64,000 bases of DNA, taken from positions 10,068,501 to 10,132,500 of the forward strand of contig NZ_CP011509.1 of assembly GCF_001027285.1 (NCBI RefSeq), read 5' to 3'. Position numbers and translations under genes: made by a program. The notes beneath the pieces were generated by a model. That model saw only the letters and a list, made by a program, of their open reading frames with translations, had not been told where the DNA came from and did not search any database. The DNA is from Archangium gephyra. Its GTDB lineage: Bacteria > Myxococcota > Myxococcia > Myxococcales > Myxococcaceae. This document shows, piece after piece, positions 1 to 64,000 of the stretch (positions are counted from its first letter, which is position 1; each line of letters begins with the position of its first letter).

Positions 1-313
1 GCGGCTCCAACTCCAGCACTCCCATCCCTCCCGTCGCCGACAGCTCCACCAGGGCGAAGGCCGCCGTGTGCGCCAGCCCCGTCGCCGGCATCACCACCGC
101 CTCCAGCAATCGCGCCTCCGCTCGGACGGGACACCCCAACTCCCCGCCAAGTGCCTCGCACACGCCCTGCAACGCCTGCCGCGCGAGCCGCACCACCTGG
201 GGCCGCTCGTGCAGCGTCACGTGGGCCCGTGCCAGCCGGCGCGTGCCGAGCCGGCGCAGCGTCATCGGCTTCAATTTCGTGGACTGGCTGCTCTCTTCGA
301 CTGGACTTCGCAT
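1..313 (-). CDS. SctQ/FliM-like T3SS cytoplasmic ring protein, N-terminal part (runs off window)
   Basis: The reverse strand is open from an ATG at 313 to the window edge (about 104 codons, no stop). GGAG lies six bases before the ATG. The visible part reads as an alpha/beta protein ending in AFALVELSATGGMGVLELEP, which resembles the segment of FliM/SctQ proteins where a lipid- and metal-free 'leucine-rich plus LLE(V/L)EP' strand precedes the variable ring domain. In T3SS the SctQ protein forms the cytoplasmic sorting platform with SctK and SctL. It lies at the promoter-distal end of the visible T3SS operon, 114 bases after the stop of the SctK-like gene and in the same frame as it. Identification rests on this short stretch and on context; another small T3SS cytosolic protein remains possible. 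Confidence 0.5.
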   Translation of the reverse strand, partial: MRSPVEESSQSTKLKPMTLRRLGTRRLARAHVTLHERPQVVRLARQALQGVCEALGGELGCPVRAEARLLEAVVMPATGLAHTAAFALVELSATGGMGVLELEP

Positions 314-427
314 GGTTCGCTCCGTGCCGCGGACGCACCGCTCCTGTTCACGGCCGATGCCAACGGCCGTGCTCGCGAAAACGAGGGGTTGGATGTCAGG
401 GGCCGTCCCAGCTCGGGACGGGGTGTC

Positions 428-943
428 TCAACGCGTGGCTTCGCGGAGGAGCCGCTCGGCCAGCGCGCATACCGCCGGGGTGGCCGCAGCGTCGGGCGGT
501 TCCACCTGGCGCTCCGGAAAGAGGCCCCGGTGATAGGGCGGGAGCCTTCGGAAGAGTTCCCGCCTCAGGACCTCCGGAGCCTCCTCCATCACCGCCCGTA
601 GCCGCGCCGCGGCCTCCGTCCGCACACCGAACTCCACCGCCACCCGCGCCTGCCTCGTCGCCGAGGAGAGGGCGATGAACCCGGCCAGGTGGTTCTTCGC
701 CTGCCGCGCCTCGGGCTCCCTCAACCCCTCGAGCAATGCCCCCGCCCGCTCCCGCCCGAAGACCAGCGCCACCAGGGCAATCCGCTCCACCGGCAGCGAG
801 ACCGGAGGCGGGCCCTTCACCGGCTCCGGGGACGCCGGCCCCTTCACGGGCCCAGGCGACGGACTCCGAGGCACCCGGACCGCTACCGTCTGCTCTGGCC
901 CTGGCGTCCCGGCACCAGGGCGCTCGATGCGTGTCACCTCCAT
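428..943 (-). CDS. T3SS-associated protein, SctK position (unrecognised family)
   Basis: A 171-residue protein. The first ~50 residues are proline-rich with repeated PVKGP and SPEPVKG units, followed by an alpha-helical region rich in Arg, Glu and Leu. AGGAGG lies eight bases before the ATG. It sits 20 bases after sctJ and upstream of the sctQ-like gene, the place where SctK (a sorting-platform adaptor, OrgA/YscK) is usually encoded. The name is by position and helical character only; I see no diagnostic motif, so it should be read as a hypothetical T3SS cytosolic protein. Confidence 0.6.
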   Translation of the reverse strand: MEVTRIERPGAGTPGPEQTVAVRVPRSPSPGPVKGPASPEPVKGPPPVSLPVERIALVALVFGRERAGALLEGLREPEARQAKNHLAGFIALSSATRQARVAVEFGVRTEAAARLRAVMEEAPEVLRRELFRRLPPYHRGLFPERQVEPPDAAATPAVCALAERLLREATR

Positions 944-963
944 GGCTCATCCCTCCTGGAAGC

Positions 964-1758
964 TCACGCCACCTTGCGCGCGGCCCCGGCCGTCACCACC
1001 GGACGCGTGGGAGCCGGTGCAGCCACGGGCTTCGCTTCCGCCATCGCGCGGTAGTGCCGCAGACGCAGCGTCATGAGGATCAACCCCACCGACAGCCCCG
1101 TGACCGCCAGCGACAGCACCGCCAGCAGCACCCGCAGCCGTGTCAGCGGAGACGCCCCCGGCGGGGGCGCCACCACCCGCGTGGACACCTCGTCCACCAT
1201 CAGGGACACCGACTCCGCCGAGAGCCCCTCCACGCCGCCCGCGAGGAGCGAGCGCAACAGCTCCCGCGAGCCCTTGATCGTCTCCGCGTAGCCGGGTGCC
1301 ACGCGCAGCATCGCCGAGGCCTTCGCGGGCACCGGCTGCTGTCCGGGCCTCGGCGGCGCGGGGACCACCAGGTGCACGCGCGCGAGGATGACCCCCTCCA
1401 CCGTCTGGAGCGTCTTCTCCAGCCCCTGCTCCATCACCCTCACCCGGCACAGCTGCTCCTCCACCGGCGTCCGCACCAGCCCGCCTCCGCCGAAGACGTC
1501 ACAGCCCTCGTCCGCCACGGGCCTCGGCAGCCCCAGCTCCGCGAGAATCCGCACCGCGTCCGAGGACTGTTCCTCCCTCACCTCGATGGCCCACGTGGGC
1601 TTCTTGCCCGCCTCGGGCACCTTGCGCGCGTCGAGCCCCCGCTCGACGAGCACCGTCTGCAACTCGTTGGCCTGGCGCTCGTCCAGGCCGTGCTGGATGC
1701 GCTCCCCACACCCCGTGGCGCACAGGAGCAGCAGCAAGAGACAACGTCGGAAGTCCAT
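964..1758 (-). CDS. sctJ: SctJ inner-membrane ring lipoprotein (YscJ/PrgK/FliF family)
   Basis: 264 residues. An N-terminal lipoprotein signal ends in LLLCATGC, placing the lipidated Cys near residue 17. It is followed by two ring-building modules: an N-terminal one containing ERGLDARKV and SSDAVRILAELGLPRP, and a second containing RVRVMEQGLEKTLQTVEGV and ARVHLVVP. A single membrane helix (about residues 210-235, LAVLSLAVTGLSVGLILM) and a short basic cytoplasmic tail close the protein. This is the standard SctJ layout and length; SctJ forms the inner-membrane ring of the injectisome base. GAGGA precedes the ATG. The gene starts eight bases after sctI, so the two are probably co-translated. 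Confidence 0.93.
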   Translation of the reverse strand: MDFRRCLLLLLLCATGCGERIQHGLDERQANELQTVLVERGLDARKVPEAGKKPTWAIEVREEQSSDAVRILAELGLPRPVADEGCDVFGGGGLVRTPVEEQLCRVRVMEQGLEKTLQTVEGVILARVHLVVPAPPRPGQQPVPAKASAMLRVAPGYAETIKGSRELLRSLLAGGVEGLSAESVSLMVDEVSTRVVAPPPGASPLTRLRVLLAVLSLAVTGLSVGLILMTLRLRHYRAMAEAKPVAAPAPTRPVVTAGAARKVA

Positions 1759-1766
1759 GGGAGTCC

Positions 1767-2263
1767 TCACACCTGGGTCTGCAGCACCTGCTTGACGCCA
1801 CCGGTCGCCTTCTCGACGACCTTCCCGGCGAGCTCGAGCTCCTGACTCGCCCGATACACGTGGGCCTGGACGGCCAGCAGCTCGGCCGGGGAGAACGACT
1901 TGCCGGACTCGGCCAACGCCAGGAGGTTGTCCAACCGCTTCTGCGCCTCCGTCACCCGGTCCAGCACCCGCACCGCCTGCTGGGACCTCGCCGCCTGGAC
2001 CGAGTCCACCCGCCCCCCGGCCCGCACCTCCGCCGTCCCCCCGTGGCCTTCCCCACCCCCTCCGCCTCGCACTTCCCGCGTGCCGCCTCCGTCTTCTCCG
2101 CGGAGGCCAGCGGGGGCGTGCCCTCACTGGAGACCCGGGGCCCCGGCTGCTTCGCCGGGCCCTTCACCCCCTCCAGCACCTCGCCGAACCGCGCCTTCCC
2201 CGAGGGCTCCAGCGCGGGCGTCGCTCCCGCCCCGCCAATCGCCCCCACCTTGTCGATGGTCAT
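1767..2263 (-). CDS. sctI: SctI inner-rod protein, reading frame broken at a G6 run
   Basis: The N-terminal half reads from ATG 2263 (MTIDKVGAIGGAG...) and the C-terminal half, in another frame, ends at 1767 with a typical inner-rod tail, VVEKATGGVKQVLQTQV, preceded by a long amphipathic helix containing AQKRLDNLLALAESG and ELLAVQAHVYRASQELELAG. Neither frame alone gives a full protein. The frames overlap at 1952-2072. One extra G in the G6 run (plus-strand C6 at 2037-2042) would join them as VGKATGG-TAEVRAGGRVDSVQAA, giving about 165 residues. SctI builds the rod/adapter inside the needle complex. Its place just before sctJ fits. The break may be a sequencing error, genuine decay, or a slippage site. 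Confidence 0.8.
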
Positions 2264-2272
2264 GGCGCGCCC

Positions 2273-2722
2273 CTACCGGATGTTGTTGATGGCGGCCTTC
2301 GCCGAGTCGTGCCGCACCTTCATGATGTTGGAGATGGCGTTGTGCGCCCGGCTCTCCGCCTGCATCTCGTTCTGCAGGTTCATGTAGGCCAGGTTCATCT
2401 GCATCCCCTCGGCCTGCATCTCCCGCTGCGCCGCCAGCAGGTCCCACTGCTCTCCCTTCCCCGCCGTACCGCCCACGCCTCCCGCTCCCGCCGCCGACAC
2501 GCCCTGCACGGACGACGCCGTCGACGACACCACCGAGCTGACACTCGCCACCGCCGCGCTCACCATCGGGTTCCCCGGCATCAGCGACGCCGCGATTCCC
2601 GCCCCCGCCTTCACCACCTCCTGCGCCGAGCGCGCGAACACCGTGCCGAAATCGTTCCGTGGCGTCTGCCTCGCCACGGTGGGGGTGATGGACAGCGAGC
2701 CAATCCGATTGCCGTTCTCCAC
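2273..2722 (-). CDS. Needle-like T3SS protein (SctF/MxiH-type C-terminus), 149 aa
   Basis: I place the start at GTG 2722 because a perfect AGGAGG lies six bases upstream; an ATG at 2833 lacks a site. The first ~85 residues are Ala/Ser/Gly/Val-rich with a hydrophobic, low-complexity stretch (AAVASVSSVVSSTASSVQG). The last ~60 are an amphipathic helix rich in Met, Gln and Glu. The final residues NAISNIMKVRHDSAKAAI-NNIR match, as I recall it, the needle-protein end (NAQSNTVK...D...A.I.NFR): N-A-x-S-N, K, D, A-x-I-x-N-x-R are all spaced alike. Needle proteins are normally ~80 residues, so this would be a needle family member with a long N-terminus. It is first in the visible operon, nine bases before sctI. 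No other T3SS role is excluded. Confidence 0.55.
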   Translation of the reverse strand: MENGNRIGSLSITPTVARQTPRNDFGTVFARSAQEVVKAGAGIAASLMPGNPMVSAAVASVSSVVSSTASSVQGVSAAGAGGVGGTAGKGEQWDLLAAQREMQAEGMQMNLAYMNLQNEMQAESRAHNAISNIMKVRHDSAKAAINNIR

Positions 2723-2958
2723 GTGAAGCCTCCTGCGCTTGGGATGCGACAGGGCTTCTTCAGCCGGCGTGCCAGCCAGCGAGCGGAGTCTTCCCGGGCA
2801 CATGGCGGCACCCCCACCCGGCCTACCCTCCACGGCGTGGAGTTCGCATCCGCGCGCGTGGACGGTCAGGGGACGCGGCCGGGCCCCGGCCGAAAAGTTG
2901 CGACCCCCCCGGGCTGCTCCACACTGTAGCTCCCTGTCGCACCCCGAGGAGGTCCCCC

Positions 2959-3285
2959 ATGACGCCGTCCAACACTCCGCTCCGCCCCCAGGAGCGCTAC
3001 CACCCGCGCGTGGACGCCAACTGGATGGTGAAGGTGCACCTGGGCGAGCGCACCGTGCTCGTCAAGGCGCGCGACCTGTCCATGGCGGGCCTGTTCCTCC
3101 ACGGCCATCCCCCGGACACCACGAAGCAGCTGTCCCTCACCCTGCCGCTGCCCGGCATCGGGGACATCACCGCCACGTGCAACATCGTCCGCCGCGCCGC
3201 CCATGGCGTGGCGCTCGAGTTCGCCGACCTGGATTGGGATCACTTCCTGCTGCTGGCGCGCTACCTCCACCCGCGCCTGCCCTGA
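2959..3285 (+). CDS. PilZ-domain protein
   Basis: 108 residues, essentially one PilZ domain. The N-terminus has the arginine region (RPQERYHPRV) preceding a beta-barrel and the D-x-S-x2-G motif as DLSMAGLF, followed by a typical strand pattern (SLTLPLPG, CNIVRRAAHGVALEF). PilZ domains usually bind cyclic di-GMP through an RxxxR motif plus (D/N)xSxxG; here RYHPR supplies the first. AGGAGG lies before the ATG. It stands alone, divergent from the T3SS operon and convergent with the response-regulator gene, so its partner is not evident. Confidence 0.87.
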   Translation: MTPSNTPLRPQERYHPRVDANWMVKVHLGERTVLVKARDLSMAGLFLHGHPPDTTKQLSLTLPLPGIGDITATCNIVRRAAHGVALEFADLDWDHFLLLARYLHPRLP

Positions 3286-3312
3286 GACGGGCCCGGCCTC
3301 ACACTTCCGGCC

Positions 3313-3702
3313 TCACACCACCCGGCGCAACCGGTCCACCAGCGCCATCAGCTCCGCGCCCTTGAAGGGCTTCTGGATGTAGCCGTCCGCTCCCGCCATC
3401 GTCGCGCTCTCCATGTCCGACTTCTTGGACTTGGCGGTGAGCATGTAGACGGGCACCTTCGACGTCGACGGGTCGCTCTTGAGCATCCGGCACACCGAGA
3501 TGCCATCCAGCTGCGGCAGCACCACGTCCATCAGCACGAGCTGGAAGGGGCGGCTCTTGGCCAGCTTCAAGCCCTCGATGCCATTGGCCGCGCACACCAC
3601 CTCCACGGCCCCGTCGCTCAACATGGAACGCACGAGCTCCCGGATGACGGGCTCGTCCTCGACCAGGAGGATGTGGAAGGGATTCTGCAGGTTGGCACCC
3701 AT
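3313..3702 (-). CDS. Receiver-only response regulator (CheY-like)
   Basis: 129 residues, a single receiver domain. The acidic pair is in LLVEDEP, the phospho-acceptor Asp in LVLMDVVLPQLDG (about residue 58), the switch Thr in VYMLTAKSKKSD and the conserved Lys in IQKPFKG. There is no output domain. Such proteins act by binding a partner after phosphorylation by a histidine kinase. It starts five bases after the stop of the large ABC permease gene, so the two are likely co-transcribed, an unusual pairing suggesting a link between a phospho-relay and the transporter. Confidence 0.92.
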   Translation of the reverse strand: MGANLQNPFHILLVEDEPVIRELVRSMLSDGAVEVVCAANGIEGLKLAKSRPFQLVLMDVVLPQLDGISVCRMLKSDPSTSKVPVYMLTAKSKKSDMESATMAGADGYIQKPFKGAELMALVDRLRRVV

Positions 3703-3707
3703 GGGAC

Positions 3708-6269
3708 TCACTCGTAGGCGAGCGCCTCCACCACGTTCAGGGTGGCGGCACGACGCGCAGGATACAGCCCGGCCACGATGGCGCACAGGGTCGAGACGAC
3801 CCCCATCACTCCTGCCAGCCGGGCAGGAAAAATATAGGGAAAGCTCCACCCCGTGGCCTGACCGCCTACCACATCGGTGATGAGAACCCCCATCCAAAGG
3901 CCCGCCAGCGCTCCGATGAGCCCTCCTGACAGGCCGATGAAGGCCGCCTCCCCCACGAACAGCCGTACGATGTGGGACCGGGCCGCCCCCACCGCCCTCA
4001 ACAGGCCAATCTCCCGGGTCCGATCCAACACCGCCGCCAGCAGCGTGTTGACCACCCCCAAGAGCGCCAGCAGCACCGCCACCACCTCCATCGCATAGGA
4101 GACGGAGAAGGCCTCGTCGATGAGCGCCGTGGCCTCCTGGCGCAGGTCCGCGTTGCTCAGCACGTAGAGCTGGTGGCGCTCCCCCCACCGCTCCGTGATG
4201 GTGCGGCGCAGCTCGTCCAGCCTCGAGCGGTCCGACAGGTACAGCTCGAAGGTGTCCACCCGGTCGTCCTGGAAGTGCGCCTGGTACACCTCGCGCGCCA
4301 GGAAGACGACGCCCTGGTCCGAGGTGTAGTCCACCGCCACCCCGGCCACCCTGTAGGTGCGCGCGCCCGTGGGCGTGGACATCTCGAAGGTGTCCTCCAC
4401 GTGCAGGTTCCTCCGGCGCGAGAGGTTCTCCGAGATGAGGACCCGCCCGGCCAGCCGCTCCTCGCGCGTGGGCAGGCGGCCCTCCAGCAGCTGCGGCTTG
4501 CCGTGGTGCTCGTAGATCTCCGGGATGAGGGAGATGACATAGGCGCGCAGGCCGAGCACGTCATGGGGCAGCACGCGCACCCGGTCCACCTGGGCAACGC
4601 CGGGCAGCGCCGCGAGCTCCTCCGCCAGCTCCGGGGCCATGGGCTGATTGCGGCTGCCCGCGATGCGCGCCGCCGAAGTGAGGAAGAGGTCCGCCGGCAC
4701 CGACTGGTCCAGCCACCGGTGCGCCGCGGAGCGGAACGAGCCCACGAAGCCGGCGATGCACACCGCCATGGCCACGCCGATGGCCAGCGCGGACACCGGG
4801 ACCGCCGTGCGCGCGGGCGCTCGCGCGAAGTTGTCCGCCGCCAGCCGGCCACTCACGCCCAGCAGGGCCTCGCCCGGGCGATGGTAGACGTGCCACAGCA
4901 ACCGCAACACTCCCGGGGCCAGCAGCGTTGTCCCCATCAGCACCAGGAAGATGGAGATGTAGCCGCCCACGGGCAGGTTCTCCACGGGCGGGGGCAGCCA
5001 CGTGGCCGGGTAGACGAGCAGCAGGCACCCCACGCCGAGCACCGTGGACAGGCGCGAGCCCCCCACGCCAGCACCCTGGGCCGCGTCCCGGCGCAGCGCC
5101 TCCACCGGGAGCACGCTCGAGGCCTGCAGCGCCGGCCTCAGGGCCGCGAAGCCACTGCCCAGCACCCCGAGCGCCACGCCCAGGCCCAGCTCCAGCGGGC
5201 CCACCGTCACGTCCCGCGCGTTCACCTGGATGTAGAGGCTGGAGATGGCGCCGGACACCCAGCCGATGGCGAGCCGGCCGATGAGCACGCCCAGCGGCAG
5301 CCCCAGCACCGTTCCCACCCCGCCCAGCACCACCGCCTCCAGCGTGAAGAGGGCCCGGATGCGCAGGCGCGTGGCCCCCAGCGCCCGCAGCGTTCCAATC
5401 TCCCTGCGCCGCTGCACCACGCTGATGGCGATGGTGTTGTAGACGAGGAACACCCCCACCAGCAGCGCCACCCCGGAGCCCAGGTTCAGCCCCATCTGGA
5501 AGCTGCGCACCATGGTGGCCACCGAGCCGCCCCGGCGCGACGGGCGCTCCACCTCGAAGCCTCCACCCAGCGTGGCGCGCAGGCGCTCGCTGACCGCCTC
5601 CACGCCCACCAACGGGTCCACCGCCACGTCGATGCGGTCCAGCGTCCGCTCGCGCCCGAAGGCCGCCTGCGCCGACGCCACGTCCATCACGCCCACCGAG
5701 CCGCCGAAGGCCTTCACCGGCCCCGCCTCGCGAATGAGCGCATGCACCACGAAGTCCTGGGGCCCGCTCCCGGTGATGAGCTGGAAGCCATCCCCCACCT
5801 TCAACCCCCGCTCGCGCGCGAAGCGCTCCGAGACGAGCATCCGGTCCGTCGAGTTGAGGAACTCCAGATCGTCCGACAGCCCGCCCAGGTCCCTGTCCAC
5901 GCCCTCGTACGTGCGGAAATGGCCGTCATCCAGCAGGTCCACGCCCATGACGTAGAGGCGCTCGCCCGGCGCGCCTTGCACCGGTCCAATCACCGTCAGG
6001 GCCCCCGAGGCATGCGTGACGCCGGGCACCGCCCGCACCCGCTCCAGCACGGACTCGTCGAAGCCCACCTGCGTGCCCGCCACCGTGAGGTCCGCCTTCC
6101 CCGCGATGGCATCCACCGTCGAGCGGAACGCGTCCAGCACCGAGCCGTTGATGGACATCACCCCCACCATGGTCGCCACTCCCACGGCCACCCCCAGCAC
6201 CGTGAGGCCGGTGCGCAGCGGTGCACCCAGGATGTGACGCAGGGAGACGAGCCGGAGCAGCGAGAGCAT
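3708..6269 (-). CDS. FtsX/MacB-type ABC transporter permease, two-repeat form
   Basis: 853 residues built from two copies of the FtsX permease unit. The N-terminal unit has a first membrane helix (RTGLTVLGVAVGVATMVGV), an extracytoplasmic MacB_PCD-like region, then three helices starting near LGSGVALLVGVFLVYNTIAI, with the coupling sequence RRREIGTLRALGAT. The C-terminal unit repeats the plan and has RTREIGLLRAVGAAR. Eight to ten helices are visible. This is the inner-membrane part of a LolCDE/MacB-like exporter or mechanotransmitter. No ATPase gene is adjacent. A MacB/LolD-type ATPase lies about 20 kb away at the end of the bat operon. Starts at ATG 6269; the downstream gene encodes a response regulator. 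Confidence 0.9.
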   Translation of the reverse strand: MLSLLRLVSLRHILGAPLRTGLTVLGVAVGVATMVGVMSINGSVLDAFRSTVDAIAGKADLTVAGTQVGFDESVLERVRAVPGVTHASGALTVIGPVQGAPGERLYVMGVDLLDDGHFRTYEGVDRDLGGLSDDLEFLNSTDRMLVSERFARERGLKVGDGFQLITGSGPQDFVVHALIREAGPVKAFGGSVGVMDVASAQAAFGRERTLDRIDVAVDPLVGVEAVSERLRATLGGGFEVERPSRRGGSVATMVRSFQMGLNLGSGVALLVGVFLVYNTIAISVVQRRREIGTLRALGATRLRIRALFTLEAVVLGGVGTVLGLPLGVLIGRLAIGWVSGAISSLYIQVNARDVTVGPLELGLGVALGVLGSGFAALRPALQASSVLPVEALRRDAAQGAGVGGSRLSTVLGVGCLLLVYPATWLPPPVENLPVGGYISIFLVLMGTTLLAPGVLRLLWHVYHRPGEALLGVSGRLAADNFARAPARTAVPVSALAIGVAMAVCIAGFVGSFRSAAHRWLDQSVPADLFLTSAARIAGSRNQPMAPELAEELAALPGVAQVDRVRVLPHDVLGLRAYVISLIPEIYEHHGKPQLLEGRLPTREERLAGRVLISENLSRRRNLHVEDTFEMSTPTGARTYRVAGVAVDYTSDQGVVFLAREVYQAHFQDDRVDTFELYLSDRSRLDELRRTITERWGERHQLYVLSNADLRQEATALIDEAFSVSYAMEVVAVLLALLGVVNTLLAAVLDRTREIGLLRAVGAARSHIVRLFVGEAAFIGLSGGLIGALAGLWMGVLITDVVGGQATGWSFPYIFPARLAGVMGVVSTLCAIVAGLYPARRAATLNVVEALAYE

Positions 6270-6408
6270 GACGCGGCCACCTTACCCCCTCCGTGGGAGC
6301 CTGGGGTGCTCGGATGAAGGGCAGGCAGGCGCACCAAACCCGGCGCATTGCTTCCTGCCCCTGGGAGCGTGAGCTAGCGTCGGCGCGCACATCACAGGGG
6401 AGGGGCCA

Positions 6409-7656
6409 GTGAGAGTCGCGGCACAACAAGGCTTCGAGGGTAACGAGCGCTTCGAAGTCAGGCGCACCCTCGGCGCGGGTGGCTTCGGCATCGTGTGCGA
6501 GGCGTTCGATCGGCGCACGGGCTCCGTGGTGGCCCTCAAGACGCTGCACCATGCCTCCCCCGGAGCGCTCTACCGCTTCAAGCAGGAGTTCCGTCTCCTC
6601 ACGGAGCTCGTCCACCCGAACCTCGTGACGCTCTACGAGCTGTTCTCCGAGGGCTCCACCTGGTTCTTCACCATGGAGCTCATCGAGGGCCACGCCTTCC
6701 TCGACTCCCTGCGGCTGCGGCCCTCGGAGGAGAAGGCGGAGCCCTCGACTCCGGACGAGGACACCGCCACCAGCCCCCAGCGCCACCCGAAGCAGGACAG
6801 CGGCGCGAGCCACTCGTCACCGGACGAGGACACCGCCACCAGCCTCAACGCCACCACCGGCTCCCAGGCCCTCGTCCTCCCCGACGCGCCCACCCGCACC
6901 GTCGACGCCGAGCGCCTCCGCCCGGTGTTCCGCGAGCTCGTCACGGGCCTGCGCGCCCTCCACGCCTCCGGGCTCGTCCACCGCGACCTCAAGCCCTCCA
7001 ACGTCCGCGTCACGCCCCAGGGCCGCGTCGTCATCCTCGACTTCGGGCTCGCCAAGCCGCTGATGTACCCCTCCGCGTCGATGAGCTCCCCCGAGCCCCT
7101 CGCCGGCTCGCCGCCGTACATGGCCCCCGAGCAGTGGGACCTCCAGCCCTCCACCGAGGCCACCGACTGGTACTCCGTGGGCGTGATGCTCTACGAGTGT
7201 CTCACCGGGCAGCGGCCCTTCACCGGCAACATGCACGAGATGCGGCAGGCCCAGCGGTACGGTGCCGCCCCCATCTCGCGCTTCGTGGTGGACCCGCCCG
7301 CGGACCTCGTCTCCCTCTGTGAGGACCTGCTCCGCGAGGACCCCGCCGCCCGCCCCTCCGGCACCGAGGTCCTGCGCCGGCTCGGCGGTCAGGACGCCAC
7401 CGAGGCCCCCGCGTCCCCCCTCGCGAGCCGCGTCTGGTGGGCCGTGAGAAGGAGCTGGCCACGTTGCGCGCCGCCGCCTCGCGCGGCGCGGCGGGCGAGA
7501 CGGTGCTGGCCCGCGTCCACGGTCTGGCCGGGCTCGGCAAGAGCGCGCTGCTCGAATCCTTCGCCCAGGAGCTGCGCCGCGAGGGACACGCCCTCGTCGT
7601 CTCCGGCCGCTGCTACGAGCGCGAGTCCGTGCCGTACAAGGCGCTCGACAGCCTGA
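6409..7656 (+). CDS. Module A: Ser/Thr protein kinase half of a PknK-like kinase-ATPase-TPR protein (frame broken)
   Basis: GTG start with AGGGGAGGGG upstream. Kinase motifs in order: LGAGGFGIV (glycine loop), VALKTL (Lys), an inserted acidic Ser/Thr-rich linker at about residues 110-165, HRDLKPSN, DFGLAKP and MAPEQW. All catalytic residues are present, so an active cytoplasmic kinase is expected. From about residue 337 the frame yields a meaningless Arg/Trp/Ala tail up to 7656, while the continuation of the homologous protein is found in another frame from before 7437. The break coincides with a C6 run at 7415-7420; one more C gives ...ASPPREPRLVGREKEL, matching the intact module B protein (LVGREAEL). 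The linker holds two 25-bp repeats encoding PDEDTATS. Confidence 0.85.
   Translation: MRVAAQQGFEGNERFEVRRTLGAGGFGIVCEAFDRRTGSVVALKTLHHASPGALYRFKQEFRLLTELVHPNLVTLYELFSEGSTWFFTMELIEGHAFLDSLRLRPSEEKAEPSTPDEDTATSPQRHPKQDSGASHSSPDEDTATSLNATTGSQALVLPDAPTRTVDAERLRPVFRELVTGLRALHASGLVHRDLKPSNVRVTPQGRVVILDFGLAKPLMYPSASMSSPEPLAGSPPYMAPEQWDLQPSTEATDWYSVGVMLYECLTGQRPFTGNMHEMRQAQRYGAAPISRFVVDPPADLVSLCEDLLREDPAARPSGTEVLRRLGGQDATEAPASPLASRVWWAVRRSWPRCAPPPRAARRARRCWPASTVWPGSARARCSNPSPRSCAARDTPSSSPAAATSASPCRTRRSTA
6751..6844 (+). repeat. Two 25-bp direct repeats in the kinase linker
   Basis: The same 25 bases occur at 6751-6775 and 6820-6844, 69 bases apart and in the same frame, each encoding PDEDTATS. They lie in the low-complexity insert between the N- and C-lobe of the module A kinase. 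The module B kinase has a linker of similar place but without this repeat. A recent internal duplication is likely; the region could also support in-frame length variation. Confidence 0.85.
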
Positions 7657-10256
7657 TGGACTCGCTCAGCCGCGCCCTCTCGCAACTCCCCCGCGACGAG
7701 GTGCGCGAGCTGCTCCCCGAGCACTTCCAGGCCCTCGCCCGCCTCTTCCCCGTCCTCCGGCTCAACGAGGACTCCCTGTCCCAGCAGCACGCGGAGCCCC
7801 TTCCGGAGGACCCCCTCCAGGCCAGGGCCCTCGCCGTGCGCGTGCTGAAGGAGCTGCTGCGGCGGATCGCCTCGCACAAGCCCCTGGTGCTGCTGCTGGA
7901 TGACCTCCAGTGGGGTGACCTCGACAGCGCCCGCTTCCTCGCGGAGCTGCTGTCGCCTCCCTTCGCGCCCCCGCTGCTGCTCGTGCTCAGCTACCGGAGC
8001 GACGAGGCCGCGAACAGCCCCTGCCTGGAGGCGCTGCGCCAGCTGCTGGAGCCGCTGTCGTGGACCGTCCCGCCCGTGGAGGTGGCCCTGCCGCCCCTCT
8101 CGCCCGAGGACTCCGCGCGCCTCGCCCTGGAGCGGCTGGGCGTGGAGGACCCCGCGGCTCGCGCCCAGGCCGAGCGCATCGCCCGGGAAGCCGGTGGCAG
8201 CCCGCTGCTGGCCGAGGAGTTCGTGCGCTACGTCACCTCGGACGGAGAGCGCGCCACCTCGGGAGAGCTGTCGCTCGGCCGCGTCGTCGACGCCCGCGTC
8301 CACCACCTGCCCGAGGGCGCACGCCAGCTCCTCGAGCTCCTCGCCGTGGCCGGTCATCCCCTGGAGCAGACACTCGCGCTCGACGCGGCACGGCCCTCCA
8401 AGGCCACGCTGTCGTCGCTCGCCCAGCTGCGCTCCGCCCACCTGCTTCGCACCCGCGCCACCCCCGGCGGTGTGGACCTCGAGGTGAGCCATGACCGCAT
8501 CCGCGAGCGGCTCGTGGAGACCCTCCAGGCCCCCGCCATCCAGGGCCACCACCGCCGGCTCGCCGAGGTGCTGGAGGCCCAGCCTCAGCCGGATCCCGAG
8601 CGGCTCGCGCTGCACCTCCACGGTGCGGGCGAGCTCGTCCGGGCCTCCCTCTACGCCCTCAGCGCCGCCGAGCGCGCCCGCGAGGCCCTGGCCTTCGCCC
8701 GGGCCGCGGAGCTGTATGGCCTCGCCCTCGAGTGGAGCCAGGGCACGCCGGTCTCCGGCCTGCCTCCCCGCGGTGAGCTGGAGCGGGCCCGGGCCGAGGC
8801 CCTCGCGCTCGCCGGCCGTGGCACCGAGGCGGCGCCCCTCTTCCTCCGCCTCGCCGAGGACGCCCCCGCCCACGAATGGCTGGAGCTCCAGTGCCGCGCC
8901 ATCGAGCACTACATGGTGGGTGGGCGGATCGACGACGGCACCGCGCTGCTCGGCCCCGTGCTCGAGCGGCTCGGCTTGAGCTACCCGCGCTCCACGGCCC
9001 GCGCGGTGCTGGAGGTCGTCTGGCTGCTGGCCCGGCTCAAGCTGCGCGGCATCGAGTTCACCGAGCGAGCCGAGTCCGAGGTGCCCCCCCTCCAGCTCCA
9101 GCGCATCGATCTGCTCTGGGCGCTGGGCCGGGCGCTGCTCAACGTGGAGCCCACGCGCGGCCTGCTCTTCCTGCTCCGGGGCCTGCTTCTGGCGCTCGAA
9201 GCCGGCGAGCCGCAGCGCGTAGCCCGTCCGCTGATCGCCTTCGGTGGCAACTGGTTGTTCCAGGGCTCCCCGGGCGCGCTGGAGTCGGGCACCCGCGACC
9301 TCGAGCGCGGCGCGGAGCTGGCCCGGCGGCTGGAGTCGCCCGAGCTGCTCGGCCTGACGGACATCTTCCGGGGCGTCCGCTCGTTCACCGTGGGCCAGTG
9401 GGCCGATGCGCTCGCCCAGGCGGATGCCGGCCTGGAGCGGATGCGCGAGAGCCGCCGGGACACCCTCTGGGAGGGCGGCATGGCGCGCACCATGGCGATG
9501 CTCACCCTGGACACCACGCATCGCATGACGGAGCTGCGCGAGCGCGGCGGAGACTGGTACCGCGTGGCCGTGGAGCAGGGGGACGCGTACTCGCAGATGA
9601 CGGCGCTGCTCGGCACCGGCATGGGACTGCTCGCCACCGGAGACGCGGAGGGCGCCTGCCAGCGCATGCGGGAGATCGCCGCCGCCTGGCCCCGGACGGG
9701 CACCATCCAGCACCTCTCCGTCTTCCTCGTGGAGGCCTGGGCCGACCTCTACCAGGGACAGCACGCCCGGGCCTGGCAGCGCATCACCCAGACGTGGCCC
9801 CAGGTGAAGTCCGCGCAGCTCCTGCGTGCCCTCGTGGGCCGGATGAAGATGTACACCCTGCGCGCATGCGGCGCGCTCGCCCATGCCGAGCACGACACGG
9901 GCGCACGGCAGAAGCTGCTCGCGAGCGCCGAGAAGGACGTGGAGCTCCTCGCCCGTCAGGGGCGCAGTGACTCCCTCCCGGTGGCCCACCTGCTCCGGGC
10001 CAGCATCGCCCGTCTCCGGGGAGACCCGGAGGGAGCGCGCTCGCACCTGTCCTCGGCCATCCAGGGCTTCGACGCCGCCGGCATGGCGGTCCACGCGGCC
10101 ATCGCCCGCCACCACCACGGAGGCCTCCTCGGCGGGGAGGAGGGCCGCGCCCTGGTGCGGACCGCCCACACGGTGATGACGTCCCACGGCATCGCCGAGC
10201 CCGCGCGCTGGGCCTCCACCTTCGCCCCGGGCTTCGCGGCCCCAGACACCCGATGA
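7437..10256 (+). CDS. Module A: STAND/AAA ATPase and TPR half of the PknK-like protein
   Basis: 939 residues as read from GTG 7437; in the intact paralogue (52784-56638) this is the continuation of the kinase chain. Residues 1-30 open with GREKELATLRAA, then the Walker A loop GLAGLGKSALL, and Walker B LLLDDLQWGDLDSA at about residue 155. The rest is helical and TPR-like, with a conserved final domain (ERDTLWEGGMARTMAMLTL-like region and GFDAAGMAVHAA near the end). STAND ATPases act as nucleotide-driven signalling switches. The GTG at 7437 is internal to the fused reading and has no ribosome site, so I do not think it is a true separate gene. It overlaps the next gene by four bases. Confidence 0.85.
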   Translation: MGREKELATLRAAASRGAAGETVLARVHGLAGLGKSALLESFAQELRREGHALVVSGRCYERESVPYKALDSLMDSLSRALSQLPRDEVRELLPEHFQALARLFPVLRLNEDSLSQQHAEPLPEDPLQARALAVRVLKELLRRIASHKPLVLLLDDLQWGDLDSARFLAELLSPPFAPPLLLVLSYRSDEAANSPCLEALRQLLEPLSWTVPPVEVALPPLSPEDSARLALERLGVEDPAARAQAERIAREAGGSPLLAEEFVRYVTSDGERATSGELSLGRVVDARVHHLPEGARQLLELLAVAGHPLEQTLALDAARPSKATLSSLAQLRSAHLLRTRATPGGVDLEVSHDRIRERLVETLQAPAIQGHHRRLAEVLEAQPQPDPERLALHLHGAGELVRASLYALSAAERAREALAFARAAELYGLALEWSQGTPVSGLPPRGELERARAEALALAGRGTEAAPLFLRLAEDAPAHEWLELQCRAIEHYMVGGRIDDGTALLGPVLERLGLSYPRSTARAVLEVVWLLARLKLRGIEFTERAESEVPPLQLQRIDLLWALGRALLNVEPTRGLLFLLRGLLLALEAGEPQRVARPLIAFGGNWLFQGSPGALESGTRDLERGAELARRLESPELLGLTDIFRGVRSFTVGQWADALAQADAGLERMRESRRDTLWEGGMARTMAMLTLDTTHRMTELRERGGDWYRVAVEQGDAYSQMTALLGTGMGLLATGDAEGACQRMREIAAAWPRTGTIQHLSVFLVEAWADLYQGQHARAWQRITQTWPQVKSAQLLRALVGRMKMYTLRACGALAHAEHDTGARQKLLASAEKDVELLARQGRSDSLPVAHLLRASIARLRGDPEGARSHLSSAIQGFDAAGMAVHAAIARHHHGGLLGGEEGRALVRTAHTVMTSHGIAEPARWASTFAPGFAAPDTR

Positions 10257-11737
10257 GCTGGCTCTTCCTGTTGCCGCTGGCACCGCTCGCCCTGGCCGCC
10301 GCCCCGACTCCCGAATCCGTGGACGGTGGCACTCCCGTCCCCTACGCCACCCAGCCGGATCTCCAGAGCGCCCCCATGGGCCTCTACGAGACCGGGCTCG
10401 CCCTGGCCGACATCAACCGCGATGGCTACCCGGATCTCATCACCGCGAGCGGGAACGATCAGGGACTCCAGCCGCTCGCCGTCTACCTGAACAACCCCCA
10501 GGGCAACCTCTTCAACAAGACGCAACGGCCGGATTGGGTCTCCGCGGATTCGGACGCCCACATGAACCTCGCCGTGGGCGACATCAACGGCGATGGCTGG
10601 CTGGACGTCGCGGTGTCCACCCTCGCACCGCCCCTGGGCAGCGGCGGCGTCAAGGTCTACTTCAACCAGCGCGGCACCCTGGAGAAGAGCCCCTCCTTCC
10701 GCTCGAAGGACATCTACAACTCGTTCGCCTGCGCGCTGGGGGATGCGAACGGGGATGGCCGCCTGGATCTGGCCACGTCGGACATGTCGCCCCTCGCCGG
10801 CGGCTCCGCGCGCATCTACTTCAACCAGGGCGGGACGCTCTCCACCAGGCCCGGTTGGCGCTCGAAGCCCGGAGGGTTCGGCGGCGGCATCCTCTTCACC
10901 GACGTGCAGCAGGATGGCTTCCTGGATCTGGTGGTGGGCACCCCCCAGGTGATGGTGTTCCCGGGGAGCGCTGGCGCGGACGGTGGCATCTCCCTGCCCA
11001 CCACGCCCGGATGGAGCTCCCGCGAAGGAGACCTGGTGCCCTATCTCTCCGCGGGCCCCGTGGGCACGCGGGGAACGTGGACCCTCGTCGTCTCACGCAA
11101 CGACGTGCAGGAGCTCATGAGCGGCGACGCGGGCACCCCGCCCCGCTACGAGGCCTACGTCCCCGCTCCCGATGCCGGCCAGCCCGTGTGGACGTCCACG
11201 CCCATCAACCTCGGCTCCGGCGTGAAGCTGGCGGACGTCAATGGCGATGGCCTGACGGATCTGCTCGGAGGCTCCTGGGGCGGCCTCGTCCCCGGGAGCG
11301 GCTTCTTCCAACTCTACCTGGGCCAGGGCTCCACCTTCGCGAGCCAGCCCGCGCTCACTTCCGCTCCCAGCACCCGCGGCATCATCCAGTCGCTCGACGC
11401 GGCGGACCTGCGGCAACGCTTCACCTGCCCCGGCTCCTGGAGCACCACCCTCACGCGCTCGCAGGCGGTGGTGACGCTCCCGCTCCCCCTCGTCAGCGGC
11501 ATCTCGCGGGTGAGCCGCAACGGCAGGACGCTGCTCCCACGCGACTACACCACCGTCCCCGGTGCGCCGTGGATCTCCTTCGCCCGGCGGCTCGCGCCCG
11601 GGGACACGCTCCAGGTGACCTATACCCATCCCCTCTCGGTGGACGTGGTCATGGCGAACCAGGACTGCTCGCTCGGCGATTCCGTCTACTCTTCCTATGC
11701 CACCGTCCCGGGCTGCGGGACCCCCTCCAAGGACTGA
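10253..11737 (+). CDS. Module A: exported FG-GAP/VCBS-repeat protein
   Basis: 494 residues with a Sec signal (MSWLFLLPLAPLALAAAPT) and no lipobox Cys, so it is exported across the inner membrane. At least four FG-GAP/VCBS calcium-binding repeats are visible: DINRDGYPDL, DINGDGWLDV, DANGDGRLDL, DVNGDGLTDL, typical of beta-propeller folds. A distinct C-terminal ~100 residues (SGISRVSRNGRTLLPRDY...) carries two Cys. The start overlaps the ATPase/TPR stop by four bases and the stop overlaps or touches the next gene, so it belongs to the module A operon. Module B has no counterpart. It may be a surface or periplasmic ligand-binding component; its function is unknown. Confidence 0.88.
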   Translation: MSWLFLLPLAPLALAAAPTPESVDGGTPVPYATQPDLQSAPMGLYETGLALADINRDGYPDLITASGNDQGLQPLAVYLNNPQGNLFNKTQRPDWVSADSDAHMNLAVGDINGDGWLDVAVSTLAPPLGSGGVKVYFNQRGTLEKSPSFRSKDIYNSFACALGDANGDGRLDLATSDMSPLAGGSARIYFNQGGTLSTRPGWRSKPGGFGGGILFTDVQQDGFLDLVVGTPQVMVFPGSAGADGGISLPTTPGWSSREGDLVPYLSAGPVGTRGTWTLVVSRNDVQELMSGDAGTPPRYEAYVPAPDAGQPVWTSTPINLGSGVKLADVNGDGLTDLLGGSWGGLVPGSGFFQLYLGQGSTFASQPALTSAPSTRGIIQSLDAADLRQRFTCPGSWSTTLTRSQAVVTLPLPLVSGISRVSRNGRTLLPRDYTTVPGAPWISFARRLAPGDTLQVTYTHPLSVDVVMANQDCSLGDSVYSSYATVPGCGTPSKD

Positions 11738-11742
11738 TGCCC

Positions 11743-12348
11743 ATGCTGGTGAAGTTCATCCACGACCTCACGACCAACGAGAAGCTGCAGCGCGCGTTCG
11801 CGGAGAACCCGAAGAAGGCCCTGCGGCAGGCGGGCCTCTCGGCGAAGCACCAGGCCCTCTTCAAGAACAGGGACCCCCAGCAGGTCTCCCAGGCGGTGAT
11901 GGACGAGCTGCGCACGAGTCCCTTCATCGGCTTCTGGTTCATGCCGGCCATCAACCTCACCGGCATCAGTCCGACGTCGGGCCGCCAGGGCCAGACGCTC
12001 AAGGTCACGCTCACCGGGCAGTACTTCACGGAGCCGATGACGGCCAACCTCGAGAACAACACGCAGAAGGTGCCCATCACCCTGCAGAGCGTGACGGGGG
12101 CCGGCCAGGAGAAGAGCCGGGCCACGGGCACGGTCACGCTCGCCGCGAACCTGCCCACGGGCCCGTACACCGTCCGCGTCACCTCCGACACGAAGGCGAC
12201 CTCCACGCTCAGCATGGGCTTCACGGTGAACGCGAGCAGTGGCAATACGCTCGCCGCCACTCCAGCGAAGAAGAGCCCGGCCCGGAAGTCCTCCGGCACG
12301 AAGACGGCCCCGGCCCGGAAGACGCGGGCGAAGACGCCCAGGAAGTAG
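11743..12348 (+). CDS. Module A: small protein with helical leader-like N-terminus, IPT/TIG-like domain and basic tail
   Basis: 201 residues from ATG 11743 (AAGGA nine bases upstream; an in-frame ATG at 11737 overlaps the preceding stop). The first ~55 residues read LVKFIHDLTTNEKLQRAFAENP then KKALRQAGLSAKHQALF, two helices with the F-x2-L...L..F...P...L spacing also present in module B (LLHFISDLIRNPELQRQFSKDP). Residues ~75-165 form an IPT/TIG-type Ig-like domain (ISPTSGRQGQTLKVTLTGQYF). The last ~40 are Lys/Arg/Ala/Ser/Pro-rich with TP and SP units (KKSPARKSSGTK, PARKTRAKTPRK), like histone H1 tails, and this tail is absent from module B. No signal peptide. The N-terminal helix recalls LigA-like or RiPP-leader helices, but no core peptide is evident. 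Confidence 0.8.
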   Translation: MLVKFIHDLTTNEKLQRAFAENPKKALRQAGLSAKHQALFKNRDPQQVSQAVMDELRTSPFIGFWFMPAINLTGISPTSGRQGQTLKVTLTGQYFTEPMTANLENNTQKVPITLQSVTGAGQEKSRATGTVTLAANLPTGPYTVRVTSDTKATSTLSMGFTVNASSGNTLAATPAKKSPARKSSGTKTAPARKTRAKTPRK

Positions 12349-12371
12349 GCCCACCGGCCTGGAGGCTCGCC

Positions 12372-13409
12372 CTGGTTCCCTCGGTCCCGAAGACGTTCGC
12401 CTGGCTGGCACCGCGCGTTCCGGAGGTGCTGGTTCCCCGGCGGACGATGGCCCGCTTCAAGCCCCTCACCCACCGGCTCCCGTCGCTGCGGAACTTCTCC
12501 TTCGAGTGCCGGCTGGACGCGGAGGCTCGCCAGGTGGACTTCCTCGGGACCCTCACACCGGCCTGGGGCGGAGAAGAGCTGGCACGCGAAAGGGGTGCGG
12601 CCCCGCCCGAGCGCTCCGGCCCCCTCTGGGACGGCGTCCGCGCGTTCTGCGCCGAGTGGGCACCCGAGGGCAGCCCGCTTCACGCGCGGGCCCCCTGCAT
12701 CTGGCTGGAGTTCGACCACGACCGGCCCGCGCCGCATGAGCCCCAGCCCTTCACCACGGTGTGCGTGCAGCCGGACTACGTCCACCGCCGCATGGCACGG
12801 GGCGCGCTTCCCGAGGGCCATCCCATCCGCGGCACCGTGTGGCGCTCACTGGAGTTGCTCGCACAGGGCTCGCTGGAGCCGGAGATCCGCCGCGCCCTCG
12901 CGCGCTGCTTCGACGAGATTCCCACCGGGGGCGCGCTGTTGCACGTCGCCCCCACCTACGCCCGGGGAACGCGCTCCATCCGGCTGGTGCTGGCGATGCC
13001 CTCCCGGAAGGTGTGGGCGTACCTGTCCCGCCTCGGCTGGCCGGGCCGGCGCGCCGACGTGGAGCGCATGTGCGAACCCTTCCAGAGCTCGAGCGAGGTG
13101 GAGCTCTACCTCGACGTGGCGGACGGCCTCCTGCCCTCGGTGGGCATCGGCACCGGGCTGCTGGAGCCAGACGAGCCGAGGATTCCCCTCCTCTTCGACC
13201 GCCTCATCGCGTGGGGCCTCTGCACGCCGGAGAAGCGTGACGGTGTCGTGGCGTGGCTCGGCGAGGACGCGCGGGTGCTCCTGCCAGGGCTGCGCGTCCC
13301 GAGCCAACTGCTGCGCTGGGCGACACTGAAGCTCGTCCACCGCCCCGGGAGGCCGCTCGAGGCGAAGGCCTACCCGGAGTTCCACGTGCGCCCTGCCTTC
13401 TTCGACTGA
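12372..13409 (+). CDS. Module A: unrecognised protein with GPLWDGVRAF/WLEFD motifs, probable CTG start
   Basis: About 345 residues from CTG 12372; the first in-frame ATG is at 12447. I favour the CTG because GGAGG lies exactly six bases upstream and because the resulting N-terminus (LVPSVPKTFAWLAPR...) has 47 residues before FSFECR, against 48 in the ATG-started paralogue at 57231 (MIVPIDELMSRLKPF...). Motifs shared with the paralogue: FxFECR, GPLWDGVRAF, (I/L)WLE(F/Y)D, CVQP, R(I/L)GWPG, GLCTPEKR, YPxFxxR. It looks soluble, with no signal or membrane helix. I do not recognise the family. Third position in a conserved module suggests it works with the IPT protein. Confidence 0.75.
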   Translation: MVPSVPKTFAWLAPRVPEVLVPRRTMARFKPLTHRLPSLRNFSFECRLDAEARQVDFLGTLTPAWGGEELARERGAAPPERSGPLWDGVRAFCAEWAPEGSPLHARAPCIWLEFDHDRPAPHEPQPFTTVCVQPDYVHRRMARGALPEGHPIRGTVWRSLELLAQGSLEPEIRRALARCFDEIPTGGALLHVAPTYARGTRSIRLVLAMPSRKVWAYLSRLGWPGRRADVERMCEPFQSSSEVELYLDVADGLLPSVGIGTGLLEPDEPRIPLLFDRLIAWGLCTPEKRDGVVAWLGEDARVLLPGLRVPSQLLRWATLKLVHRPGRPLEAKAYPEFHVRPAFFD

Positions 13410-13449
13410 ATCACGGGCATGATGGGAGGCTCCCCACCCGGAGGCTCCC

Positions 13450-13956
13450 ATGTCCGAGAAGAAGCCCACGGCGTCCAGCTCCCCGCTCTCCCGCGCCGCC
13501 GACCGCACTCGCGCCACCGAGCAGTCTCAACAGCACCCGCTCAACCCGAACTCGGAGGTCCACGGCCACTCGTTGAGTGAGCTCGTGGGCATGCGCCGCA
13601 CCGGCGTGCACCTGCTGCGCATCCCTCCCGGCAAGGAGTCCTTCATCTTCCACTCGCACCAACTGGAGGAGGAATGGATGTACGTGCTGTCCGGCCGCGG
13701 CATCGCCGAAATCGACGACACACAGCACGAGGTAGGCCCGGGCGACTTCCTCGGCTTCGCCGCTCCGTCCGTCGGGCACCACCTGCGCAACCCCTTCTCC
13801 GAGGACCTCGTCTACCTCTCCGGCGGCGAGCGCCGGGAGATGGAGGTCGCCGACTTCCCACGCCACAACAAGCGCATGATCCGCGTCGGTGGGACCCTCT
13901 CCTTCTGTCCGCTCGACCAGCTGGAGACGATCACCCTTCCCGACAGCAAGGACTGA
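13450..13956 (+). CDS. Cupin-domain protein
   Basis: 168 residues, one cupin barrel. The metal-binding motif is IFHSHQLEEEWMYVLSGRG (two His, one Glu, the Glu spaced as in cupin motif 1) and the second motif is VGPGDFLGFAAPSVGHHL. The N-terminal 30 residues are polar and variable. Such small cupins serve as sugar isomerases, oxygenases or sensors; the substrate cannot be told. GGAGG lies seven bases before the ATG. It lies 40 bases after module A but has no equivalent in module B, so membership of that operon is doubtful. Confidence 0.85.
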   Translation: MSEKKPTASSSPLSRAADRTRATEQSQQHPLNPNSEVHGHSLSELVGMRRTGVHLLRIPPGKESFIFHSHQLEEEWMYVLSGRGIAEIDDTQHEVGPGDFLGFAAPSVGHHLRNPFSEDLVYLSGGERREMEVADFPRHNKRMIRVGGTLSFCPLDQLETITLPDSKD

Positions 13957-13974
13957 GGGAGGCCGCGAACCTCG

Positions 13975-14430
13975 TCACGTCGCCTGGAGCGGCTGCGGGA
14001 AGGCAGCGGACTCCAGGAGACGCCGCAACTGCCCGAGGTCCTCCTCCAGGTGCTTCCTCGCGGTGCGGACGAAGAGCGGCGTGGTGAGGGAGACCAGACC
14101 ACTGAGCCGGGCCTGCGTGCGGAAGATGACCCGCGTCCCCTCCCGGGTCGGCTCGAACAGGCGCCAGCCCATCACCTGGATGTGCGGGATGCTCGCCCGG
14201 AGCACCACGCGCGTGGGAGGCGTGTACTCGAGCACCTCGACGGGCACGTGCGCGCGCCGCCCGAGCAGGTGCACCCGCTGGATGAGATGGACCCCGACTC
14301 CCAGCGGCCCTGTCGCCTCCACCTGCTCCACCACCGCGCTCCAGTCCGGGTCGTTCTTGGGGTCACTCGCCAGCGCGAAGACCTCGTCCAGAGGACGCCG
14401 GATGAGCACGCTCTGCTCCAGTTCGACCAT
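13975..14430 (-). CDS. SRPBCC (START-like) family protein
   Basis: 151 residues from ATG 14430. The pattern VELEQSVLIRRPLDEVFALASD is the typical N-terminal strand and hinge of the polyketide cyclase/dehydrase SRPBCC fold, followed by DPDWSAVVEQVEATGP and the final long helix (LFVRTARKHLEEDLGQLRRLLE). Such proteins bind hydrophobic ligands in a deep cavity. It is convergent with the cupin gene, 18 bases apart. Upstream of it, 14431-14649 is non-coding and holds the divergent promoters of this gene and the DUF885 gene. Confidence 0.82.
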   Translation of the reverse strand: MVELEQSVLIRRPLDEVFALASDPKNDPDWSAVVEQVEATGPLGVGVHLIQRVHLLGRRAHVPVEVLEYTPPTRVVLRASIPHIQVMGWRLFEPTREGTRVIFRTQARLSGLVSLTTPLFVRTARKHLEEDLGQLRRLLESAAFPQPLQAT

Positions 14431-14649
14431 CTCGCCTGCCTGCCTCCCTGAGCGGACCCCGAGCCCCCCGAAAGATGGGCCGTCCGCCGTGGTCTGTCGA
14501 AGAGCCACGAGGGGTGGCTCGCTCGCATGGTGTGCATCCGGGCGAACCTGGACAGGGCGCGCACCACCCGCGGAGGAGGGACCGGGTGCTGGAACGTCCT
14601 CGAACCGACAGTCCACCCACCCTCGGAGCAATGACTAGCTTCAGGAGCC

Positions 14650-16365
14650 ATGAACAAGGCCTCCTCGCCCGCTCTCGAGACCTTCCTGCGGCTCCGAGCC
14701 TCGTTCTTCGAGCGCTACCTCGAGACGCAGCCCGAGGAGGCCACCACGCTCGGGCTCCACCACCTGGATGACCGGCTGAAGGACCTCTCCCCTTCCGCGC
14801 TGGGTGACGAGTACGCCTTCCACCGCGAGGTCCTCGCGCGGCTCGAGCACCTCTCGCCCGGGGAGCTCCCCCCCGAGGCCCGGTTGGATCGGCTGGCGAT
14901 GCTCGACATCACCCGCTTCCACGTCCACACCTACGAGGAGCTGCGCGGCCACCGGCGGAATGTCGAGCTGTCGACCTACCCGCACACCATGCTGCAGTAC
15001 CAGATCGGCCAGGCCGAGACGGCCGGGGACTGGTCCGCCATCGCCAGCCGGGCCGCGCGCATCCCCACCTTCCTCCAGCAGCAGGAGCAGCTGCTCGCCG
15101 AGGGCGTCGCCACCCGGGAGCTGCCGGACCCGCACATCGTCCACGACTTCGCGGAGGACCACCTCCCCGTCATCGAGCGGTACTTCGAGCACCTCCCCGC
15201 CCTGCCCGAGGCGCACCAGGTGACGCTCTCCGCCGCCGAGGCCCGGCAGCTCCAGCAGGCGTCCCACGAGGCGCAGCGGGCCTTCGCCGCCCACCGCCAG
15301 TTCCTCCGCGAGCGCGTCCTGCCGTACACGCACGTCCCCGTGGTGCTCGGCGAGGACGAGTACCAGTGGCGGCTGCGGTACATGTTCGGCCTCACCGCCT
15401 CACCCGAGGAGCTGGTGCGCCAGGCCGAGGACGTGCTGGAGCGCGCCCAGGAGTCCATCCTCCAGCTCTCCGGCCAGCTCGCCCGCGAGCTCCCCGGAGC
15501 ACCCTCCACCCTCTCCAACCTGGGAGAAGCCCGGGCCCTGCTGCTCGGCCTGGAGACGGAGCACCCGGAGCGGGACGAGGACGTCATTCCCCTGTACCGG
15601 GAGCTCATCGCGCGCGCCGAGCACTTCGTCCACGAGCAGGAGCTGTTCAACGTGCCCGAGGGCCTCCGGCTGGGCCTCAAGCCGCTTCCCCCGGGCATGG
15701 TGGACGTGCGAGGCACCAACTGGCCCGCGCCGCTGTTGGATCCGCGCAAGGTGGGCTGGTTCGTGCTGGCCCCCATGGCGGCCGCGCACCCCACCGTCTG
15801 GGCCGCGCTGCTGGCGGTGCACGAGGGCATCCCCGGCCACTTCCTGCAGAGCGTCGCCTGGCAGCGCGCCTTCTCCGAGCACCCCGCCCCCGTGCGCTTC
15901 CTCCTGGTGACGGACCACGTGGCCATGGCGCGCGGGCACTTCGGCCCCATGCTCAACATCGAGGGCTACGCCACCTACGCCGAGGAGCGGATGCGGCGCG
16001 CGGGCTTCTACACCGCCGCCGAGGCCCTCACCGCGCTCGTGGCCCGGGCCCTGCGCGCCGTGCGCGTGGTGGTGGACATCGGCCTGCACACCGGGCGCAT
16101 GACGGACGAGGCGGCGGTGCGCTACCTCGTGCACCACGCCTGCATGCCGGAGCCCAACGCGCGGCGCGAGGTGCTCCGCTACAAGCGCATCCCCCTGCAG
16201 GCCATCACCTACCTGCTGGGCGCGCTCGACTTCGAGCGGCTGGAGGAGGACTGCCGGCGCGAGCGAGGCAGCCGCTTCAACGAGGCCCGCTTCCACGACG
16301 AGCTCTTCTCGTTCGGCCCGGTGTCCCCCTCGCTCCTGCGGCGCTTCATGCTGACGGGCGCGTGA
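14650..16365 (+). CDS. DUF885 family metallopeptidase-like protein
   Basis: 571 residues, soluble, no signal peptide. The zinc-binding motif HEGIPGH sits near residue 397 in the stretch AALLAVHEGIPGHFLQSVAW, the hallmark of DUF885 proteins, which are related to gluzincin peptidases. Further family features are the GYATYAEERM segment (about residue 440, third ligand Glu) and a helix-rich N-terminal half. The expected role is peptide hydrolysis in the cytoplasm. Its last 20 bases overlap the end of the convergent pyrophosphatase gene, so their transcripts are antisense at the 3' ends. Confidence 0.9.
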   Translation: MNKASSPALETFLRLRASFFERYLETQPEEATTLGLHHLDDRLKDLSPSALGDEYAFHREVLARLEHLSPGELPPEARLDRLAMLDITRFHVHTYEELRGHRRNVELSTYPHTMLQYQIGQAETAGDWSAIASRAARIPTFLQQQEQLLAEGVATRELPDPHIVHDFAEDHLPVIERYFEHLPALPEAHQVTLSAAEARQLQQASHEAQRAFAAHRQFLRERVLPYTHVPVVLGEDEYQWRLRYMFGLTASPEELVRQAEDVLERAQESILQLSGQLARELPGAPSTLSNLGEARALLLGLETEHPERDEDVIPLYRELIARAEHFVHEQELFNVPEGLRLGLKPLPPGMVDVRGTNWPAPLLDPRKVGWFVLAPMAAAHPTVWAALLAVHEGIPGHFLQSVAWQRAFSEHPAPVRFLLVTDHVAMARGHFGPMLNIEGYATYAEERMRRAGFYTAAEALTALVARALRAVRVVVDIGLHTGRMTDEAAVRYLVHHACMPEPNARREVLRYKRIPLQAITYLLGALDFERLEEDCRRERGSRFNEARFHDELFSFGPVSPSLLRRFMLTGA

Positions 16366-16846
16366 CGTCCGGGAGCCAGCCCACGAAGCGCGTGTCCACG
16401 CCCCGCCTGCCCCGCGCGAAGTGCAGCACCCGCTTGAAGAGCGCGTAGACGCGGAAGAAGGTCTCCAGGCCCACCCGGTCCACCGGCCGCAGGGGCCGGG
16501 CACTGCAGATGACCTTGGGGTCCGCGCAGCCCGCGTCGAGGAAGGCAATCACCCCCACCACCGGCACGCGCAGCCGCTCGCCCCGGCGCAGGCGGGGGCC
16601 GAGCACCACCACGTCCAGTGGATCTCCATCCCCCGAGCCCAGCCCCGGAATGCAGCCGTAGTTGTAGGGACACGGCAGGGGGGAGATGAAGTCCACGCCC
16701 CCATCCGCGCGCCGCTTCACCACGGAGAAACGGGGGGACTCGATGAGCACCTCGGGCTCGCGCGGGAGCTCCGGAGGAAGGAGAAGTCGGACACCCGCGC
16801 TGTGTAGCACGAAGGGGCCTCCCCCCCGTCCTGCAACCAACGTCAT
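16346..16846 (-). CDS. ppa: Inorganic pyrophosphatase (family I)
   Basis: 166 residues from ATG 16846. The family I signature is clear: PYNYGCIPGLGSGDGDPLDV contains the metal-binding DGDPLDV, and DAGCADPKVI supplies the second acidic cluster with the Lys. The upstream FSVVKRRADGG provides an active-site Lys. The C-terminal part (FKRVLHFARGR) is diverged from the YK...PGK of enterobacterial enzymes, so the activity should be confirmed. It hydrolyses pyrophosphate from biosynthetic reactions. It is divergent from the S8 peptidase gene with 111 bases between them, and overlaps DUF885 by 20 bases. Confidence 0.85.
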   Translation of the reverse strand: MTLVAGRGGGPFVLHSAGVRLLLPPELPREPEVLIESPRFSVVKRRADGGVDFISPLPCPYNYGCIPGLGSGDGDPLDVVVLGPRLRRGERLRVPVVGVIAFLDAGCADPKVICSARPLRPVDRVGLETFFRVYALFKRVLHFARGRRGVDTRFVGWLPDVTRPSA

Positions 16847-16957
16847 GCGCTGGACTCTGTGCACCCGGTCACTCCAGGGCACGAGAAAATCCACGCTCCC
16901 CTGGCCGCTGGCCGGGCTCCTCCCCACCTCACCACGAGGCGGCAAAGGAGGGCGATG

Positions 16958-18652
16958 ATGAGGCGGGGGTGGACAGTTCTCGGGCTTCTGGCCCTGGCGG
17001 CGTGTTCGGGCGGGGATGACGTCTCGAAGTTGGAGAAGAACACGTGCGGGGACGTGCAGGCGGGCGCCCTGTCCACCCGGCCCGGGACGAATGATGGCCG
17101 CGAGTCCTTCCTGGTGCGCTACCGCTCCGGCTCGCGGGTGAGCGCGGCCGCGGTGCAGCGCCTGGGGGGCGAGGTGACGGCCCAATACCGCTCCGTCCCG
17201 GCGGTGGCCGCGCGCCTGACGCCCGAGGAGCGGACCCGGCTCGCCGCGGATCCGGACGTGGAGCTCATCGAGCCGGACGTGCAGCTCAAGGCGCTGCGCC
17301 TGCCCACGGCGTCGGCGGGCTCCGTGGAGGAGTACACCGGCTCGTTGCGCATGGTGCAGGCTCCCAAGGTGTGGGACGCCAACGAGGACGGCGTGCTCGA
17401 CACGGGAGCGCCCGTGGGCGAGGGCATCCGGGTGTGCGTCATCGACAGCGGCCTGGACCGGCGGCACCCCGAGCTGACCATCCCCTACGCGGGCGGCTAC
17501 GACTTCGTGGACAAGGACGACGACCCGAGCGACGAGACGGACGGCGTGAGGGGCATTGGCCACGGCACACACGTGGCGGGCATCATCGCGGCGCAACTCT
17601 CCTCGGGTGGCACGACCCTGTCGGGCATGAGCCGGGGCGGCATGGTGGGCGTGGCGCCCGGCGTGGAGCTGCTGATCGCCCGGGTGCTCAACGTGCACGA
17701 GTCCGCCAGCATCGGCGCGGTGATCTCCGCGCTCGAGTGGTGCGCCCAGAACAACGCCCGCATCGCCTCGCTGTCGCTCGGGGCCTCCATGGACCTGGGG
17801 AAGACGGCGCGAGAGGCCTTCCAGGCCGCGCAGAACAAGGGAATGCTCCTCGTCGCGGCCTCGGGGAACGACAGCGCCCCGGATTACGAGGCGCCCCTGA
17901 GCTACCCGGCGGCCTACCCGTCCGTGCTGGCCGTGGGGGCCGTGGACAGGAACGAAGAGGTGGCCCCCTTCTCCAACCGGGGAACCGGGCTGAGCCTGGT
18001 GGCGCCCGGTGTGAACGTGCTCTCCTCCATCAGCATGCAGGGGGCCACTGTGTCGTCGCTCGACGCGGAGGGGGCGGAGTACACCTCCCGCTCGCTCTTC
18101 TTCTCGCCGCCGGGTGAGTACACGGGGCGGCTCGTCGACTGCGGCCAGGGCGAGCCCTACGGCTGCAAGGGGGCGAACGTCACGTGCGAGGGCTTCGTGG
18201 CCTACGTGCGGCTGACCGGGGATGCCCGGGCCGCGCGCGCCGCGCAGAACGTGATGAGGCAAGGCGCGCGCGCCATCATCTTCGGCACCGACCACTCCGA
18301 GAGCGAGTCCTGGATGAAGTTCCTGGATGGACCGGGGTTCGTGTGGGTGCCCTCGCTGGCGGTGGGCCGGGAGTCGCGCGCGGCCGTGCTCAACCACCTG
18401 GGCAAGCCGGTGCACGTGAATCTGCGGGGCGTGGACTACGCCGAGTTCCCCGGCACCTCGATGGCCGCGCCCCATGTGTCGGCCGTGGCGGCGCTCGTGT
18501 GGAGCGCGCGCCCGGGGCTGACGGCCACCGAGGTGCGCACGCTGATGGAGCGCACCGCGAAGGACCTGGGCGACACGGGCCGTGACACGCGCTACGGCCA
18601 CGGGTTGGTGCAGGCCAAGGCGGCGCTCGAGGCGCTCCAGCAGCTGCCATAA
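16958..18652 (+). CDS. Subtilisin-like (S8) serine peptidase lipoprotein with PA-type insert
   Basis: 564 residues from the second of two adjacent ATGs (AGGAGG six bases upstream). The signal ends in LALAAC, a lipobox. An I9-like propeptide follows (FLVRYRSGSR...AVAARLTPEER). The catalytic triad is complete: Asp in CVIDSGLD, His in GHGTHVAGI and Ser in GTSMAAPHVSA. Between the His and the Ser blocks a protease-associated-like insert is seen (GRLVDCGQGEPYGCKG...ARAIIFGTDHSES). It is expected to be exported and surface- or periplasm-anchored, used for protein degradation, which fits a predatory life style. Confidence 0.93.
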   Translation: MRRGWTVLGLLALAACSGGDDVSKLEKNTCGDVQAGALSTRPGTNDGRESFLVRYRSGSRVSAAAVQRLGGEVTAQYRSVPAVAARLTPEERTRLAADPDVELIEPDVQLKALRLPTASAGSVEEYTGSLRMVQAPKVWDANEDGVLDTGAPVGEGIRVCVIDSGLDRRHPELTIPYAGGYDFVDKDDDPSDETDGVRGIGHGTHVAGIIAAQLSSGGTTLSGMSRGGMVGVAPGVELLIARVLNVHESASIGAVISALEWCAQNNARIASLSLGASMDLGKTAREAFQAAQNKGMLLVAASGNDSAPDYEAPLSYPAAYPSVLAVGAVDRNEEVAPFSNRGTGLSLVAPGVNVLSSISMQGATVSSLDAEGAEYTSRSLFFSPPGEYTGRLVDCGQGEPYGCKGANVTCEGFVAYVRLTGDARAARAAQNVMRQGARAIIFGTDHSESESWMKFLDGPGFVWVPSLAVGRESRAAVLNHLGKPVHVNLRGVDYAEFPGTSMAAPHVSAVAALVWSARPGLTATEVRTLMERTAKDLGDTGRDTRYGHGLVQAKAALEALQQLP

Positions 18653-18675
18653 CGGGAGTATCCTCCCGGCTGTCC

Positions 18676-19977
18676 ATGCCCACCGAGCCCACCCTGCTGC
18701 GCTACATGACGCGCTTCCGCTGCATCGCGGAGCGCTGCGAGGACACCTGCTGCACGGGCCTGAAGGTGCCGGTGAGCGAGCCGCAGTGGGCCCGGATGCG
18801 GGCGGCGGTGGCGGGCAGCCCGGAGGAGTCGGAGCGCCTGCACCAGTGCATCACTCCGAATCCCGGCGGAGCCACCGCGGAGCACGCGTTCGTCCAGATG
18901 CGCCCGGATGGGCACTGCCCCTTGCTGGACACGGAGCGGCTCTGCTCGCTCCAGCGCCGCCACGGAGACGCGGTGCTGCCGGACATCTGCGCCACCTTCC
19001 CGCGCGTCGTCACCCGGTGGGGCGAGCGGGTGGAGGTCTCGGGGACACTGGCCTGCCCGGAGGTGGCGCGCCTGTGCCTGCTGGAGGAGGACGCGGTGGA
19101 GCCGGTGCCCACGCCCCTCGAGGCCTCACACGTTCCCCGTCCGGAGACGGCGCGGCACATCCCCCTCGACACTCAGGACGCCTGGGCCTTCCACGCGGAG
19201 ACGGTGCGAGAGGCCCTGTTGCGGCTGCTGCACCGGCGCGAATACCCCCTCCCCTCGCGGCTCGCGATGCTCGGGCACCTGGCCCACGGGCTGGACGGCT
19301 TCTACTTCCGGGGGACGGAGGCCTTCCGGGGCGATGACCGTGAGGCGGCCGAGGCCCGGCTGGGTGAGGTGCTCCAGCGCTTCGAATCGCCGGACGTGCG
19401 GGAGGCGGTGCACCGGGACTTCATGGGGCTGGCGCTTCCGGGAGGCCCGTGCGTGGGCCTGTTCAGCTCGGTGCTGAGGGCGCGGATGGCGGCGGGCCGG
19501 GGCGAGCGCTTCTCCACGCTGGCCCGGGGCGTCCTGGAATCACTCGGGCTCCAGGAAGGCGCACCGGGAGACCTGGACGCGGCGTGGCGCACCTACGCGG
19601 AACGGTGGCGCCGCCTGGAGGCCCTGCACGGCGCGCGGGTGCACCAGTACTTCGACAACTACGCCACCCACTTCCTCTGGCGCAGCCCCCTCATCGACGC
19701 GCCGAGCCTGCTCGCGTACGTGTTCCGCCTGGCCCTGCGGGTGGGACTGCTCCGCCTGACGCTCGTGGGCCATCCCCGAGTGGCGGAGCTCTGCCAGGAG
19801 CCCTCCCCTACCGCCGAGTCGCGGGAGCAGTTGGACCGGGCGGCAGTGGAGACCTTCCAGCTCGTGGCGAAGCACGTGGAGCAGGCGCCGGATTTCCTCG
19901 CGCTCGGCGAGGGGCTCGTGGGCGCGGGGCGTGGCGCGGACACCCTGGGCAAGGTGCTCGTCTTCGCCACGTTCTGA
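18676..19977 (+). CDS. FliB-like lysine-N-methylase family protein
   Basis: 433 residues with the cysteine pattern of the flagellin lysine-N-methylase family: RCIAERCEDTCC at residue ~10-25, GHCPLL and LCSLQRRHG around 75-95, LPDICATFPR and TLACPEVARLCL thereafter. The Cys set suggests a bound iron-sulphur or zinc cluster. The C-terminal half is alpha-helical. In enterobacteria FliB methylates flagellin lysines; in organisms of this type flagella are absent, so another substrate is likely. The end lies five bases from the end of the convergent RNA-repair gene. Confidence 0.85.
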   Translation: MPTEPTLLRYMTRFRCIAERCEDTCCTGLKVPVSEPQWARMRAAVAGSPEESERLHQCITPNPGGATAEHAFVQMRPDGHCPLLDTERLCSLQRRHGDAVLPDICATFPRVVTRWGERVEVSGTLACPEVARLCLLEEDAVEPVPTPLEASHVPRPETARHIPLDTQDAWAFHAETVREALLRLLHRREYPLPSRLAMLGHLAHGLDGFYFRGTEAFRGDDREAAEARLGEVLQRFESPDVREAVHRDFMGLALPGGPCVGLFSSVLRARMAAGRGERFSTLARGVLESLGLQEGAPGDLDAAWRTYAERWRRLEALHGARVHQYFDNYATHFLWRSPLIDAPSLLAYVFRLALRVGLLRLTLVGHPRVAELCQEPSPTAESREQLDRAAVETFQLVAKHVEQAPDFLALGEGLVGAGRGADTLGKVLVFATF

Positions 19978-19982
19978 GCGAA

Positions 19983-22900
19983 TCAGCGCGGGGCGAGCTC
20001 GAGGGAGAGCGCCGCCCCAGCAGGCCGGTGGCTCCACTCCTGGAAGGACGCACGGAACTCGTCCATCGTCCGAGCGAGCGGGCTTCCCGGGCGGACCGAC
20101 AGGGCCTCGTGGCCCCCCGGGTCTCGCGTGGCGAGGCCGATGAGGAAGGGGCCTTCGGGCGCCGCGTTCGGAAAGGGCCGTGCGAAGAGCCCGCGGTCCG
20201 CTTCCAGCCGGTACACCAGCGCCGTGAGATGCCCGAGCACCCAGCCCGCGGCCCGCTCGCGCGTCTCGGGCGAGGGAGCCTCGACGGAGACCCGCAGCCG
20301 CACGGGAAACTCCCTCTCGAGGTCCACCGGCTCGAACAGCGCGGCCCAGGCCGCTTCCGTTCCCTCGGCCCGAGCCCGCCGCACCACCTCACACGCCCGG
20401 GAGAGCTCGTCGCGCAGCACCTGGAGCGTCGAGCGCGACACGTTGCGCGCGGTGTTGCGCGGAGGCAGCGCGGGAGCCACCACCGGCATGAGGTCCCTCC
20501 GATCGCTGGTGCGGTAACCCGCCGTCTCGCCGGTCAACGTCACGGGCCGGGGCCACTGCCAGGCGGAGAACGTCTCGAAGAAGTACGCGAGCAGTCCCCC
20601 ATCCGAGCGCGAGGCCTCGCGAGGCGCGTGCGTACACGCCCAGGCCACCAGCACCGACCAGGACAACCCGCCCAGGTAACCCAGCGCGTGCGAGTACACC
20701 CCACGCGCCTTCGCCCAGGAGCGCACGGCACGAAGCACGGTGCGGAAGCGCTCGGCTCCCGCGCCTTCGTGTCCCACGCAGTCGAGCAGCACCTGTGTAT
20801 CCCTCCACCCGTTGAGCGAGCGGAACCCAGGGATGTCCAGCCGCTCGCCGTACCGCGCCAGCAGCTCCGTCGGAGGACAGGGCTCCACGCCTTCGGGCCG
20901 GCGTGCGTACGACACATCGAAGTGCACACCGTCGAGCGACAGCTTCACCAGGGGAAGAGCGGCATCGGCCACGAAGCGCGCGGACGCGGGACCCTCCTGC
21001 TCGGCCACGAGCCGGGTGAGGGTATGGGCGAAGTCCTCGCGGGAGAGGCTCGCGGGCCCGACCGCCACCGCGTCCACGTCACTCCCGGCGTTGTCCGTCC
21101 CGAGCAGGTACGAGCCATACGGAAGGAGCTCCGCGCCGGCCCGGGCACACAGGGCTTCGAGCCTGCCCACCACCGCCTGACGCGCGTGCCGGGTCTCGGC
21201 GGATGACCACGCCCCGCGAGCCGACAGCACGGCGCGGAGCACGTCCTTCTCCTCGGCGGAGGAACGAACCTCCCTGACGGGGCCTGAAGGGGTGAAGCGG
21301 GAGGCTCCGGAGCGTGGCCTTCCGCCGAGTGGTACGCGCCGGCGGACTTCGAACGGGCCATCGCCACGCTTGCTGGTGAGGCATACGTCGCTCACCTCGA
21401 AGCGGATGGGGCGCCAATCCCGCTCCCACGTGGCGAGCGTGCGCCGGATGGTGGCGGCCGGAGCACGCGGGAGCTGTCCGACGGTCAGGTGCGGAGTGAA
21501 GTCGAACTCGGGCTCACGGCCCCGCGACTCGCCCCGGGGGAATACCTTCTCGAGCGCGGCGTGCAGGGCCTCGAGTGCACCGTGCGGGCGATCATCCGGA
21601 CGGAGCCAGGCCGTCACGTCGCTGCTGTGCTCGAAATACCCGAAGCCCGAGAGCATCACCTCGAAGGGCTCGATGTCCCGGAGTGCTTCCGAGAGGAGCG
21701 CCTCCGCCTCGCCGAAGGAGTCCTCGGGCACGAAGGGGAAGAGCAGCGTTACGTGGGGCATCCACCGCTCGAACTTCGAGTCATGCACCGCACGCAGGGC
21801 CTGGATGGGAGCCCACACCTCCTCGGGAGGGACGAGAACCAGGCACGACTGACGGACGAGCGGCACCGTGAGCGGCCGGGGCGTGACCCTGGGGAGCGCG
21901 GGCGCCGGAGCCAGAACGGAGGCGGTGCGACGCTCGAGCACACAGCTCAGCCCGAAGTGGTCCGACGCGAAGAGCGCATCCCCTCCAGGGCCAGGAGGAC
22001 CCGATAGAGGTGCCTCGGCGAAGAGCTCCACCTCCTGCAGGATGAGCCGTCCGGAGGCCGAAAGCACGAGCACACGATCGAGGCGCTGGCGCCGTCCGGA
22101 GGTGGTCGTGAGCGCCGCGAGCGTGTTGCGGGAGGGATCGAACGTGTACCCCGCGTCACCGGGCCGCAGCGCCGTCCAGGCATCGACGAAGCCCGCCCTC
22201 TGGAAGTCCTGGACCTCGGGAGCGTCGTCACCGAAGTTGAAATCGCCCACGAGCGCGATGTCGGGTGACTCGCGGCCCTCGTCCCCGAGAGAGCGGGCCC
22301 ACTCCAGGAGGGCCTGGACCTGGGCAGCGCGCGCCTTGCCTCTCACGGGATCGCGGTCGCTCGTGAGGTGCGGCGTGGCCACCCAGAGTGAGCCCCCCGG
22401 AAGAGCGAGCTCACCCGCGATGATGCGCTTGTCACGGGAGAAGACACACTGGCTCAACGCGGCGAACGGGAAGCGGGAGAGGAGGACCTGGCCATAGGGC
22501 TCGACGGTGGAGGCCTCCGGTCCATCCGAGACGAAGTAGTGCTCACGCACCCACTGCTTCTCGAGCAACGCGCGGAGGAAGGGCGCGGTGACCTCCTGCA
22601 GGGCGATGATGTCGGCATCGACCGAGCGCAGCAGGGAGAGGGTCGCGGCGGTCCGCCGGTGCGTGGCGAGCAACTCCGGATCATACAGGTCGAACAGGAC
22701 GTTGAACGTGGCGACCGTGAGCTCCGCGGGAGCAGGGAGCGCCTCGGTGGCGACAGACGGCTCCGCCTCGACCCAGGTATTGGCTCGCGCGTCGTAGCGA
22801 TGGAACGGCAGCGGCGTGAAGCGGGGAGCCGCCTCGCTGGTGGGAGCAGGAGGCGGCGGAGGCGGAGGTGCAACCCCCTCCGAGGTCTTGAAGGAGAGGG

Positions 22901-23135
22901 AGGACAGCCGGTCGATGCGTTCGCGGCGGTCCCACACCAACTCGTGACCGCGTTTGAAGTACCAGACGCGGTGCCAGGGGATTTCCCCATCGGGAGCGAA
23001 CGCCCCGAAGGGCATCTCCTCCATGGTTTCGCCGTGCGCGTCGTAACCGATGACGAACTCACGAGCGTCGAACCGGGGGTCCCACCGGATGCGGTGGTAC
23101 ACCTCGCGGCTGGTCTGGAATCTGTCCTGAGACAT
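19983..23135 (-). CDS. RNA-end-repair-like fusion: MJ1316 (DUF504) + EEP phosphoesterase + 2H (LigT) + poly(A) polymerase/CCA-type nucleotidyltransferase
   Basis: 1050 residues in one frame. Residues ~1-80: MJ1316/DUF504 domain (RIRWDPRFD, IPWHRVWYFKRG), proposed to recognise cyclic RNA ends. Residues ~135-395: EEP nuclease fold (LTVATFNVLFD, IALQEV, LVGDFNF, FASDHFGL). Residues ~430-600: 2H phosphoesterase with its two His motifs HVTLLFPF (~460) and HLTVGQLP (~548). Residues ~640 to the end: nucleotidyltransferase with GSYLLGTDNAGSDVDAV and the poly(A)-polymerase central and RRM-like domains. Together these read as removal or opening of a 2',3'-cyclic phosphate followed by 3'-nucleotide addition, on damaged RNA. 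Domain order is as proposed for RNA repair polyproteins (Burroughs and Aravind). It stands alone on its strand. Confidence 0.88.
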   Translation of the reverse strand: MSQDRFQTSREVYHRIRWDPRFDAREFVIGYDAHGETMEEMPFGAFAPDGEIPWHRVWYFKRGHELVWDRRERIDRLSSLSFKTSEGVAPPPPPPPAPTSEAAPRFTPLPFHRYDARANTWVEAEPSVATEALPAPAELTVATFNVLFDLYDPELLATHRRTAATLSLLRSVDADIIALQEVTAPFLRALLEKQWVREHYFVSDGPEASTVEPYGQVLLSRFPFAALSQCVFSRDKRIIAGELALPGGSLWVATPHLTSDRDPVRGKARAAQVQALLEWARSLGDEGRESPDIALVGDFNFGDDAPEVQDFQRAGFVDAWTALRPGDAGYTFDPSRNTLAALTTTSGRRQRLDRVLVLSASGRLILQEVELFAEAPLSGPPGPGGDALFASDHFGLSCVLERRTASVLAPAPALPRVTPRPLTVPLVRQSCLVLVPPEEVWAPIQALRAVHDSKFERWMPHVTLLFPFVPEDSFGEAEALLSEALRDIEPFEVMLSGFGYFEHSSDVTAWLRPDDRPHGALEALHAALEKVFPRGESRGREPEFDFTPHLTVGQLPRAPAATIRRTLATWERDWRPIRFEVSDVCLTSKRGDGPFEVRRRVPLGGRPRSGASRFTPSGPVREVRSSAEEKDVLRAVLSARGAWSSAETRHARQAVVGRLEALCARAGAELLPYGSYLLGTDNAGSDVDAVAVGPASLSREDFAHTLTRLVAEQEGPASARFVADAALPLVKLSLDGVHFDVSYARRPEGVEPCPPTELLARYGERLDIPGFRSLNGWRDTQVLLDCVGHEGAGAERFRTVLRAVRSWAKARGVYSHALGYLGGLSWSVLVAWACTHAPREASRSDGGLLAYFFETFSAWQWPRPVTLTGETAGYRTSDRRDLMPVVAPALPPRNTARNVSRSTLQVLRDELSRACEVVRRARAEGTEAAWAALFEPVDLEREFPVRLRVSVEAPSPETRERAAGWVLGHLTALVYRLEADRGLFARPFPNAAPEGPFLIGLATRDPGGHEALSVRPGSPLARTMDEFRASFQEWSHRPAGAALSLELAPR

Positions 23136-23225
23136 GGAAGCTACCCTCGCGTCAGCGGGGAACTGGCTCCCACGCGCCCCACCTGACGCCTCGCATGTAC
23201 CGGGCCTGACAGCCTCGGTCGGAGC

Positions 23226-24197
23226 TCAGCCCCGCGGGATGCCGCGCAGCACTCGTGACGCCTCGTCGAACACCTTGGCGAGGGCCGGCTCGGCTGGACG
23301 GTGGGCGTCGAGAAGCGCGGAGTCCTCCGGGCGCCCGACATGCTTGAGCACGACCGCGGCGCCAAGAGCGCAACCGGGGTCGACCGAGGCCACCAACCTC
23401 CGGGCCAGGGTTCTCAACCCGGTGCGCGCCTCCTCCATCAGCGCGGAAAGGACCTGCTCCCTGTACCGGAGCAACAGGGAGAAGAGGCGGTCGCAATACC
23501 TGGAGGCCTCACCTTCCTGGCTCACCGCCTCCTCAACCAGGAAGGAAGCCGCGGAGATGAAGGAGGGCAACGTGGCGGCTAGTGTGTCTGGCAGATCCGC
23601 TTCCAGCACCGTGAGGACTCGGGTCTTGCGCTCCACGGGGACCAGGGGCTCGCACGCCCATGCATGCAGCTCGTCCGGAGTCTTCTCCAGAAGCACGAGC
23701 AATCCTTCCAGGGCCCCCCAGTCCTTCGGGTCCATCTGCTCCAGGGTTCGCCGGAGGATGGGCAGGAGGTCCGGGTGGCGTCTCTTCCACAGTGCGGTTG
23801 CCACCGGGTTCACGTCTCGCGGTTCCGATCCAGCCGCGGCCAGTCGCTCGAGCTTCCGAACGAGCGCGGCCCGAGCATCCGCGCCTTCGATCCGCCCCAG
23901 CGCCCTGATGATTTCCTCGACAACGGAGTCCCCGTCGTAGTCTCCCCGAGCCTCTTCGAGAGCAAGCTGCTGCTCCAGGCGCCTGGCGCTGGCGGAACCA
24001 CCCAGGACGCCCAGACCGAATACCGCTGCTTGTCTCACGAGCCCATCCGGCTCCTCCAGCATGGCCTCCAGCATGGCCCTGGCTCTCGGCTCCACTCCGA
24101 ACCGCGAAACCACCTCGCGAGCCCGGTCCTCCTCGCCCCAGGAGCACGCGTCCACCAACTCGTCCCGCAACTGCTCCATGTCCGTCCCGCGAGTCAT
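23226..24197 (-). CDS. HEAT-repeat protein, candidate immunity protein for the SitA-like toxin
   Basis: 323 residues, all helical, with HEAT-type repeats (GLVRQAAVFGLGVLGG, DSVVEEIIRALGRIEG, DARAALVRKLERLAAAG). No signal peptide or membrane helix. It starts 11 bases after the toxin stop, with GGTGAG as ribosome site. In the Sit systems of Myxococcus the immunity gene sitI follows sitA directly, and immunity proteins are unrelated between types, so the position strongly suggests the role. I cannot confirm binding. An alternative is a general scaffold protein. Confidence 0.7.
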   Translation of the reverse strand: MTRGTDMEQLRDELVDACSWGEEDRAREVVSRFGVEPRARAMLEAMLEEPDGLVRQAAVFGLGVLGGSASARRLEQQLALEEARGDYDGDSVVEEIIRALGRIEGADARAALVRKLERLAAAGSEPRDVNPVATALWKRRHPDLLPILRRTLEQMDPKDWGALEGLLVLLEKTPDELHAWACEPLVPVERKTRVLTVLEADLPDTLAATLPSFISAASFLVEEAVSQEGEASRYCDRLFSLLLRYREQVLSALMEEARTGLRTLARRLVASVDPGCALGAAVVLKHVGRPEDSALLDAHRPAEPALAKVFDEASRVLRGIPRG

Positions 24198-24208
24198 CTC
24201 TCACCTGC

Positions 24209-25714
24209 CTATGGGAAGTTGACGCCTGGAGGCACATACCTTCGGACCAGGGTGCCAACGAGCAGGTACAGCTCGTGGATGGCCTTCGGATCCGCACGGA
24301 TCATCGACTCGAAAGCATCCAGCTCACGCTGCAAGTCCCGGGGGTTGGAGACATAGTTGGTGTTGTGCCGCACACCATCCGGCCGGATTGACGAGACATC
24401 CGGCTTGCGGAACCCGACCCCCTTGACGGGTTCCCGGTCACGGACATCGGCCTTGCTGGCACTCTGCTGCGGCTTGTTCTTTCTCAAGTCGGTATGCCCA
24501 GCAGCCTCGCGTCGGGCCAGCTCTTCTTCAATCGTCTCGTTGTGAGGTGGATTCTGCCGTGTGTGGGGCTTGCCGTAGCGCGTGGAGAGCTTCGGCGCAC
24601 TCCCTGAAGACCCTCCCGAGTCATCCATCATCGCGCAGATGGCGAGCTCGCCGCAGAGGGACACGGCGGAGGTCCCCGTGGCAAGACCTGTGACCATGAG
24701 GGAGCCATCGGCCACCACCTGGACCGAGGCGATGGACTCCAGCAATGAGCCACCCGCTGGCGCGTGGCGCATGCCGCTCAGCAGGCTCCACAGGCCCCCT
24801 TCGGGCACCTTGGGAAGCACCTGGGGCAAGCCGAGGCCTGCGACAACAACCAGCACCCGCAGGCCCGTGCCCCCCAGCGCCTTGCCGAAACGCTCGGCCG
24901 CGGCATCGAGTTCCTGGGGTGTGATGGCGGCCTCGGCCTCCTGGTATAGACGCAGGCAAGCCAAGCCCAGTCGACTCAACTCCACCAAACCCACCAGCAG
25001 CGACAGACGAACGGTGAGCGTGGCGGCGAAAGCCTTCGAGAAGAACGGCTCTGGCGCCAACCATGCGGCGAAATACACAAGCACCGAGAGCGAGACACTG
25101 GCCAGGAAGGCTGGTGCGTTGAAGAGTTCCTGGGCGGCTTCGCGGATGCCATCATCCATGTAGCGGGTGGAGAGCTTGAGCGCGAGGTAGAGGCGGCTCG
25201 TCTCCAGGGACGCTGGCACGGGAAGCAACGCGGGTCCGTAACGGGAGAAAAAATCCTCGCGCAGCCGCAACTCCCACGGGGCGGCGGGCGCGAGACCCAA
25301 GCCAGTTGCTCCCGTGGCGTCCAGCATCAACCGCAGCCGAGGGCGGGCATGGGGCCGGAAGGACTCGAACGCCGCGAGCAGCGGGCGAATCTCCTCCGCA
25401 CGCAGCTGCTCCAGGTCATGGTGGAGCAACGAGGCAGGGAAGGAAAGTCGTAGCCGGCCTCCGGAAAGGGGACTGATGAGCACCGGCGGGGGCTCGGACC
25501 TGGAGCGGTCGGCGAGGGCAGGAACCTGCGTCCAAGAAGGCCCGTTCGTGGGAGATTTCGAGTGCTGGGAAGCACTTGCCACGGTTTGTGTCGGCGTCTG
25601 CCCTCCCTCCGCTGGAGTCCACGCTCGCGAGGTGGTGCACGCAGCGGAAAAAGCGAAGCTCAAGCACAGGGTCAGACGCAGCCACAACCGAACGAAATGC
25701 ATCCCCTGCAGCAT
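24209..25714 (-). CDS. SitA-like polymorphic toxin lipoprotein
   Basis: 501 residues from ATG 25714 (an ATG at 25702 is a possible alternative; ribosome sites are weak). The signal ends FAFSAAC, a lipobox, so the mature protein is a lipoprotein, as SitA toxins must be for transfer by TraA/B outer-membrane exchange. The middle part holds the region I know from SitA5-type proteins: membrane-like segments (PAFLASVSLSVLVYFAAWL, LTVRLSLLVGLVELSRLGL), ERFGKALGGTGLRVLVVVAGLG and GGLWSLLSG. From about residue 370 it changes to a polar, variable C-terminus ending RYVPPGVNFP with HNTNYVSNP near 455; this should be the toxic domain, fold not recognised. Followed directly by the HEAT-repeat gene. Confidence 0.72.
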   Translation of the reverse strand: MLQGMHFVRLWLRLTLCLSFAFSAACTTSRAWTPAEGGQTPTQTVASASQHSKSPTNGPSWTQVPALADRSRSEPPPVLISPLSGGRLRLSFPASLLHHDLEQLRAEEIRPLLAAFESFRPHARPRLRLMLDATGATGLGLAPAAPWELRLREDFFSRYGPALLPVPASLETSRLYLALKLSTRYMDDGIREAAQELFNAPAFLASVSLSVLVYFAAWLAPEPFFSKAFAATLTVRLSLLVGLVELSRLGLACLRLYQEAEAAITPQELDAAAERFGKALGGTGLRVLVVVAGLGLPQVLPKVPEGGLWSLLSGMRHAPAGGSLLESIASVQVVADGSLMVTGLATGTSAVSLCGELAICAMMDDSGGSSGSAPKLSTRYGKPHTRQNPPHNETIEEELARREAAGHTDLRKNKPQQSASKADVRDREPVKGVGFRKPDVSSIRPDGVRHNTNYVSNPRDLQRELDAFESMIRADPKAIHELYLLVGTLVRRYVPPGVNFP

Positions 25715-25797
25715 GCCCGATGCCCGACAGAGGGACCACCGGAGGCCATCGTGGCCAAAGGTCTGAACCTCCCCACTCTTTCGGCTCAGGCCGCCTG

Positions 25798-26274
25798 CTA
25801 CCGGCCGCGCGAGAACAGCCGCCGCAGGTTCCGATGCCTCCAACGGAAGGCCAACCGGAAGAGGCCCAGTTGCAGCGCGCCCAACGGGTGCAACCTCGGA
25901 ATGAACCGGACCGAGTCCGTGAGCTTGCACCCCGTCGCAGTGGGGGTCACGACGCGCTCGTGTACCCATTGCCGCTGGGAAAACATCACGGAGCGCTCGA
26001 GGAAACGGCGGCCGGGCTCGAACTCGACGAGGGTGAGGTCGTCGTAGTCGATGGGCAGCAGCCCGAAGAGGAGGATCCAGCTCCGGAACAGCCGCTGGCC
26101 GAGCGAGGGCTGCGCGGGCAACTGGCCCTCCGCTCCAGGCCACGTCATGCGCACCAGCGGGAAGAACTCCCGGTTCACGCCCCGCATGTGCGTTGAGTGG
26201 GACCAGACTTCCTCGGGTGGCGCTCGGAGCTCCGAGGAGAAGGAAAAACCATACTCCCGGGTCGATTCTGGCAT
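25798..26274 (-). CDS. SRPBCC family protein
   Basis: 158 residues from ATG 26274. It begins REYGFSFSSELRAPPEEVW, the usual first strand and helix of SRPBCC proteins, has a central WILLFGLLPIDYDDLTLVEFEPGRRF and ends in a basic helix (RLAFRWRHRNLRRLF). Ligand unknown. It lies 83 bases upstream of the toxin on the same strand; whether it shares a transcript with the toxin is unclear. It is not similar to SitB accessory proteins as far as I can tell. Confidence 0.75.
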   Translation of the reverse strand: MPESTREYGFSFSSELRAPPEEVWSHSTHMRGVNREFFPLVRMTWPGAEGQLPAQPSLGQRLFRSWILLFGLLPIDYDDLTLVEFEPGRRFLERSVMFSQRQWVHERVVTPTATGCKLTDSVRFIPRLHPLGALQLGLFRLAFRWRHRNLRRLFSRGR

Positions 26275-26326
26275 GCCCTCGTGTCCTCGTGAGCAACGGG
26301 CTCGCGGATGACTGACCCCCACCCTG

Positions 26327-26347
26327 CCCCTCTCCCAGAGAGAGGGG
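26327..26347. repeat. Palindromic hairpin (8-bp stem) after the bat operon
   Basis: CCCCTCTC at 26327-26334 pairs with GAGAGGGG at 26340-26347 around a five-base loop. It lies 14 bases past the stop of the ABC ATPase gene at the end of the bat operon. No T-tract follows on the operon strand, so it may be a REP-type element or a Rho-assisted 3' end. A related CCCTCTCCC...GGGAGAGGG palindrome occurs at 40904-40941. Confidence 0.6.
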
Positions 26348-26361
26348 GAACCCGCACAGGC

Positions 26362-27057
26362 TCAGGCGGCCTGCTCGTGCACCACCCGCTCATCGCCGAC
26401 AATGAGCCCGTCCGCCAGACGCACGATGCGGTCTCCCACCTCGGCGGCCTTCAGGTCGTGCGTCACCATCACCACCGTGAGCCCGCGCTCCCGCGTGGCC
26501 TCACGCAACATCCGCAGCACCTCGGCGCCCGTGCGCGAGTCCAGGTTCCCCGTGGGCTCGTCCGCCAGCAGCACCGCCGGCTCCATCAGCAGCGCCCTCG
26601 CCACCGCCACCCGCTGCATCTCTCCACCGCTCAGCTCGTCCGGCCGGTGGTGCGTGCGGCCTCCCAGCCCCACCGTCTCCAGCAGCGTCTCGGCCCGCCG
26701 CCTCAGTTCCACCTGCCCCCGGCCCGACAGCAGGCCCGGCAGCATCACGTTCTCCAGCGCCGTCATCGTGGGCATCAGGTTGAAGAACTGGAACACGAAG
26801 CCCAGCCGCTCGCGGCGGAACGCGGACAGCTCATCGTCCTTCATCCGCGACAGCTCACGCCCGTCGATGCGCAGCGATCCCGAGCCCGCCACGTCCAGCG
26901 CGCCCAGCAGGTTCAGCAGCGTGCTCTTCCCCGAGCCCGACGGCCCCATCACCGAGAGGAACTCCCCCTTCGGCACCGTCAGCGACACGCCCGCCAGCGC
27001 CCGCACCTCCGTGCGTCCACGCCGGTACACCTTCGCCACGTCGACGGCTTCGATCAT
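26362..27057 (-). CDS. ABC transporter ATP-binding protein, MacB/LolD type
   Basis: 231 residues with Walker A GPSGSGKST, Q-loop, signature LSGGEMQRV, Walker B ALLMEPAVLLADEPTGNLDSR, and the H-loop in MVTHD. ATP-binding proteins of this type pair with FtsX-fold permeases for lipoprotein sorting, peptide export or MacB-like efflux. Start overlaps the upstream bat gene (ATGA, four bases). No permease gene is adjacent in the operon; the two-repeat permease at 3708-6269 lacks an ATPase and is a candidate partner. Confidence 0.93.
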   Translation of the reverse strand: MIEAVDVAKVYRRGRTEVRALAGVSLTVPKGEFLSVMGPSGSGKSTLLNLLGALDVAGSGSLRIDGRELSRMKDDELSAFRRERLGFVFQFFNLMPTMTALENVMLPGLLSGRGQVELRRRAETLLETVGLGGRTHHRPDELSGGEMQRVAVARALLMEPAVLLADEPTGNLDSRTGAEVLRMLREATRERGLTVVMVTHDLKAAEVGDRIVRLADGLIVGDERVVHEQAA

Positions 27058-27812
27058 ATCTCCGACACACCCTCGCGCTCGGCCCAGCCCTCCAGGCCAT
27101 TGGGCAGGCGGATGCGCACGTAGCGCCCCGTGTCCTCCATGACGCGCACCTTCAACCCGGGGTGCACCTCGAAGGCCACCTTCGCCTCCTCCTTGGGGAA
27201 CTCCCGGGCGCGCAGCGTGGGCGCGAGCACCACGGCCTCGTGCAGCGTCTCATGCACCCAGACGTGCGCGGCCAGCAGGGCGCCGGAGGGCACCGACGCG
27301 GCCACCAGCAGGCCGCCCACCACGGCGGCCCAGGCCCGGTTCCCCGGGCGCAGCACCTGGAAGAGCACCAGGAAGGCGAAGCCCATCAGCCACGTCCCGA
27401 GGAAGAGCCATGCCACCAGGTTGCCGCTCGTGGCCGCCACCAGGCGCTGCACGAAAGGCTCCTCGGGCGCGGAGCCCACCACCTTGTCGAGCTGCTGGGC
27501 GCGAGCCATCGACAGGTTGGCCTCCAGGTCGGGCCCCTCACCCCCGGCCTTGCGCGAGCGCTCGAAGGCGAGCACCGCGCGCCCCAGGTCTCCCTGCGAC
27601 AGGTACGTGGTGCCCAGGTTGTAGTGGATGTCCGGGCCCCCGAAGCCGCGCGAGAGCAGCTTCTCGTAGCCCTCGCGCGCGGCGGTGTAGTCCTGCTTCA
27701 GGAAGGACTCGTTGGCCTGCTGGAAGAGGAGCTGGGCCTCCTCGGGCGAGTAGTAGGCCTGCCCCATGAGCGTGGCCACGAGGATGGCGGTGATGGCGTT
27801 CACTTGTCCCAA
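27054..27812 (-). CDS. batE: BatE-like TPR membrane protein with SH3-like C-terminus
   Basis: 252 residues. N-terminal hydrophobic segment, then two to three TPR-like units (AQLLFQQANESFLKQDYTAAREGYEKLL, PDIHYNLGTTYLSQGDLGRAVLAFERS), two membrane helices (LVAWLFLGTWLMGFAFLVLF and WAAVVGGLLVAASVPSGALL) and a bacterial SH3-like end (GLKVRVMEDTGRYVRIRLPNG). This is the BatE layout of the Bat aerotolerance operon family. Overlaps the gene before it by 13 bases and the ABC gene after it by four. Confidence 0.85.
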   Translation of the reverse strand: MGQVNAITAILVATLMGQAYYSPEEAQLLFQQANESFLKQDYTAAREGYEKLLSRGFGGPDIHYNLGTTYLSQGDLGRAVLAFERSRKAGGEGPDLEANLSMARAQQLDKVVGSAPEEPFVQRLVAATSGNLVAWLFLGTWLMGFAFLVLFQVLRPGNRAWAAVVGGLLVAASVPSGALLAAHVWVHETLHEAVVLAPTLRAREFPKEEAKVAFEVHPGLKVRVMEDTGRYVRIRLPNGLEGWAEREGVSEI

Positions 27813-29692
27813 CCCTCCATGACGGCCGCGGCATCATCCAGGATGCGCTCGCGGGCAGCGGCCTCGGCACCGGGGGCGAAGCGTCCGGTGTCACAGGCCT
27901 CCAGAACGAAGCGCACCCGCTGGCGGCGCTCGGCGTCCACTCCGGCCTCGGACAGCTTCGCGTCCAACGCGTCGCGCGTGAGTCCGCCCACTGGCGCGTG
28001 CAGCCGGGCCTCCAGGAAGTTCAGCACGGCCTTCTCCACCTCGCCGTAGAAGGCGCTGGAGCTGCCCTCGCGCAGCTTCTCCGCCTCGGCCAGCCGCTTG
28101 CGCGCCGCCTTGGCCCGCTGCCGGTTGCGGCTGAGCTCGTCCGGATTGGAGAGCCGTCCGCGCACCAGTCCCACCAGGCCCAGCGCGAACAGCAGCCCCA
28201 GGGGCGAGAGCACCACCGGCACGAAGAAGGGCCGCTGCCACACGGCCGCCGCGGGCTCCTCGAAGCGGGCCTGGTAGCGCAGCGGGCGCAGGCCGTTCGC
28301 GGTGAGGACATTCTTCTGCTCGGCCGCGGCGTCCGTCACATGCGTGGGCGAGGGCACCACCGGCGCGGAGGACACCCCACCCGCTCCGGGCTCCACCGTC
28401 AGCTCCACCGGCTCGGTGCGCGCCACCTCGTAGCGGCCCGTCCGCGGATCGAAATAGGGGAACTCCAGCGGCGGCAGCGAGAAGGTGCCCGTGCGCTGCG
28501 CCATCACCAGGTACTCCTGCACCCGGCGGCCCTGGATGCGCCACTTGTCCGGAACCACCTTGTCGGTGGTGGTCGGGTCGTACACCTTGAGCGCGGGGGG
28601 CGCCTCGAGCCGGGGCGGGGTGACGTTCTTCACGTTGCCCGCGCCCTCGAGGATGACCTTCACCGTCACCGGCTGGCCCAGCTCCACCCGCGTCTGGGAC
28701 ACCTCGAGCGACAGGTCCCACTGGCCCACCTGGGCGCTCGACATGCCCTTGGGCCCGCCCGGCGGCAGCGGCTTCACCTCCACGTCCAGCGCGTTGGAGA
28801 CGCGGTGCACCCGGTGGCCGGCGAAGAGGAAGCCGGTGGTGATGTCCGCCTCGGCGGCGGTGACGGCGAGGGTGCCGCTCTTCACCGGGAAGAGCGCGCG
28901 CCGGCGCAGCAGGTAGGTGCGGTAGGGAATGCCGTTGACGACGCGCTGCTCGCCCGTGAGCTGCGTGGGGCTCTCCACGTCCTCGCTCCAGAAGCCCTCC
29001 AGCTTGGGCATGGTCACCGCATCCACGCTGGAGAGGTCCACGCGCGAGTAGATGTAGAGCGAGAGCGTCACCTGCTCGCCTACGTACACCTGCTTCTTGT
29101 CGATGGTGGCGCGCAGGAAGAGGTCCGAGTCCCCACGGGGAATCCGTACGTCCTCCTGCTGGCGCCGATCGTCGGGCTCCGCGTCCTCGTTGTCGGCGAA
29201 CGGATCCTGCATGCCGCCCAAGGGAGCGGGGAAGTTGCGGAATGGATCCGGCGGCTGGCGCCCGGCCTGGGGGCGCGGCGGCTCGACGTGTCCCCGGCGC
29301 GCCGTCATCTTGACGGGCTCGGTGCGCCAGGTGCGGCCGCCCGCGGTGAGCACGGCGGGCGGGATGGTGAGGGAGCCCGGACGGTTGGCCCGCATCAGCA
29401 GCACGTGCTTGCGCACCGTCTGGATGACGGGCGGGCCGCCTCCGCTCATCTCGATGGAGCGCTGGGTGCTCTGCGAGGACGACAGCACCTCGAAGTCCTC
29501 GGGGGAGGGGGTCTGCACCTGCGCGTTGTCCGGAGGATCCACCACCACCACGGTGAGCTGGAACACGTCCTCCGTGCCCACCTCGGTGCGATCCGCCGTC
29601 TGGTAGAACTCGATGGATGCCCACGCGGGCACCGCCACCAGCCACAGGGCGAGTGCGGCCAGTGCCGCGTGGCCGCTACCAGTCCTTCTCAT
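27800..29692 (-). CDS. batD: BatD-like oxygen-tolerance protein
   Basis: 630 residues with a signal peptide (LAALALWLVAVPAWA) and several Ig-like domains, each beginning with strands such as IEFYQTADRTEVGTEDVFQL, SDLFLRATIDKKQVYVGEQVTL and WDLSLEVSQTRVELGQPV, typical of BatD periplasmic domains. A membrane helix follows (FVPVVLSPLGLLFALGLVG) and a cytoplasmic coiled and helical part (EAEKLREG...FLEARLHAPVGG). Bat proteins are linked to a membrane-associated chaperone or VWA complex. It overlaps batC by 17 bases and batE by 13. Confidence 0.88.
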   Translation of the reverse strand: MRRTGSGHAALAALALWLVAVPAWASIEFYQTADRTEVGTEDVFQLTVVVVDPPDNAQVQTPSPEDFEVLSSSQSTQRSIEMSGGGPPVIQTVRKHVLLMRANRPGSLTIPPAVLTAGGRTWRTEPVKMTARRGHVEPPRPQAGRQPPDPFRNFPAPLGGMQDPFADNEDAEPDDRRQQEDVRIPRGDSDLFLRATIDKKQVYVGEQVTLSLYIYSRVDLSSVDAVTMPKLEGFWSEDVESPTQLTGEQRVVNGIPYRTYLLRRRALFPVKSGTLAVTAAEADITTGFLFAGHRVHRVSNALDVEVKPLPPGGPKGMSSAQVGQWDLSLEVSQTRVELGQPVTVKVILEGAGNVKNVTPPRLEAPPALKVYDPTTTDKVVPDKWRIQGRRVQEYLVMAQRTGTFSLPPLEFPYFDPRTGRYEVARTEPVELTVEPGAGGVSSAPVVPSPTHVTDAAAEQKNVLTANGLRPLRYQARFEEPAAAVWQRPFFVPVVLSPLGLLFALGLVGLVRGRLSNPDELSRNRQRAKAARKRLAEAEKLREGSSSAFYGEVEKAVLNFLEARLHAPVGGLTRDALDAKLSEAGVDAERRQRVRFVLEACDTGRFAPGAEAAARERILDDAAAVMEGWDK

Positions 29693-30686
29693 TGGGATTC
29701 CTCGGCCTCTTCTTCTGCTGGAAACGCCACAGCTGGAGATTCTTCTCGTTCTGCTTCATCGCATCCAGCAGGCGCTCGGCCTCCTGGCGATCGATCTCCG
29801 CCTGACTGACACCGGCATCCACCGAGTCCATTTCACCCTCGGTGCCACCGTCCGACTCGGTGCCTTCCTCTTCACTCGGACCGCCGTCCCCCTCGCCGCC
29901 ATCGCCCTCGCCGCCGTCACCCGGGCCCCCATCCTCACCGCCATCGGCGCCCCCATCCTGCTGGCCGCCGTCGCCCTGGCCCGCATCGCCCTGGCCCCCA
30001 TCCGGCTGGCCCGCGTCACCCTGCCCACCGTCGGGCTGGCCTCCATCCATTCCACCGTCCATGCCGGCATCCTGACCGCCGTCACTGCCCCCATCCTGGC
30101 CCGCGTCCGCTGGCGTACCACCATCTTGCTGACCCGCATCCGGACCCGCGTCCGGGCGGCCGCCATCCTGCCCGCCGTCCTGGCCGCCATCCGAGCCCCC
30201 ATCCGGGCTGCCCTTCTGGGGCGGAGGCAGGTTGCGCAGCAGCACCTCGTAGTTGTGCCGGGCCTGGGCGTCCGAGGGGTTCAGGGTGAGCGCGCGGCGG
30301 TAGGCCTTCAGCGCCTCGCGCGTGTTGCCCGTCATCGCGTGGACGTTGCCCAGGTTGTAGTGGGCCTTCTGGCTCAGCTCTGGCTGGTTCTTCGTCTCCG
30401 CCACGCCCTGGAAGGCCCGCTGCGCCTCGTCGTAGCGGCCCAGCTTCATCAGCGCGTCGCCCCGGTTGAACTCCACCGCGGGATCATTCGGACGCTCCTT
30501 CTTGGCCTCCTCGAAGGCCGAGAGCGCGTCCTCGTAGCGGCCGGCGGTGTATGCCTCCCGGCCCTTCTGGATGAGCGGGTGCTCCTTCTCCAGCAGCCCC
30601 GCGGCCCACGCCCCGGACGGCAGCGCCAGTCCCAGCGCGAGCAGCAACCCCACTCCCACGCGCATGACCATGACTCCCCTGCTCAC
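29676..30686 (-). CDS. batC: BatC-like TPR protein with long Asp/Gly/Gln low-complexity tail
   Basis: 336 residues. Signal peptide (VGLLLALGLALPSGAWA), then three TPRs between residues ~35 and 150 (EKAREAYTAGRYEDALSAFEEA region, VEFNRGDALMKLGRYDEAQRAF, KAHYNLGNVHAMTGNTREALKAYRRAL). Residues ~175-280 are a repeat of DGG-Q/A/P units, an acidic flexible linker encoded by a GC-rich repetitive stretch (29870-30210). A short helix ends the protein (ERLLDAMKQNEKNLQLWRFQ), as in BatC/Gliding-related TPR proteins. Overlaps batB by four bases. The tail length may vary between strains. Confidence 0.88.
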   Translation of the reverse strand: MSRGVMVMRVGVGLLLALGLALPSGAWAAGLLEKEHPLIQKGREAYTAGRYEDALSAFEEAKKERPNDPAVEFNRGDALMKLGRYDEAQRAFQGVAETKNQPELSQKAHYNLGNVHAMTGNTREALKAYRRALTLNPSDAQARHNYEVLLRNLPPPQKGSPDGGSDGGQDGGQDGGRPDAGPDAGQQDGGTPADAGQDGGSDGGQDAGMDGGMDGGQPDGGQGDAGQPDGGQGDAGQGDGGQQDGGADGGEDGGPGDGGEGDGGEGDGGPSEEEGTESDGGTEGEMDSVDAGVSQAEIDRQEAERLLDAMKQNEKNLQLWRFQQKKRPRNPNEKDW

Positions 30687-31771
30687 GACGGCCTCCGGCG
30701 CGCGGACGGCAGCAGCAACATGCCCAGCACCAGCATCACCAGCCCCGGCAGGGCGAACATCTGGAAGCGCTCGTCGTACCGCACGGTGACGCGGCTCTCC
30801 AACTCGCTCTTCTGCATCTGCTCGATGCGCTCCAGCACCTGGGCCATGGCCACACCGCGCTGCTGGTAATAGAAGGCGCCGCCGGTGGCCTCGGCGATGG
30901 AGGTGAGGCCCGCGCGGTCCAGGCGGGTGATCACCGTCTCGCCACTGCTGTCCTTCTTGTAGTCCACGAACTCGCCGCGGCGGTTGTAGACGGGGATGGG
31001 CTCGCCCTGCTCGGAGCCCACGCCCACGGTGAGCACCTGGACGTTGGCGCTCTTGAGCGCCGCCACGGCCTCGTCCACCTGGCCCACCAGGTCCTCGCCG
31101 TCGGAGAGCAGCACCACCACGCGCTCCTTGGCGCCGCGGTCCGCGTTCTCCAGCACCTGCTTGGCGAGCACCAGCGCGTCGCCGATGTTGCTGCCGCCCT
31201 GGGGCATCTGTTCCGGATCCACCGCGCGCAGGAAGAGCTTCACCGCCGAGTAGTCCGAGGTGAGCGGCGACTGGATGAAGGCATCACCGGCGAAGGCGAC
31301 CAGGCCCACCCGGTCCCCCTTCAGCTCGTCCAGCAGCGTGGTGAGCTCCAGCTTGGCGCGCTCCAGGCGGCTGGGCTGCACGTCCCGCGCGAGCATGGAC
31401 TTGGAGGCATCCAGCACCACCACCACGTCGATGCCACGGCGCTTCGTCAGCTCGCTCTTGGTGCCGCACTGGGGCTGGGCCAGCGCCAGCCCGAAGAGCA
31501 GCAGCCCCAGGCCATAGAAGCCGCCCTGCACCGCCGGCCGCCAACGCGAGGTGCCCGGGGCCAGCTTGTCCACGAGCCGCTCGTTGAGCAGCGCGCTCAC
31601 ACGGGAGCGCCGGCGCAGCGCCAGGGAGAGGGCCAGGGCCCCCACCAGCCCACCCACCACGCACAGCGCGAGGTAGCCGGGCTTGGCCAGGCCCATCTGG
31701 TAGCCGAGGAAGAGGAAGCGCAGGGGCTCCATCAACTTCCCGAAGAAGTCCGTCAGGAAGGCCGGCGTCAC
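30683..31771 (-). CDS. batB: VWA-domain membrane protein, BatB type
   Basis: 362 residues with two N-terminal membrane segments, a VWA domain (about residues 110-300) and a C-terminal helix (LVMLVLGMLLL). The metal-ion-dependent adhesion site is complete: DASKS, then the conserved Thr/Asp positions in QSPLTSD and LLSDGEDLV. VWA proteins of the Bat family cooperate with MoxR-type ATPases. ATGA overlap with the preceding batA. Confidence 0.9.
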   Translation of the reverse strand: MTPAFLTDFFGKLMEPLRFLFLGYQMGLAKPGYLALCVVGGLVGALALSLALRRRSRVSALLNERLVDKLAPGTSRWRPAVQGGFYGLGLLLFGLALAQPQCGTKSELTKRRGIDVVVVLDASKSMLARDVQPSRLERAKLELTTLLDELKGDRVGLVAFAGDAFIQSPLTSDYSAVKLFLRAVDPEQMPQGGSNIGDALVLAKQVLENADRGAKERVVVLLSDGEDLVGQVDEAVAALKSANVQVLTVGVGSEQGEPIPVYNRRGEFVDYKKDSSGETVITRLDRAGLTSIAEATGGAFYYQQRGVAMAQVLERIEQMQKSELESRVTVRYDERFQMFALPGLVMLVLGMLLLPSARRRPS

Positions 31772-32778
31772 GGGAACACCCTCAGGAAGGTGGCGCGCAG
31801 GAGCAGCTCCAGCGCGGCCAGCCCGAAGGCCAGCAGCAGGTACGGGTGGTAGTCCTCGCGGTAGTTGGCCGTGGCCCCACCCTCCATCAGCTTGGAGCGC
31901 TCCAGCGAGTCCAGCACCTTCTGGAGGCCCAGCTTGAGGCTCTCCGGATCCGTGGCGCGGTAGTACTCGCCGCCCGTCTGGTCGGCGATGTCCTGGAGCA
32001 GCTCGGGGTTGATGGGGATCTCCGTCTCGCGCCAGACGGTGTTGCCGAACAGGTCCGTGCCCTGGGGAAAGGGCACCTTGCCGCCCTTGCCCACGAGGAT
32101 GGTGTAGATGGGGATGTTCAACGACTTCGCCATGTTGGCCGAGTCCAGCGGGGAGATCTTCCCGGAGTTGTTGTCGCCGTCGGTGATGAGCACCACCACG
32201 CGGCTCTTGGCCTCCGAGTCACGCAGGCGGTTGAGCGCGGTGGCGAGCGCGTCGCCGATGGCGGTGCCGTCCTCGAGCACGCGGGTGCGCAGCTGCCGCA
32301 GCACCTCCTTGAGCACGCCGTAGTCGAGCGTCAGCGGGGCCTGCGTGTAGGCCGCGCCGGCGAACACCACCAGGCCGATGCGGTCGTTGACGCGGTTGGT
32401 GATGAACTCGGCGAGCACCTCCTTGGCCACGTGGAGGCGGTTCTGCGGGCGGAAGTCGCCGGCCTCCATGGAGGTGGACAGGTCGAGCGCGACGACGATG
32501 TCGATGCCCTCGACGCTCGAGTCCCTCACCCGCGCATCGCGGGACTGGGGCCGGGCGATCGCGACGACGGCGGCGGCCACGGCGAAGACGCGCAGGAAGG
32601 GCAGCAGCGGCAGCAGGTACGTGCGCAGGCCGCGGCCATGGCTGGCGAGCACGTGCGCCGCGGAGAAGCGCAGCACGGCACGGGAGCGCCGCTCGCGCCA
32701 GGCCCACCCGAGGAGGACCGGGATGAGCAGCAATCCCCACAGCAACTCGGGGTTATGAAACGCGGGGACCGGAGGCAT
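31768..32778 (-). CDS. batA: VWA-domain membrane protein, BatA type
   Basis: 336 residues. Two N-terminal membrane helices (LLWGLLLIPVLLGWAWRE and LLPFLRVFAVAAAVVAIA), VWA domain with MIDAS DLSTSMEAGD, Thr in YTQAPLTLD and Asp in LITDGDNNSG, and a membrane helix near the end. The overlap with the gene upstream is 26 bases, so translation is coupled. The pair BatA-BatB is usually placed side by side, as here. Confidence 0.9.
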   Translation of the reverse strand: MPPVPAFHNPELLWGLLLIPVLLGWAWRERRSRAVLRFSAAHVLASHGRGLRTYLLPLLPFLRVFAVAAAVVAIARPQSRDARVRDSSVEGIDIVVALDLSTSMEAGDFRPQNRLHVAKEVLAEFITNRVNDRIGLVVFAGAAYTQAPLTLDYGVLKEVLRQLRTRVLEDGTAIGDALATALNRLRDSEAKSRVVVLITDGDNNSGKISPLDSANMAKSLNIPIYTILVGKGGKVPFPQGTDLFGNTVWRETEIPINPELLQDIADQTGGEYYRATDPESLKLGLQKVLDSLERSKLMEGGATANYREDYHPYLLLAFGLAALELLLRATFLRVFP

Positions 32779-33766
32779 GGGACACGGGAGCGGCCTCGGG
32801 GAGAGGCGGCACGAGAGGGGGCCAGGTCTTGTCCAGCAGCTCGTAGCCGAAGGCGAGCGCCTCGCGGCACGACTCCGGCGAAGACTCGGCGCGGGCGTAC
32901 TTGACCAGATCGGACTCGGAGACGAAGCGCATCAGTCCGTCCTCGGGGAACTTGAGGGGCTGCTTGCGCCGCAGCTCCACCATCAGCTCCGAGCTGGTGC
33001 ACTCCAGGGCGTCGAAGCCGTAGCGCTCGCCCAGGTAGCCACGGATGATCTCCGACAGCCGGAAGTAGAAGTCCTTCACCCTGCCCTGCGCGGGCAGGTT
33101 CTCGGCCTTGAGACCCTCCAGCGCCTGGCGGGTGCGCACATCCAGCGGCAGCAGTGGCTTGACCTCGGCCAGGGGGCGGTTGCGGTACTTCTGGAAGAAG
33201 CGCCACGCCACCAGGCCCGCCGCGATGGCGGCCAGCAGCCCCAACAGCACCCACACGAGCGTGTAGGAGCGGATGGCCACCTCGGTGGGGGGCTGGATGT
33301 CCTTGAGGTCCGCGCCCTCCGACTGGGCGTCCTCGGGCAGCGTGCCGGCCACCTCGAGGGTGCGGCCCGGCGCCACGTAGCGCTTGGGACCCTCCGGCGT
33401 GGACACGTCGAAGGGCAGTTCGGGCAGCGTGAGCATGCCCAGGTTGAAGGCGGACAGCTTCAACCGGAAGGTGGTGACGGCGGGCTCCTTCCCCGTCTCC
33501 GGGGGCGTGCGCGCCTCGGACAGCAGCTCGAAGTCACCCAGGTCCGGCGGCAGCTTCAGCTCGTATTGATGATCCGCCGGGTGGGTGATGACCAGCTCGT
33601 AGACGAAGGGCTCGCCGAGCAGCACCTGCTCCGGCTGCACGCGGGCCTGGAACCCCTCGGGCTCCACGAGCGGCGGCTTCGCGTTGGCCGCGGCGGGCGC
33701 CGGAGCGGGCGCCTGGGCCAGGGCCGGCGAGACGAGGAGGACAGCACAAAGAGCCAGCCACCTCAT
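32753..33766 (-). CDS. BatD-like/DUF4381-like membrane protein
   Basis: 337 residues with a signal peptide (LALCAVLLVSPALAQA), one BatD-like Ig domain (FQARVQPEQVLLGEPFVYEL), a membrane helix (YTLVWVLLGLLAAIAAGLVAWRF) and a cytoplasmic helical domain with PLAEVKPLLPLDVRTRQALEGL and FYFRLSEIIRGYLGERYGFD, which recurs in DUF4381-type proteins next to batA genes. Membrane partner in the MoxR-Bat complex. Overlaps DUF58 by four bases and batA by 26. Confidence 0.8.
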   Translation of the reverse strand: MRWLALCAVLLVSPALAQAPAPAPAAANAKPPLVEPEGFQARVQPEQVLLGEPFVYELVITHPADHQYELKLPPDLGDFELLSEARTPPETGKEPAVTTFRLKLSAFNLGMLTLPELPFDVSTPEGPKRYVAPGRTLEVAGTLPEDAQSEGADLKDIQPPTEVAIRSYTLVWVLLGLLAAIAAGLVAWRFFQKYRNRPLAEVKPLLPLDVRTRQALEGLKAENLPAQGRVKDFYFRLSEIIRGYLGERYGFDALECTSSELMVELRRKQPLKFPEDGLMRFVSESDLVKYARAESSPESCREALAFGYELLDKTWPPLVPPLPEAAPVSHASGPRVS

Positions 33767-34644
33767 GCCGCCATCCTCCGGGAGCGGGCGCGGAAGAAGC
33801 GCACCAGGGCCATGCCGTGATCATCGCCGGTGCTCAGCTCCACGTGGTCCAGCTCCAGCTTCTTGAAGAGTCTGCGCCGCTCCTCGCGCCGCGCCTGCAT
33901 GGCCCGGGCGAAGCGGCCGCGGACGAGCGGATCACTCGTGTCCACCACGAAGCGCTCGCCCGTCTCCGGATCCTCCATCTCCACGAGGCCCAGCCGGGGG
34001 AACTCCTGCTCCAGCGGATCCTCGATGACCACGGGGACGAGGTCGTGCTTGCGGCCCACCAGGCGCAGCGGCGGCTCGTAGCCATCGGCGATGAAGTCCG
34101 AGATGAGGAACGTCACCGTCTTGCGGCGCGCCAGACGGCTCAAGTAGGTGAGGCCAGCGGCGAGATCCGTCCCCTTGCCCTTGGGCTGGAAGGTGAGGAT
34201 GTCGCTCACCAGGCGCATCACGTGCGTGCGGCCCTTGCGCGGCGGCACCACCTTCTCCACCCGGTCCGAGAAGAGGATGAGCCCCACCCGGTCGTTGTTG
34301 GCGATGGCGCTGAAGGCGATCTGAGCGGCCACCTCGGCGGCCACCTCGGACTTGGAGCGCTCGCGCGAGCCGAACTCCTTGGAGGCGGACACGTCCACCA
34401 GGAGCATCACCGTGAGCTCGCGCTCCTCGGTGAAGACCTTGACGTAGGCCTCGTTCATGCGGGCGGTGACGTTCCAGTCGATGATGCGGATTTCATCACC
34501 GGGCTGGTACTGCCGCACCTCGGAGAAGGCCATGCCCCGGCCCTTGAAGACCGAGTGGTACTGGCCCGCGAGCATGTCCGACACCACCTTGCGGGTGCGG
34601 ATCTCCAGCTTGCGGATGCGGCGGATGAGGTCCTTGGCGAGCAC
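33763..34644 (-). CDS. DUF58-domain protein
   Basis: 293 residues, soluble. The DUF58 core is clear: GRGMAFSEVRQYQPGDEIR, IDWNVTARMNEAYVKVFTEE, then a VWA-like fold with LLVDVSASKEFGS as its MIDAS. DUF58 proteins are always found beside MoxR ATPases. Starts 30 bases after moxR, ends with a four-base overlap with the following gene. Confidence 0.93.
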   Translation of the reverse strand: MLAKDLIRRIRKLEIRTRKVVSDMLAGQYHSVFKGRGMAFSEVRQYQPGDEIRIIDWNVTARMNEAYVKVFTEERELTVMLLVDVSASKEFGSRERSKSEVAAEVAAQIAFSAIANNDRVGLILFSDRVEKVVPPRKGRTHVMRLVSDILTFQPKGKGTDLAAGLTYLSRLARRKTVTFLISDFIADGYEPPLRLVGRKHDLVPVVIEDPLEQEFPRLGLVEMEDPETGERFVVDTSDPLVRGRFARAMQARREERRRLFKKLELDHVELSTGDDHGMALVRFFRARSRRMAA

Positions 34645-34674
34645 GGCGCGCCCCCTGGGCTGTCCCGGGTGGGG

Positions 34675-35664
<990 letters not shown>

Positions 35665-35683
35665 ATGTGCCGTCTCGACTGTC

Positions 35684-35711
35684 CCTAGGAGGAGGCGGGC
35701 AGCCTAGGAGG
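35684..35711. promoter_or_regulatory. Two CCTAGGAGG direct repeats in the moxR/hydrolase divergent region
   Basis: CCTAGGAGG occurs at 35684-35692 and 35703-35711, 19 bases apart start to start, in the 105-base region between the divergent moxR and hydrolase starts. Each repeat contains the palindrome CCTAGG. Spacing near two helical turns suits a DNA-binding protein; no motif from a known regulator was recognised. Confidence 0.3.
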
Positions 35712-35769
35712 TGTAGGTACGCCGCTCAACAACCCATCACGCCCGACATTCCAGTAATTTCAGGGGTCC

Positions 35770-36735
35770 ATGTCCCAGGAACCCTCCAGGAACGACCCTC
35801 GGGAGTACCCCAAACCACATCGGGACGGAGAACGCCAACCTTCTGGAGGCGCCCTCCCCCGCCCCCCGGGGCCGGTGGAGAGGGAGTTACTGGGAGAGTT
35901 GGCTCCGGGGATGACCTCCCGGGTGTGCCCGCTGCGAGGGGGTGGAGGGCTGCGGCTGCTGGAGGGGGGAGCGGGCCCGGCGGTGGTGCTGCTCCATGGC
36001 CGGGGGAACGCGGCGAGCATGTGGTTCCCGCTCCTCGGTGAGCTGGCCCGGGAGCACCGGGTGCTGGCGGTGGATCTGCCGGGGTTCGGGTGCTCCTCGG
36101 CGCCGGGAGGGGCGGTGAGGACGGCGGAGGACGGGCTGCGCTTCTTCGTCGAACCGGTGGAGGAGGTGCTGTCCACGCTGGCGCCGGGACCGATGACGCT
36201 GGTGGGGCACTCGCTGGGAGGGCTGGTGGCCCTGGAGCTGGCGCTGCGAGGCCGGGTGCCGGTGGAGCGGCTGGTGCTGGTGGACGCGATGGGGCTGGGC
36301 CCGGAGATGGCGCGGGATGCGCGGCTGTTCTTCCGCGTGGGCCCGGAGCGGGTGGCGCGGGTGCTGGGACCGAAGCGCTTCGGCCGCATCGCGCCGCTGC
36401 CGGACACGCCGCTGAACCGGAGGCTGGCGGCGCTGGGGTACGAGCTGATGACGGTGCCCGGTGGGAGACCCGAGGCCACGCGGGCCTTCAACACGCTGGT
36501 GCCCTTCACGGGCGGCGTGTTCCACCGGTACGAGCGGCTGGGCGAGGTGAAGCAACCCACCCTGCTCTACTGGGGCGAGCACGACACGGTGCTGCCCGTG
36601 TCGCTCGCCGAGGCCGCGGTGAAGGTCATGCCCGGCGCGCGGCTCGTGCGAGTACCGGCGGGGCACAGCCCGCACCTGGAAACACCGGCTGGTGTTTTCA
36701 TAGAACTAAAACCCCTCTCCTGTCAGCATCGCTAA
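35770..36735 (+). CDS. Alpha/beta-hydrolase, C-terminal end replaced at an insertion boundary
   Basis: 321 residues. Nucleophile elbow GHSLGG (Ser in PMTLVGHSLGGLVALELA), oxyanion region VVLLHGRGNAASMWFPLL, acid Asp in YWGEHDTVLPVS and catalytic His in PAGHSPHLE. The core ends after AGHSPHLETPAGVF, and the last residues (IELKPLSCQHR) are encoded by AT-richer DNA and are not like the usual C-terminal helix (HLExPxxFNxxxxxFL), so about 15 residues appear to have been lost or replaced. The catalytic residues are all before this point, so activity may remain. N-terminal ~40 residues are proline-rich and variable. Confidence 0.82.
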   Translation: MSQEPSRNDPREYPKPHRDGERQPSGGALPRPPGPVERELLGELAPGMTSRVCPLRGGGGLRLLEGGAGPAVVLLHGRGNAASMWFPLLGELAREHRVLAVDLPGFGCSSAPGGAVRTAEDGLRFFVEPVEEVLSTLAPGPMTLVGHSLGGLVALELALRGRVPVERLVLVDAMGLGPEMARDARLFFRVGPERVARVLGPKRFGRIAPLPDTPLNRRLAALGYELMTVPGGRPEATRAFNTLVPFTGGVFHRYERLGEVKQPTLLYWGEHDTVLPVSLAEAAVKVMPGARLVRVPAGHSPHLETPAGVFIELKPLSCQHR

Positions 36736-38160
36736 AAAGGGTTCGAAAACCCATCATTCCCTGAAAGTTCCCATGACGATTTTCGAAGACTACCGCGCCA
36801 ACATTCGCAACATCCATGAGTCTATTGTAGCAAAGCTACGCGACTGCGAATCCCATCCTGCGGTTGCAGCTGAACACTTCACCACCATCAATCTGATTCG
36901 AGACAGAGCTCGAACTCAGGCTCGTGATGCGATTGAGCGCAGCCAAGGCTACGAAGAGAGTGTATTCCAAAGAAAAAAACGGATAACCGACGAACCAAAG
37001 ATCATCCAAGCGAACATCGCGGATCTTGAGAAGAAGATTTCTGAGGCGAAAGCCCTCATCATTGATAGCAATTTAACCTACCAGAGTCACACTGCAACCG
37101 AGACCTCTAGCAACGAAGACAAGGAGATGCTTGCAGTGCAACTCTCGGGTATCCAGACCCGCCTTAACGCTCAACGCGATAGACTTCAAGCATTTGAAGA
37201 CTCCAAGCAGAATTTACTCAAGCGCCTCTCAGAAACCGAATCAGAAATCCCACAAAAGATACAAGACATCGAGGAAGAGTCCAATAGGGAAATCACTAGA
37301 GATAGGCACTTCAGGGAGCCCGAGTATTCGCTTCGAGACTTTCAGGCCCAAGTTGATTCGCTCTGGAAGGAGCTTGAGGTAACAAAGCGCCTGCGCGACG
37401 CTCTCAAGGCAGATTTCGAATCGAAATCACATGCATTCCTAGAGGCGGAGAAGTTCCATCGCGTAGAAGCAAGGGCGATGCTGTATGTAATGGGCGGCAT
37501 CGTCGCGCTCTGCGTAGTTATTGCAATCTACTTCCTAATCGTTGCAGATTATAGAATCCGCAACTCGGTCAGCCACGACACACAGGCAACGCAAGCGAAC
37601 GGCACAGCGACAAGTGCACCAATTCTCAATGCTGCGAGTGCCCCCCCAACTGCCCAGCCGCCGGTACCAACAAAGACCCCCTTGGACACCAATATACACA
37701 CACTCGAAGAAATTGCGCTCCTATTTGGCGGACGTATTGCACTCCTCGCTCTCGTTGCATGGGCACTCCGATATGTCGGAAACCTTCACCGAGCCCACTC
37801 CGAGCAATCGGTAATCTACCAAGACCGGCGGGCGGCACTTGGCATCATACAAAGCATGATCAACTCGGCGACAGAGAGCGACCAGCGACGAGAAATGCTC
37901 AAACTATTAGCTGAAAGGTATCTCGATTTTGAGCAGAGCGCGTTCCGAACACGCCCACACTCACCGGCCAACAAAGGCGACATACTTGACCGTGAGATCA
38001 AACACGTCAAGGACGCGGTGGACGCAGTCAAACCGCTATTCGACTCGGTAGGGAAGATTGCGGAGAAAGCAGTCGAACGAGTGAAATAGGCGAGTTGTTA
38101 ACTATATTTACTCTAATATCCGCTGCCCCTGGCGATTGCCGCGTCGACAGGGCCGATCTT
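36690..38160 (+). other. Low-GC island interrupting the hydrolase 3' end
   Basis: From about 36690 to 38160 the base composition falls to near 50% GC, against roughly 70% around it, and codon use changes (frequent A/T third bases). The left edge cuts the hydrolase C-terminus; the right edge lies in non-coding DNA just past 38100. Only one gene is inside. No integrase, transposase or clear terminal repeats were seen. Small hairpins lie at the left edge (AAACACC...GGTGTTT, 36681-36698) and at 36741-36752. Horizontal transfer is inferred from composition. Confidence 0.7.
36773..38089 (+). CDS. Coiled-coil protein with two membrane helices, foreign composition
   Basis: 438 residues from ATG 36773, weak ribosome site. 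Residues ~1-220 are mostly predicted coiled coil (KIIQANIADLEKKISEAKAL, QTRLNAQRDRLQAFEDSKQN, DIEEESNRE), followed by a membrane helix (AMLYVMGGIVALCVVIAIYF), a Ser/Thr/Pro/Ala-rich ~60-residue linker, a second membrane segment (LFGGRIALLALVAWALRY) and a helical cytoplasmic end. No enzymatic motif. The structure resembles membrane-anchored coiled-coil proteins of phage-defence or mobile islands, but I cannot name it. Codon use and GC differ sharply from all neighbours. Confidence 0.72.
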   Translation: MTIFEDYRANIRNIHESIVAKLRDCESHPAVAAEHFTTINLIRDRARTQARDAIERSQGYEESVFQRKKRITDEPKIIQANIADLEKKISEAKALIIDSNLTYQSHTATETSSNEDKEMLAVQLSGIQTRLNAQRDRLQAFEDSKQNLLKRLSETESEIPQKIQDIEEESNREITRDRHFREPEYSLRDFQAQVDSLWKELEVTKRLRDALKADFESKSHAFLEAEKFHRVEARAMLYVMGGIVALCVVIAIYFLIVADYRIRNSVSHDTQATQANGTATSAPILNAASAPPTAQPPVPTKTPLDTNIHTLEEIALLFGGRIALLALVAWALRYVGNLHRAHSEQSVIYQDRRAALGIIQSMINSATESDQRREMLKLLAERYLDFEQSAFRTRPHSPANKGDILDREIKHVKDAVDAVKPLFDSVGKIAEKAVERVK

Positions 38161-38172
38161 TCGAGGATGAGG

Positions 38173-38195
38173 TGACCTCCAAAGTTCAGAGGTCA
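38173..38195. repeat. 7-bp perfect inverted repeat between the island and the next gene
   Basis: TGACCTC at 38173-38179 and GAGGTCA at 38189-38195 with a nine-base loop. It may be a terminator-like hairpin, an operator, or an end of the island. No T-tract follows. Confidence 0.35.
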
Positions 38196-38272
38196 ACATG
38201 ACTTGAAAGCTCCTCCTCCGGCGAGGTGCGTAATAGTGTCCGCGCCGGACAACAAGTATGGGAGCCTTCCTC

Positions 38273-38704
38273 ATGCAAGTCACGACTTGGTTCATCGCGA
38301 AGGAAGACGAGGCGGAGGCAATCGAGTCGATCGTCACGACCGAGGAGCACGCCCCGGAGGACTGGACGTACCTCGAGCTCCCGCTCATCGAGATGGAGCT
38401 GATGGCGCTCTCCGCCACGCTCCGGGGAACGGAAGACATCACGGACGAGCGCACCCTGGAGGATCCACTCATCTTCCGGGAGGAGGACGGGCTGATCATC
38501 GCGCGCGTGGTGGAGGCCTTCATCCAGATGCTGGCCCGTGTGAAGGACGAGAGCATTCCCGGCCTCGTCAACGCCTGGGTGGAACGGAACGACCGGGAGC
38601 ACCACTCACCGGAGGAGTTGCGCGAATTCCTCTTGGAGATGGTGAAGTTCGCCCGGCAGGCGGTGTCACGCCGCAGCCCGGTGCTGTCGCTCGCGACGTT
38701 CTGA
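38273..38704 (+). CDS. Small acidic protein of unknown function
   Basis: 143 residues from ATG 38273 (GGGAG eight bases upstream; the ATG at 38258 lacks a site). The N-terminus reads VTTWFIAKEDEAEAIESIVT, followed by an acidic helical stretch (DWTYLELPLIEMELMALSA) and a C-terminal helix. No signal or membrane helix. It resembles conserved hypothetical proteins of myxobacteria, no domain recognised. It lies between the island and the rlaP-like pair. Confidence 0.7.
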   Translation: MQVTTWFIAKEDEAEAIESIVTTEEHAPEDWTYLELPLIEMELMALSATLRGTEDITDERTLEDPLIFREEDGLIIARVVEAFIQMLARVKDESIPGLVNAWVERNDREHHSPEELREFLLEMVKFARQAVSRRSPVLSLATF

Positions 38705-38776
38705 TGCCGGTTTGGAGTCAGGAGTCCGTGCCAGTAACGTCCATGGGAACCCTGTACTCCCCAGCCGGAGGCGCCC

Positions 38777-40081
38777 ATGAGCCGCGGATCCAAGACTCCC
38801 GAGCAGGACCGTTCCGAGGGCACCACCCGTCCCCGTGGCTATGAGCAGGTGGACAAGCTGTCCGTCCCCCTCCCCCACGGCACCGAGGTGACGACGCGCG
38901 TGGAGCGCGTGGCCGGTGACCGGCAGATCCCCCAGGGCGTGGTGGGCCGCGTGGTGCGCGCCCGTGGCGGCGGCTTCGACGTGCAGATCGTCGGCGTCGG
39001 CGAGCTCTGGTACGCCCGCGACGAGCTGGTGCCTCGCAAGCCGGGCCAGCTCCAGTTCGCGCTCCGGCGCGCCGCCACCTGGGACGCCCTGCGCCCCTGC
39101 GTGGTGCTGGAGACCGTGGTGGGCTCGCAGGCCTGGGGCCTCGCCAACGAGGCCTCCGACGTCGACATGCGCGGCGTCTTCGGCCTGCCCCTGCCCTGGC
39201 ACTTCGGCCTCGCCGACAAGGCGAGAGATCTCGTCAGCGCCGATGGCAGCCATACCTTCTGGGAGCTCTCCAAGACGGTGGAGCAGGCCCTGCGCGCCGA
39301 TCCCAACACCCTGGAGACGCTCTTCGTCCCCAGCGCCCGCGCCTCGGACGAGCTGGGGGAGTGGTTGCTCGCCGAGCGCGAGGCCTTCGTGTCCAAGGCC
39401 ATCTTCGGCAGCTTCGGCCGGTACGCCATGAGCCAGCTCGACAAGCTCACCCGCAGCCAGCGGCTCGCCGAGCACCGGGACCTGGTGCTCGAGTGGCTGT
39501 GCGAGGAGCCCGCTCCCAGCCTGGACGAGGTGGCCCGGCGGCTCGCGGCCATCTCCCCGCGCTCCGCGCCCTCGCCCGAGGACGCGCTGCTCGCGGCCAA
39601 GACGTACCTCAAGCAGCTCTACCGCTCGCTGTGGGACCAGGGCCTCATCGAGGCCAACGACTTCGCCGCCCTCACCCGCTATGCGCGCGGAGGCGGCCAG
39701 CGGCCTCCCAGCGCTCGCGAGCTGCGGCCGAAGAACGCCTACAACCTGCTGCGCCTGGTGGTGCTCGCCACCGGGTGGCTGCGGGAGGGGGTGCCCACCT
39801 TCGAAGTCACCGGCACCTACAAGGCACGCATGTTGGACATCAAGGCCGGACGTATCCCGCTGGAGGAGGTGCTGCGGGACGCCGAGGCCCTCGCACCGGA
39901 GCTGGAAGAGGCCCACCGCACCAGCAAGCTGCCGCAGCTCCCGGACTACGGGCGCGCGGACCGTCTGCTGCGGCGCGTGGGTGAGGAACTGGCGCGGCGC
40001 TGGGTGCAGCAGGTGCCCGGGCCGCTCGGCCGTGATGCCCCCGCGCCTCCGGCCGTCGAATGGAAGGAGGAGGAGTCATGA
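38777..40081 (+). CDS. RlaP-like nucleotidyltransferase with extra N-terminal region
   Basis: 434 residues; GGAGG six bases before the ATG. An N-terminal ~100-residue beta-rich region (VVGRVVRARGGGFDVQIVGVGE) precedes a nucleotidyltransferase fold with the motif VVGSQAWGLANEASDVDMRG: G-S, a spacer, then D-x-D. This is the pattern of the RlaP (RNA ligase-associated predicted nucleotidyltransferase, YcgL-like) family, followed by a helical domain. RlaP proteins are predicted to act in RNA end repair. The next gene encodes a second copy and overlaps it by four bases. Confidence 0.8.
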   Translation: MSRGSKTPEQDRSEGTTRPRGYEQVDKLSVPLPHGTEVTTRVERVAGDRQIPQGVVGRVVRARGGGFDVQIVGVGELWYARDELVPRKPGQLQFALRRAATWDALRPCVVLETVVGSQAWGLANEASDVDMRGVFGLPLPWHFGLADKARDLVSADGSHTFWELSKTVEQALRADPNTLETLFVPSARASDELGEWLLAEREAFVSKAIFGSFGRYAMSQLDKLTRSQRLAEHRDLVLEWLCEEPAPSLDEVARRLAAISPRSAPSPEDALLAAKTYLKQLYRSLWDQGLIEANDFAALTRYARGGGQRPPSARELRPKNAYNLLRLVVLATGWLREGVPTFEVTGTYKARMLDIKAGRIPLEEVLRDAEALAPELEEAHRTSKLPQLPDYGRADRLLRRVGEELARRWVQQVPGPLGRDAPAPPAVEWKEEES

Positions 40082-40863
40082 CCCACTCGCTGATGACGGA
40101 GCACCAGACCCGGGTGGCCAACGCCGTGCTCGACGAGGAGTCCACCCGGCGGTGGCACCTCGTCGTGTCCCTCTCGGGCGCGCACGCGTATGGCTTCCCC
40201 TCGCCCGACAGTGACCTGGACCTCAAGTGCATCCACGTCACCCCCACCGCCCACCTGCTCCGCCTGGAGCAGCGCGGCCCCGGGGCGTCCGCCGAGCGCC
40301 TGGAGGTCGTGGAGGGCGTCGAGGTGGACTACTCGTCCAACGAGCTCGGCCCCGTGCTGTTCGGCGTCCTCCAGGGCAATGGCAACTACCTGGAGCGGCT
40401 GCTCGGGGCGCACACGCTGCGCGGCTCGCCCGAGCTGGAGGCCGTGCGTCCGCTGGTGCGGGGCGTGTTGTCCCGGCGGCTGCACCGGCACTACCGTGGC
40501 TTCGCGCACGGCCAGCTGCGTGAGTGGGAGAAGACGGGCTTCCGCTCCACGAAGAAGCTCCTCTATGTGCTGCGCACCACGCTCACCGGCACCCATGCGC
40601 TGCTCACGGGCGAGGTGGAGACGGACCTCACCGCGCTGATGGACCGCTATGGTTTCAGCGAGGCGGGTGAGCTCGTCGCCTGGAAGCGGCGGGGTGAGCG
40701 CAGCGAGTTGCCCGAGGCCCTCTCCGAGCACTGGCGTGGCCAGGTGGAGCGCGCCTTCGAGCGGCTCGACTCCGCCCTCGAGCACTCCGTGCTACCGGAG
40801 GAGCCGCAGGGCACCGAGGCGCTGGAAGCGTGGTTGCTCGAGCTCCGGCGCTCACGGTTTTGA
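40078..40863 (+). CDS. Second RlaP-like nucleotidyltransferase
   Basis: 261 residues from ATG 40078 (ATGA overlap; AGGAGGAG upstream). Motif VSLSGAHAYGFPSPDSDLDLK: Ser-Gly-Ala-His, then D-x-D in SDLDLK, like family members of RlaP; the rest is helical. Compared with the first protein it lacks the N-terminal region. The tandem arrangement suggests the two work as a pair, maybe on different RNA ends or as a heterodimer. The 3' end overlaps the convergent alkD-like gene by 12 bases. Confidence 0.8.
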   Translation: MTHSLMTEHQTRVANAVLDEESTRRWHLVVSLSGAHAYGFPSPDSDLDLKCIHVTPTAHLLRLEQRGPGASAERLEVVEGVEVDYSSNELGPVLFGVLQGNGNYLERLLGAHTLRGSPELEAVRPLVRGVLSRRLHRHYRGFAHGQLREWEKTGFRSTKKLLYVLRTTLTGTHALLTGEVETDLTALMDRYGFSEAGELVAWKRRGERSELPEALSEHWRGQVERAFERLDSALEHSVLPEEPQGTEALEAWLLELRRSRF

Positions 40864-41655
40864 GGCACGGCGGGGAGAACGGGGACGGGCACCCTCACCC
40901 CGTCCCTCTCCCGGAGGGCGAGGGGATATTGAGGGAGAGGGTTTCAGTTTGAGGTAATGCTCGCGCTTCGCCTTGGGGAACTTCTCGATGGCGTAGCGCA
41001 GCATGGTCCTCGGCATCTCCCGCGCGTGGCGGTCGAGGAAGGGTTCCTCGCTCGCCAGCTCCCTGTTGCCGACCTCGCGCAGCATCCAGCCCACCGCCTT
41101 GTGGATGAGGTCGTGCTCGTCGTGGAGCAGCAGCTCCGCCAGCTTCAGCGTGTCCTTGAACTCTCCCGCCCGGATGAAGGCCTGGGTCGACATGATGGCG
41201 ATGCGCCGCTCCCAGAGCACGGGCGAGCGCGCCAGCTCGTAGAGCCACGGCGTGAGCTCCGGGTGCTCGAGCAGGTATGCGCCCAGGACCCGGGGCGCCA
41301 CCGTGTCCACCAGGTCCCAGTTGTTCAGCCCCGCCAGGTGCTCCCGGCAGAAGGCGAAGAGCCGGCCGCGCTCGGCCTCGTCCGCCCGCTCGAACTGTGT
41401 CACGAGGATGAGGAAGCCCGTGAGCCGGTGCTCGTGAACCTCGCTCCGCAACAGCGCTCCCAGTTGCTCCAGGGGAAGGTCCTTGTGACTCCGGGCGATC
41501 CTCCGCTGCTCCGGCACGGTCACGCCGAGGAACACGTCTCCTTCGGCGTACTCGCCCGGGCCTGTCTTGAAGAACCTCGGGTAGAAGGCGGCCTTCTCTG
41601 GGTCGGCCGCCCGTGCCAGCTCGTCCCGGATGGCCTGGGTGGAGGGAGTATTCAC
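40852..41655 (-). CDS. AlkD-like DNA alkylation repair protein
   Basis: 267 residues from GTG 41655. HEAT-repeat fold of the AlkD/AlkC family: FYPRFFKTGPGEYAEGDVFLGV then VPEQRRIAR, ERRIAIMSTQAFI and HDLIHKAVGWMLREVG, a family-typical stretch; a glycosylase of N3/N7-alkylpurines. After FPKAKREHYLKLKPS the last ~25 residues (PRPPGEGRGEGARPRSPRRA) come from the palindromic repeat element at 40904-40941 and are probably not part of the ancestral protein. Convergent overlap of 12 bases with rlaP2. Confidence 0.88.
   Translation of the reverse strand: MNTPSTQAIRDELARAADPEKAAFYPRFFKTGPGEYAEGDVFLGVTVPEQRRIARSHKDLPLEQLGALLRSEVHEHRLTGFLILVTQFERADEAERGRLFAFCREHLAGLNNWDLVDTVAPRVLGAYLLEHPELTPWLYELARSPVLWERRIAIMSTQAFIRAGEFKDTLKLAELLLHDEHDLIHKAVGWMLREVGNRELASEEPFLDRHAREMPRTMLRYAIEKFPKAKREHYLKLKPSPSISPRPPGEGRGEGARPRSPRRASKP
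40904..40941 (+). terminator. Palindrome CCCTCTCCC / GGGAGAGGG, probable terminator after the rlaP pair
   Basis: CCCTCTCCC at 40904-40912 pairs with GGGAGAGGG at 40933-40941 across a 20-base loop, 40 bases past the rlaP2 stop and followed by TTTCAGTTT on the plus strand. It also encodes, on the other strand, the tail of the alkylation-repair protein. Related to the hairpin at 26327-26347, suggesting a dispersed repeat family. Confidence 0.5.
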
Positions 41656-41704
41656 GGGCCGGAGTCTGGCGGGGACACGGCCCGTAAGGCTAGCGTCCCG
41701 CGCC

Positions 41705-42697
41705 GTGTCCCATGATCTGCTAGACCTCGCCGCCACGCCCGAGCGCCTCCGCACGCTCGCCGATGCCGGTGTCCTCAACCCCCAGGGCCTCGAACACGCC
41801 CTGCGGCTCGCCGTCGCCACTCCCCAGCGAGCCGCCTGGCGGCGCTTCCTGTCCACCGTGCTGCTGGGCTTCGGCTCGCTGTTGGTGCTCTCCGGCGTCA
41901 TCTATTTCTTCGCCTACAACTGGGCGGCGCTCCACCGCTTCGGGAAGCTGGGGCTGCTGCTGGCCGCCATCCTCGGGGCCTGTGTCGCCGCCTGGCGCCT
42001 GGGCGAGACCCTCGCCGGACAGTTCGCCCTCCTCTTCGCCGCGGTGCTCGTGGGCCCGCTCCTCGCCGTCTACGGGCAGGCCTACCAGACAGGCGCGGAC
42101 CCCTATGAGCTGTTCCTCGGGTGGGGCGGCCTCATCCTTCCCTGGGTGCTGCTCGCGCGCTTCGCGCCCCTGTGGCTGCTGCTGCTCGTCCTCGTGAACA
42201 CCGGGCTGAGCCTCTTCTGGTTCCAGGTCGCCGATGGCGAGGGCACCACGCTCGCGCTGGTGCTCGCGCTGGTGAACGGCGCGGCCTGGGTGGCGCATGA
42301 AGCGCTCGCGGTACGCGGCCTCTCCTGGCTGACGGGCCGGTGGATGCCCCGGGTGCTGGCGATGATGACCATGGCGCCGCTGCTCGGCCTGGGGGAACTC
42401 CAGGTGGCGGTGCCCCGGGAGGGGGACGGCGCGAGCCTCGTGGGGCTCGGCCTGCTCGTGGTGGTGATGGTGGCCGCGTACATCTTCCACCGGCAGGTGC
42501 GCTCCGAGCTCTTCCTCCTCACGCTGGACGCGGTGAGTGCGATGACGCTGGTCACCACCCTGGTGGGCCGCGTGCTGTTCAAGACGAGCAGCTTCGACGC
42601 GGGTGTCTTCCTCTTGCTGGCCCTGCTCATCATCGGTGAGGTGGGGCTTACTGTCTGGTGGCTGCGCGCCGAGGCCCGCGGTCCGGAGGAGGCCTAG
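41705..42697 (+). CDS. DUF2157 membrane protein
   Basis: 330 residues from GTG 41705 (an upstream ATG lies in the opposing gene). After a ~50-residue helical cytoplasmic start, about ten membrane helices follow (FLSTVLLGFGSLLVLSGVIYFF, FALLFAAVLVGPLLAVYGQAYQ, and others). The segment FAYNWAALHRFGKLGL is the usual DUF2157 signature. Function unknown. It heads a three-gene operon with DUF4401 and GDYXXLXY proteins, with two bases to the next start. Confidence 0.86.
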   Translation: MSHDLLDLAATPERLRTLADAGVLNPQGLEHALRLAVATPQRAAWRRFLSTVLLGFGSLLVLSGVIYFFAYNWAALHRFGKLGLLLAAILGACVAAWRLGETLAGQFALLFAAVLVGPLLAVYGQAYQTGADPYELFLGWGGLILPWVLLARFAPLWLLLLVLVNTGLSLFWFQVADGEGTTLALVLALVNGAAWVAHEALAVRGLSWLTGRWMPRVLAMMTMAPLLGLGELQVAVPREGDGASLVGLGLLVVVMVAAYIFHRQVRSELFLLTLDAVSAMTLVTTLVGRVLFKTSSFDAGVFLLLALLIIGEVGLTVWWLRAEARGPEEA

Positions 42698-42699
42698 CC

Positions 42700-43773
42700 A
42701 TGGCGTTCAAACCCTCGCTGCGGGACGTACTGCCCACCTCGTCGCTTGAACCGGCACGCGCCGCGCTCGCCGCCAGCAACGAGGCCACGGCCACCATGCC
42801 CTGGTTCGTGCGCATCCTCACCGGCTTCGGCGCCTGGCTCGCCTCGTGGTTCCTGATCGCCTTCATCGCGATTGGCGTGCTCGGAGCGGGTGAGGAAGTG
42901 GGCGCCATCGTCCTGGGATTGATGCTCACCGGGGCCGCCGTCCTCGTGCGCCACGCGGGAAGCAACGTGTTCCTCACCCAGCTCGCGCTGTCCTCCGGGC
43001 TGGCCGGACAGGGCCTCTTCATCGGCGGCGTGGGCTCCTCCACGGACGAGAAGGGGGCGGCCCTCGCCACGGTCGTCCTCCAAGCCGTGCTCCTCTTCGT
43101 CTACCCGGATCTCATCCAGCGCTTCCTGTCCACGTTCTTCGGTGGCCTCGCGCTGCTGTACCTGCTGCGTCTCACCGCGCCCGCCGTGCTGGCGGATGTG
43201 ACGCTGGTGGGCATCGCCGTGCTCGCGCACCTGCTCTTCCTGAAGCAGGCCAGGCTCCAGAACGGACGCTGGAGTGCACTGGTGACACCCGCGGCCTTCG
43301 GGCTCGTCACCACGCTGCTGTCCTCGCTGGTCATGCGCTCGTGGTTCCATGAGCTCTACCGGGAGCTCTTCCGCAAGAACGCGATGGAGCTGCCCGCCGG
43401 AGTGCTGACGCTCGGGCTCGCCGTGGTGACGCTGTACTCGGCCTGGCGCGTGCTGGAGGAGACGGACTCCGAGCCCGGTGGCCCCGCGGGAGTGACGGCC
43501 TTCGCCTCGCTGGCGCTGACGGCCCTCCTCACGCTCCAGACGCCTGGAGTCATCGCGGCCACCGGCGTGCTGCTGCTCGGCTTCCACCGGCGCAACGTGG
43601 TGCTGCTCGGCATGGCCGTGGTCTTCATCCTCACGTTCGGCGTGGGCTACTACTACGACCTCCAGCTCAGCCTGCTGGCCAAGTCACTCGCGCTGCTGGG
43701 CAGTGGACTGGTGCTGCTCGGCCTGCGGTTCTTCATCCTGCGCCGCTTCCCCGCGGCCGAGGAGGTGCGCTGA
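42700..43773 (+). CDS. DUF4401 membrane protein
   Basis: 357 residues with about ten membrane helices, e.g. WFVRILTGFGAWLASWFLIA, LALTALLTLQTPGVIAATGV and LLGMAVVFILTFGVGYYYD. The C-terminal GVGYYYDLQLSLLAKSLALL matches the DUF4401 end. This protein regularly accompanies DUF2157 and a GDYXXLXY protein. It overlaps the next gene by one base (TGATG). Confidence 0.86.
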   Translation: MAFKPSLRDVLPTSSLEPARAALAASNEATATMPWFVRILTGFGAWLASWFLIAFIAIGVLGAGEEVGAIVLGLMLTGAAVLVRHAGSNVFLTQLALSSGLAGQGLFIGGVGSSTDEKGAALATVVLQAVLLFVYPDLIQRFLSTFFGGLALLYLLRLTAPAVLADVTLVGIAVLAHLLFLKQARLQNGRWSALVTPAAFGLVTTLLSSLVMRSWFHELYRELFRKNAMELPAGVLTLGLAVVTLYSAWRVLEETDSEPGGPAGVTAFASLALTALLTLQTPGVIAATGVLLLGFHRRNVVLLGMAVVFILTFGVGYYYDLQLSLLAKSLALLGSGLVLLGLRFFILRRFPAAEEVR

Positions 43774-44318
43774 TGCGCGCCCGCGTCATCTTCGGTGGAT
43801 TCCTCCTGGTGGTACTCGCCCTCGTGGTGCAGGTCGTCCGCAAGGAGCAGGTCCTGGCCCACGGCACGTCCGTGCTGCTGGAGCTCGCCCCGGTGGATCC
43901 CCGCTCGCTCATGCAGGGTGATTACATGGTGCTCGACTACGCCATCAGCCGCGAGGCCCGGCTGGCCCAGGACACGGATTGGGGCACGAGCGCGAGCACG
44001 GACTCGGGCCCGAAAGAGGGGCGCCTGGTGCTCCGGCTCGATGAGAACGGCGTGGGGCGCTTCGTCCGCCACGACACGCCCGGCACCCCACTCGGCCCCG
44101 GAGAGCTGCTGCTGCGCTACAAGGTGCGCCAGAGCCGCGTCCGTCTGGGCGCGGAGGCCTTCTTCTTCCAGGAAGGCCACGCGGACCGCTACGAGGGAGC
44201 GAAGTACGGCGAGCTCCGGGTGACGGGCGATGGCTCCAGCGTGCTCGTGGGCCTGCGGGACGCCGGGCGCCAGCCGCTCGGCCGCGACGCAGGAGAGGCA
44301 CCCGCCCGGGTCAATTGA
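43773..44318 (+). CDS. GDYXXLXY-motif membrane-anchored protein
   Basis: 181 residues. An N-terminal membrane anchor (RVIFGGFLLVVLALVVQVV) is followed by the family-defining GDYMVLDY at about residue 49, and a soluble part outside. Third gene of the DUF2157/DUF4401 operon, a common trio of unknown function. Ends with an eight-base convergent overlap with the DUF6484 gene. Confidence 0.88.
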   Translation: MRARVIFGGFLLVVLALVVQVVRKEQVLAHGTSVLLELAPVDPRSLMQGDYMVLDYAISREARLAQDTDWGTSASTDSGPKEGRLVLRLDENGVGRFVRHDTPGTPLGPGELLLRYKVRQSRVRLGAEAFFFQEGHADRYEGAKYGELRVTGDGSSVLVGLRDAGRQPLGRDAGEAPARVN

Positions 44319-44832
44319 TCTGCACGGAGCCGCCCTTGATGCGGTTGACTCCGGCAGCATTCGACTCGAGCTGCACGCCCTTGATGATCACCTTGCCGTT
44401 GCGCCGCAGGGTGATGCTGGCCTTGCCACACGACAGGACGATCTCGTCCTGTCCCTCGATGACCACGCGCTTGCCGTCCACCCGGGCTTCCACCGCCTGG
44501 GGTGGAACACGGGCCTCCAGCAGCTCGTCGATCAACGGCGTGCTGCTCGGGGTCTGCACCAGCCCCACCAGCAGGGGACGCGTGGGGACTCCGTTCTCGA
44601 ACAGCAGCACGGCCCGCTGCCGTGAGGCGACCGCCTGCTCCAGGCTCTTCGCGTCGAGCGGCACGGTGGACAGGGCCGGCAACGGGCCCGCCGTGTTGCC
44701 CTCGTAGTCCACGAGCACCCCGCGTCCGGGCTCAACCCCCACCACCCACCCCACCCGGCTGCCGACGATGGGCTCCTGGGGGACGGAGTCGTGCGAGGAC
44801 AGCGGGGCCTTCTTGCCAGAGTTCATGCTCAT
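44311..44832 (-). CDS. DUF6484 protein, T6SS tip-associated
   Basis: 173 residues from ATG 44832 (GGGAGG eight bases upstream). N-terminal beta-rich half (RVGWVVGVEPGRGVLVDY), C-terminal end of short beta repeats (KRVVIEGQDEIVLSCGKA, SITLRRNGKVIIKGVQL), much like the last turns of a VgrG/gp5 needle. DUF6484 proteins accompany vgrG genes. It lies 17 bases after the first VgrG. Probable role: spike accessory or effector-tip adaptor. Confidence 0.75.
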   Translation of the reverse strand: MSMNSGKKAPLSSHDSVPQEPIVGSRVGWVVGVEPGRGVLVDYEGNTAGPLPALSTVPLDAKSLEQAVASRQRAVLLFENGVPTRPLLVGLVQTPSSTPLIDELLEARVPPQAVEARVDGKRVVIEGQDEIVLSCGKASITLRRNGKVIIKGVQLESNAAGVNRIKGGSVQIN

Positions 44833-44849
44833 TCCTTCTACCTCCCGGC

Positions 44850-47252
44850 TCACCGGCTGGAGTCGCTGGCCTTCGTGCGGCCGGGCGAGCTGGCCAGGGG
44901 CTGCGAATCCAGCGATTGAAGCTCGGACTGGGCCGAGGACAGGTCGATGTCGGGCGGATCCTTGTGCTCGACCGGCTGCACATCCGGAAGCTCCAGCTTG
45001 GAGACGGACTTGCCGCTGAGCGAACCCGCCCCCAGCATCTTCACCTTACCGCCCTTCACCTTGATGTTCGAGCCGTCGATGGTCAGGGTCTTGGCGAACC
45101 ACTTGACGGCGCCGGACTTCTCCATGCTGACGATGAGGTTGCCCCCCACGATGAGCGAGAACTTGTCCGCCTTGAATTGAAAGGATTTGGCCATCGAGGC
45201 GGCGGCCTTCCCGACCTCGGTGTGCGATTTGGCCCCGACGTCTTCCTTCTGGTCCTTGCCAGCGGCCAGCGACACCGAGCCCTTGACCTGGGACTCGAAA
45301 TCACTGCCCACCTTGGTGGAGCGATCCTCGGCCACGCTCTCCTGACGCATGCCCGCGACGTACTCGAAGCTGGCGCCTCCCACCTTGACGGACTTGTCTT
45401 CCCCCACCGACTCGCTCTTCACCAAGGCGACATTGATGGAGTAGGCGGCCCCCACGGTCAGCGCGGCCCCCATGGACACGGAGGTGTTGGCGGTCTGCAC
45501 CACGAAGACCTTCTGCATTCCGCTCACCGTCACCGACTGGTTGCCTTCCACCTCCTCGTCATGGCTCCCACGGATGCCGGTGGTCCGGTTCCCCGTGACC
45601 TTGAGCGACTGGCTCCCCTCCACCAGGCCCATGTCCTCCTGCAGGACGCTCAGCGTCTGGTTGCCCTCGATGGTGCGCTGGCGATCCTTCTTCACGAGCA
45701 GCGCCTCGTTGGCGCGGATCTCCTGCGTCTTGTCGTTGCGGGTGTGCAGGTCATCGTCCTTCTGGGCATGAATGAAGACCTGTTCCTCGCCCGCGGCGTC
45801 CTCGAAGCGCAGCTCGTTGAAGCCATCGCTGTTGGGGCTGGAGGAGCTGCGCAGGGTGGAGCGCGTCTTCTCGTCCGGCAGCGGGTAGGGGGTGGGGTTC
45901 TGCCCGTTGTAGACGGCACCGGTGATGAGGGGCCGGTCCGGATCTCCCTCGAAGAACCGGATGACGACCTCCTGCCCCACCCGAGGCAGGAAGAGCCCAC
46001 CCCAGGCCGGGCCTCCCCAGACCTGGCCCGGGCGGATCCAACAGGAGCTCTTGTCGTCCTGGCCCCCCTCGCGATCCCAGTGGAACTGCACCTTGATACG
46101 GCCGTGCTCGTCGGGGTGGATCTCGTCTCCGGGAGAACCCGTCACGGTGGCGGTCTGGATGCCGGAGATGACCGGGCGGGGCGTCACGCGGCGCGGCCGG
46201 AAGGGCACATCCGAGGGAATGCAGCGGAACTCGTTCCGGTAGCGCCCCTGCCCCAGACCCTCGTGCCGCGTGTGCACCTCGGGCTGGTGGCCCACGTGAT
46301 GAACCTCCACCACCAGCAGCTTGCCTCCCGCGACCGCATCCAGCTCGAAGAAGTGTCCGGGGCACAACCGCGGACTGACACTGACACCCGACTGGGTCCG
46401 CTCGGATTGGAGCTGCTCCTCCAGCCGCACCTTGCTGAGCCGCTTGCCCTCCGAGGGCTCCACATACCTGGAGGGAAAGTCGTAGAGCTCGAGCGCGTCG
46501 AAGTCACCGGTCTTGGAGGGCTGGGCCGACAGGTCGAGCGCGGGCTTCTTGAAATCGAAGTCGCGCACCATGACCTTGCCGGGGCGCAACCGGTGCACCT
46601 GGGCCAGGGAGGAGGCGTGCTCCGCGTCCGACACCCGGCCGTCCTCCTCGCGGAACGGCAGCAGCGAGCCCCCCTCCATCTCCAGGTACGCCCCGGCGCT
46701 GTCTCCCAGCAGCAGCTGGTGCTCCTCCTCCGAGTGCGTGAAGAAGTAGAAGATGCCCTCCTCCTCCAGGAGGCGGGAGATGAAGTCGAAGTCCGACTCC
46801 CGGTACTGCACGCAGTACTCGCGAGGCGCATAGCTGCCGGACAGGGCGAAGCGGTGTTTCACCTGCCCCTCGTTGAGCACCTGCTTGACGATGTCCGGCA
46901 CGGCCTTGTGCTGGAAGATGCGGCTGCGACGCACGTGCTTGAGCCGCTCGAGCGTGGGCACCACCCGCAGGCGGTAGCGCAACCGGCCCGCCCGCAGGCC
47001 CAGCGCCTGGGCGCGATGCACCTGGCCATTCACGTAGCGCACCGGCTCGCCCGCGTGCTGGAAGGTCAACGTGGCCGGGGCGCCCAGCAACTCCGCCAGG
47101 GCCAGCGGCACGTCGGCGTGGGTGTAGAGCTCCAGGTTGAACTCGAAGGGCCGCGACAGTCCCTCCACCCCGGACAGCTGGGTGACCACGCTCTCCTCGG
47201 GGGCATGGCCGCCCACCTGGAGGCCAAACGCCATCTTGTCCGTCCATGCCAT
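44850..47252 (-). CDS. vgrG: Type VI secretion tip protein VgrG (copy 1)
   Basis: 800 residues. N-terminal gp27-like part with [20 protein letters not shown] and EEGIFYFF; gp5-like OB fold with [17 protein letters not shown] and SSCWIRPGQVWGGPAWGGLF, PRVGQEVVIRFFEGDPD; then a long beta-prism with V-x-G-N-Q-type repeats (TIEGNQTLSV, VEGSQSLKVTGN, VEGNQSVTVSG). After ~residue 720 the sequence changes to a polar tail (KLELPDVQPVEHKDPPD...), which may hold an effector or adaptor site. VgrG forms the puncturing tip of the T6SS. Confidence 0.95.
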   Translation of the reverse strand: MAWTDKMAFGLQVGGHAPEESVVTQLSGVEGLSRPFEFNLELYTHADVPLALAELLGAPATLTFQHAGEPVRYVNGQVHRAQALGLRAGRLRYRLRVVPTLERLKHVRRSRIFQHKAVPDIVKQVLNEGQVKHRFALSGSYAPREYCVQYRESDFDFISRLLEEEGIFYFFTHSEEEHQLLLGDSAGAYLEMEGGSLLPFREEDGRVSDAEHASSLAQVHRLRPGKVMVRDFDFKKPALDLSAQPSKTGDFDALELYDFPSRYVEPSEGKRLSKVRLEEQLQSERTQSGVSVSPRLCPGHFFELDAVAGGKLLVVEVHHVGHQPEVHTRHEGLGQGRYRNEFRCIPSDVPFRPRRVTPRPVISGIQTATVTGSPGDEIHPDEHGRIKVQFHWDREGGQDDKSSCWIRPGQVWGGPAWGGLFLPRVGQEVVIRFFEGDPDRPLITGAVYNGQNPTPYPLPDEKTRSTLRSSSSPNSDGFNELRFEDAAGEEQVFIHAQKDDDLHTRNDKTQEIRANEALLVKKDRQRTIEGNQTLSVLQEDMGLVEGSQSLKVTGNRTTGIRGSHDEEVEGNQSVTVSGMQKVFVVQTANTSVSMGAALTVGAAYSINVALVKSESVGEDKSVKVGGASFEYVAGMRQESVAEDRSTKVGSDFESQVKGSVSLAAGKDQKEDVGAKSHTEVGKAAASMAKSFQFKADKFSLIVGGNLIVSMEKSGAVKWFAKTLTIDGSNIKVKGGKVKMLGAGSLSGKSVSKLELPDVQPVEHKDPPDIDLSSAQSELQSLDSQPLASSPGRTKASDSSR

Positions 47253-47256
47253 GGCG

Positions 47257-49521
47257 TCAGTTCTCCGCGATCTTCGAGCCCTTGATGACCACGTCGCCGC
47301 TGGCGGTGATCTCCACCTTGGCGCCCTTGATGATCACATCCCCGTTCTTCTTGACCTGGAGGGTGGCGGAACCGACCTTGAGGGTGAACTGCTCCTCGGC
47401 CACCAGGGAGATCTCCTTGGCGGACAGGGTGTAGGAGTCCTTGACGGCGTGGTTGTGCTTGCCCCCCACACTCACCATCAAATCCTTGCCCACCTTGAGG
47501 CTGCGTGACTTCTGGACCTGCTCGGACAGGTCTCCGCCCACCTGGAGGCTGCGCGAGCCGAGGACCGTCTCGGACTTCTTGGCGCCGACGACCTCCGACT
47601 TGGCCCCGCCCACCTGCTCGGCCTTGAGACCTCCCACCAACTGGTTGAGGGCGCCGCCCACGCTGACGGAATAGGCACCGCCCACGTTGAGCATCTTCCC
47701 CAACCCCACCGTCTCGAGGGACGCCATGCTCACCATCACGCTCTGGCTGCCCCCCACGCTGACGGACTGGTCCACCGCCACCGTCTCGGTGTGGTTGCCG
47801 CCCACGGACGTCGAGCGATCCTTGTCCACCCGGAGCGACTGGTTGCCGCCGATGACGCTGTCGTCGTTCTTCTTCACCTCCAGGGACTGGTTGCCCTCGA
47901 TGGTGCGGCTGCGGTCCTTCTTGACGAGCAGCGTCTCGTTGCCGCCCACCTGCTGGGTCTTGTCGTTCTCGACGACGATGTCCAGGTCCTTCTGGGCGTG
48001 GAAATACACCTGCTCCTGGCCGGCCGCGTCCTCGAAACGCAGCTCGTTGGAGCCATTGCCGCCAGGACTGGAGCTGGAGCGCAGGGTGCTCCGCGTCTTG
48101 TCGTCCGGCAGGGAGATGGGCGGTGGATTCTCGCCGTTGTAGACGCTGCCGGTGACGAGGGGCCGATCGGGATCTCCCTCGAGGAACTCGACCACCACCT
48201 CGTGACCGATGCGAGGCAGGTAGAGGGCTCCCCAGCCGGGACCGGCCCAGGACTGGCTCACGCGAATCCAGCAGGAGCTCTTGTCGTCCCGGCCGCCCTC
48301 GCGGTCCCAGTGGAACTGCACCTTGATGCGGCCATGCTCGTCGGTGTGGATCTCCTCGCCCGAGGGCCCCACGACGATGGCCGTCTGGGCGCCCGGGATG
48401 AGGGGACGCGGGGTGGTGCGCGGCGGACGGTAGGGCACCTTGGCCGGGAGGCAGGTGAAGGTGTTGCGGTAGCTCTCCCGGCGGCCCTCGGGCTGGCCCT
48501 CGAAGAGGAGCACCTCGGGCTGGCGGCCCTCGTGGCGGGCGGAGAGGACGAGGTAGCCGCGGTTGAAGGAGTCCGCCGGGTGCTCGTCCAGCTCGAGGGT
48601 GTGGCCGGTGCGCAGACGCCGGCAATTGCTGGCACCGGAGGCGAGCTCCACCCGGGCCCGCAGCTCCTCCAGGCGCACCTTGGCGAGCGTCTTGCCGGTA
48701 CCAGGCGCCTCGTAGCAGCCCGGGTAGTCATAGACCTCGAGGGAGGACTCCGCCTCGTCGTCGGTGCTGGTGGCGGTGAGGTCCTGGGTGGGGCGGACGA
48801 AGTTGTAGTCCCGGAGGGCGACGGCACCGGGCTGCACCTGGAGCTGCGAGGAGAACTCGTGCACGTACTCGGCGTCGGCCACCATCGTGGTGGTGTTGCG
48901 GAAGACGAGCCGCGCCTCACCGGGCATGGCGGGGCAGCCGAGCGAGGTGTCGGCGAGCACCAGGGTATGGGCGTCCTCGGTGTGCTCGAAGTAGTAGAAG
49001 ATGCCCTCTTCCTCGAGCAGGCGGGAGACGAAGTCGAAGTCGGACTCGCGGTACTGCACGCAGTAGGTGCGCGTGGCGTAGGAGCCGTTCAGCTCGAGCC
49101 GGTGCTCCACGAGAGCGTCGCCGAGCACCTCGTGGACGATCTCGGGGACGGTCTTCTCCTGGAAGATGCGGCTGTTGCGGGTGTGCTTGAGCGTCCACCA
49201 GCGGGGCACCACGGTGATGCGGTAGCGAAGACGATCCTCGGAGGCGCCGGCTTCCCAGCGGGTGACACGCGAGACAACGCCGTGAAAGTAGCGCTCTCCG
49301 TCCTCACCCAGGTGCACGGCGAGCAGCGCGTTCTGCCCCAGCAGGGCCCGCTCATCCACGGACACGTCCGACGGAGCGGCCAGGAGGGCTTCCAACGTAT
49401 AGGGTTGTGAGATGGCTTCATCGGCCTCGAAGCCAATGACGGCCAATTCACCCAGCGCATGTGGGCCCACCTGGAAATCAAACTCAGCCTGATTTGCCAG
49501 GAGCGCAGCGGTTGCGACCAT
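47257..49521 (-). CDS. vgrG: Type VI secretion tip protein VgrG (copy 2)
   Basis: 754 residues from ATG 49521 (AAGGGGGG upstream; an ATG at 49569 lacks a site). Same architecture as copy 1, with [20 protein letters not shown] and [17 protein letters not shown], and a beta-prism with [27 protein letters not shown]; ends with [14 protein letters not shown] without a long extension. It is four bases before copy 1, so the two are co-transcribed. Tandem vgrG genes with no sheath genes here indicate an orphan vgrG cluster. Confidence 0.95.
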
Positions 49522-49730
49522 AGAACCCCCCTTGTCCGAGAGTATGCTCCGAGCCACGCCCACAGTCACGAACCCTCGTGGAATACCGTCTGCTTGGATT
49601 GTTCAAGGCGTTCGAGCGGCAACCAGACAGCGCACCGGTTTTGTCTGTTCTGACGGGATCATCGCGGAGCGTATGTGGCATTGCGTATCCGCACTGTCGG
49701 CAGCGCCCCTATCCGGTACGCTTCGAACGC
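49522..49730. promoter_or_regulatory. Divergent promoter region between vgrG and the TIGR02270-like gene
   Basis: 209 non-coding bases, lower in GC than the genes, between two divergent starts. The minus strand has TTGAAC and TATTCC 15 bases apart (near 49600-49580), a loose -35/-10 pair for vgrG. I see no other element. The boundaries are certain, the promoter elements are not. Confidence 0.4.
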
Positions 49731-51044
49731 ATGAGCCACACGCTGATGGATGTGCTGGAAGAGCACCTGGACGAGGCGGCCTTCCTCTGGCTGCAGTGGG
49801 AGCGAGGCCTCGTGGCTCCCCACTACGTGCTGAACGAAATGGACGGGCTCGAGGAGCGGTTGCTGGCCCATGTGGATGGCCTCGTCCTGGGCGGGGCGCC
49901 CGCGGCCGAGAAGCTGCTGATTCCAGCCCTCGAGGCCCAGGAGGACGTGGAACGCGTCACCGCCGCGGCCTACACCCTGCTGGGCGCCGAGCACCCCTCG
50001 GGCGCCGAGGCGGTACGAGCGGCCCTGGAGAGCGCCTCTCCCGAGGTCCTCCCCGCCTTTCGGCGAGCACTCGAGCTGAGAGGCTTCGAGGCCCCCCTGC
50101 CCTCCTGGCTCGTCACGCTGCTCAAGCAGGACGAGCCCGCACAGCGGGCCCTCGCGCTGGATGTGCTCGCCTCCCACGGCGTGGATCCGGGCCCGGTGCT
50201 CCCGGACCTGCTCCGGCACGAGGATCCACACGTGGCGGCAGCTGCCCTCCGAGCCGCCGCTCGCCTCCGGTCCCCCCTGGAACGCCAGGTGCTCCAGGCT
50301 GGCCTGACGTCACCTGAGCCCGCCCTCCGGGATGCCGCCATCACGGCGGGGTTGCTGAAGGGCCATCGGGCCGCCTGGACCGCCTGCCAGGCAGCCGTCG
50401 ACAGCAAGGCGCCAGAGCCGCGGCTGCCCGCCCTGTTGCTCGCATTGAGTGGGGATGCTCGCGAGCTGGAGCGGCTGAAGCGCCTCCTCGAGGAACCCCG
50501 CCACCGTCCGGATGCGCTCTGGGCCCTGGGCTTCAGCGGCCAACCCGCCGCCGCCGAGCTCTGCCTGCCGTGGATGGAGGATGATGCCGTGTCCCACCTG
50601 GCGGCCGAGGCCTTCTGCGCCATCACCGGCCTGAGCCTGGAAGGCTCTCTGGCCGTACCGCCTACCGAGGAAGACTCCTTGCCTCCGCTGGAGGAGGAGA
50701 CCCTCGATGTCGATCTCACCCCCCAACCGGAGGATGACCTTCCCCGTCCGGCCGCCGCGGAAGTGCTCGCGTGGTGGAAGGAGGCTCGCAAGAACTTCGA
50801 GCTGGACCGGCGCTACCTGCGGGGAAAGCCCTTCGGAACCGAAGCGCTCGTCGAGTCGCTGGTGACGGCTCCCATGCGCCGGCGCCATGCGTTGGCGCTG
50901 GACCTGGCGCTGCGCAGCCGAGGGGAACTGCGAGTGCCCACACGGGCCTTCACCCCCTCTCAACGGAAGGCCCTGGAGGCAGTGCGCACAGCGGTTCCAT
51001 CCGCCCTGAGCCGTGCCTTCACCGACGGGCTCCATTCGTCCTGA
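49731..51044 (+). CDS. TIGR02270-like HEAT-repeat protein, T6SS-associated
   Basis: 437 residues, alpha-helical with HEAT-like repeats (DLLRHEDPHVAAAALRAAARL, RDAAITAGLLKGHRAAW). The N-terminal WLQWERGLVAPHYVLNEMDGLEERLLAHVDGL is the stretch I associate with TIGR02270 proteins found near T6SS vgrG genes. The middle is acidic (EEDSLPPLEEETLDVDL); the C-terminus is again helical (RRYLRGKPFGTEALVESL). Function unknown; a scaffold or regulator of secretion is likely. Confidence 0.82.
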   Translation: MSHTLMDVLEEHLDEAAFLWLQWERGLVAPHYVLNEMDGLEERLLAHVDGLVLGGAPAAEKLLIPALEAQEDVERVTAAAYTLLGAEHPSGAEAVRAALESASPEVLPAFRRALELRGFEAPLPSWLVTLLKQDEPAQRALALDVLASHGVDPGPVLPDLLRHEDPHVAAAALRAAARLRSPLERQVLQAGLTSPEPALRDAAITAGLLKGHRAAWTACQAAVDSKAPEPRLPALLLALSGDARELERLKRLLEEPRHRPDALWALGFSGQPAAAELCLPWMEDDAVSHLAAEAFCAITGLSLEGSLAVPPTEEDSLPPLEEETLDVDLTPQPEDDLPRPAAAEVLAWWKEARKNFELDRRYLRGKPFGTEALVESLVTAPMRRRHALALDLALRSRGELRVPTRAFTPSQRKALEAVRTAVPSALSRAFTDGLHSS

Positions 51045-51179
51045 CGAGGGGACGTGCTCACCCGCCCGGCCACACCGGCAGTGCAGCTCTCCTGACGCCG
51101 GGCAGACCCGTGGCCCCGGCACGGGGTTTCGCCTGTCGCCCGATTGATAGATTCGCCGCCCTCCGGTTAGCTGATCTCC

Positions 51180-52646
51180 ATGCTCAACCGAAGGCTCGTC
51201 ACATCTCTGCTCACCACGGGTCTCCTGGGTGGAGCCTGGCCACTCACCGCGGCCGCCCAGAGCGCGAAGTCCTCGCCCCGCCCGGTGCCTGACGTCAGCT
51301 ACAACATCCCCACCAGGGTCAGCGCTCCCTTCCAGAAGCCCGAAGACAACCTGCCCTCCTTCGATGCCTTCTCCTGGCAGGAGTTCATCGCGCTCACCTG
51401 GCCGGTCAGCGTCAGCACCAGCCCGCCGTATTCTCGCGGTCTTCCGGACACCAAGAAGAAGTACGGCGATGTCTCGGTGCCGGGCGTCTGGGAGACGTGG
51501 AAGGCGGATTACGAGCTGTTCCTCCCCGATGGGGCGACCCCCACGGACTGGAAGAGCTTCGCGACTCCCTCCCCCTGCGGCGGCCCTGACACCCTCGTGC
51601 CGTACGAGAAGGTGCTCGGCTCGTTCAACAGGTACCACGGCTTCAACCAGGCGAGCATGACGGACGCCGCCGGTCCCCTCGTGAGCCAGAACCGCCAGTA
51701 CGTCCGCTACGAGACCCGGATCAACAAGACCGAATACAACTACATCCTCAACCCCGGCGGCTCCCACCCCGGCCCCCTGTACCTGCTGAAGAACCTCCCG
51801 GGAAATGGCTCGGCCAATCCCGCGCTCAACTTCCCGAGCGGCTCGGTGGAGGTCAAGGCCTCCTGGCGCGTGATGACGGGAGTGCCCGACAAGCAGCGCA
51901 AGCGCTACTACGTCACCCGCGCCAAGGTGCTCGAGCCCGAGAGCGGCACGTGCGCCGTGGCCGAGGTCGGCCTCATCGGGCTGCACATCGTGAACAAGAC
52001 CTCCGCGTTCCCCCAGTGGGTCTGGTCGACCTTCGAGCACGTCGACAACGTGCCCGCGATGCAGGGGGAGAAGGCCCAGGGCGCCCCTCCCTACTCGCTG
52101 AACGACAACAACCCGAAGACCCCGCCTTCGGAGATGGGCCAGCCCATCAGCCAGTGCAACCCGCCCCAGAAGGACCCGGTGCCGACCCAGGTGGTGCGCA
52201 AGCGGCCGATCGCGGCCTCGACGCAGCAGACCAATCAGGACTACCGCCAGGCCAAGGGCGTGAAGGGCACCGTCTGGGAGAACTACCAGCTCGTGCTCAC
52301 CCAGTGGCCCGTCGGCAACACGGACATCTTCCCCAGCACGAGCCAGCCGCAGCCCCAGACGAATACCGCCAACGTGGCCACCGAGACGTGGGTCCAGGAC
52401 TCCACCGCCACCTCGTGCATGGGCTGCCACACCGTGGCGAACAGCCACCAGTACGACTTCGTCTGGTTCCTCCCGCTCGGCGCCTGGCCCCAGAAGCAGG
52501 CGCCCTGCACGCCACAGGTGGCCTCGGCCACGCCAGAGGCCCAGCCCGCGGACGGCCTCGCGGCCGAGCGCCGGGACAAAGCCATCCTCGATTTGCGCGA
52601 CCTCCTGAAGCGGACAAAGCAGGGCCAGGCCGCGGCGGGCGACTGA
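51180..52646 (+). CDS. Exported protein with one c-type haem site (CXXCH)
   Basis: 488 residues with a Sec-like signal (LLTTGLLGGAWPLTAAAQS). A single haem-binding site CMGCH near residue 415 (STATSCMGCHTVANSHQYDF) in the C-terminal part; the rest is a beta-rich domain with FDAFSWQEFIALTWP near residue 60. Resembles cytochrome-family proteins in proteobacteria that contain one CXXCH and a large N-terminal domain. Probably periplasmic electron carrier or sensor. A weak promoter TTGATA-17-TTAGCT precedes the ATG at 51144-51172. Confidence 0.75.
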   Translation: MLNRRLVTSLLTTGLLGGAWPLTAAAQSAKSSPRPVPDVSYNIPTRVSAPFQKPEDNLPSFDAFSWQEFIALTWPVSVSTSPPYSRGLPDTKKKYGDVSVPGVWETWKADYELFLPDGATPTDWKSFATPSPCGGPDTLVPYEKVLGSFNRYHGFNQASMTDAAGPLVSQNRQYVRYETRINKTEYNYILNPGGSHPGPLYLLKNLPGNGSANPALNFPSGSVEVKASWRVMTGVPDKQRKRYYVTRAKVLEPESGTCAVAEVGLIGLHIVNKTSAFPQWVWSTFEHVDNVPAMQGEKAQGAPPYSLNDNNPKTPPSEMGQPISQCNPPQKDPVPTQVVRKRPIAASTQQTNQDYRQAKGVKGTVWENYQLVLTQWPVGNTDIFPSTSQPQPQTNTANVATETWVQDSTATSCMGCHTVANSHQYDFVWFLPLGAWPQKQAPCTPQVASATPEAQPADGLAAERRDKAILDLRDLLKRTKQGQAAAGD

Positions 52647-52783
52647 GCGTCGCTTCCCATTCGCCTGACTCTTGCCGATAATCCCTCACGTGACATGCGG
52701 CGTCAGCGGTTCCTCCTCCCGGAGGGCCCCTGGCGCCCGGCCCTGGCAGGTGCCGCGCCGGTCGTCCGTGAAAGGAACGGAAC

Positions 52784-55700
52784 GTGAGGGTCCCCGCGAG
52801 AGCCGACTTCATCGGCAATGAGCGCTTCCAGGTCCGCCGTCCCCTGGGCCAGGGCTCGTTCGGCCATGTCTACGAAGTCTTCGACACCCTCTACAACACG
52901 GTGGTGGCCCTCAAGCTCCTCCACGAGCCCCGGCCCATCGCGCTCTACCGCTTCAAACAGGAGTTCCGGCTGTTGGGGGATCTCGTCCACCCCAACCTGG
53001 TGACCCTCTACGAGCTGCACTCGGAGGGCAACCAGTGGTTCTTCACCATGGAGTACGTGGAGGGCTCCCACTTCACCTCGTACGTGCGCTCCATGAGCGC
53101 CTCCCTGTCCCTGAGTGACTCGCCCCAGGACAGGACCGAGACGGTGATTCCGAGCCAGCGGCAGAGCGCCACGGGCTCGAGCGACCCCCACGACGCGACG
53201 GCCACCTTCTCCTCGGCGGAGCCCTCGGGGGAGGTGCCCGTTCCGCGCGACACCCGGCCCACGGCGTCACCCTTCCTCGTCGACCCCGAGCGCCTGCGCG
53301 CCGCCTTCTACCACCTGGCGCAGGGCGTCCGGGCCCTCCACTCCGCTGGCATCGTCCACCGCGACCTCAAGCCGTCCAATGTCCTGGTCACCCCCACCGG
53401 CCGGGTCGTGCTGCTCGACTTCGGGCTCGCCAAGGAGCTGGCGCCCGCGCCCCAGGATCAGGCCCCCGAGGGAGTTGCCGGCTCGCCCTCGTACATGGCG
53501 CCCGAGCAGTGGTCGGGCGAGGGCATCTCCGAGGCCACCGACTGGTACAGCGTCGGGGTGATGCTCTACGAGGCCCTCAGCGGCATCCGCCCCTTCTACG
53601 GAAACTCCTCCGAGCGGCGCGAGCAGCAGAACCAGGGGCCCGTCCCCCTCTCCCAGGTGACGCAGGACATTCCCAAGGATCTCTCGGAGCTGTGCATGCG
53701 CATGCTCGAGCCGGATCCGAGCCGCCGGCCGGGATTCGAGGAGATCCTCGCCTGCTTCGCTCCACGAGGTGAAAGCGCCGGCTCGCGCGGGCCCGTGGCG
53801 CTGCCGGAGCGGGGACGCACGCTGGTGGGCCGCGAGGCGGAGCTGGCGGTGCTGGAGGAGGCCTTCCAGCGCAGCACGGCCGGAAAGCCCGGCATCGTGT
53901 ACCTGCACGGCCCGCCCGGCATGGGCAAGAGCACGCTGCTGCGCGGCTTCGTGGAGTCCATCCACCAGCGCGGGGCCATTGCCCTCATGGGCCGCTGCCA
54001 CGAGCGCGAGTCCGTGCCGTACAAGGCCCTGGACAGCCTGTTCGACTCGCTCGTGCGCTTCCTGCTCCGGCTCCCGCTCGAGGAGGCGCGAGCGCTCCTC
54101 CCGGAGCGTTTCCACGAGCTGCTGGCGGTGTTTCCCGTGCTCCGGGTGGTGGCGGAGCGGCTCGATCCCACGCCAGCCCCGCCCGCGCCGCAAGAGCCCC
54201 TCCTGGCCCGCCGGCACGTGGACACCGTCCTCAAGGAGCTGCTGCGGCGCATCTCCGGGCGGGGGCCCCTCGTGTTCTGCCTGGATGACCTGCAGTGGGG
54301 TGACGTGGACAGCGCCCAGTTGATGGCGGAGCTGCTCTCGCCGCCCGACATGCCCACGCTCCTGCTGGTGGCGAGCTACCGCAGTGGGGAGGCCGCGAGC
54401 AGTCCCTTCCTGCGCGAGCTCGAGCGGCTCCTGGCGCACTCGCTCGTGCTGGAAGCGCCGCGTGAGCTCGTCCTCGGGCCGCTGCCGGCGGAAGAGGCCA
54501 CGCGGCTGGCGCTGTTCCGGATGGGAGCCTCCTCGCACGAGGCCCGGCTCCAGGCCGAGCGCATCATCCGCGAGGCCGAGGGCAACCCGTTCTTCATCGA
54601 GGAGCTCGCCCGCCCCGAGCCGGGCAGCGGCCCCACGGCCAGGGAGTCCGAGGCGTCCGGAGAGCACGTCACCCTGAGCGGCGTCCTGGCGCGGCGGCTC
54701 CGCCAGCTGCCGGAGGGCGCCCGCCGTCTGCTGGAAGTGGCGGCCGTGTCCGGACGGCCCACGGAGGAGACGGTGGTGCTCGAGGCGGCCCGCCTTGGGG
54801 ACACCGCGCTCTCCTCGCTGGTGCTCCTGCGCGCTCAACACCTGCTCCAGGGCCGCACCGGGGACTCCTCCCGTCTCGAGGTGGCCCACGACCGCATCCG
54901 CGAGAGCGTGCTGGCCCAGCTCGCGCCCACCACGCTCGCCCACCACCACCGCCGGCTGGCCGAGGTGTGGGTCCAGCGGCCCGAGCCGGATCCGGAGCAG
55001 CTCGCCCTGCACCTGCATGGCGCGGGCGAGCTGCGCGAGGCGGCCGTCCAGGCGTTCCGCGCGGCGGAGCGGGCCTGGAAGGCGCTGGCCTTCCACCGTG
55101 CCGCGGACCTCTTCGGCTCGGCACTCGATTGGAGTGGTGGCACCGCGAACGCCGCCCTGCCCGAGCCGCGCGTGTTGAAGCTGCGCCGCGCCGAGGCACT
55201 CGCCAACGCGGGCCGGGGTGGCGAGGCGGGACCGCTCTTCCTCCAGGTGGCCGAGGAGGGGCCCGAGGAGCACGGGTTGGACCTGCGGCGCCGGGCCATC
55301 GAGAGCCTGATGCTCAGCGGCCGGATCGACGAGGGGCTGACGCTGGTGCGGCCGGTGCTGTCGCGCGTGGGCCTGTCCTACTCGGACTCCAACGCCGTGG
55401 CGATTGGCGGCGTGGCGTGGAACATGATGCGCCTGATGGCGGGCGGCGCGAAGCTGCGCCAACGGCCGGACCCCGTCCCCGCCGAGCTGCACGCCCGCAT
55501 GGACGTGACGTGGGCCCTGGGCAAGTCCCTGGCGAGCATCGAGTCGCTGCGCGCCATGGGCTTCCAGATTCAAAGCCTGCGCATGGCCCTCGAGTCCGGA
55601 GACGCCGCCCGGGCGTCCCGCGCGCTGACCGCCTTCGGAGCCTTGTGGCTCTGGCAGGGCACCGCCGGCTCGGTGAAGCGGGGGGCGCGCTACCAGGAGC

Positions 55701-56638
55701 AGGGCAAGGCGCTCGCGCTCGAGCTGAAGGATCCCGCCCTCATCGGCTTCGCGGAGACGTACCAGAGCACCCACTCGTACGTGCTCGGCGAGTGGAGCAC
55801 CGCCCTGGCCCAGGCGGACCACGGGATGAAGCTGCTGCAGGAGCACGGCCTGGACGTCATCTGGGAGACCAACGTCGGGCGCACCCAGGCGTGTCTGGTG
55901 TTGCAGGCCACGCACGGCCTGCGCGAGCTGGGGCACCGCGCCTCGGAGTGGTTCCGGGTGGCCAACGAGTCGGGAGACCTCTTCTCCCGCGTCACCGCGT
56001 CCTTCTCCACGGCCCTGTGCCTCATCTCCCAGGGCCAGACGGACGAGGCCCGCGCGCTCATGACCGAGATGATGGCGGGCTGGAGCCGGCTCGGTGCCAT
56101 CCAGCACGGCTTCCAGGTGCTGCGCGAGACGCTGGCGGAGCTGTACGAGGGCAAGCTGGAGCAGGCCCGGGAGCGGCTGGAGAAGGCGTGGCCCTCGCTG
56201 GTGGCCGGACAGTGGCTGCGCGGCCAGCTCGGCCGCTTCGAGCTGTACGGGCTGCGCGCCCGCCTCTCCCTCGCCCTGGCGGAGCGGGAGCCCCAGCGGC
56301 GCGGGGAGCTCCTGCGGAGCGCACGCAAGGACATCGGCCTGCTCGCCCAGGAGCTCCGGCGTGACACCCCGTCCCTGGTGCACCTGCTCCAGGCGGGAGC
56401 GGCCCGGCTCGATGACCAGCCTGAGCAGGCGCTCACGCACCTGTCGGCGGCCATCGACGGCTACGACGCGGCCGGCATGCCCACGCTGGCCGCCTGTGCC
56501 CGCCTGTGGAAGGGAGAGCTGGTGGGAGGCGAGGCGGGCAAGGAGCTCGTCACCCGCGCCACCGAGCCCCTGCGGGGCGAGGACATCCGCGAGCCGCGCC
56601 GGTGGGCCGCGGTCCTGGCCCCTGGCTTCGGCGCCTAG
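52784..56638 (+). CDS. Module B: intact PknK-like kinase-ATPase-TPR protein
   Basis: 1284 residues from GTG 52784 (AAGGA upstream). Kinase at ~1-330 with LGQGSFGHV, VALKLL, HRDLKPSN, DFGLAKE, MAPEQW; the linker in the middle is Ser/Thr/Glu/Asp-rich (SPQDRTETVIPSQRQSATGSS region). STAND-like ATPase from ~345 with LVGREAELAV, Walker A GPPGMGKSTLL and Walker B CLDDLQWGDVDSA, then a TPR-like helical region to the end (GYDAAGMPTLAACARL). Closest homologue within the window is the split module A gene; nearly all motifs are shared. Expected role: cytoplasmic Ser/Thr phosphorylation controlled by an ATP-binding switch and by TPR ligand binding. Confidence 0.92.
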   Translation: MRVPARADFIGNERFQVRRPLGQGSFGHVYEVFDTLYNTVVALKLLHEPRPIALYRFKQEFRLLGDLVHPNLVTLYELHSEGNQWFFTMEYVEGSHFTSYVRSMSASLSLSDSPQDRTETVIPSQRQSATGSSDPHDATATFSSAEPSGEVPVPRDTRPTASPFLVDPERLRAAFYHLAQGVRALHSAGIVHRDLKPSNVLVTPTGRVVLLDFGLAKELAPAPQDQAPEGVAGSPSYMAPEQWSGEGISEATDWYSVGVMLYEALSGIRPFYGNSSERREQQNQGPVPLSQVTQDIPKDLSELCMRMLEPDPSRRPGFEEILACFAPRGESAGSRGPVALPERGRTLVGREAELAVLEEAFQRSTAGKPGIVYLHGPPGMGKSTLLRGFVESIHQRGAIALMGRCHERESVPYKALDSLFDSLVRFLLRLPLEEARALLPERFHELLAVFPVLRVVAERLDPTPAPPAPQEPLLARRHVDTVLKELLRRISGRGPLVFCLDDLQWGDVDSAQLMAELLSPPDMPTLLLVASYRSGEAASSPFLRELERLLAHSLVLEAPRELVLGPLPAEEATRLALFRMGASSHEARLQAERIIREAEGNPFFIEELARPEPGSGPTARESEASGEHVTLSGVLARRLRQLPEGARRLLEVAAVSGRPTEETVVLEAARLGDTALSSLVLLRAQHLLQGRTGDSSRLEVAHDRIRESVLAQLAPTTLAHHHRRLAEVWVQRPEPDPEQLALHLHGAGELREAAVQAFRAAERAWKALAFHRAADLFGSALDWSGGTANAALPEPRVLKLRRAEALANAGRGGEAGPLFLQVAEEGPEEHGLDLRRRAIESLMLSGRIDEGLTLVRPVLSRVGLSYSDSNAVAIGGVAWNMMRLMAGGAKLRQRPDPVPAELHARMDVTWALGKSLASIESLRAMGFQIQSLRMALESGDAARASRALTAFGALWLWQGTAGSVKRGARYQEQGKALALELKDPALIGFAETYQSTHSYVLGEWSTALAQADHGMKLLQEHGLDVIWETNVGRTQACLVLQATHGLRELGHRASEWFRVANESGDLFSRVTASFSTALCLISQGQTDEARALMTEMMAGWSRLGAIQHGFQVLRETLAELYEGKLEQARERLEKAWPSLVAGQWLRGQLGRFELYGLRARLSLALAEREPQRRGELLRSARKDIGLLAQELRRDTPSLVHLLQAGAARLDDQPEQALTHLSAAIDGYDAAGMPTLAACARLWKGELVGGEAGKELVTRATEPLRGEDIREPRRWAAVLAPGFGA

Positions 56639-56714
56639 ACGGCGCGTCCCGTGATTTCACGGGACGCATGCCGCGTTTCGAGGTATCCCAGCACAACCCA
56701 AGAGGGAGGGGACC

Positions 56715-57209
56715 GTGCTTCTACACTTCATTTCCGATCTGATCCGCAATCCGGAGTTGCAGCGGCAGTTCAGCAAGGATCCGGATGGCACGATGGTGAA
56801 GGCCAACCTGTCCGAGGCGCAGCGGGAGGCCCTGAACAAGGGCCAGCTCGAGCCGGTGATGAAGCTGCTCAAGACGGAGCTCGCCTCGCTGGAGCTGTTC
56901 GCCGTGGTGTGGGTGAAGGCCGTCGTGCAGGTGAACTCGGCCACCCCGGACACGGGCTCGAGCGGCAACACGGTGCAGCTGCGCGTGGAGGGAGACTTCT
57001 TCACCACGGGCACGTTCGCCGCCCTCAAGCTGAGCGGCATGGATCTGCCCGCGGTGACGCAGAGCGTGGAGAACCCCGGCGGCCGCGGCTCCGTCCTCAA
57101 TTGCATGCTGAACCTCCCCGCCAACGCGCCCATCGGCGTGTACGACCTGGCGGTGGTCAACCCGGACGGGCACTACGGCGTCCTCCCGCAGGCCTTCACC
57201 ATCGAGTGA
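56715..57209 (+). CDS. Module B: small protein with leader-like N-terminus and IPT/TIG-like domain
   Basis: 164 residues from GTG 56715 (GAGGGAGGGG upstream). N-terminal helices LLHFISDLIRNPELQRQF and SKDPDGTMVKANLSEAQREAL, spaced as in the module A protein. A beta-sandwich of IPT/TIG character follows from about residue 70 (SATPDTGSSGNTVQLRVEGD). It ends GVLPQAFTIE with no basic tail. No signal peptide. Encoded between the kinase and the WLEFD protein, 76 bases after the kinase stop. Confidence 0.78.
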   Translation: MLLHFISDLIRNPELQRQFSKDPDGTMVKANLSEAQREALNKGQLEPVMKLLKTELASLELFAVVWVKAVVQVNSATPDTGSSGNTVQLRVEGDFFTTGTFAALKLSGMDLPAVTQSVENPGGRGSVLNCMLNLPANAPIGVYDLAVVNPDGHYGVLPQAFTIE

Positions 57210-57230
57210 GCGCGGCTCCAGGACTTCCCG

Positions 57231-58283
57231 ATGATCGTCCCCATCGATGAGTTGATGAGCCGCCTGAAGCCGTTCCTCTCCAAGGAGCTGGTGGGAGAGG
57301 AGGAGCTCGGCCACGTCAACGCGGTGGCGCGGCTGCTTCCGGAGGTCTCGGGAGGCTTCTGCTTCGAGTGCCGCATGGAGGCGGGCGCTCCCCGGGTGGA
57401 CTACATGGTCTGCTGCATGCGGACCGATGGAGGCCCCCAGGCGCTCGCGGACGCGCTCGAGAAGACGCGCGAGCAGCTGACCGGGCCCCTCTGGGACGGC
57501 GTGCGCGCGTTCTCGCGGCAGTGGGTGGACCCGGCCTCGCCGCTGGCCCGCGTGCCCGTGCTCTGGCTCGAGTACGACGTGGAAGGCCCGACAGCCAATC
57601 CCAAGCCCTTCGCCTTCGCCTGCGTGCAGCCCGAGTTCGGGCAGAAGCCGCCCGGCTCGCGGCGGGAGACCGGGGCGACCGTGGACGAGTCACTCCAGCT
57701 CACCTGGCGGGCGCTGGAGGCCTTCCAGGGTGCACCGGTGCGCCCGGCCATCGCGCGCACCGTGTCGCGCTGCTTCGAGCAGCTGCCCGACTTCGCGGAA
57801 GTGGAGCACGTGGCCTCGCTCGCCTGCCGTGGCTCGGACGCGGTGCGGATGATCATCGGCATGCCCCGCGAGGAGGTGGGCGGGTACCTCGAGCGCATCG
57901 GCTGGCCGGGCTCCCGGGCGCAGGTGGAGGAGCTCACGAAGACGTGGCTCAACTACCTGCACTTCGCGGAGGTGAACCTGGACGTGGGGGAGACCGTGGG
58001 CCCCACCATCGGGCTGGCACTCCCCTTCCCCGAGAAGCCGCACGAGCCGTGGGCGAAGGAGTTCCTCCAGCGGATGGTGGACCTCGGGCTGTGCACCCCC
58101 GAGAAGCGCGAGGCCATCCTCCAGTGGCCCGGGCGCGAGCGCGTCCCACTCACGGGGCACCGATGGCCGAGCAACCTGTGCAGGACCATCGGAGCCAAGC
58201 TGGTGGTCCGGCCGGACGCGCCCGTCTCCGTGAAGGTGTATCCCTACTTCGAGTGCCGGTTCTCGCTCTGGAGCGACGTCTAG
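57231..58283 (+). CDS. Module B: unrecognised protein with GPLWDGVRAF/WLEYD motifs
   Basis: 350 residues from ATG 57231 (AGGA seven bases upstream). Shares FCFECR, GPLWDGVRAF, LWLEYD, CVQP, RIGWPGSRAQVEEL, LGLCTPEKREAILQW and a C-terminal YPYFECR with the module A protein. Soluble, with mixed alpha/beta content, Trp- and Pro-rich. Not recognised as any named family. The N-terminus is 48 residues before FECR, supporting the CTG start in module A. It ends with a four-base overlap with the convergent small gene. Confidence 0.8.
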   Translation: MIVPIDELMSRLKPFLSKELVGEEELGHVNAVARLLPEVSGGFCFECRMEAGAPRVDYMVCCMRTDGGPQALADALEKTREQLTGPLWDGVRAFSRQWVDPASPLARVPVLWLEYDVEGPTANPKPFAFACVQPEFGQKPPGSRRETGATVDESLQLTWRALEAFQGAPVRPAIARTVSRCFEQLPDFAEVEHVASLACRGSDAVRMIIGMPREEVGGYLERIGWPGSRAQVEELTKTWLNYLHFAEVNLDVGETVGPTIGLALPFPEKPHEPWAKEFLQRMVDLGLCTPEKREAILQWPGRERVPLTGHRWPSNLCRTIGAKLVVRPDAPVSVKVYPYFECRFSLWSDV

Positions 58284-58657
58284 CCCACGGTGAAGAGCTG
58301 GTGGAACATGAAGGAGCTCGAGCCCAGGCTGGTCTGGACGTACCCGAAGATGACGGAGCGCACGGAGCCGCCGTGGACCTTGGGATCGAACAGGTACGTC
58401 TGGGAGAACCCGGTCATGGTGTTGCCCGAAGGCGGGGAGCCGTGAATCGCGGTGACCGAACCCGAGCAGTAGAACTGGGATGAGTCCGTGGGGTTGGTGA
58501 TGCCCACGTACAGGTTGGTGATGGCGTCCGTCTCCACGTTCTTCGGTGCGACCGTGCAGGAGACCGCGAGCTGGCCCTCCACGAACGTCACCGTCCAGTT
58601 GCTCGGCACGACCAGGTCGTTGTCGCCGTACCCGGGATTCTCCTCGCTGATACCCAT
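58280..58657 (-). CDS. Small beta-rich protein of unknown function, convergent with module B
   Basis: 125 residues, no signal peptide, no charged helices. Mostly beta strands: WTVTFVEGQLAVSCTV, ITNLYVGITNP, VRSVIFGYVQTSLGS. Rich in Thr, Ser, Val and Gly with two Cys. Stop overlaps the module B WLEYD gene by four bases. I do not recognise it; it could be a secreted effector-like or an inclusion-type protein. No counterpart follows module A. Confidence 0.65.
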   Translation of the reverse strand: MGISEENPGYGDNDLVVPSNWTVTFVEGQLAVSCTVAPKNVETDAITNLYVGITNPTDSSQFYCSGSVTAIHGSPPSGNTMTGFSQTYLFDPKVHGGSVRSVIFGYVQTSLGSSSFMFHQLFTVG

Positions 58658-58708
58658 GGTGTTCCCCTCCGTTCCGCTCTCGGGCCGATGATAACCGGTT
58701 GAGCGGCC

Positions 58709-60592
58709 TCAGCCATGCGGCTCTTGGGCCGCCGTGGGGAGTTCGAGGGTGAAGGTGGCACCCTGTCCGAGGCCGGGGCTGGAGCAGGTCAGCCGCCCCT
58801 TCATCTCCGCGGCCGACAGGGCACTGATGTGCAGGCCGAAGCCGTGGCCTGTCTTCTTGGTGGTGAAGCCTTGCATGAACAGGCGTGGCAGGTTCTCCGG
58901 GGCGATCCCCACGCCATTGTCGGTCACCTCGATGCGGACCCCTGTCCCGTCAGACGCCGGCTGGATGCGCAGGCGCATCCACTTGTCCTGCTTCTGGCTG
59001 TCCACCAGCGCGTGCCGTGCATTGCTCAGCAGGTTGATGAGGATCTGCAACAGCTTGTGGCGGTCCACGGAGATGGGCGGCACGGGGGCGTAGTCTCGCT
59101 CGACGCGGATGCCCAGCTGCTCGAAGGAGCCGGCGAGCAGGCGCATCGCCTCGTCGATGAGTTGGGGGATGGCCACCTGCTCCAGCACACCCGCGGCCCG
59201 CGCGTGCATCTGCTGCATGGCGATGATGGAGTTGATGTGCTCCACGCTCTCGCCCAGCGCCTGCATCTCGCGGAGAAGGCCCTCCCGCTCCTCCTGCAGC
59301 TGACGGGAGACGGCGATGAGGTAGGCCGGAAGCTGCTGGCCCTGGGCGTCCTGGGTGAGGAAGGAGGCCAGATCGGAAGAGTGCTCGCTCAGGAGCCCGG
59401 TGGCCTTGGCCAGGCCGGAGAGGCGGGACTTGCGCAGACGCTCGGTGATGATGCTGGTGGAGATGTTGACGCTGTTGAGCGTGTTGCCGACGTTGTGGAG
59501 CACGCCGGTGGTGACCTCCGCCATGCCGGCCTGCCGGGAGGTGTCCACCAAGGTGCGGTGCAGCTCGCCCAGCCGCGTCTCCGCGTCACGGCGGGCGGTG
59601 ATGTCCCGTGCGAAGAGCGTCATGCCCACCGCGCGTCCCTCCAGGTCGAGCAGCGGGCTGAGGTGGACATCCAGGAGGTGCCGGGAGCCATCCAGCTCGT
59701 ACTCGTCCTCGAGCCGCGCTCGCTCGCCGGCGCGCACCCTGGCCAGCGGCGGCCCCCAGAGCTCGGGTCGCTCGGGCTGGCTGGTTCCGAAGAGCTCGCC
59801 CACCACGGGCTCCTTGCCATAGCACCGCAGGTGGAACTGTCTCGCCGCGGAGTTGGCGGTGAGCAGGCGGCCCTCCAAATCGACCGAGACCACGAGATCA
59901 TCCGTGCTCTCCAGGACGCTGCTCAACTTGCTCTCGCTGTCGCGCAGCGCCTTCAAGGTCCGCTCGAGGAAGGCCTGGGCCGAGTCCCGCGTGGAGTTGT
60001 GCAACGACCCCAGCCCCCAGGCCCCCAGGAAGGCAACCCCCGCGAAGAAGTGGGAGAACACGAGATAGGCGGAGGAGAAGGCCTCTGGATTGATGCCCAC
60101 TCGCGAGAGGTAGAGCGGATAGCCCACGCAGAGCATGGCGATCATGAGGACGGTGACGAACAGTCCCGCCGGCGCGCCCGCCAGGAAGACGGCAAGCGCG
60201 GGAATCAGCATGGTCAGGGCATGCATGCCGAAATAGGGGAGCCTGTATTCCAGGGCGGTCCCCAGCAGCACGAGCACCATGGTCGTCAGCATGAGCACCG
60301 CCGCGGGGCCGGGGGTGGTGGAGCCGCGCATCAGCAACACCGACCCCAGGTAGAGCAGACAGGCGATGGTGCTGGGGTAGAGAGACTGCTCCAGCAGGAA
60401 CGACCACACCGTGAAGAGGGCGTTGAACAGGAACAGGAAGAAGGCGGCTCCGACCAGGATCCGGTAGCGGACGAGCTCCGAAGGGGGCGCCCTCCGCAGG
60501 GGTTCCGAGAGAACGGCGTCCAGCCGCTGGAGGATCCAGGCACGCGAGCCCGTGCTCGGAGAGGACTGCCCGGTTGGTTCGGCGGCGCGCAT
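58709..60592 (-). CDS. Sensor histidine kinase with N-terminal membrane domain and PAS domain
   Basis: 627 residues from ATG 60592. Six membrane helices between residues ~45 and 200 (ILVGAAFFLFLFNALFTVWSF, LMLTTMVLVLLGTALEYRLP, and others), a PAS domain (~220-345, LSSVLESTDDLVVSVDLEG), then phospho-acceptor His in GVLHNVGNTLNSVNIS and a HATPase domain with ILINLLSNARHAL (N box), TDNGVGI (G1) and GHGFGLH (G2). Membrane-bound two-component sensor; no response regulator is adjacent. Divergent from the glycosyltransferase gene, with 36 bases between starts. Confidence 0.92.
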   Translation of the reverse strand: MRAAEPTGQSSPSTGSRAWILQRLDAVLSEPLRRAPPSELVRYRILVGAAFFLFLFNALFTVWSFLLEQSLYPSTIACLLYLGSVLLMRGSTTPGPAAVLMLTTMVLVLLGTALEYRLPYFGMHALTMLIPALAVFLAGAPAGLFVTVLMIAMLCVGYPLYLSRVGINPEAFSSAYLVFSHFFAGVAFLGAWGLGSLHNSTRDSAQAFLERTLKALRDSESKLSSVLESTDDLVVSVDLEGRLLTANSAARQFHLRCYGKEPVVGELFGTSQPERPELWGPPLARVRAGERARLEDEYELDGSRHLLDVHLSPLLDLEGRAVGMTLFARDITARRDAETRLGELHRTLVDTSRQAGMAEVTTGVLHNVGNTLNSVNISTSIITERLRKSRLSGLAKATGLLSEHSSDLASFLTQDAQGQQLPAYLIAVSRQLQEEREGLLREMQALGESVEHINSIIAMQQMHARAAGVLEQVAIPQLIDEAMRLLAGSFEQLGIRVERDYAPVPPISVDRHKLLQILINLLSNARHALVDSQKQDKWMRLRIQPASDGTGVRIEVTDNGVGIAPENLPRLFMQGFTTKKTGHGFGLHISALSAAEMKGRLTCSSPGLGQGATFTLELPTAAQEPHG

Positions 60593-60628
60593 GTCCCCGC
60601 ATTGTACGTGATGTGGCAGGCTCGCCCC

Positions 60629-62155
60629 ATGCACCCGGAGCCCCCCCGCTCCCCGCTCCACGCCTGGCTCCTGCCCGGGCTCGCACTCGCCACGGCGGCG
60701 CTGCACCTGCTCTTCGCCCACCGCTACGGCTACTTCCGGGACGAGCTCTACTTCATCGCCTGTGGCCAGCGGCTCGACTGGGGCTACGTGGACCAGCCCC
60801 CCTTCATCGCCGCGGCCGCCCGGCTCGCCACCACGCTCTTCGGCCATTCCCTCACGGGCCTGCGCGTGCTGCCCGCGCTCGCCTCCGCGGGGCTCGTCGC
60901 CCTCACCGGACACCTCACGCGGCGCTTCGGAGGTGGAGGCTTCGCCGTGGCGCTCGCCGCCCTCCCCGCGGCGCTCGCCCCCCTCTTCCTCTTCCAGGGC
61001 CACACCCTCACCATGAATGCCTTCGAGCCCCTCCTGTGGACGGGCTGCGCCGCGCTGCTGGTGCACCTGGTGCGCACGGAGCAGCTCCGGCTGTGGCTCG
61101 CTCTGGGAGCGCTCGCGGGCGTGGGGATGCTCAACAAGTACTCCATGGCCTTCTTCACCGTGTGCCTCGTGCTCGGCATGCTCCTCACGCCCGCGCGGAG
61201 GCTGCTGGCCAGCCGCTGGCTCGTCCTCGGCGTGCTGCTGGCCACCGCGCTCGTGCTGCCCAACCTCCTCTGGCAGCACGGACACGGCTGGCCCATGCTC
61301 GAGCTGCTGCGCAACGGCCAGCTCTACAAGAACACCCCCTTCAAGCTCGGCGACTTCGTGCGCGGGCAGTTCCTCCTGATGAACCCCCTCTCCGCGCCCT
61401 TGTGGCTCACCGGGCTCGGCGTCCTCCTGTTCTCCCCCACCCTCCGGCCCTACCGCGCGCTCGGCTTCGCCTACGTCCTGCTCTTCGGCCTGCTCGTCTT
61501 CCTGCGCGCCAAGGACTACTACCTGGCCCCCGCCTACCCCATGTTGCTCGCCGCGGGCGCGGTCCAGGCCGAGCGCCTCCTCCAGCGCCCGGTGGCACGC
61601 GCCGCGGTGCTCGTCCCGGGCCTCGTGGGCTTCGCCGCCCTCGCGCCGCTCACCCTGCCCGTGCTGCCCGTGGACACCTTCATCTCCTGGCAGCGCACCC
61701 TGGGCATCGCGCCCGCCCAGCACGAGCGTCACGAGTACGGTGTCCTGCCCCAGCACTACGCGGACCAGCATGGCTGGGAGGAGCTCGTCGCCTCGGTGGC
61801 CGAGGTGTACCAGCGCCTGCCTCCGGAGCAGCGGGCGCGCACCACCCTCTTCGCGCAGAACTACGGGGAGGCCGGGGCGCTCGACTGGCTCGGCGCGGCC
61901 CATGGCCTTCCCCCCGCGCGCTCGGGCCACAACCACTACTTCCTCTGGGGGCCCGGGGACGCGGACGGGCCGCTCCTCGTGGTGGGTGGCGAACTGGAGG
62001 AGCTCCAGCCCGTGTGCGCGCACGTCGAGCTCGCCGCACGCGTCCCTCCCAATCCCTACGTCATGCCCTACGAGAACAACCTGCCGATCTACCTGTGCTC
62101 GGAGCTGAAGGTGCCGCTGGCCACCCTCTGGCCGAGCGTGAAGCACTACGAGTAG
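60629..62155 (+). CDS. GT39/PMT-2-like membrane glycosyltransferase
   Basis: 508 residues from ATG 60629 (an ATG at 60611 lacks a ribosome site). The first extracytoplasmic loop has YGYFRDELYFIACGQRLDWG, with the acidic DE pair used by PMT-type enzymes, followed by about ten membrane helices and a C-terminal globular domain (HNHYFLWGPGDADGPLLVVG). These enzymes transfer a sugar from a lipid carrier to protein or lipid on the outside. Convergent with the methyltransferase gene, 9 bases apart. Confidence 0.9.
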   Translation: MHPEPPRSPLHAWLLPGLALATAALHLLFAHRYGYFRDELYFIACGQRLDWGYVDQPPFIAAAARLATTLFGHSLTGLRVLPALASAGLVALTGHLTRRFGGGGFAVALAALPAALAPLFLFQGHTLTMNAFEPLLWTGCAALLVHLVRTEQLRLWLALGALAGVGMLNKYSMAFFTVCLVLGMLLTPARRLLASRWLVLGVLLATALVLPNLLWQHGHGWPMLELLRNGQLYKNTPFKLGDFVRGQFLLMNPLSAPLWLTGLGVLLFSPTLRPYRALGFAYVLLFGLLVFLRAKDYYLAPAYPMLLAAGAVQAERLLQRPVARAAVLVPGLVGFAALAPLTLPVLPVDTFISWQRTLGIAPAQHERHEYGVLPQHYADQHGWEELVASVAEVYQRLPPEQRARTTLFAQNYGEAGALDWLGAAHGLPPARSGHNHYFLWGPGDADGPLLVVGGELEELQPVCAHVELAARVPPNPYVMPYENNLPIYLCSELKVPLATLWPSVKHYE

Positions 62156-62164
62156 GCGAGGCGT

Positions 62165-63208
62165 TCACCCCGGCCGGACGAGCCCGCGCAGCGTGCGCCA
62201 GGCGCGTTTGACGGGGGCGGGCGCCAGGGTGCTCACCGTCTTGCGGAGCAGCTCACGGCCTTCTCCGGAGAGGGTGATGCGCCGCGCGCGGATGTCCTCC
62301 GCCATGTGCTGGAACAACCGCGCCCGGTGGACCAGCGCCGGTCCAGGGAGCAGGTGGCGCGTGCGCGGCTGGACGGCCCGCGGGTCCCGGCAGAAGACGT
62401 AGAACGAGCGGACCGAGTGCGGGAAGAACAGGTCGAACACCGCATGGAGCCTGCGCTCCACGTCCGGCAGGCGCTCCAGCCCGTGCTGGACGAACTGCCG
62501 CTCCCACCACTCCGTGTGGGCCCAGATGAGATGCCCCGAGGCGGGGATGGGCGGCTCGAGGCGCTCGGCGCAGAGGAACTCGAAGGGCTCGCGGGCCTCG
62601 AAGCGCGCGCGGTTCTCCTCCATCTCCAGGGGGAACTGCTCGCCGAAGACACGGTCCGTCCCGAACGCAGGGACCACGAAGACGAAGAGGGCGTCCTCGG
62701 ACGCCACGGACACGAGCGCGGAGATGTACTCGTGCAGCCGCCGGGGCAGCAGGTGCTCCCAGATGTCGAAGGCACAGAGCGTGTCGAAACGCCGGCCCTC
62801 GCGCGCCAGTTCCCGGCACCGCTCGGCGAAGTCGCCCGCGAGGTAGTGCTCGCGGACGTTGGGCCAGGTGACGGAGCGGACGTCCTCGCTGAAGTCGATG
62901 CCCGTCACCTGAACGCCGTGGGGTTCGAGCAGGGAGAGGACATCTCCTCGCCCGCACCCCACGTCCAGCACCGCACGGGGCCGCAGCGTGCGGAGCATCT
63001 GCGCCATGGCCCAGAAGTGCGGCACCTTGCGGTCACCGCGCAGCCCGCTGTGGCTCTCGAAGTAGTTCCGGTCGTAGTAGCCGGTGGAGAAGATGTTGTG
63101 CAGGAGGGCCTCATAGTCCTCCGGCGCCTCCACCTGGATGAGCGTCGTCTCCTGGCCGTGGTTGTAGAGCTTGCCGTCCGCCAGGTAGTGCGACTTCACG
63201 AGCTTCAT
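62165..63208 (-). CDS. SAM-dependent methyltransferase (class I)
   Basis: 347 residues from ATG 63208 (GGTGGGGG upstream). SAM-binding motif VLDVGCGRGDVLSLL and the acidic loop VTGIDFS at about residues 85-110, followed by FDTLCAFDIWEHLLP. A large helical C-terminus of about 120 residues follows. The N-terminal KLYNHGQETTLIQV is characteristic of surface polysaccharide or lipid methylases, but the substrate is not clear. May be related in function to the adjacent glycosyltransferase. Confidence 0.9.
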   Translation of the reverse strand: MKLVKSHYLADGKLYNHGQETTLIQVEAPEDYEALLHNIFSTGYYDRNYFESHSGLRGDRKVPHFWAMAQMLRTLRPRAVLDVGCGRGDVLSLLEPHGVQVTGIDFSEDVRSVTWPNVREHYLAGDFAERCRELAREGRRFDTLCAFDIWEHLLPRRLHEYISALVSVASEDALFVFVVPAFGTDRVFGEQFPLEMEENRARFEAREPFEFLCAERLEPPIPASGHLIWAHTEWWERQFVQHGLERLPDVERRLHAVFDLFFPHSVRSFYVFCRDPRAVQPRTRHLLPGPALVHRARLFQHMAEDIRARRITLSGEGRELLRKTVSTLAPAPVKRAWRTLRGLVRPG

Positions 63209-63254
63209 GGGCCCCCACCCTACCGGAACACGCGCTGCCACCCAACCCGCAAGC

Positions 63255-63995
63255 CTAGGAGCCGCCCATCCGTGGGCCCAGCCAATCGACGATGCGGCTC
63301 AACGTGGCCGGGCGCGGGTTCTCCAGCGAGATCTGCCCGGTGTTGTCCCCGGTCACGGGAACCGGCGCGGGGAGGGTCTCGATCCTCCCTTCCATCTTCA
63401 GGTAGGGCGACAGCCAGAGCCGGTACGAGAGCGGCATGAAACCGCTGAACGTCTTGTAGGCGAGGATGTACTGACGCCCCTTCTGTACCGGGTACTGGAG
63501 CACCGCCGTCCCGGTCTCGAGCGCGTTCTGGACGTAATCGCCTCCGATCTGGGTGAGCATCGCGCCCTCTTCGATGGCCCCGATGGTGAGCGGATACCCG
63601 TAGCCGTGGATGTAGCCGTTCGGCCCCACCTCGAGGACATCGGACATGATGGTCACCTGGCCACTCTCGCGCGCGGTCACCACGAAGGCGTCGAAATGGA
63701 AGTACTGAGGAGCCTGCAGGGAGCGGGTGGTGAGCACGCCGAGGAAGGAGCGGTCCTCCTGCGCCGACAGGCCGACGGCAACCGCCTCTTCCTCGGGAAC
63801 CGCGGTCAGGGTGTGCGAGGACGTTCCGGCCGGAGAAGGAGCCGGATCGGCCGGTACGGGCTTCGGCTCGGTGGGCCCGGGCTCCGGCTGGCAGCCGGCA
63901 ACGGCCACTTGCGCCAGGAGCAGGAGCAGAACGACAGGACGGGACGCCGGGAAACGCGCATGAGGCGCGCGGGCAAAAGACTGCAAGTGTTCCAT
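63255..63995 (-). CDS. Putative lipoprotein of unknown function
   Basis: 246 residues from an ATG at 63995. A signal ends AQVAVAGC, a lipobox, followed by a Pro/Glu-rich spacer (QPEPGPTEPKPVPADPAPSP) and a beta-rich domain with ESGQVTIMSDVLEVGPNGY, YVQNALETGTAVLQYPVQKG and FMPLSYRLWLSPYL. No family recognised. Ends about 45 bases before the methyltransferase start on the same strand. Confidence 0.8.
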   Translation of the reverse strand: MEHLQSFARAPHARFPASRPVVLLLLLAQVAVAGCQPEPGPTEPKPVPADPAPSPAGTSSHTLTAVPEEEAVAVGLSAQEDRSFLGVLTTRSLQAPQYFHFDAFVVTARESGQVTIMSDVLEVGPNGYIHGYGYPLTIGAIEEGAMLTQIGGDYVQNALETGTAVLQYPVQKGRQYILAYKTFSGFMPLSYRLWLSPYLKMEGRIETLPAPVPVTGDNTGQISLENPRPATLSRIVDWLGPRMGGS

Positions 63996-64000
63996 GGGTC

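Follow-up and report, generated by a model that had tools for sequence, protein, structure and literature searches.

Anti-phage genes are known in hotspots between conserved genes, and the gene described here resembles them in its variable site, patchy distribution and low GC; it differs in that its protein carries no known effector domain, and its role in defence is putative. In myxobacteria, SitA toxins are reported to be passed between cells via outer membrane exchange and to take part in kin discrimination (PMC5562445). Some sitA loci are described there as lying outside prophage-like elements, yet near other mobile DNA. The number of sitAI loci is given as 25-80 per genome in one account (PMC8546572) and as more than 80 in some genomes in another (PMC10047993), and the SitA/SitI cassettes are portrayed as strain-specific and likely horizontally acquired (PMC5562445, PMC8546572). 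SitA/SitI cassettes fill the same genomic interval in four congeners of the strain studied here, but a SitA protein is a lipoprotein that combines an escort domain with a toxin domain and comes with an immunity gene, whereas the gene in our strain encodes a lone coiled-coil membrane protein. SitA5 is abundant in the genus, with 39-57 SitA5_escort matches per genome in G000 (the window genome) to G005, so nearness to it has chance weight and one adjacency alone means little.

The window (the whole stretch of DNA analysed, 64,000 nucleotides) comes from a soil bacterium whose genome consists of a single contig of 12.49 Mb, and the SitA5 hits are in keeping with a myxobacterium. The following features were placed at the site:

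35770 to 36735, plus strand: alpha/beta hydrolase gene, 321 aa, last 17 codons from the incoming segment (Pfam Abhydrolase_1, E 4.9e-28)
36681 to 38168, no strand assigned: inserted low-GC segment of about 1.49 kb, with no blastn match below E 1e-3 to other alleles of the site
36773 to 38089, plus strand: gene of a coiled-coil membrane protein with two membrane helices, 438 aa, GC 0.512 (family alignment)
38169 to 38219, no strand assigned: right flank common to G001, containing TGACCTCCAAAGTT (74.5% over 51 bp, E 3.9e-4)
38258 to 38704, plus strand: conserved 148-aa gene, the right border of the variable locus (9 of 96 genomes of the bacterial family, in two genera)

The gene in the segment had a GC of 0.512 and a GC3 of 0.56, while the 49 other predicted window genes of at least 100 aa had a mean GC of 0.696 and a mean GC3 of 0.916 (lowest GC3 0.78). 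Stretches of 1317 bp outside the island had a minimum GC of 0.648 and a mean of 0.701 (sd 0.023, n=1195, overlapping), and those inside it had a GC of 0.507-0.515, about 8 sd low. A single intact ORF of 438 aa spans most of the segment, and the gene caller, trained on the window genes, left it uncalled. On the left, DNA identity to orthologous hydrolases ended at 36680 in G001, G002, G005 and G015, at 36667 against G004, and at 36688, 36681 and 36619 against the more distant G018, G019 and G021. The right edge lay at about 38168: homology to G001 started again at 38169, and the sequence matched G004 from 38238 on, at 95.2%. The alleles compared with the segment by blastn were L034-L037, L074, L075, L080 and L081. 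The first-pass annotation had described a sharp GC fall, a shift in codon usage and one gene inside, and the measurements agreed on each point (gene 51%, surroundings 70%; GC3 as above; a single ORF over most of the segment). Its bounds of 36690-38160 were therefore close to the measured edges, 36680 and 38169.

A 14-base motif, TGACCTCCRAAGTT, has a single copy in the window genome, where it marks the right edge of the site, and a single copy in G001, there at the left edge. One more copy was found in G028 and none in the remaining 19 of the 22 genomes. As this right-flank motif is common to G001 alone among the congeners, it is a possible junction trace and not an attachment site.

Orthologs of the hydrolase were present in four of the five congeners, with 82-88% identity. 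The hydrolase DNA was conserved through the codons for GHSPHLE and then diverged, which places the break in homology (36680) inside the gene, as expected from the insertion into the hydrolase end that had been proposed. After the break, the hydrolase frame runs through 17 foreign codons to a stop, so the tail was replaced and not lost. The full hydrolase domain was still recognised by Pfam, and the protein had 321 aa in the window, 319 in G004 and 324 in G001. The proposed loss of the normal C-terminus at the left edge thus held for the last 17 residues, which are changed, and failed for the length, which is not shortened. In the new tail, P and ELK are placed as in some other tails, and it agreed at 5 positions with the best of eight hand-picked relatives' tails (one of them a shortened duplicate); in a rough test 189 of 20,000 random insert frames equalled that agreement, so the resemblance is merely suggestive. 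In G001, the 3' end of the hydrolase is present a second time, as 75 bp after the protease gene; this copy is 89% identical to the resident one, about the divergence between the copies of separate species (87-91%). Elsewhere, in G108, several unrelated genes are enclosed by two hydrolase 3' halves (L083:3633-3959 and 8065-8343) that share 97.8% identity over 279 bp, and this looks like a duplication made upon DNA insertion. The hydrolase-end copies in G001 and G108 suggest that incoming DNA carried hydrolase ends, which would fit recombination in the flanks.

The distance from the hydrolase to the 148-aa gene was about 75 bp in G015, 1.6 kb in the window, 2.5 kb in G004, 5.5 kb in G002, 5.8 kb in G005 and 7.9 kb in G001, and in the second genus it was 34.4 kb in G094 and 35.6 kb in G093. 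These are eight of the nine genomes with the 148-aa gene, the ninth (G092) having its flanks on two contigs. The same flanks therefore enclose unrelated contents or almost none over 0.08-35.6 kb, as in a variable accessory-gene hotspot. A SitA5_escort protein above the curated cut-off lay within the interval in all four readable congeners (G004, G001, G002 and G005). G003 is uninformative on the site, as it lacks both the 148-aa gene and any close ortholog of the hydrolase. The genes adjoining SitA5 in G004 and G005 gave marginal pentapeptide-repeat matches, one just over the cut-off and the other under it. The G001 interval also holds a TPR aspartyl protease gene, a protein kinase gene and a DUF2381-like gene (the last by eye), and a DUF2381 gene is present in the G002 interval. 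The interval of G093 and G094 (L074-L077) contained 34-36 kb resembling a biosynthetic block, with acyl carrier protein-like and synthetase-like genes recognised by eye. Two further observations were made in the window: two adjacent RlaP-family genes (RNA repair polymerase beta-like, PF10127) at 38777-40863, just right of the variable locus, and a tandem pair of VgrG-like genes (Phage_GPD, Gp5_trimer_C, Phage_base_V) at 44853-49446.

The window gene had no match in any of the five congeners, and the same arrangement, which the first-pass annotation had said would argue against recent insertion, was thus not found in these relatives. The empty site that it had suggested looking for in related strains was found, nearly empty, in G015 (about 75 bp). 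Because all five congeners are without the gene and the G015 site is almost empty, the data support the acquisition of foreign DNA at the end of the hydrolase gene.

Three parts of the protein were located within the gene:

37487 to 37543, plus strand: first membrane helix, aa 239-257 (hydropathy)
37712 to 37768, plus strand: second membrane helix, aa 314-332 (hydropathy)
37784 to 37843, plus strand: most conserved stretch, aa 338-357, LHRxHxEQxxIYxDRxAALG (invariant columns in five of five members)

The hydropathy peaks and the long helices of the AlphaFold2 model (mean pLDDT 66 for the whole protein) were in line with the long coiled coil and two membrane helices predicted earlier. The N-terminal part was modelled as long and helical, with a block-mean pLDDT of up to 93, and the C-terminal module modelled alone had a mean pLDDT of 65.8. 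The membrane helices are separated by a Pro/Thr/Ala-rich loop, which is longer in the window protein (about 56 residues) than in the other members (21-26). The loop and the distribution of charges suggest that the coiled coil and the conserved C-terminal helix would be cytoplasmic and the loop outside.

Foldseek gave no match at E <=0.001 against the PDB and three matches at E <=0.001 against viral models, which were read as long-helix noise (TM scores <=0.21). The PDB sequence profile search gave 12 weak matches, mostly to coiled-coil proteins (best E 0.039). On PADLOC, the window protein matched ZorA at E 1.6e-6 (coiled-coil tail only), mREase_II at 0.019 and JetC at 0.41. Over the five members of the family, 15 PADLOC families appeared at E <=0.01 (for example the ZorA tail, LmuB, JetC and LeoBC), none of them common to more than two of the five members and none matching over a functional domain. 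The protein is like ZorA of Zorya in being a membrane protein with a long coiled coil, the match covering aa 97-216, but the match spans only positions 259-374 of the 461 of the profile, and one of the five family members gives it. No SitA model matched the window protein in an NCBIfam scan to E 1, the SitA5 escort model NF050093 included. Its N-terminus, MTIFEDYRANIRN, showed no lipoprotein signal by eye, and the segment holds one long ORF with no adjacent immunity gene.

DUF6161 proteins have a layout of coiled coil, two membrane helices and a C-terminal helix. DUF6161 was proposed as a hidden relative from this architecture, and the profile tests gave no support: the model (PF19658) returned no row for any of the five C-terminal fragments at E <=10, in a search where the HMMER filters drop most matches above 0.1, and hhalign against one DUF6161 member from the phylum gave a probability below 1%, a weak test because its template was a single sequence. 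The sole DUF6161 match among 189 phylum genomes was in G164 (L134, about 1501-2067), with the same layout and a C-terminal helix with NLALAHAEK. The term DUF6161 was absent from the open-access literature searched, and at the level of search results that literature held nothing on the gene, the site or the family.

The family contained five members among 195 phylum genomes: those of the window genome (G000), G080, G086, G124 and G015. The G015 member has a shorter C-terminus, without the last 34 profile positions, and G007, whose match was weak and partial (E 4.2e-4 over 74 profile positions), is not counted. A search of genome contigs with the family alignment found two Corallococcus loci, in Corallococcus interemptor AB047A and Corallococcus sp. 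CA053C, which are probably those of G080 and G086; the same contig collection gave no match to the window protein as a single sequence. The five genes had a GC of 0.475-0.526 in genomic stretches of 0.648-0.715. The dN/dS values were 0.14, 0.10 and 0.14 in the three computable pairs, and these are rough because dS was 1.3-3.1; seven of the ten pairs were saturated. On these values, the family looks to be under constraint.

Among 571 stop-to-stop frames within 5 kb of the five loci, the coiled-coil gene was common to all five; the other matches were shadow frames and an unlike alpha/beta hydrolase pair (27%, G000 and G080). No partner gene was common to the five neighbourhoods within these 5 kb. 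Three of the four other family loci were comparable with congeners, which had other content or none there. In G080, a Corallococcus, the gene is arranged tail to tail with a gene for a TacA-like antitoxin (Pfam TacA1 at E 0.0025, under the cut-off), and its end lies 21 bases past the antitoxin stop. Over 16 genomes of the genus, this site was without the interval in 10, held the antitoxin and a GNAT gene in 5, and held the antitoxin and the coiled-coil gene in G080 alone. The GNAT assignment rests on Pfam Acetyltransf_7 over the cut-off in one of the five genes, to which the other four are 88-96% identical. At L049:9020-10544 in G080, the TacA-like antitoxin gene is intact, the GNAT gene is absent and its slot is filled by the coiled-coil gene. 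The family is thus like a GNAT/TacA pair in occupying the exact GNAT slot beside the antitoxin, and unlike it in having no acetyltransferase match, in being convergent with the antitoxin and in that the other four loci are without such an antitoxin.

The G015 member has as neighbours a SitA5-AHH toxin gene, an Imm11 gene and a further ORF judged similar by eye (GC of the two immunity ORFs 0.578 and 0.538), and homology to three of three congeners ends before the coiled-coil gene. In G124, the gene adjoins a two-gene unit of an unknown 394-aa protein and a 244-aa DUF4365 protein, the three genes together lying at L051:8623-11746. These two neighbours also have a low GC (0.527 and 0.524), so the three genes may have arrived together, and the low-GC neighbours in G124 and the immunity ORFs in G015 mean that the gene need not always travel alone. 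The G124 site held 0.16-1.2 kb of other sequence between its flanks in the seven measurable genomes of the genus; in three closer genomes the right flank lay past the end of the stretch compared. The G086 member is flanked by a DDE_3 fragment on one side and an rve transposase gene on the other.

Signs of mobility were sought at the segment itself. No terminal repeats, which the first-pass annotation had suggested looking for, were found in 36550-38400; no tRNA genes occurred in the whole 64-kb window, and Rfam gave no match across 35500-39500. No integrase or transposase was recognised by eye in the first 55 residues of the called window genes, which agrees with the earlier view that no mobility gene is visible. 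Terminator-like and promoter-like sites were at chance level only, and an alignment of the five family loci gave no conserved flanks past the gene, hence no shared cassette ends. An integrative mobile element was rejected on the lack of an integrase or transposase (by eye), attachment repeats and a tRNA. A toxin-antitoxin module was not supported either, the segment having one gene and not a two-gene unit, with no partner common to the five loci.

The account that we consider moderately likely is that the segment is an accessory gene cassette at a variable conflict-gene locus, trading places with conflict genes, and that its product is a putative stand-alone protein of the inner membrane with a part in conflict or defence. 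That the segment is a cassette is well supported; the role in conflict or defence is probable and inferred. As the closest relatives keep toxin genes at the same spot, the gene probably represents an exchangeable weapon or shield, and not a broken remnant. The locus overlaps the hydrolase gene in part and otherwise lies downstream of it, and here one low-GC gene stands in place of the contents found in other strains. Recombination in the flanking DNA presumably exchanges the pieces, which bring no enzyme for this themselves. The coiled coil could sense an invader or a toxin, with the protein acting at the membrane in an abortive-type defence; as another option, a stand-alone conflict protein could block toxin entry at the membrane. 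Against the cassette account stand the points that no family, fold or partner assigns a function, that there are five members only and that the G086 context is merely IS-rich. Its main rival, possible though doubtful, is that horizontal transfer brought an ordinary orphan gene (for a prophage moron or an envelope protein, say) into a permissive intergenic hotspot, and that toxins are near because hotspots of this kind gather genes of every sort. The rival is kept because the hotspot also takes non-conflict genes, such as the aspartyl protease and protein kinase of G001, the DUF2381 gene of G002 and the 34-36 kb of other genes, and because SitA5 genes are abundant; the protein also has no functional match. 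However, the exact toxin-gene exchange in G080, the SitA5-immunity adjacency in G015 and the DUF4365 unit in G124 make more than one coincidence, and searches of phage records, plasmids and viral contigs with the window protein, the G080 protein or the alignment as queries returned no relative.

That the gene belongs to a toxin-antitoxin or toxin-immunity pair, its other half having been lost or lying elsewhere, is improbable. The G080 gene does sit in the toxin slot beside an intact TacA-like antitoxin, and two low-GC genes lie beside the G124 member, but the five neighbourhoods share no partner within 5 kb, and in G080 the antitoxin is the partner of the missing GNAT toxin and is encoded convergently to the coiled-coil gene. 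The earlier reading of the segment as a decayed remnant of a larger integrative island we regard as extremely unlikely: an intact ORF in a constrained-looking family, the lack of terminal repeats and tRNA genes, the lack of an integrase by eye, and the fact that no examined other allele is a larger version of the segment outweigh the sharp composition change and the replaced hydrolase tail. From that reading, the link to conflict held circumstantially (SitA5 in four of the four readable congeners), and the remnant part was unsupported because one intact gene of such a family looks more like one of the several contents that a variable site can take. A bolder form of the cassette account, in which the gene is the first representative of a new class of stand-alone conflict genes acting at the inner membrane, which myxobacteria swap one-for-one with toxin modules (the SitA5 slot in the window, GNAT in Corallococcus), is unlikely; under such one-for-one exchange, the protein may be a membrane gate against toxins or phages using the same entry route.

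The analysis brings out an unnamed protein family, here found only in one phylum, that recurs where toxins normally sit. Kin-discrimination genes are gained and lost at the hydrolase-anchored locus, which would make it possible to test directly how strains acquire and shed the genes of their social identity.
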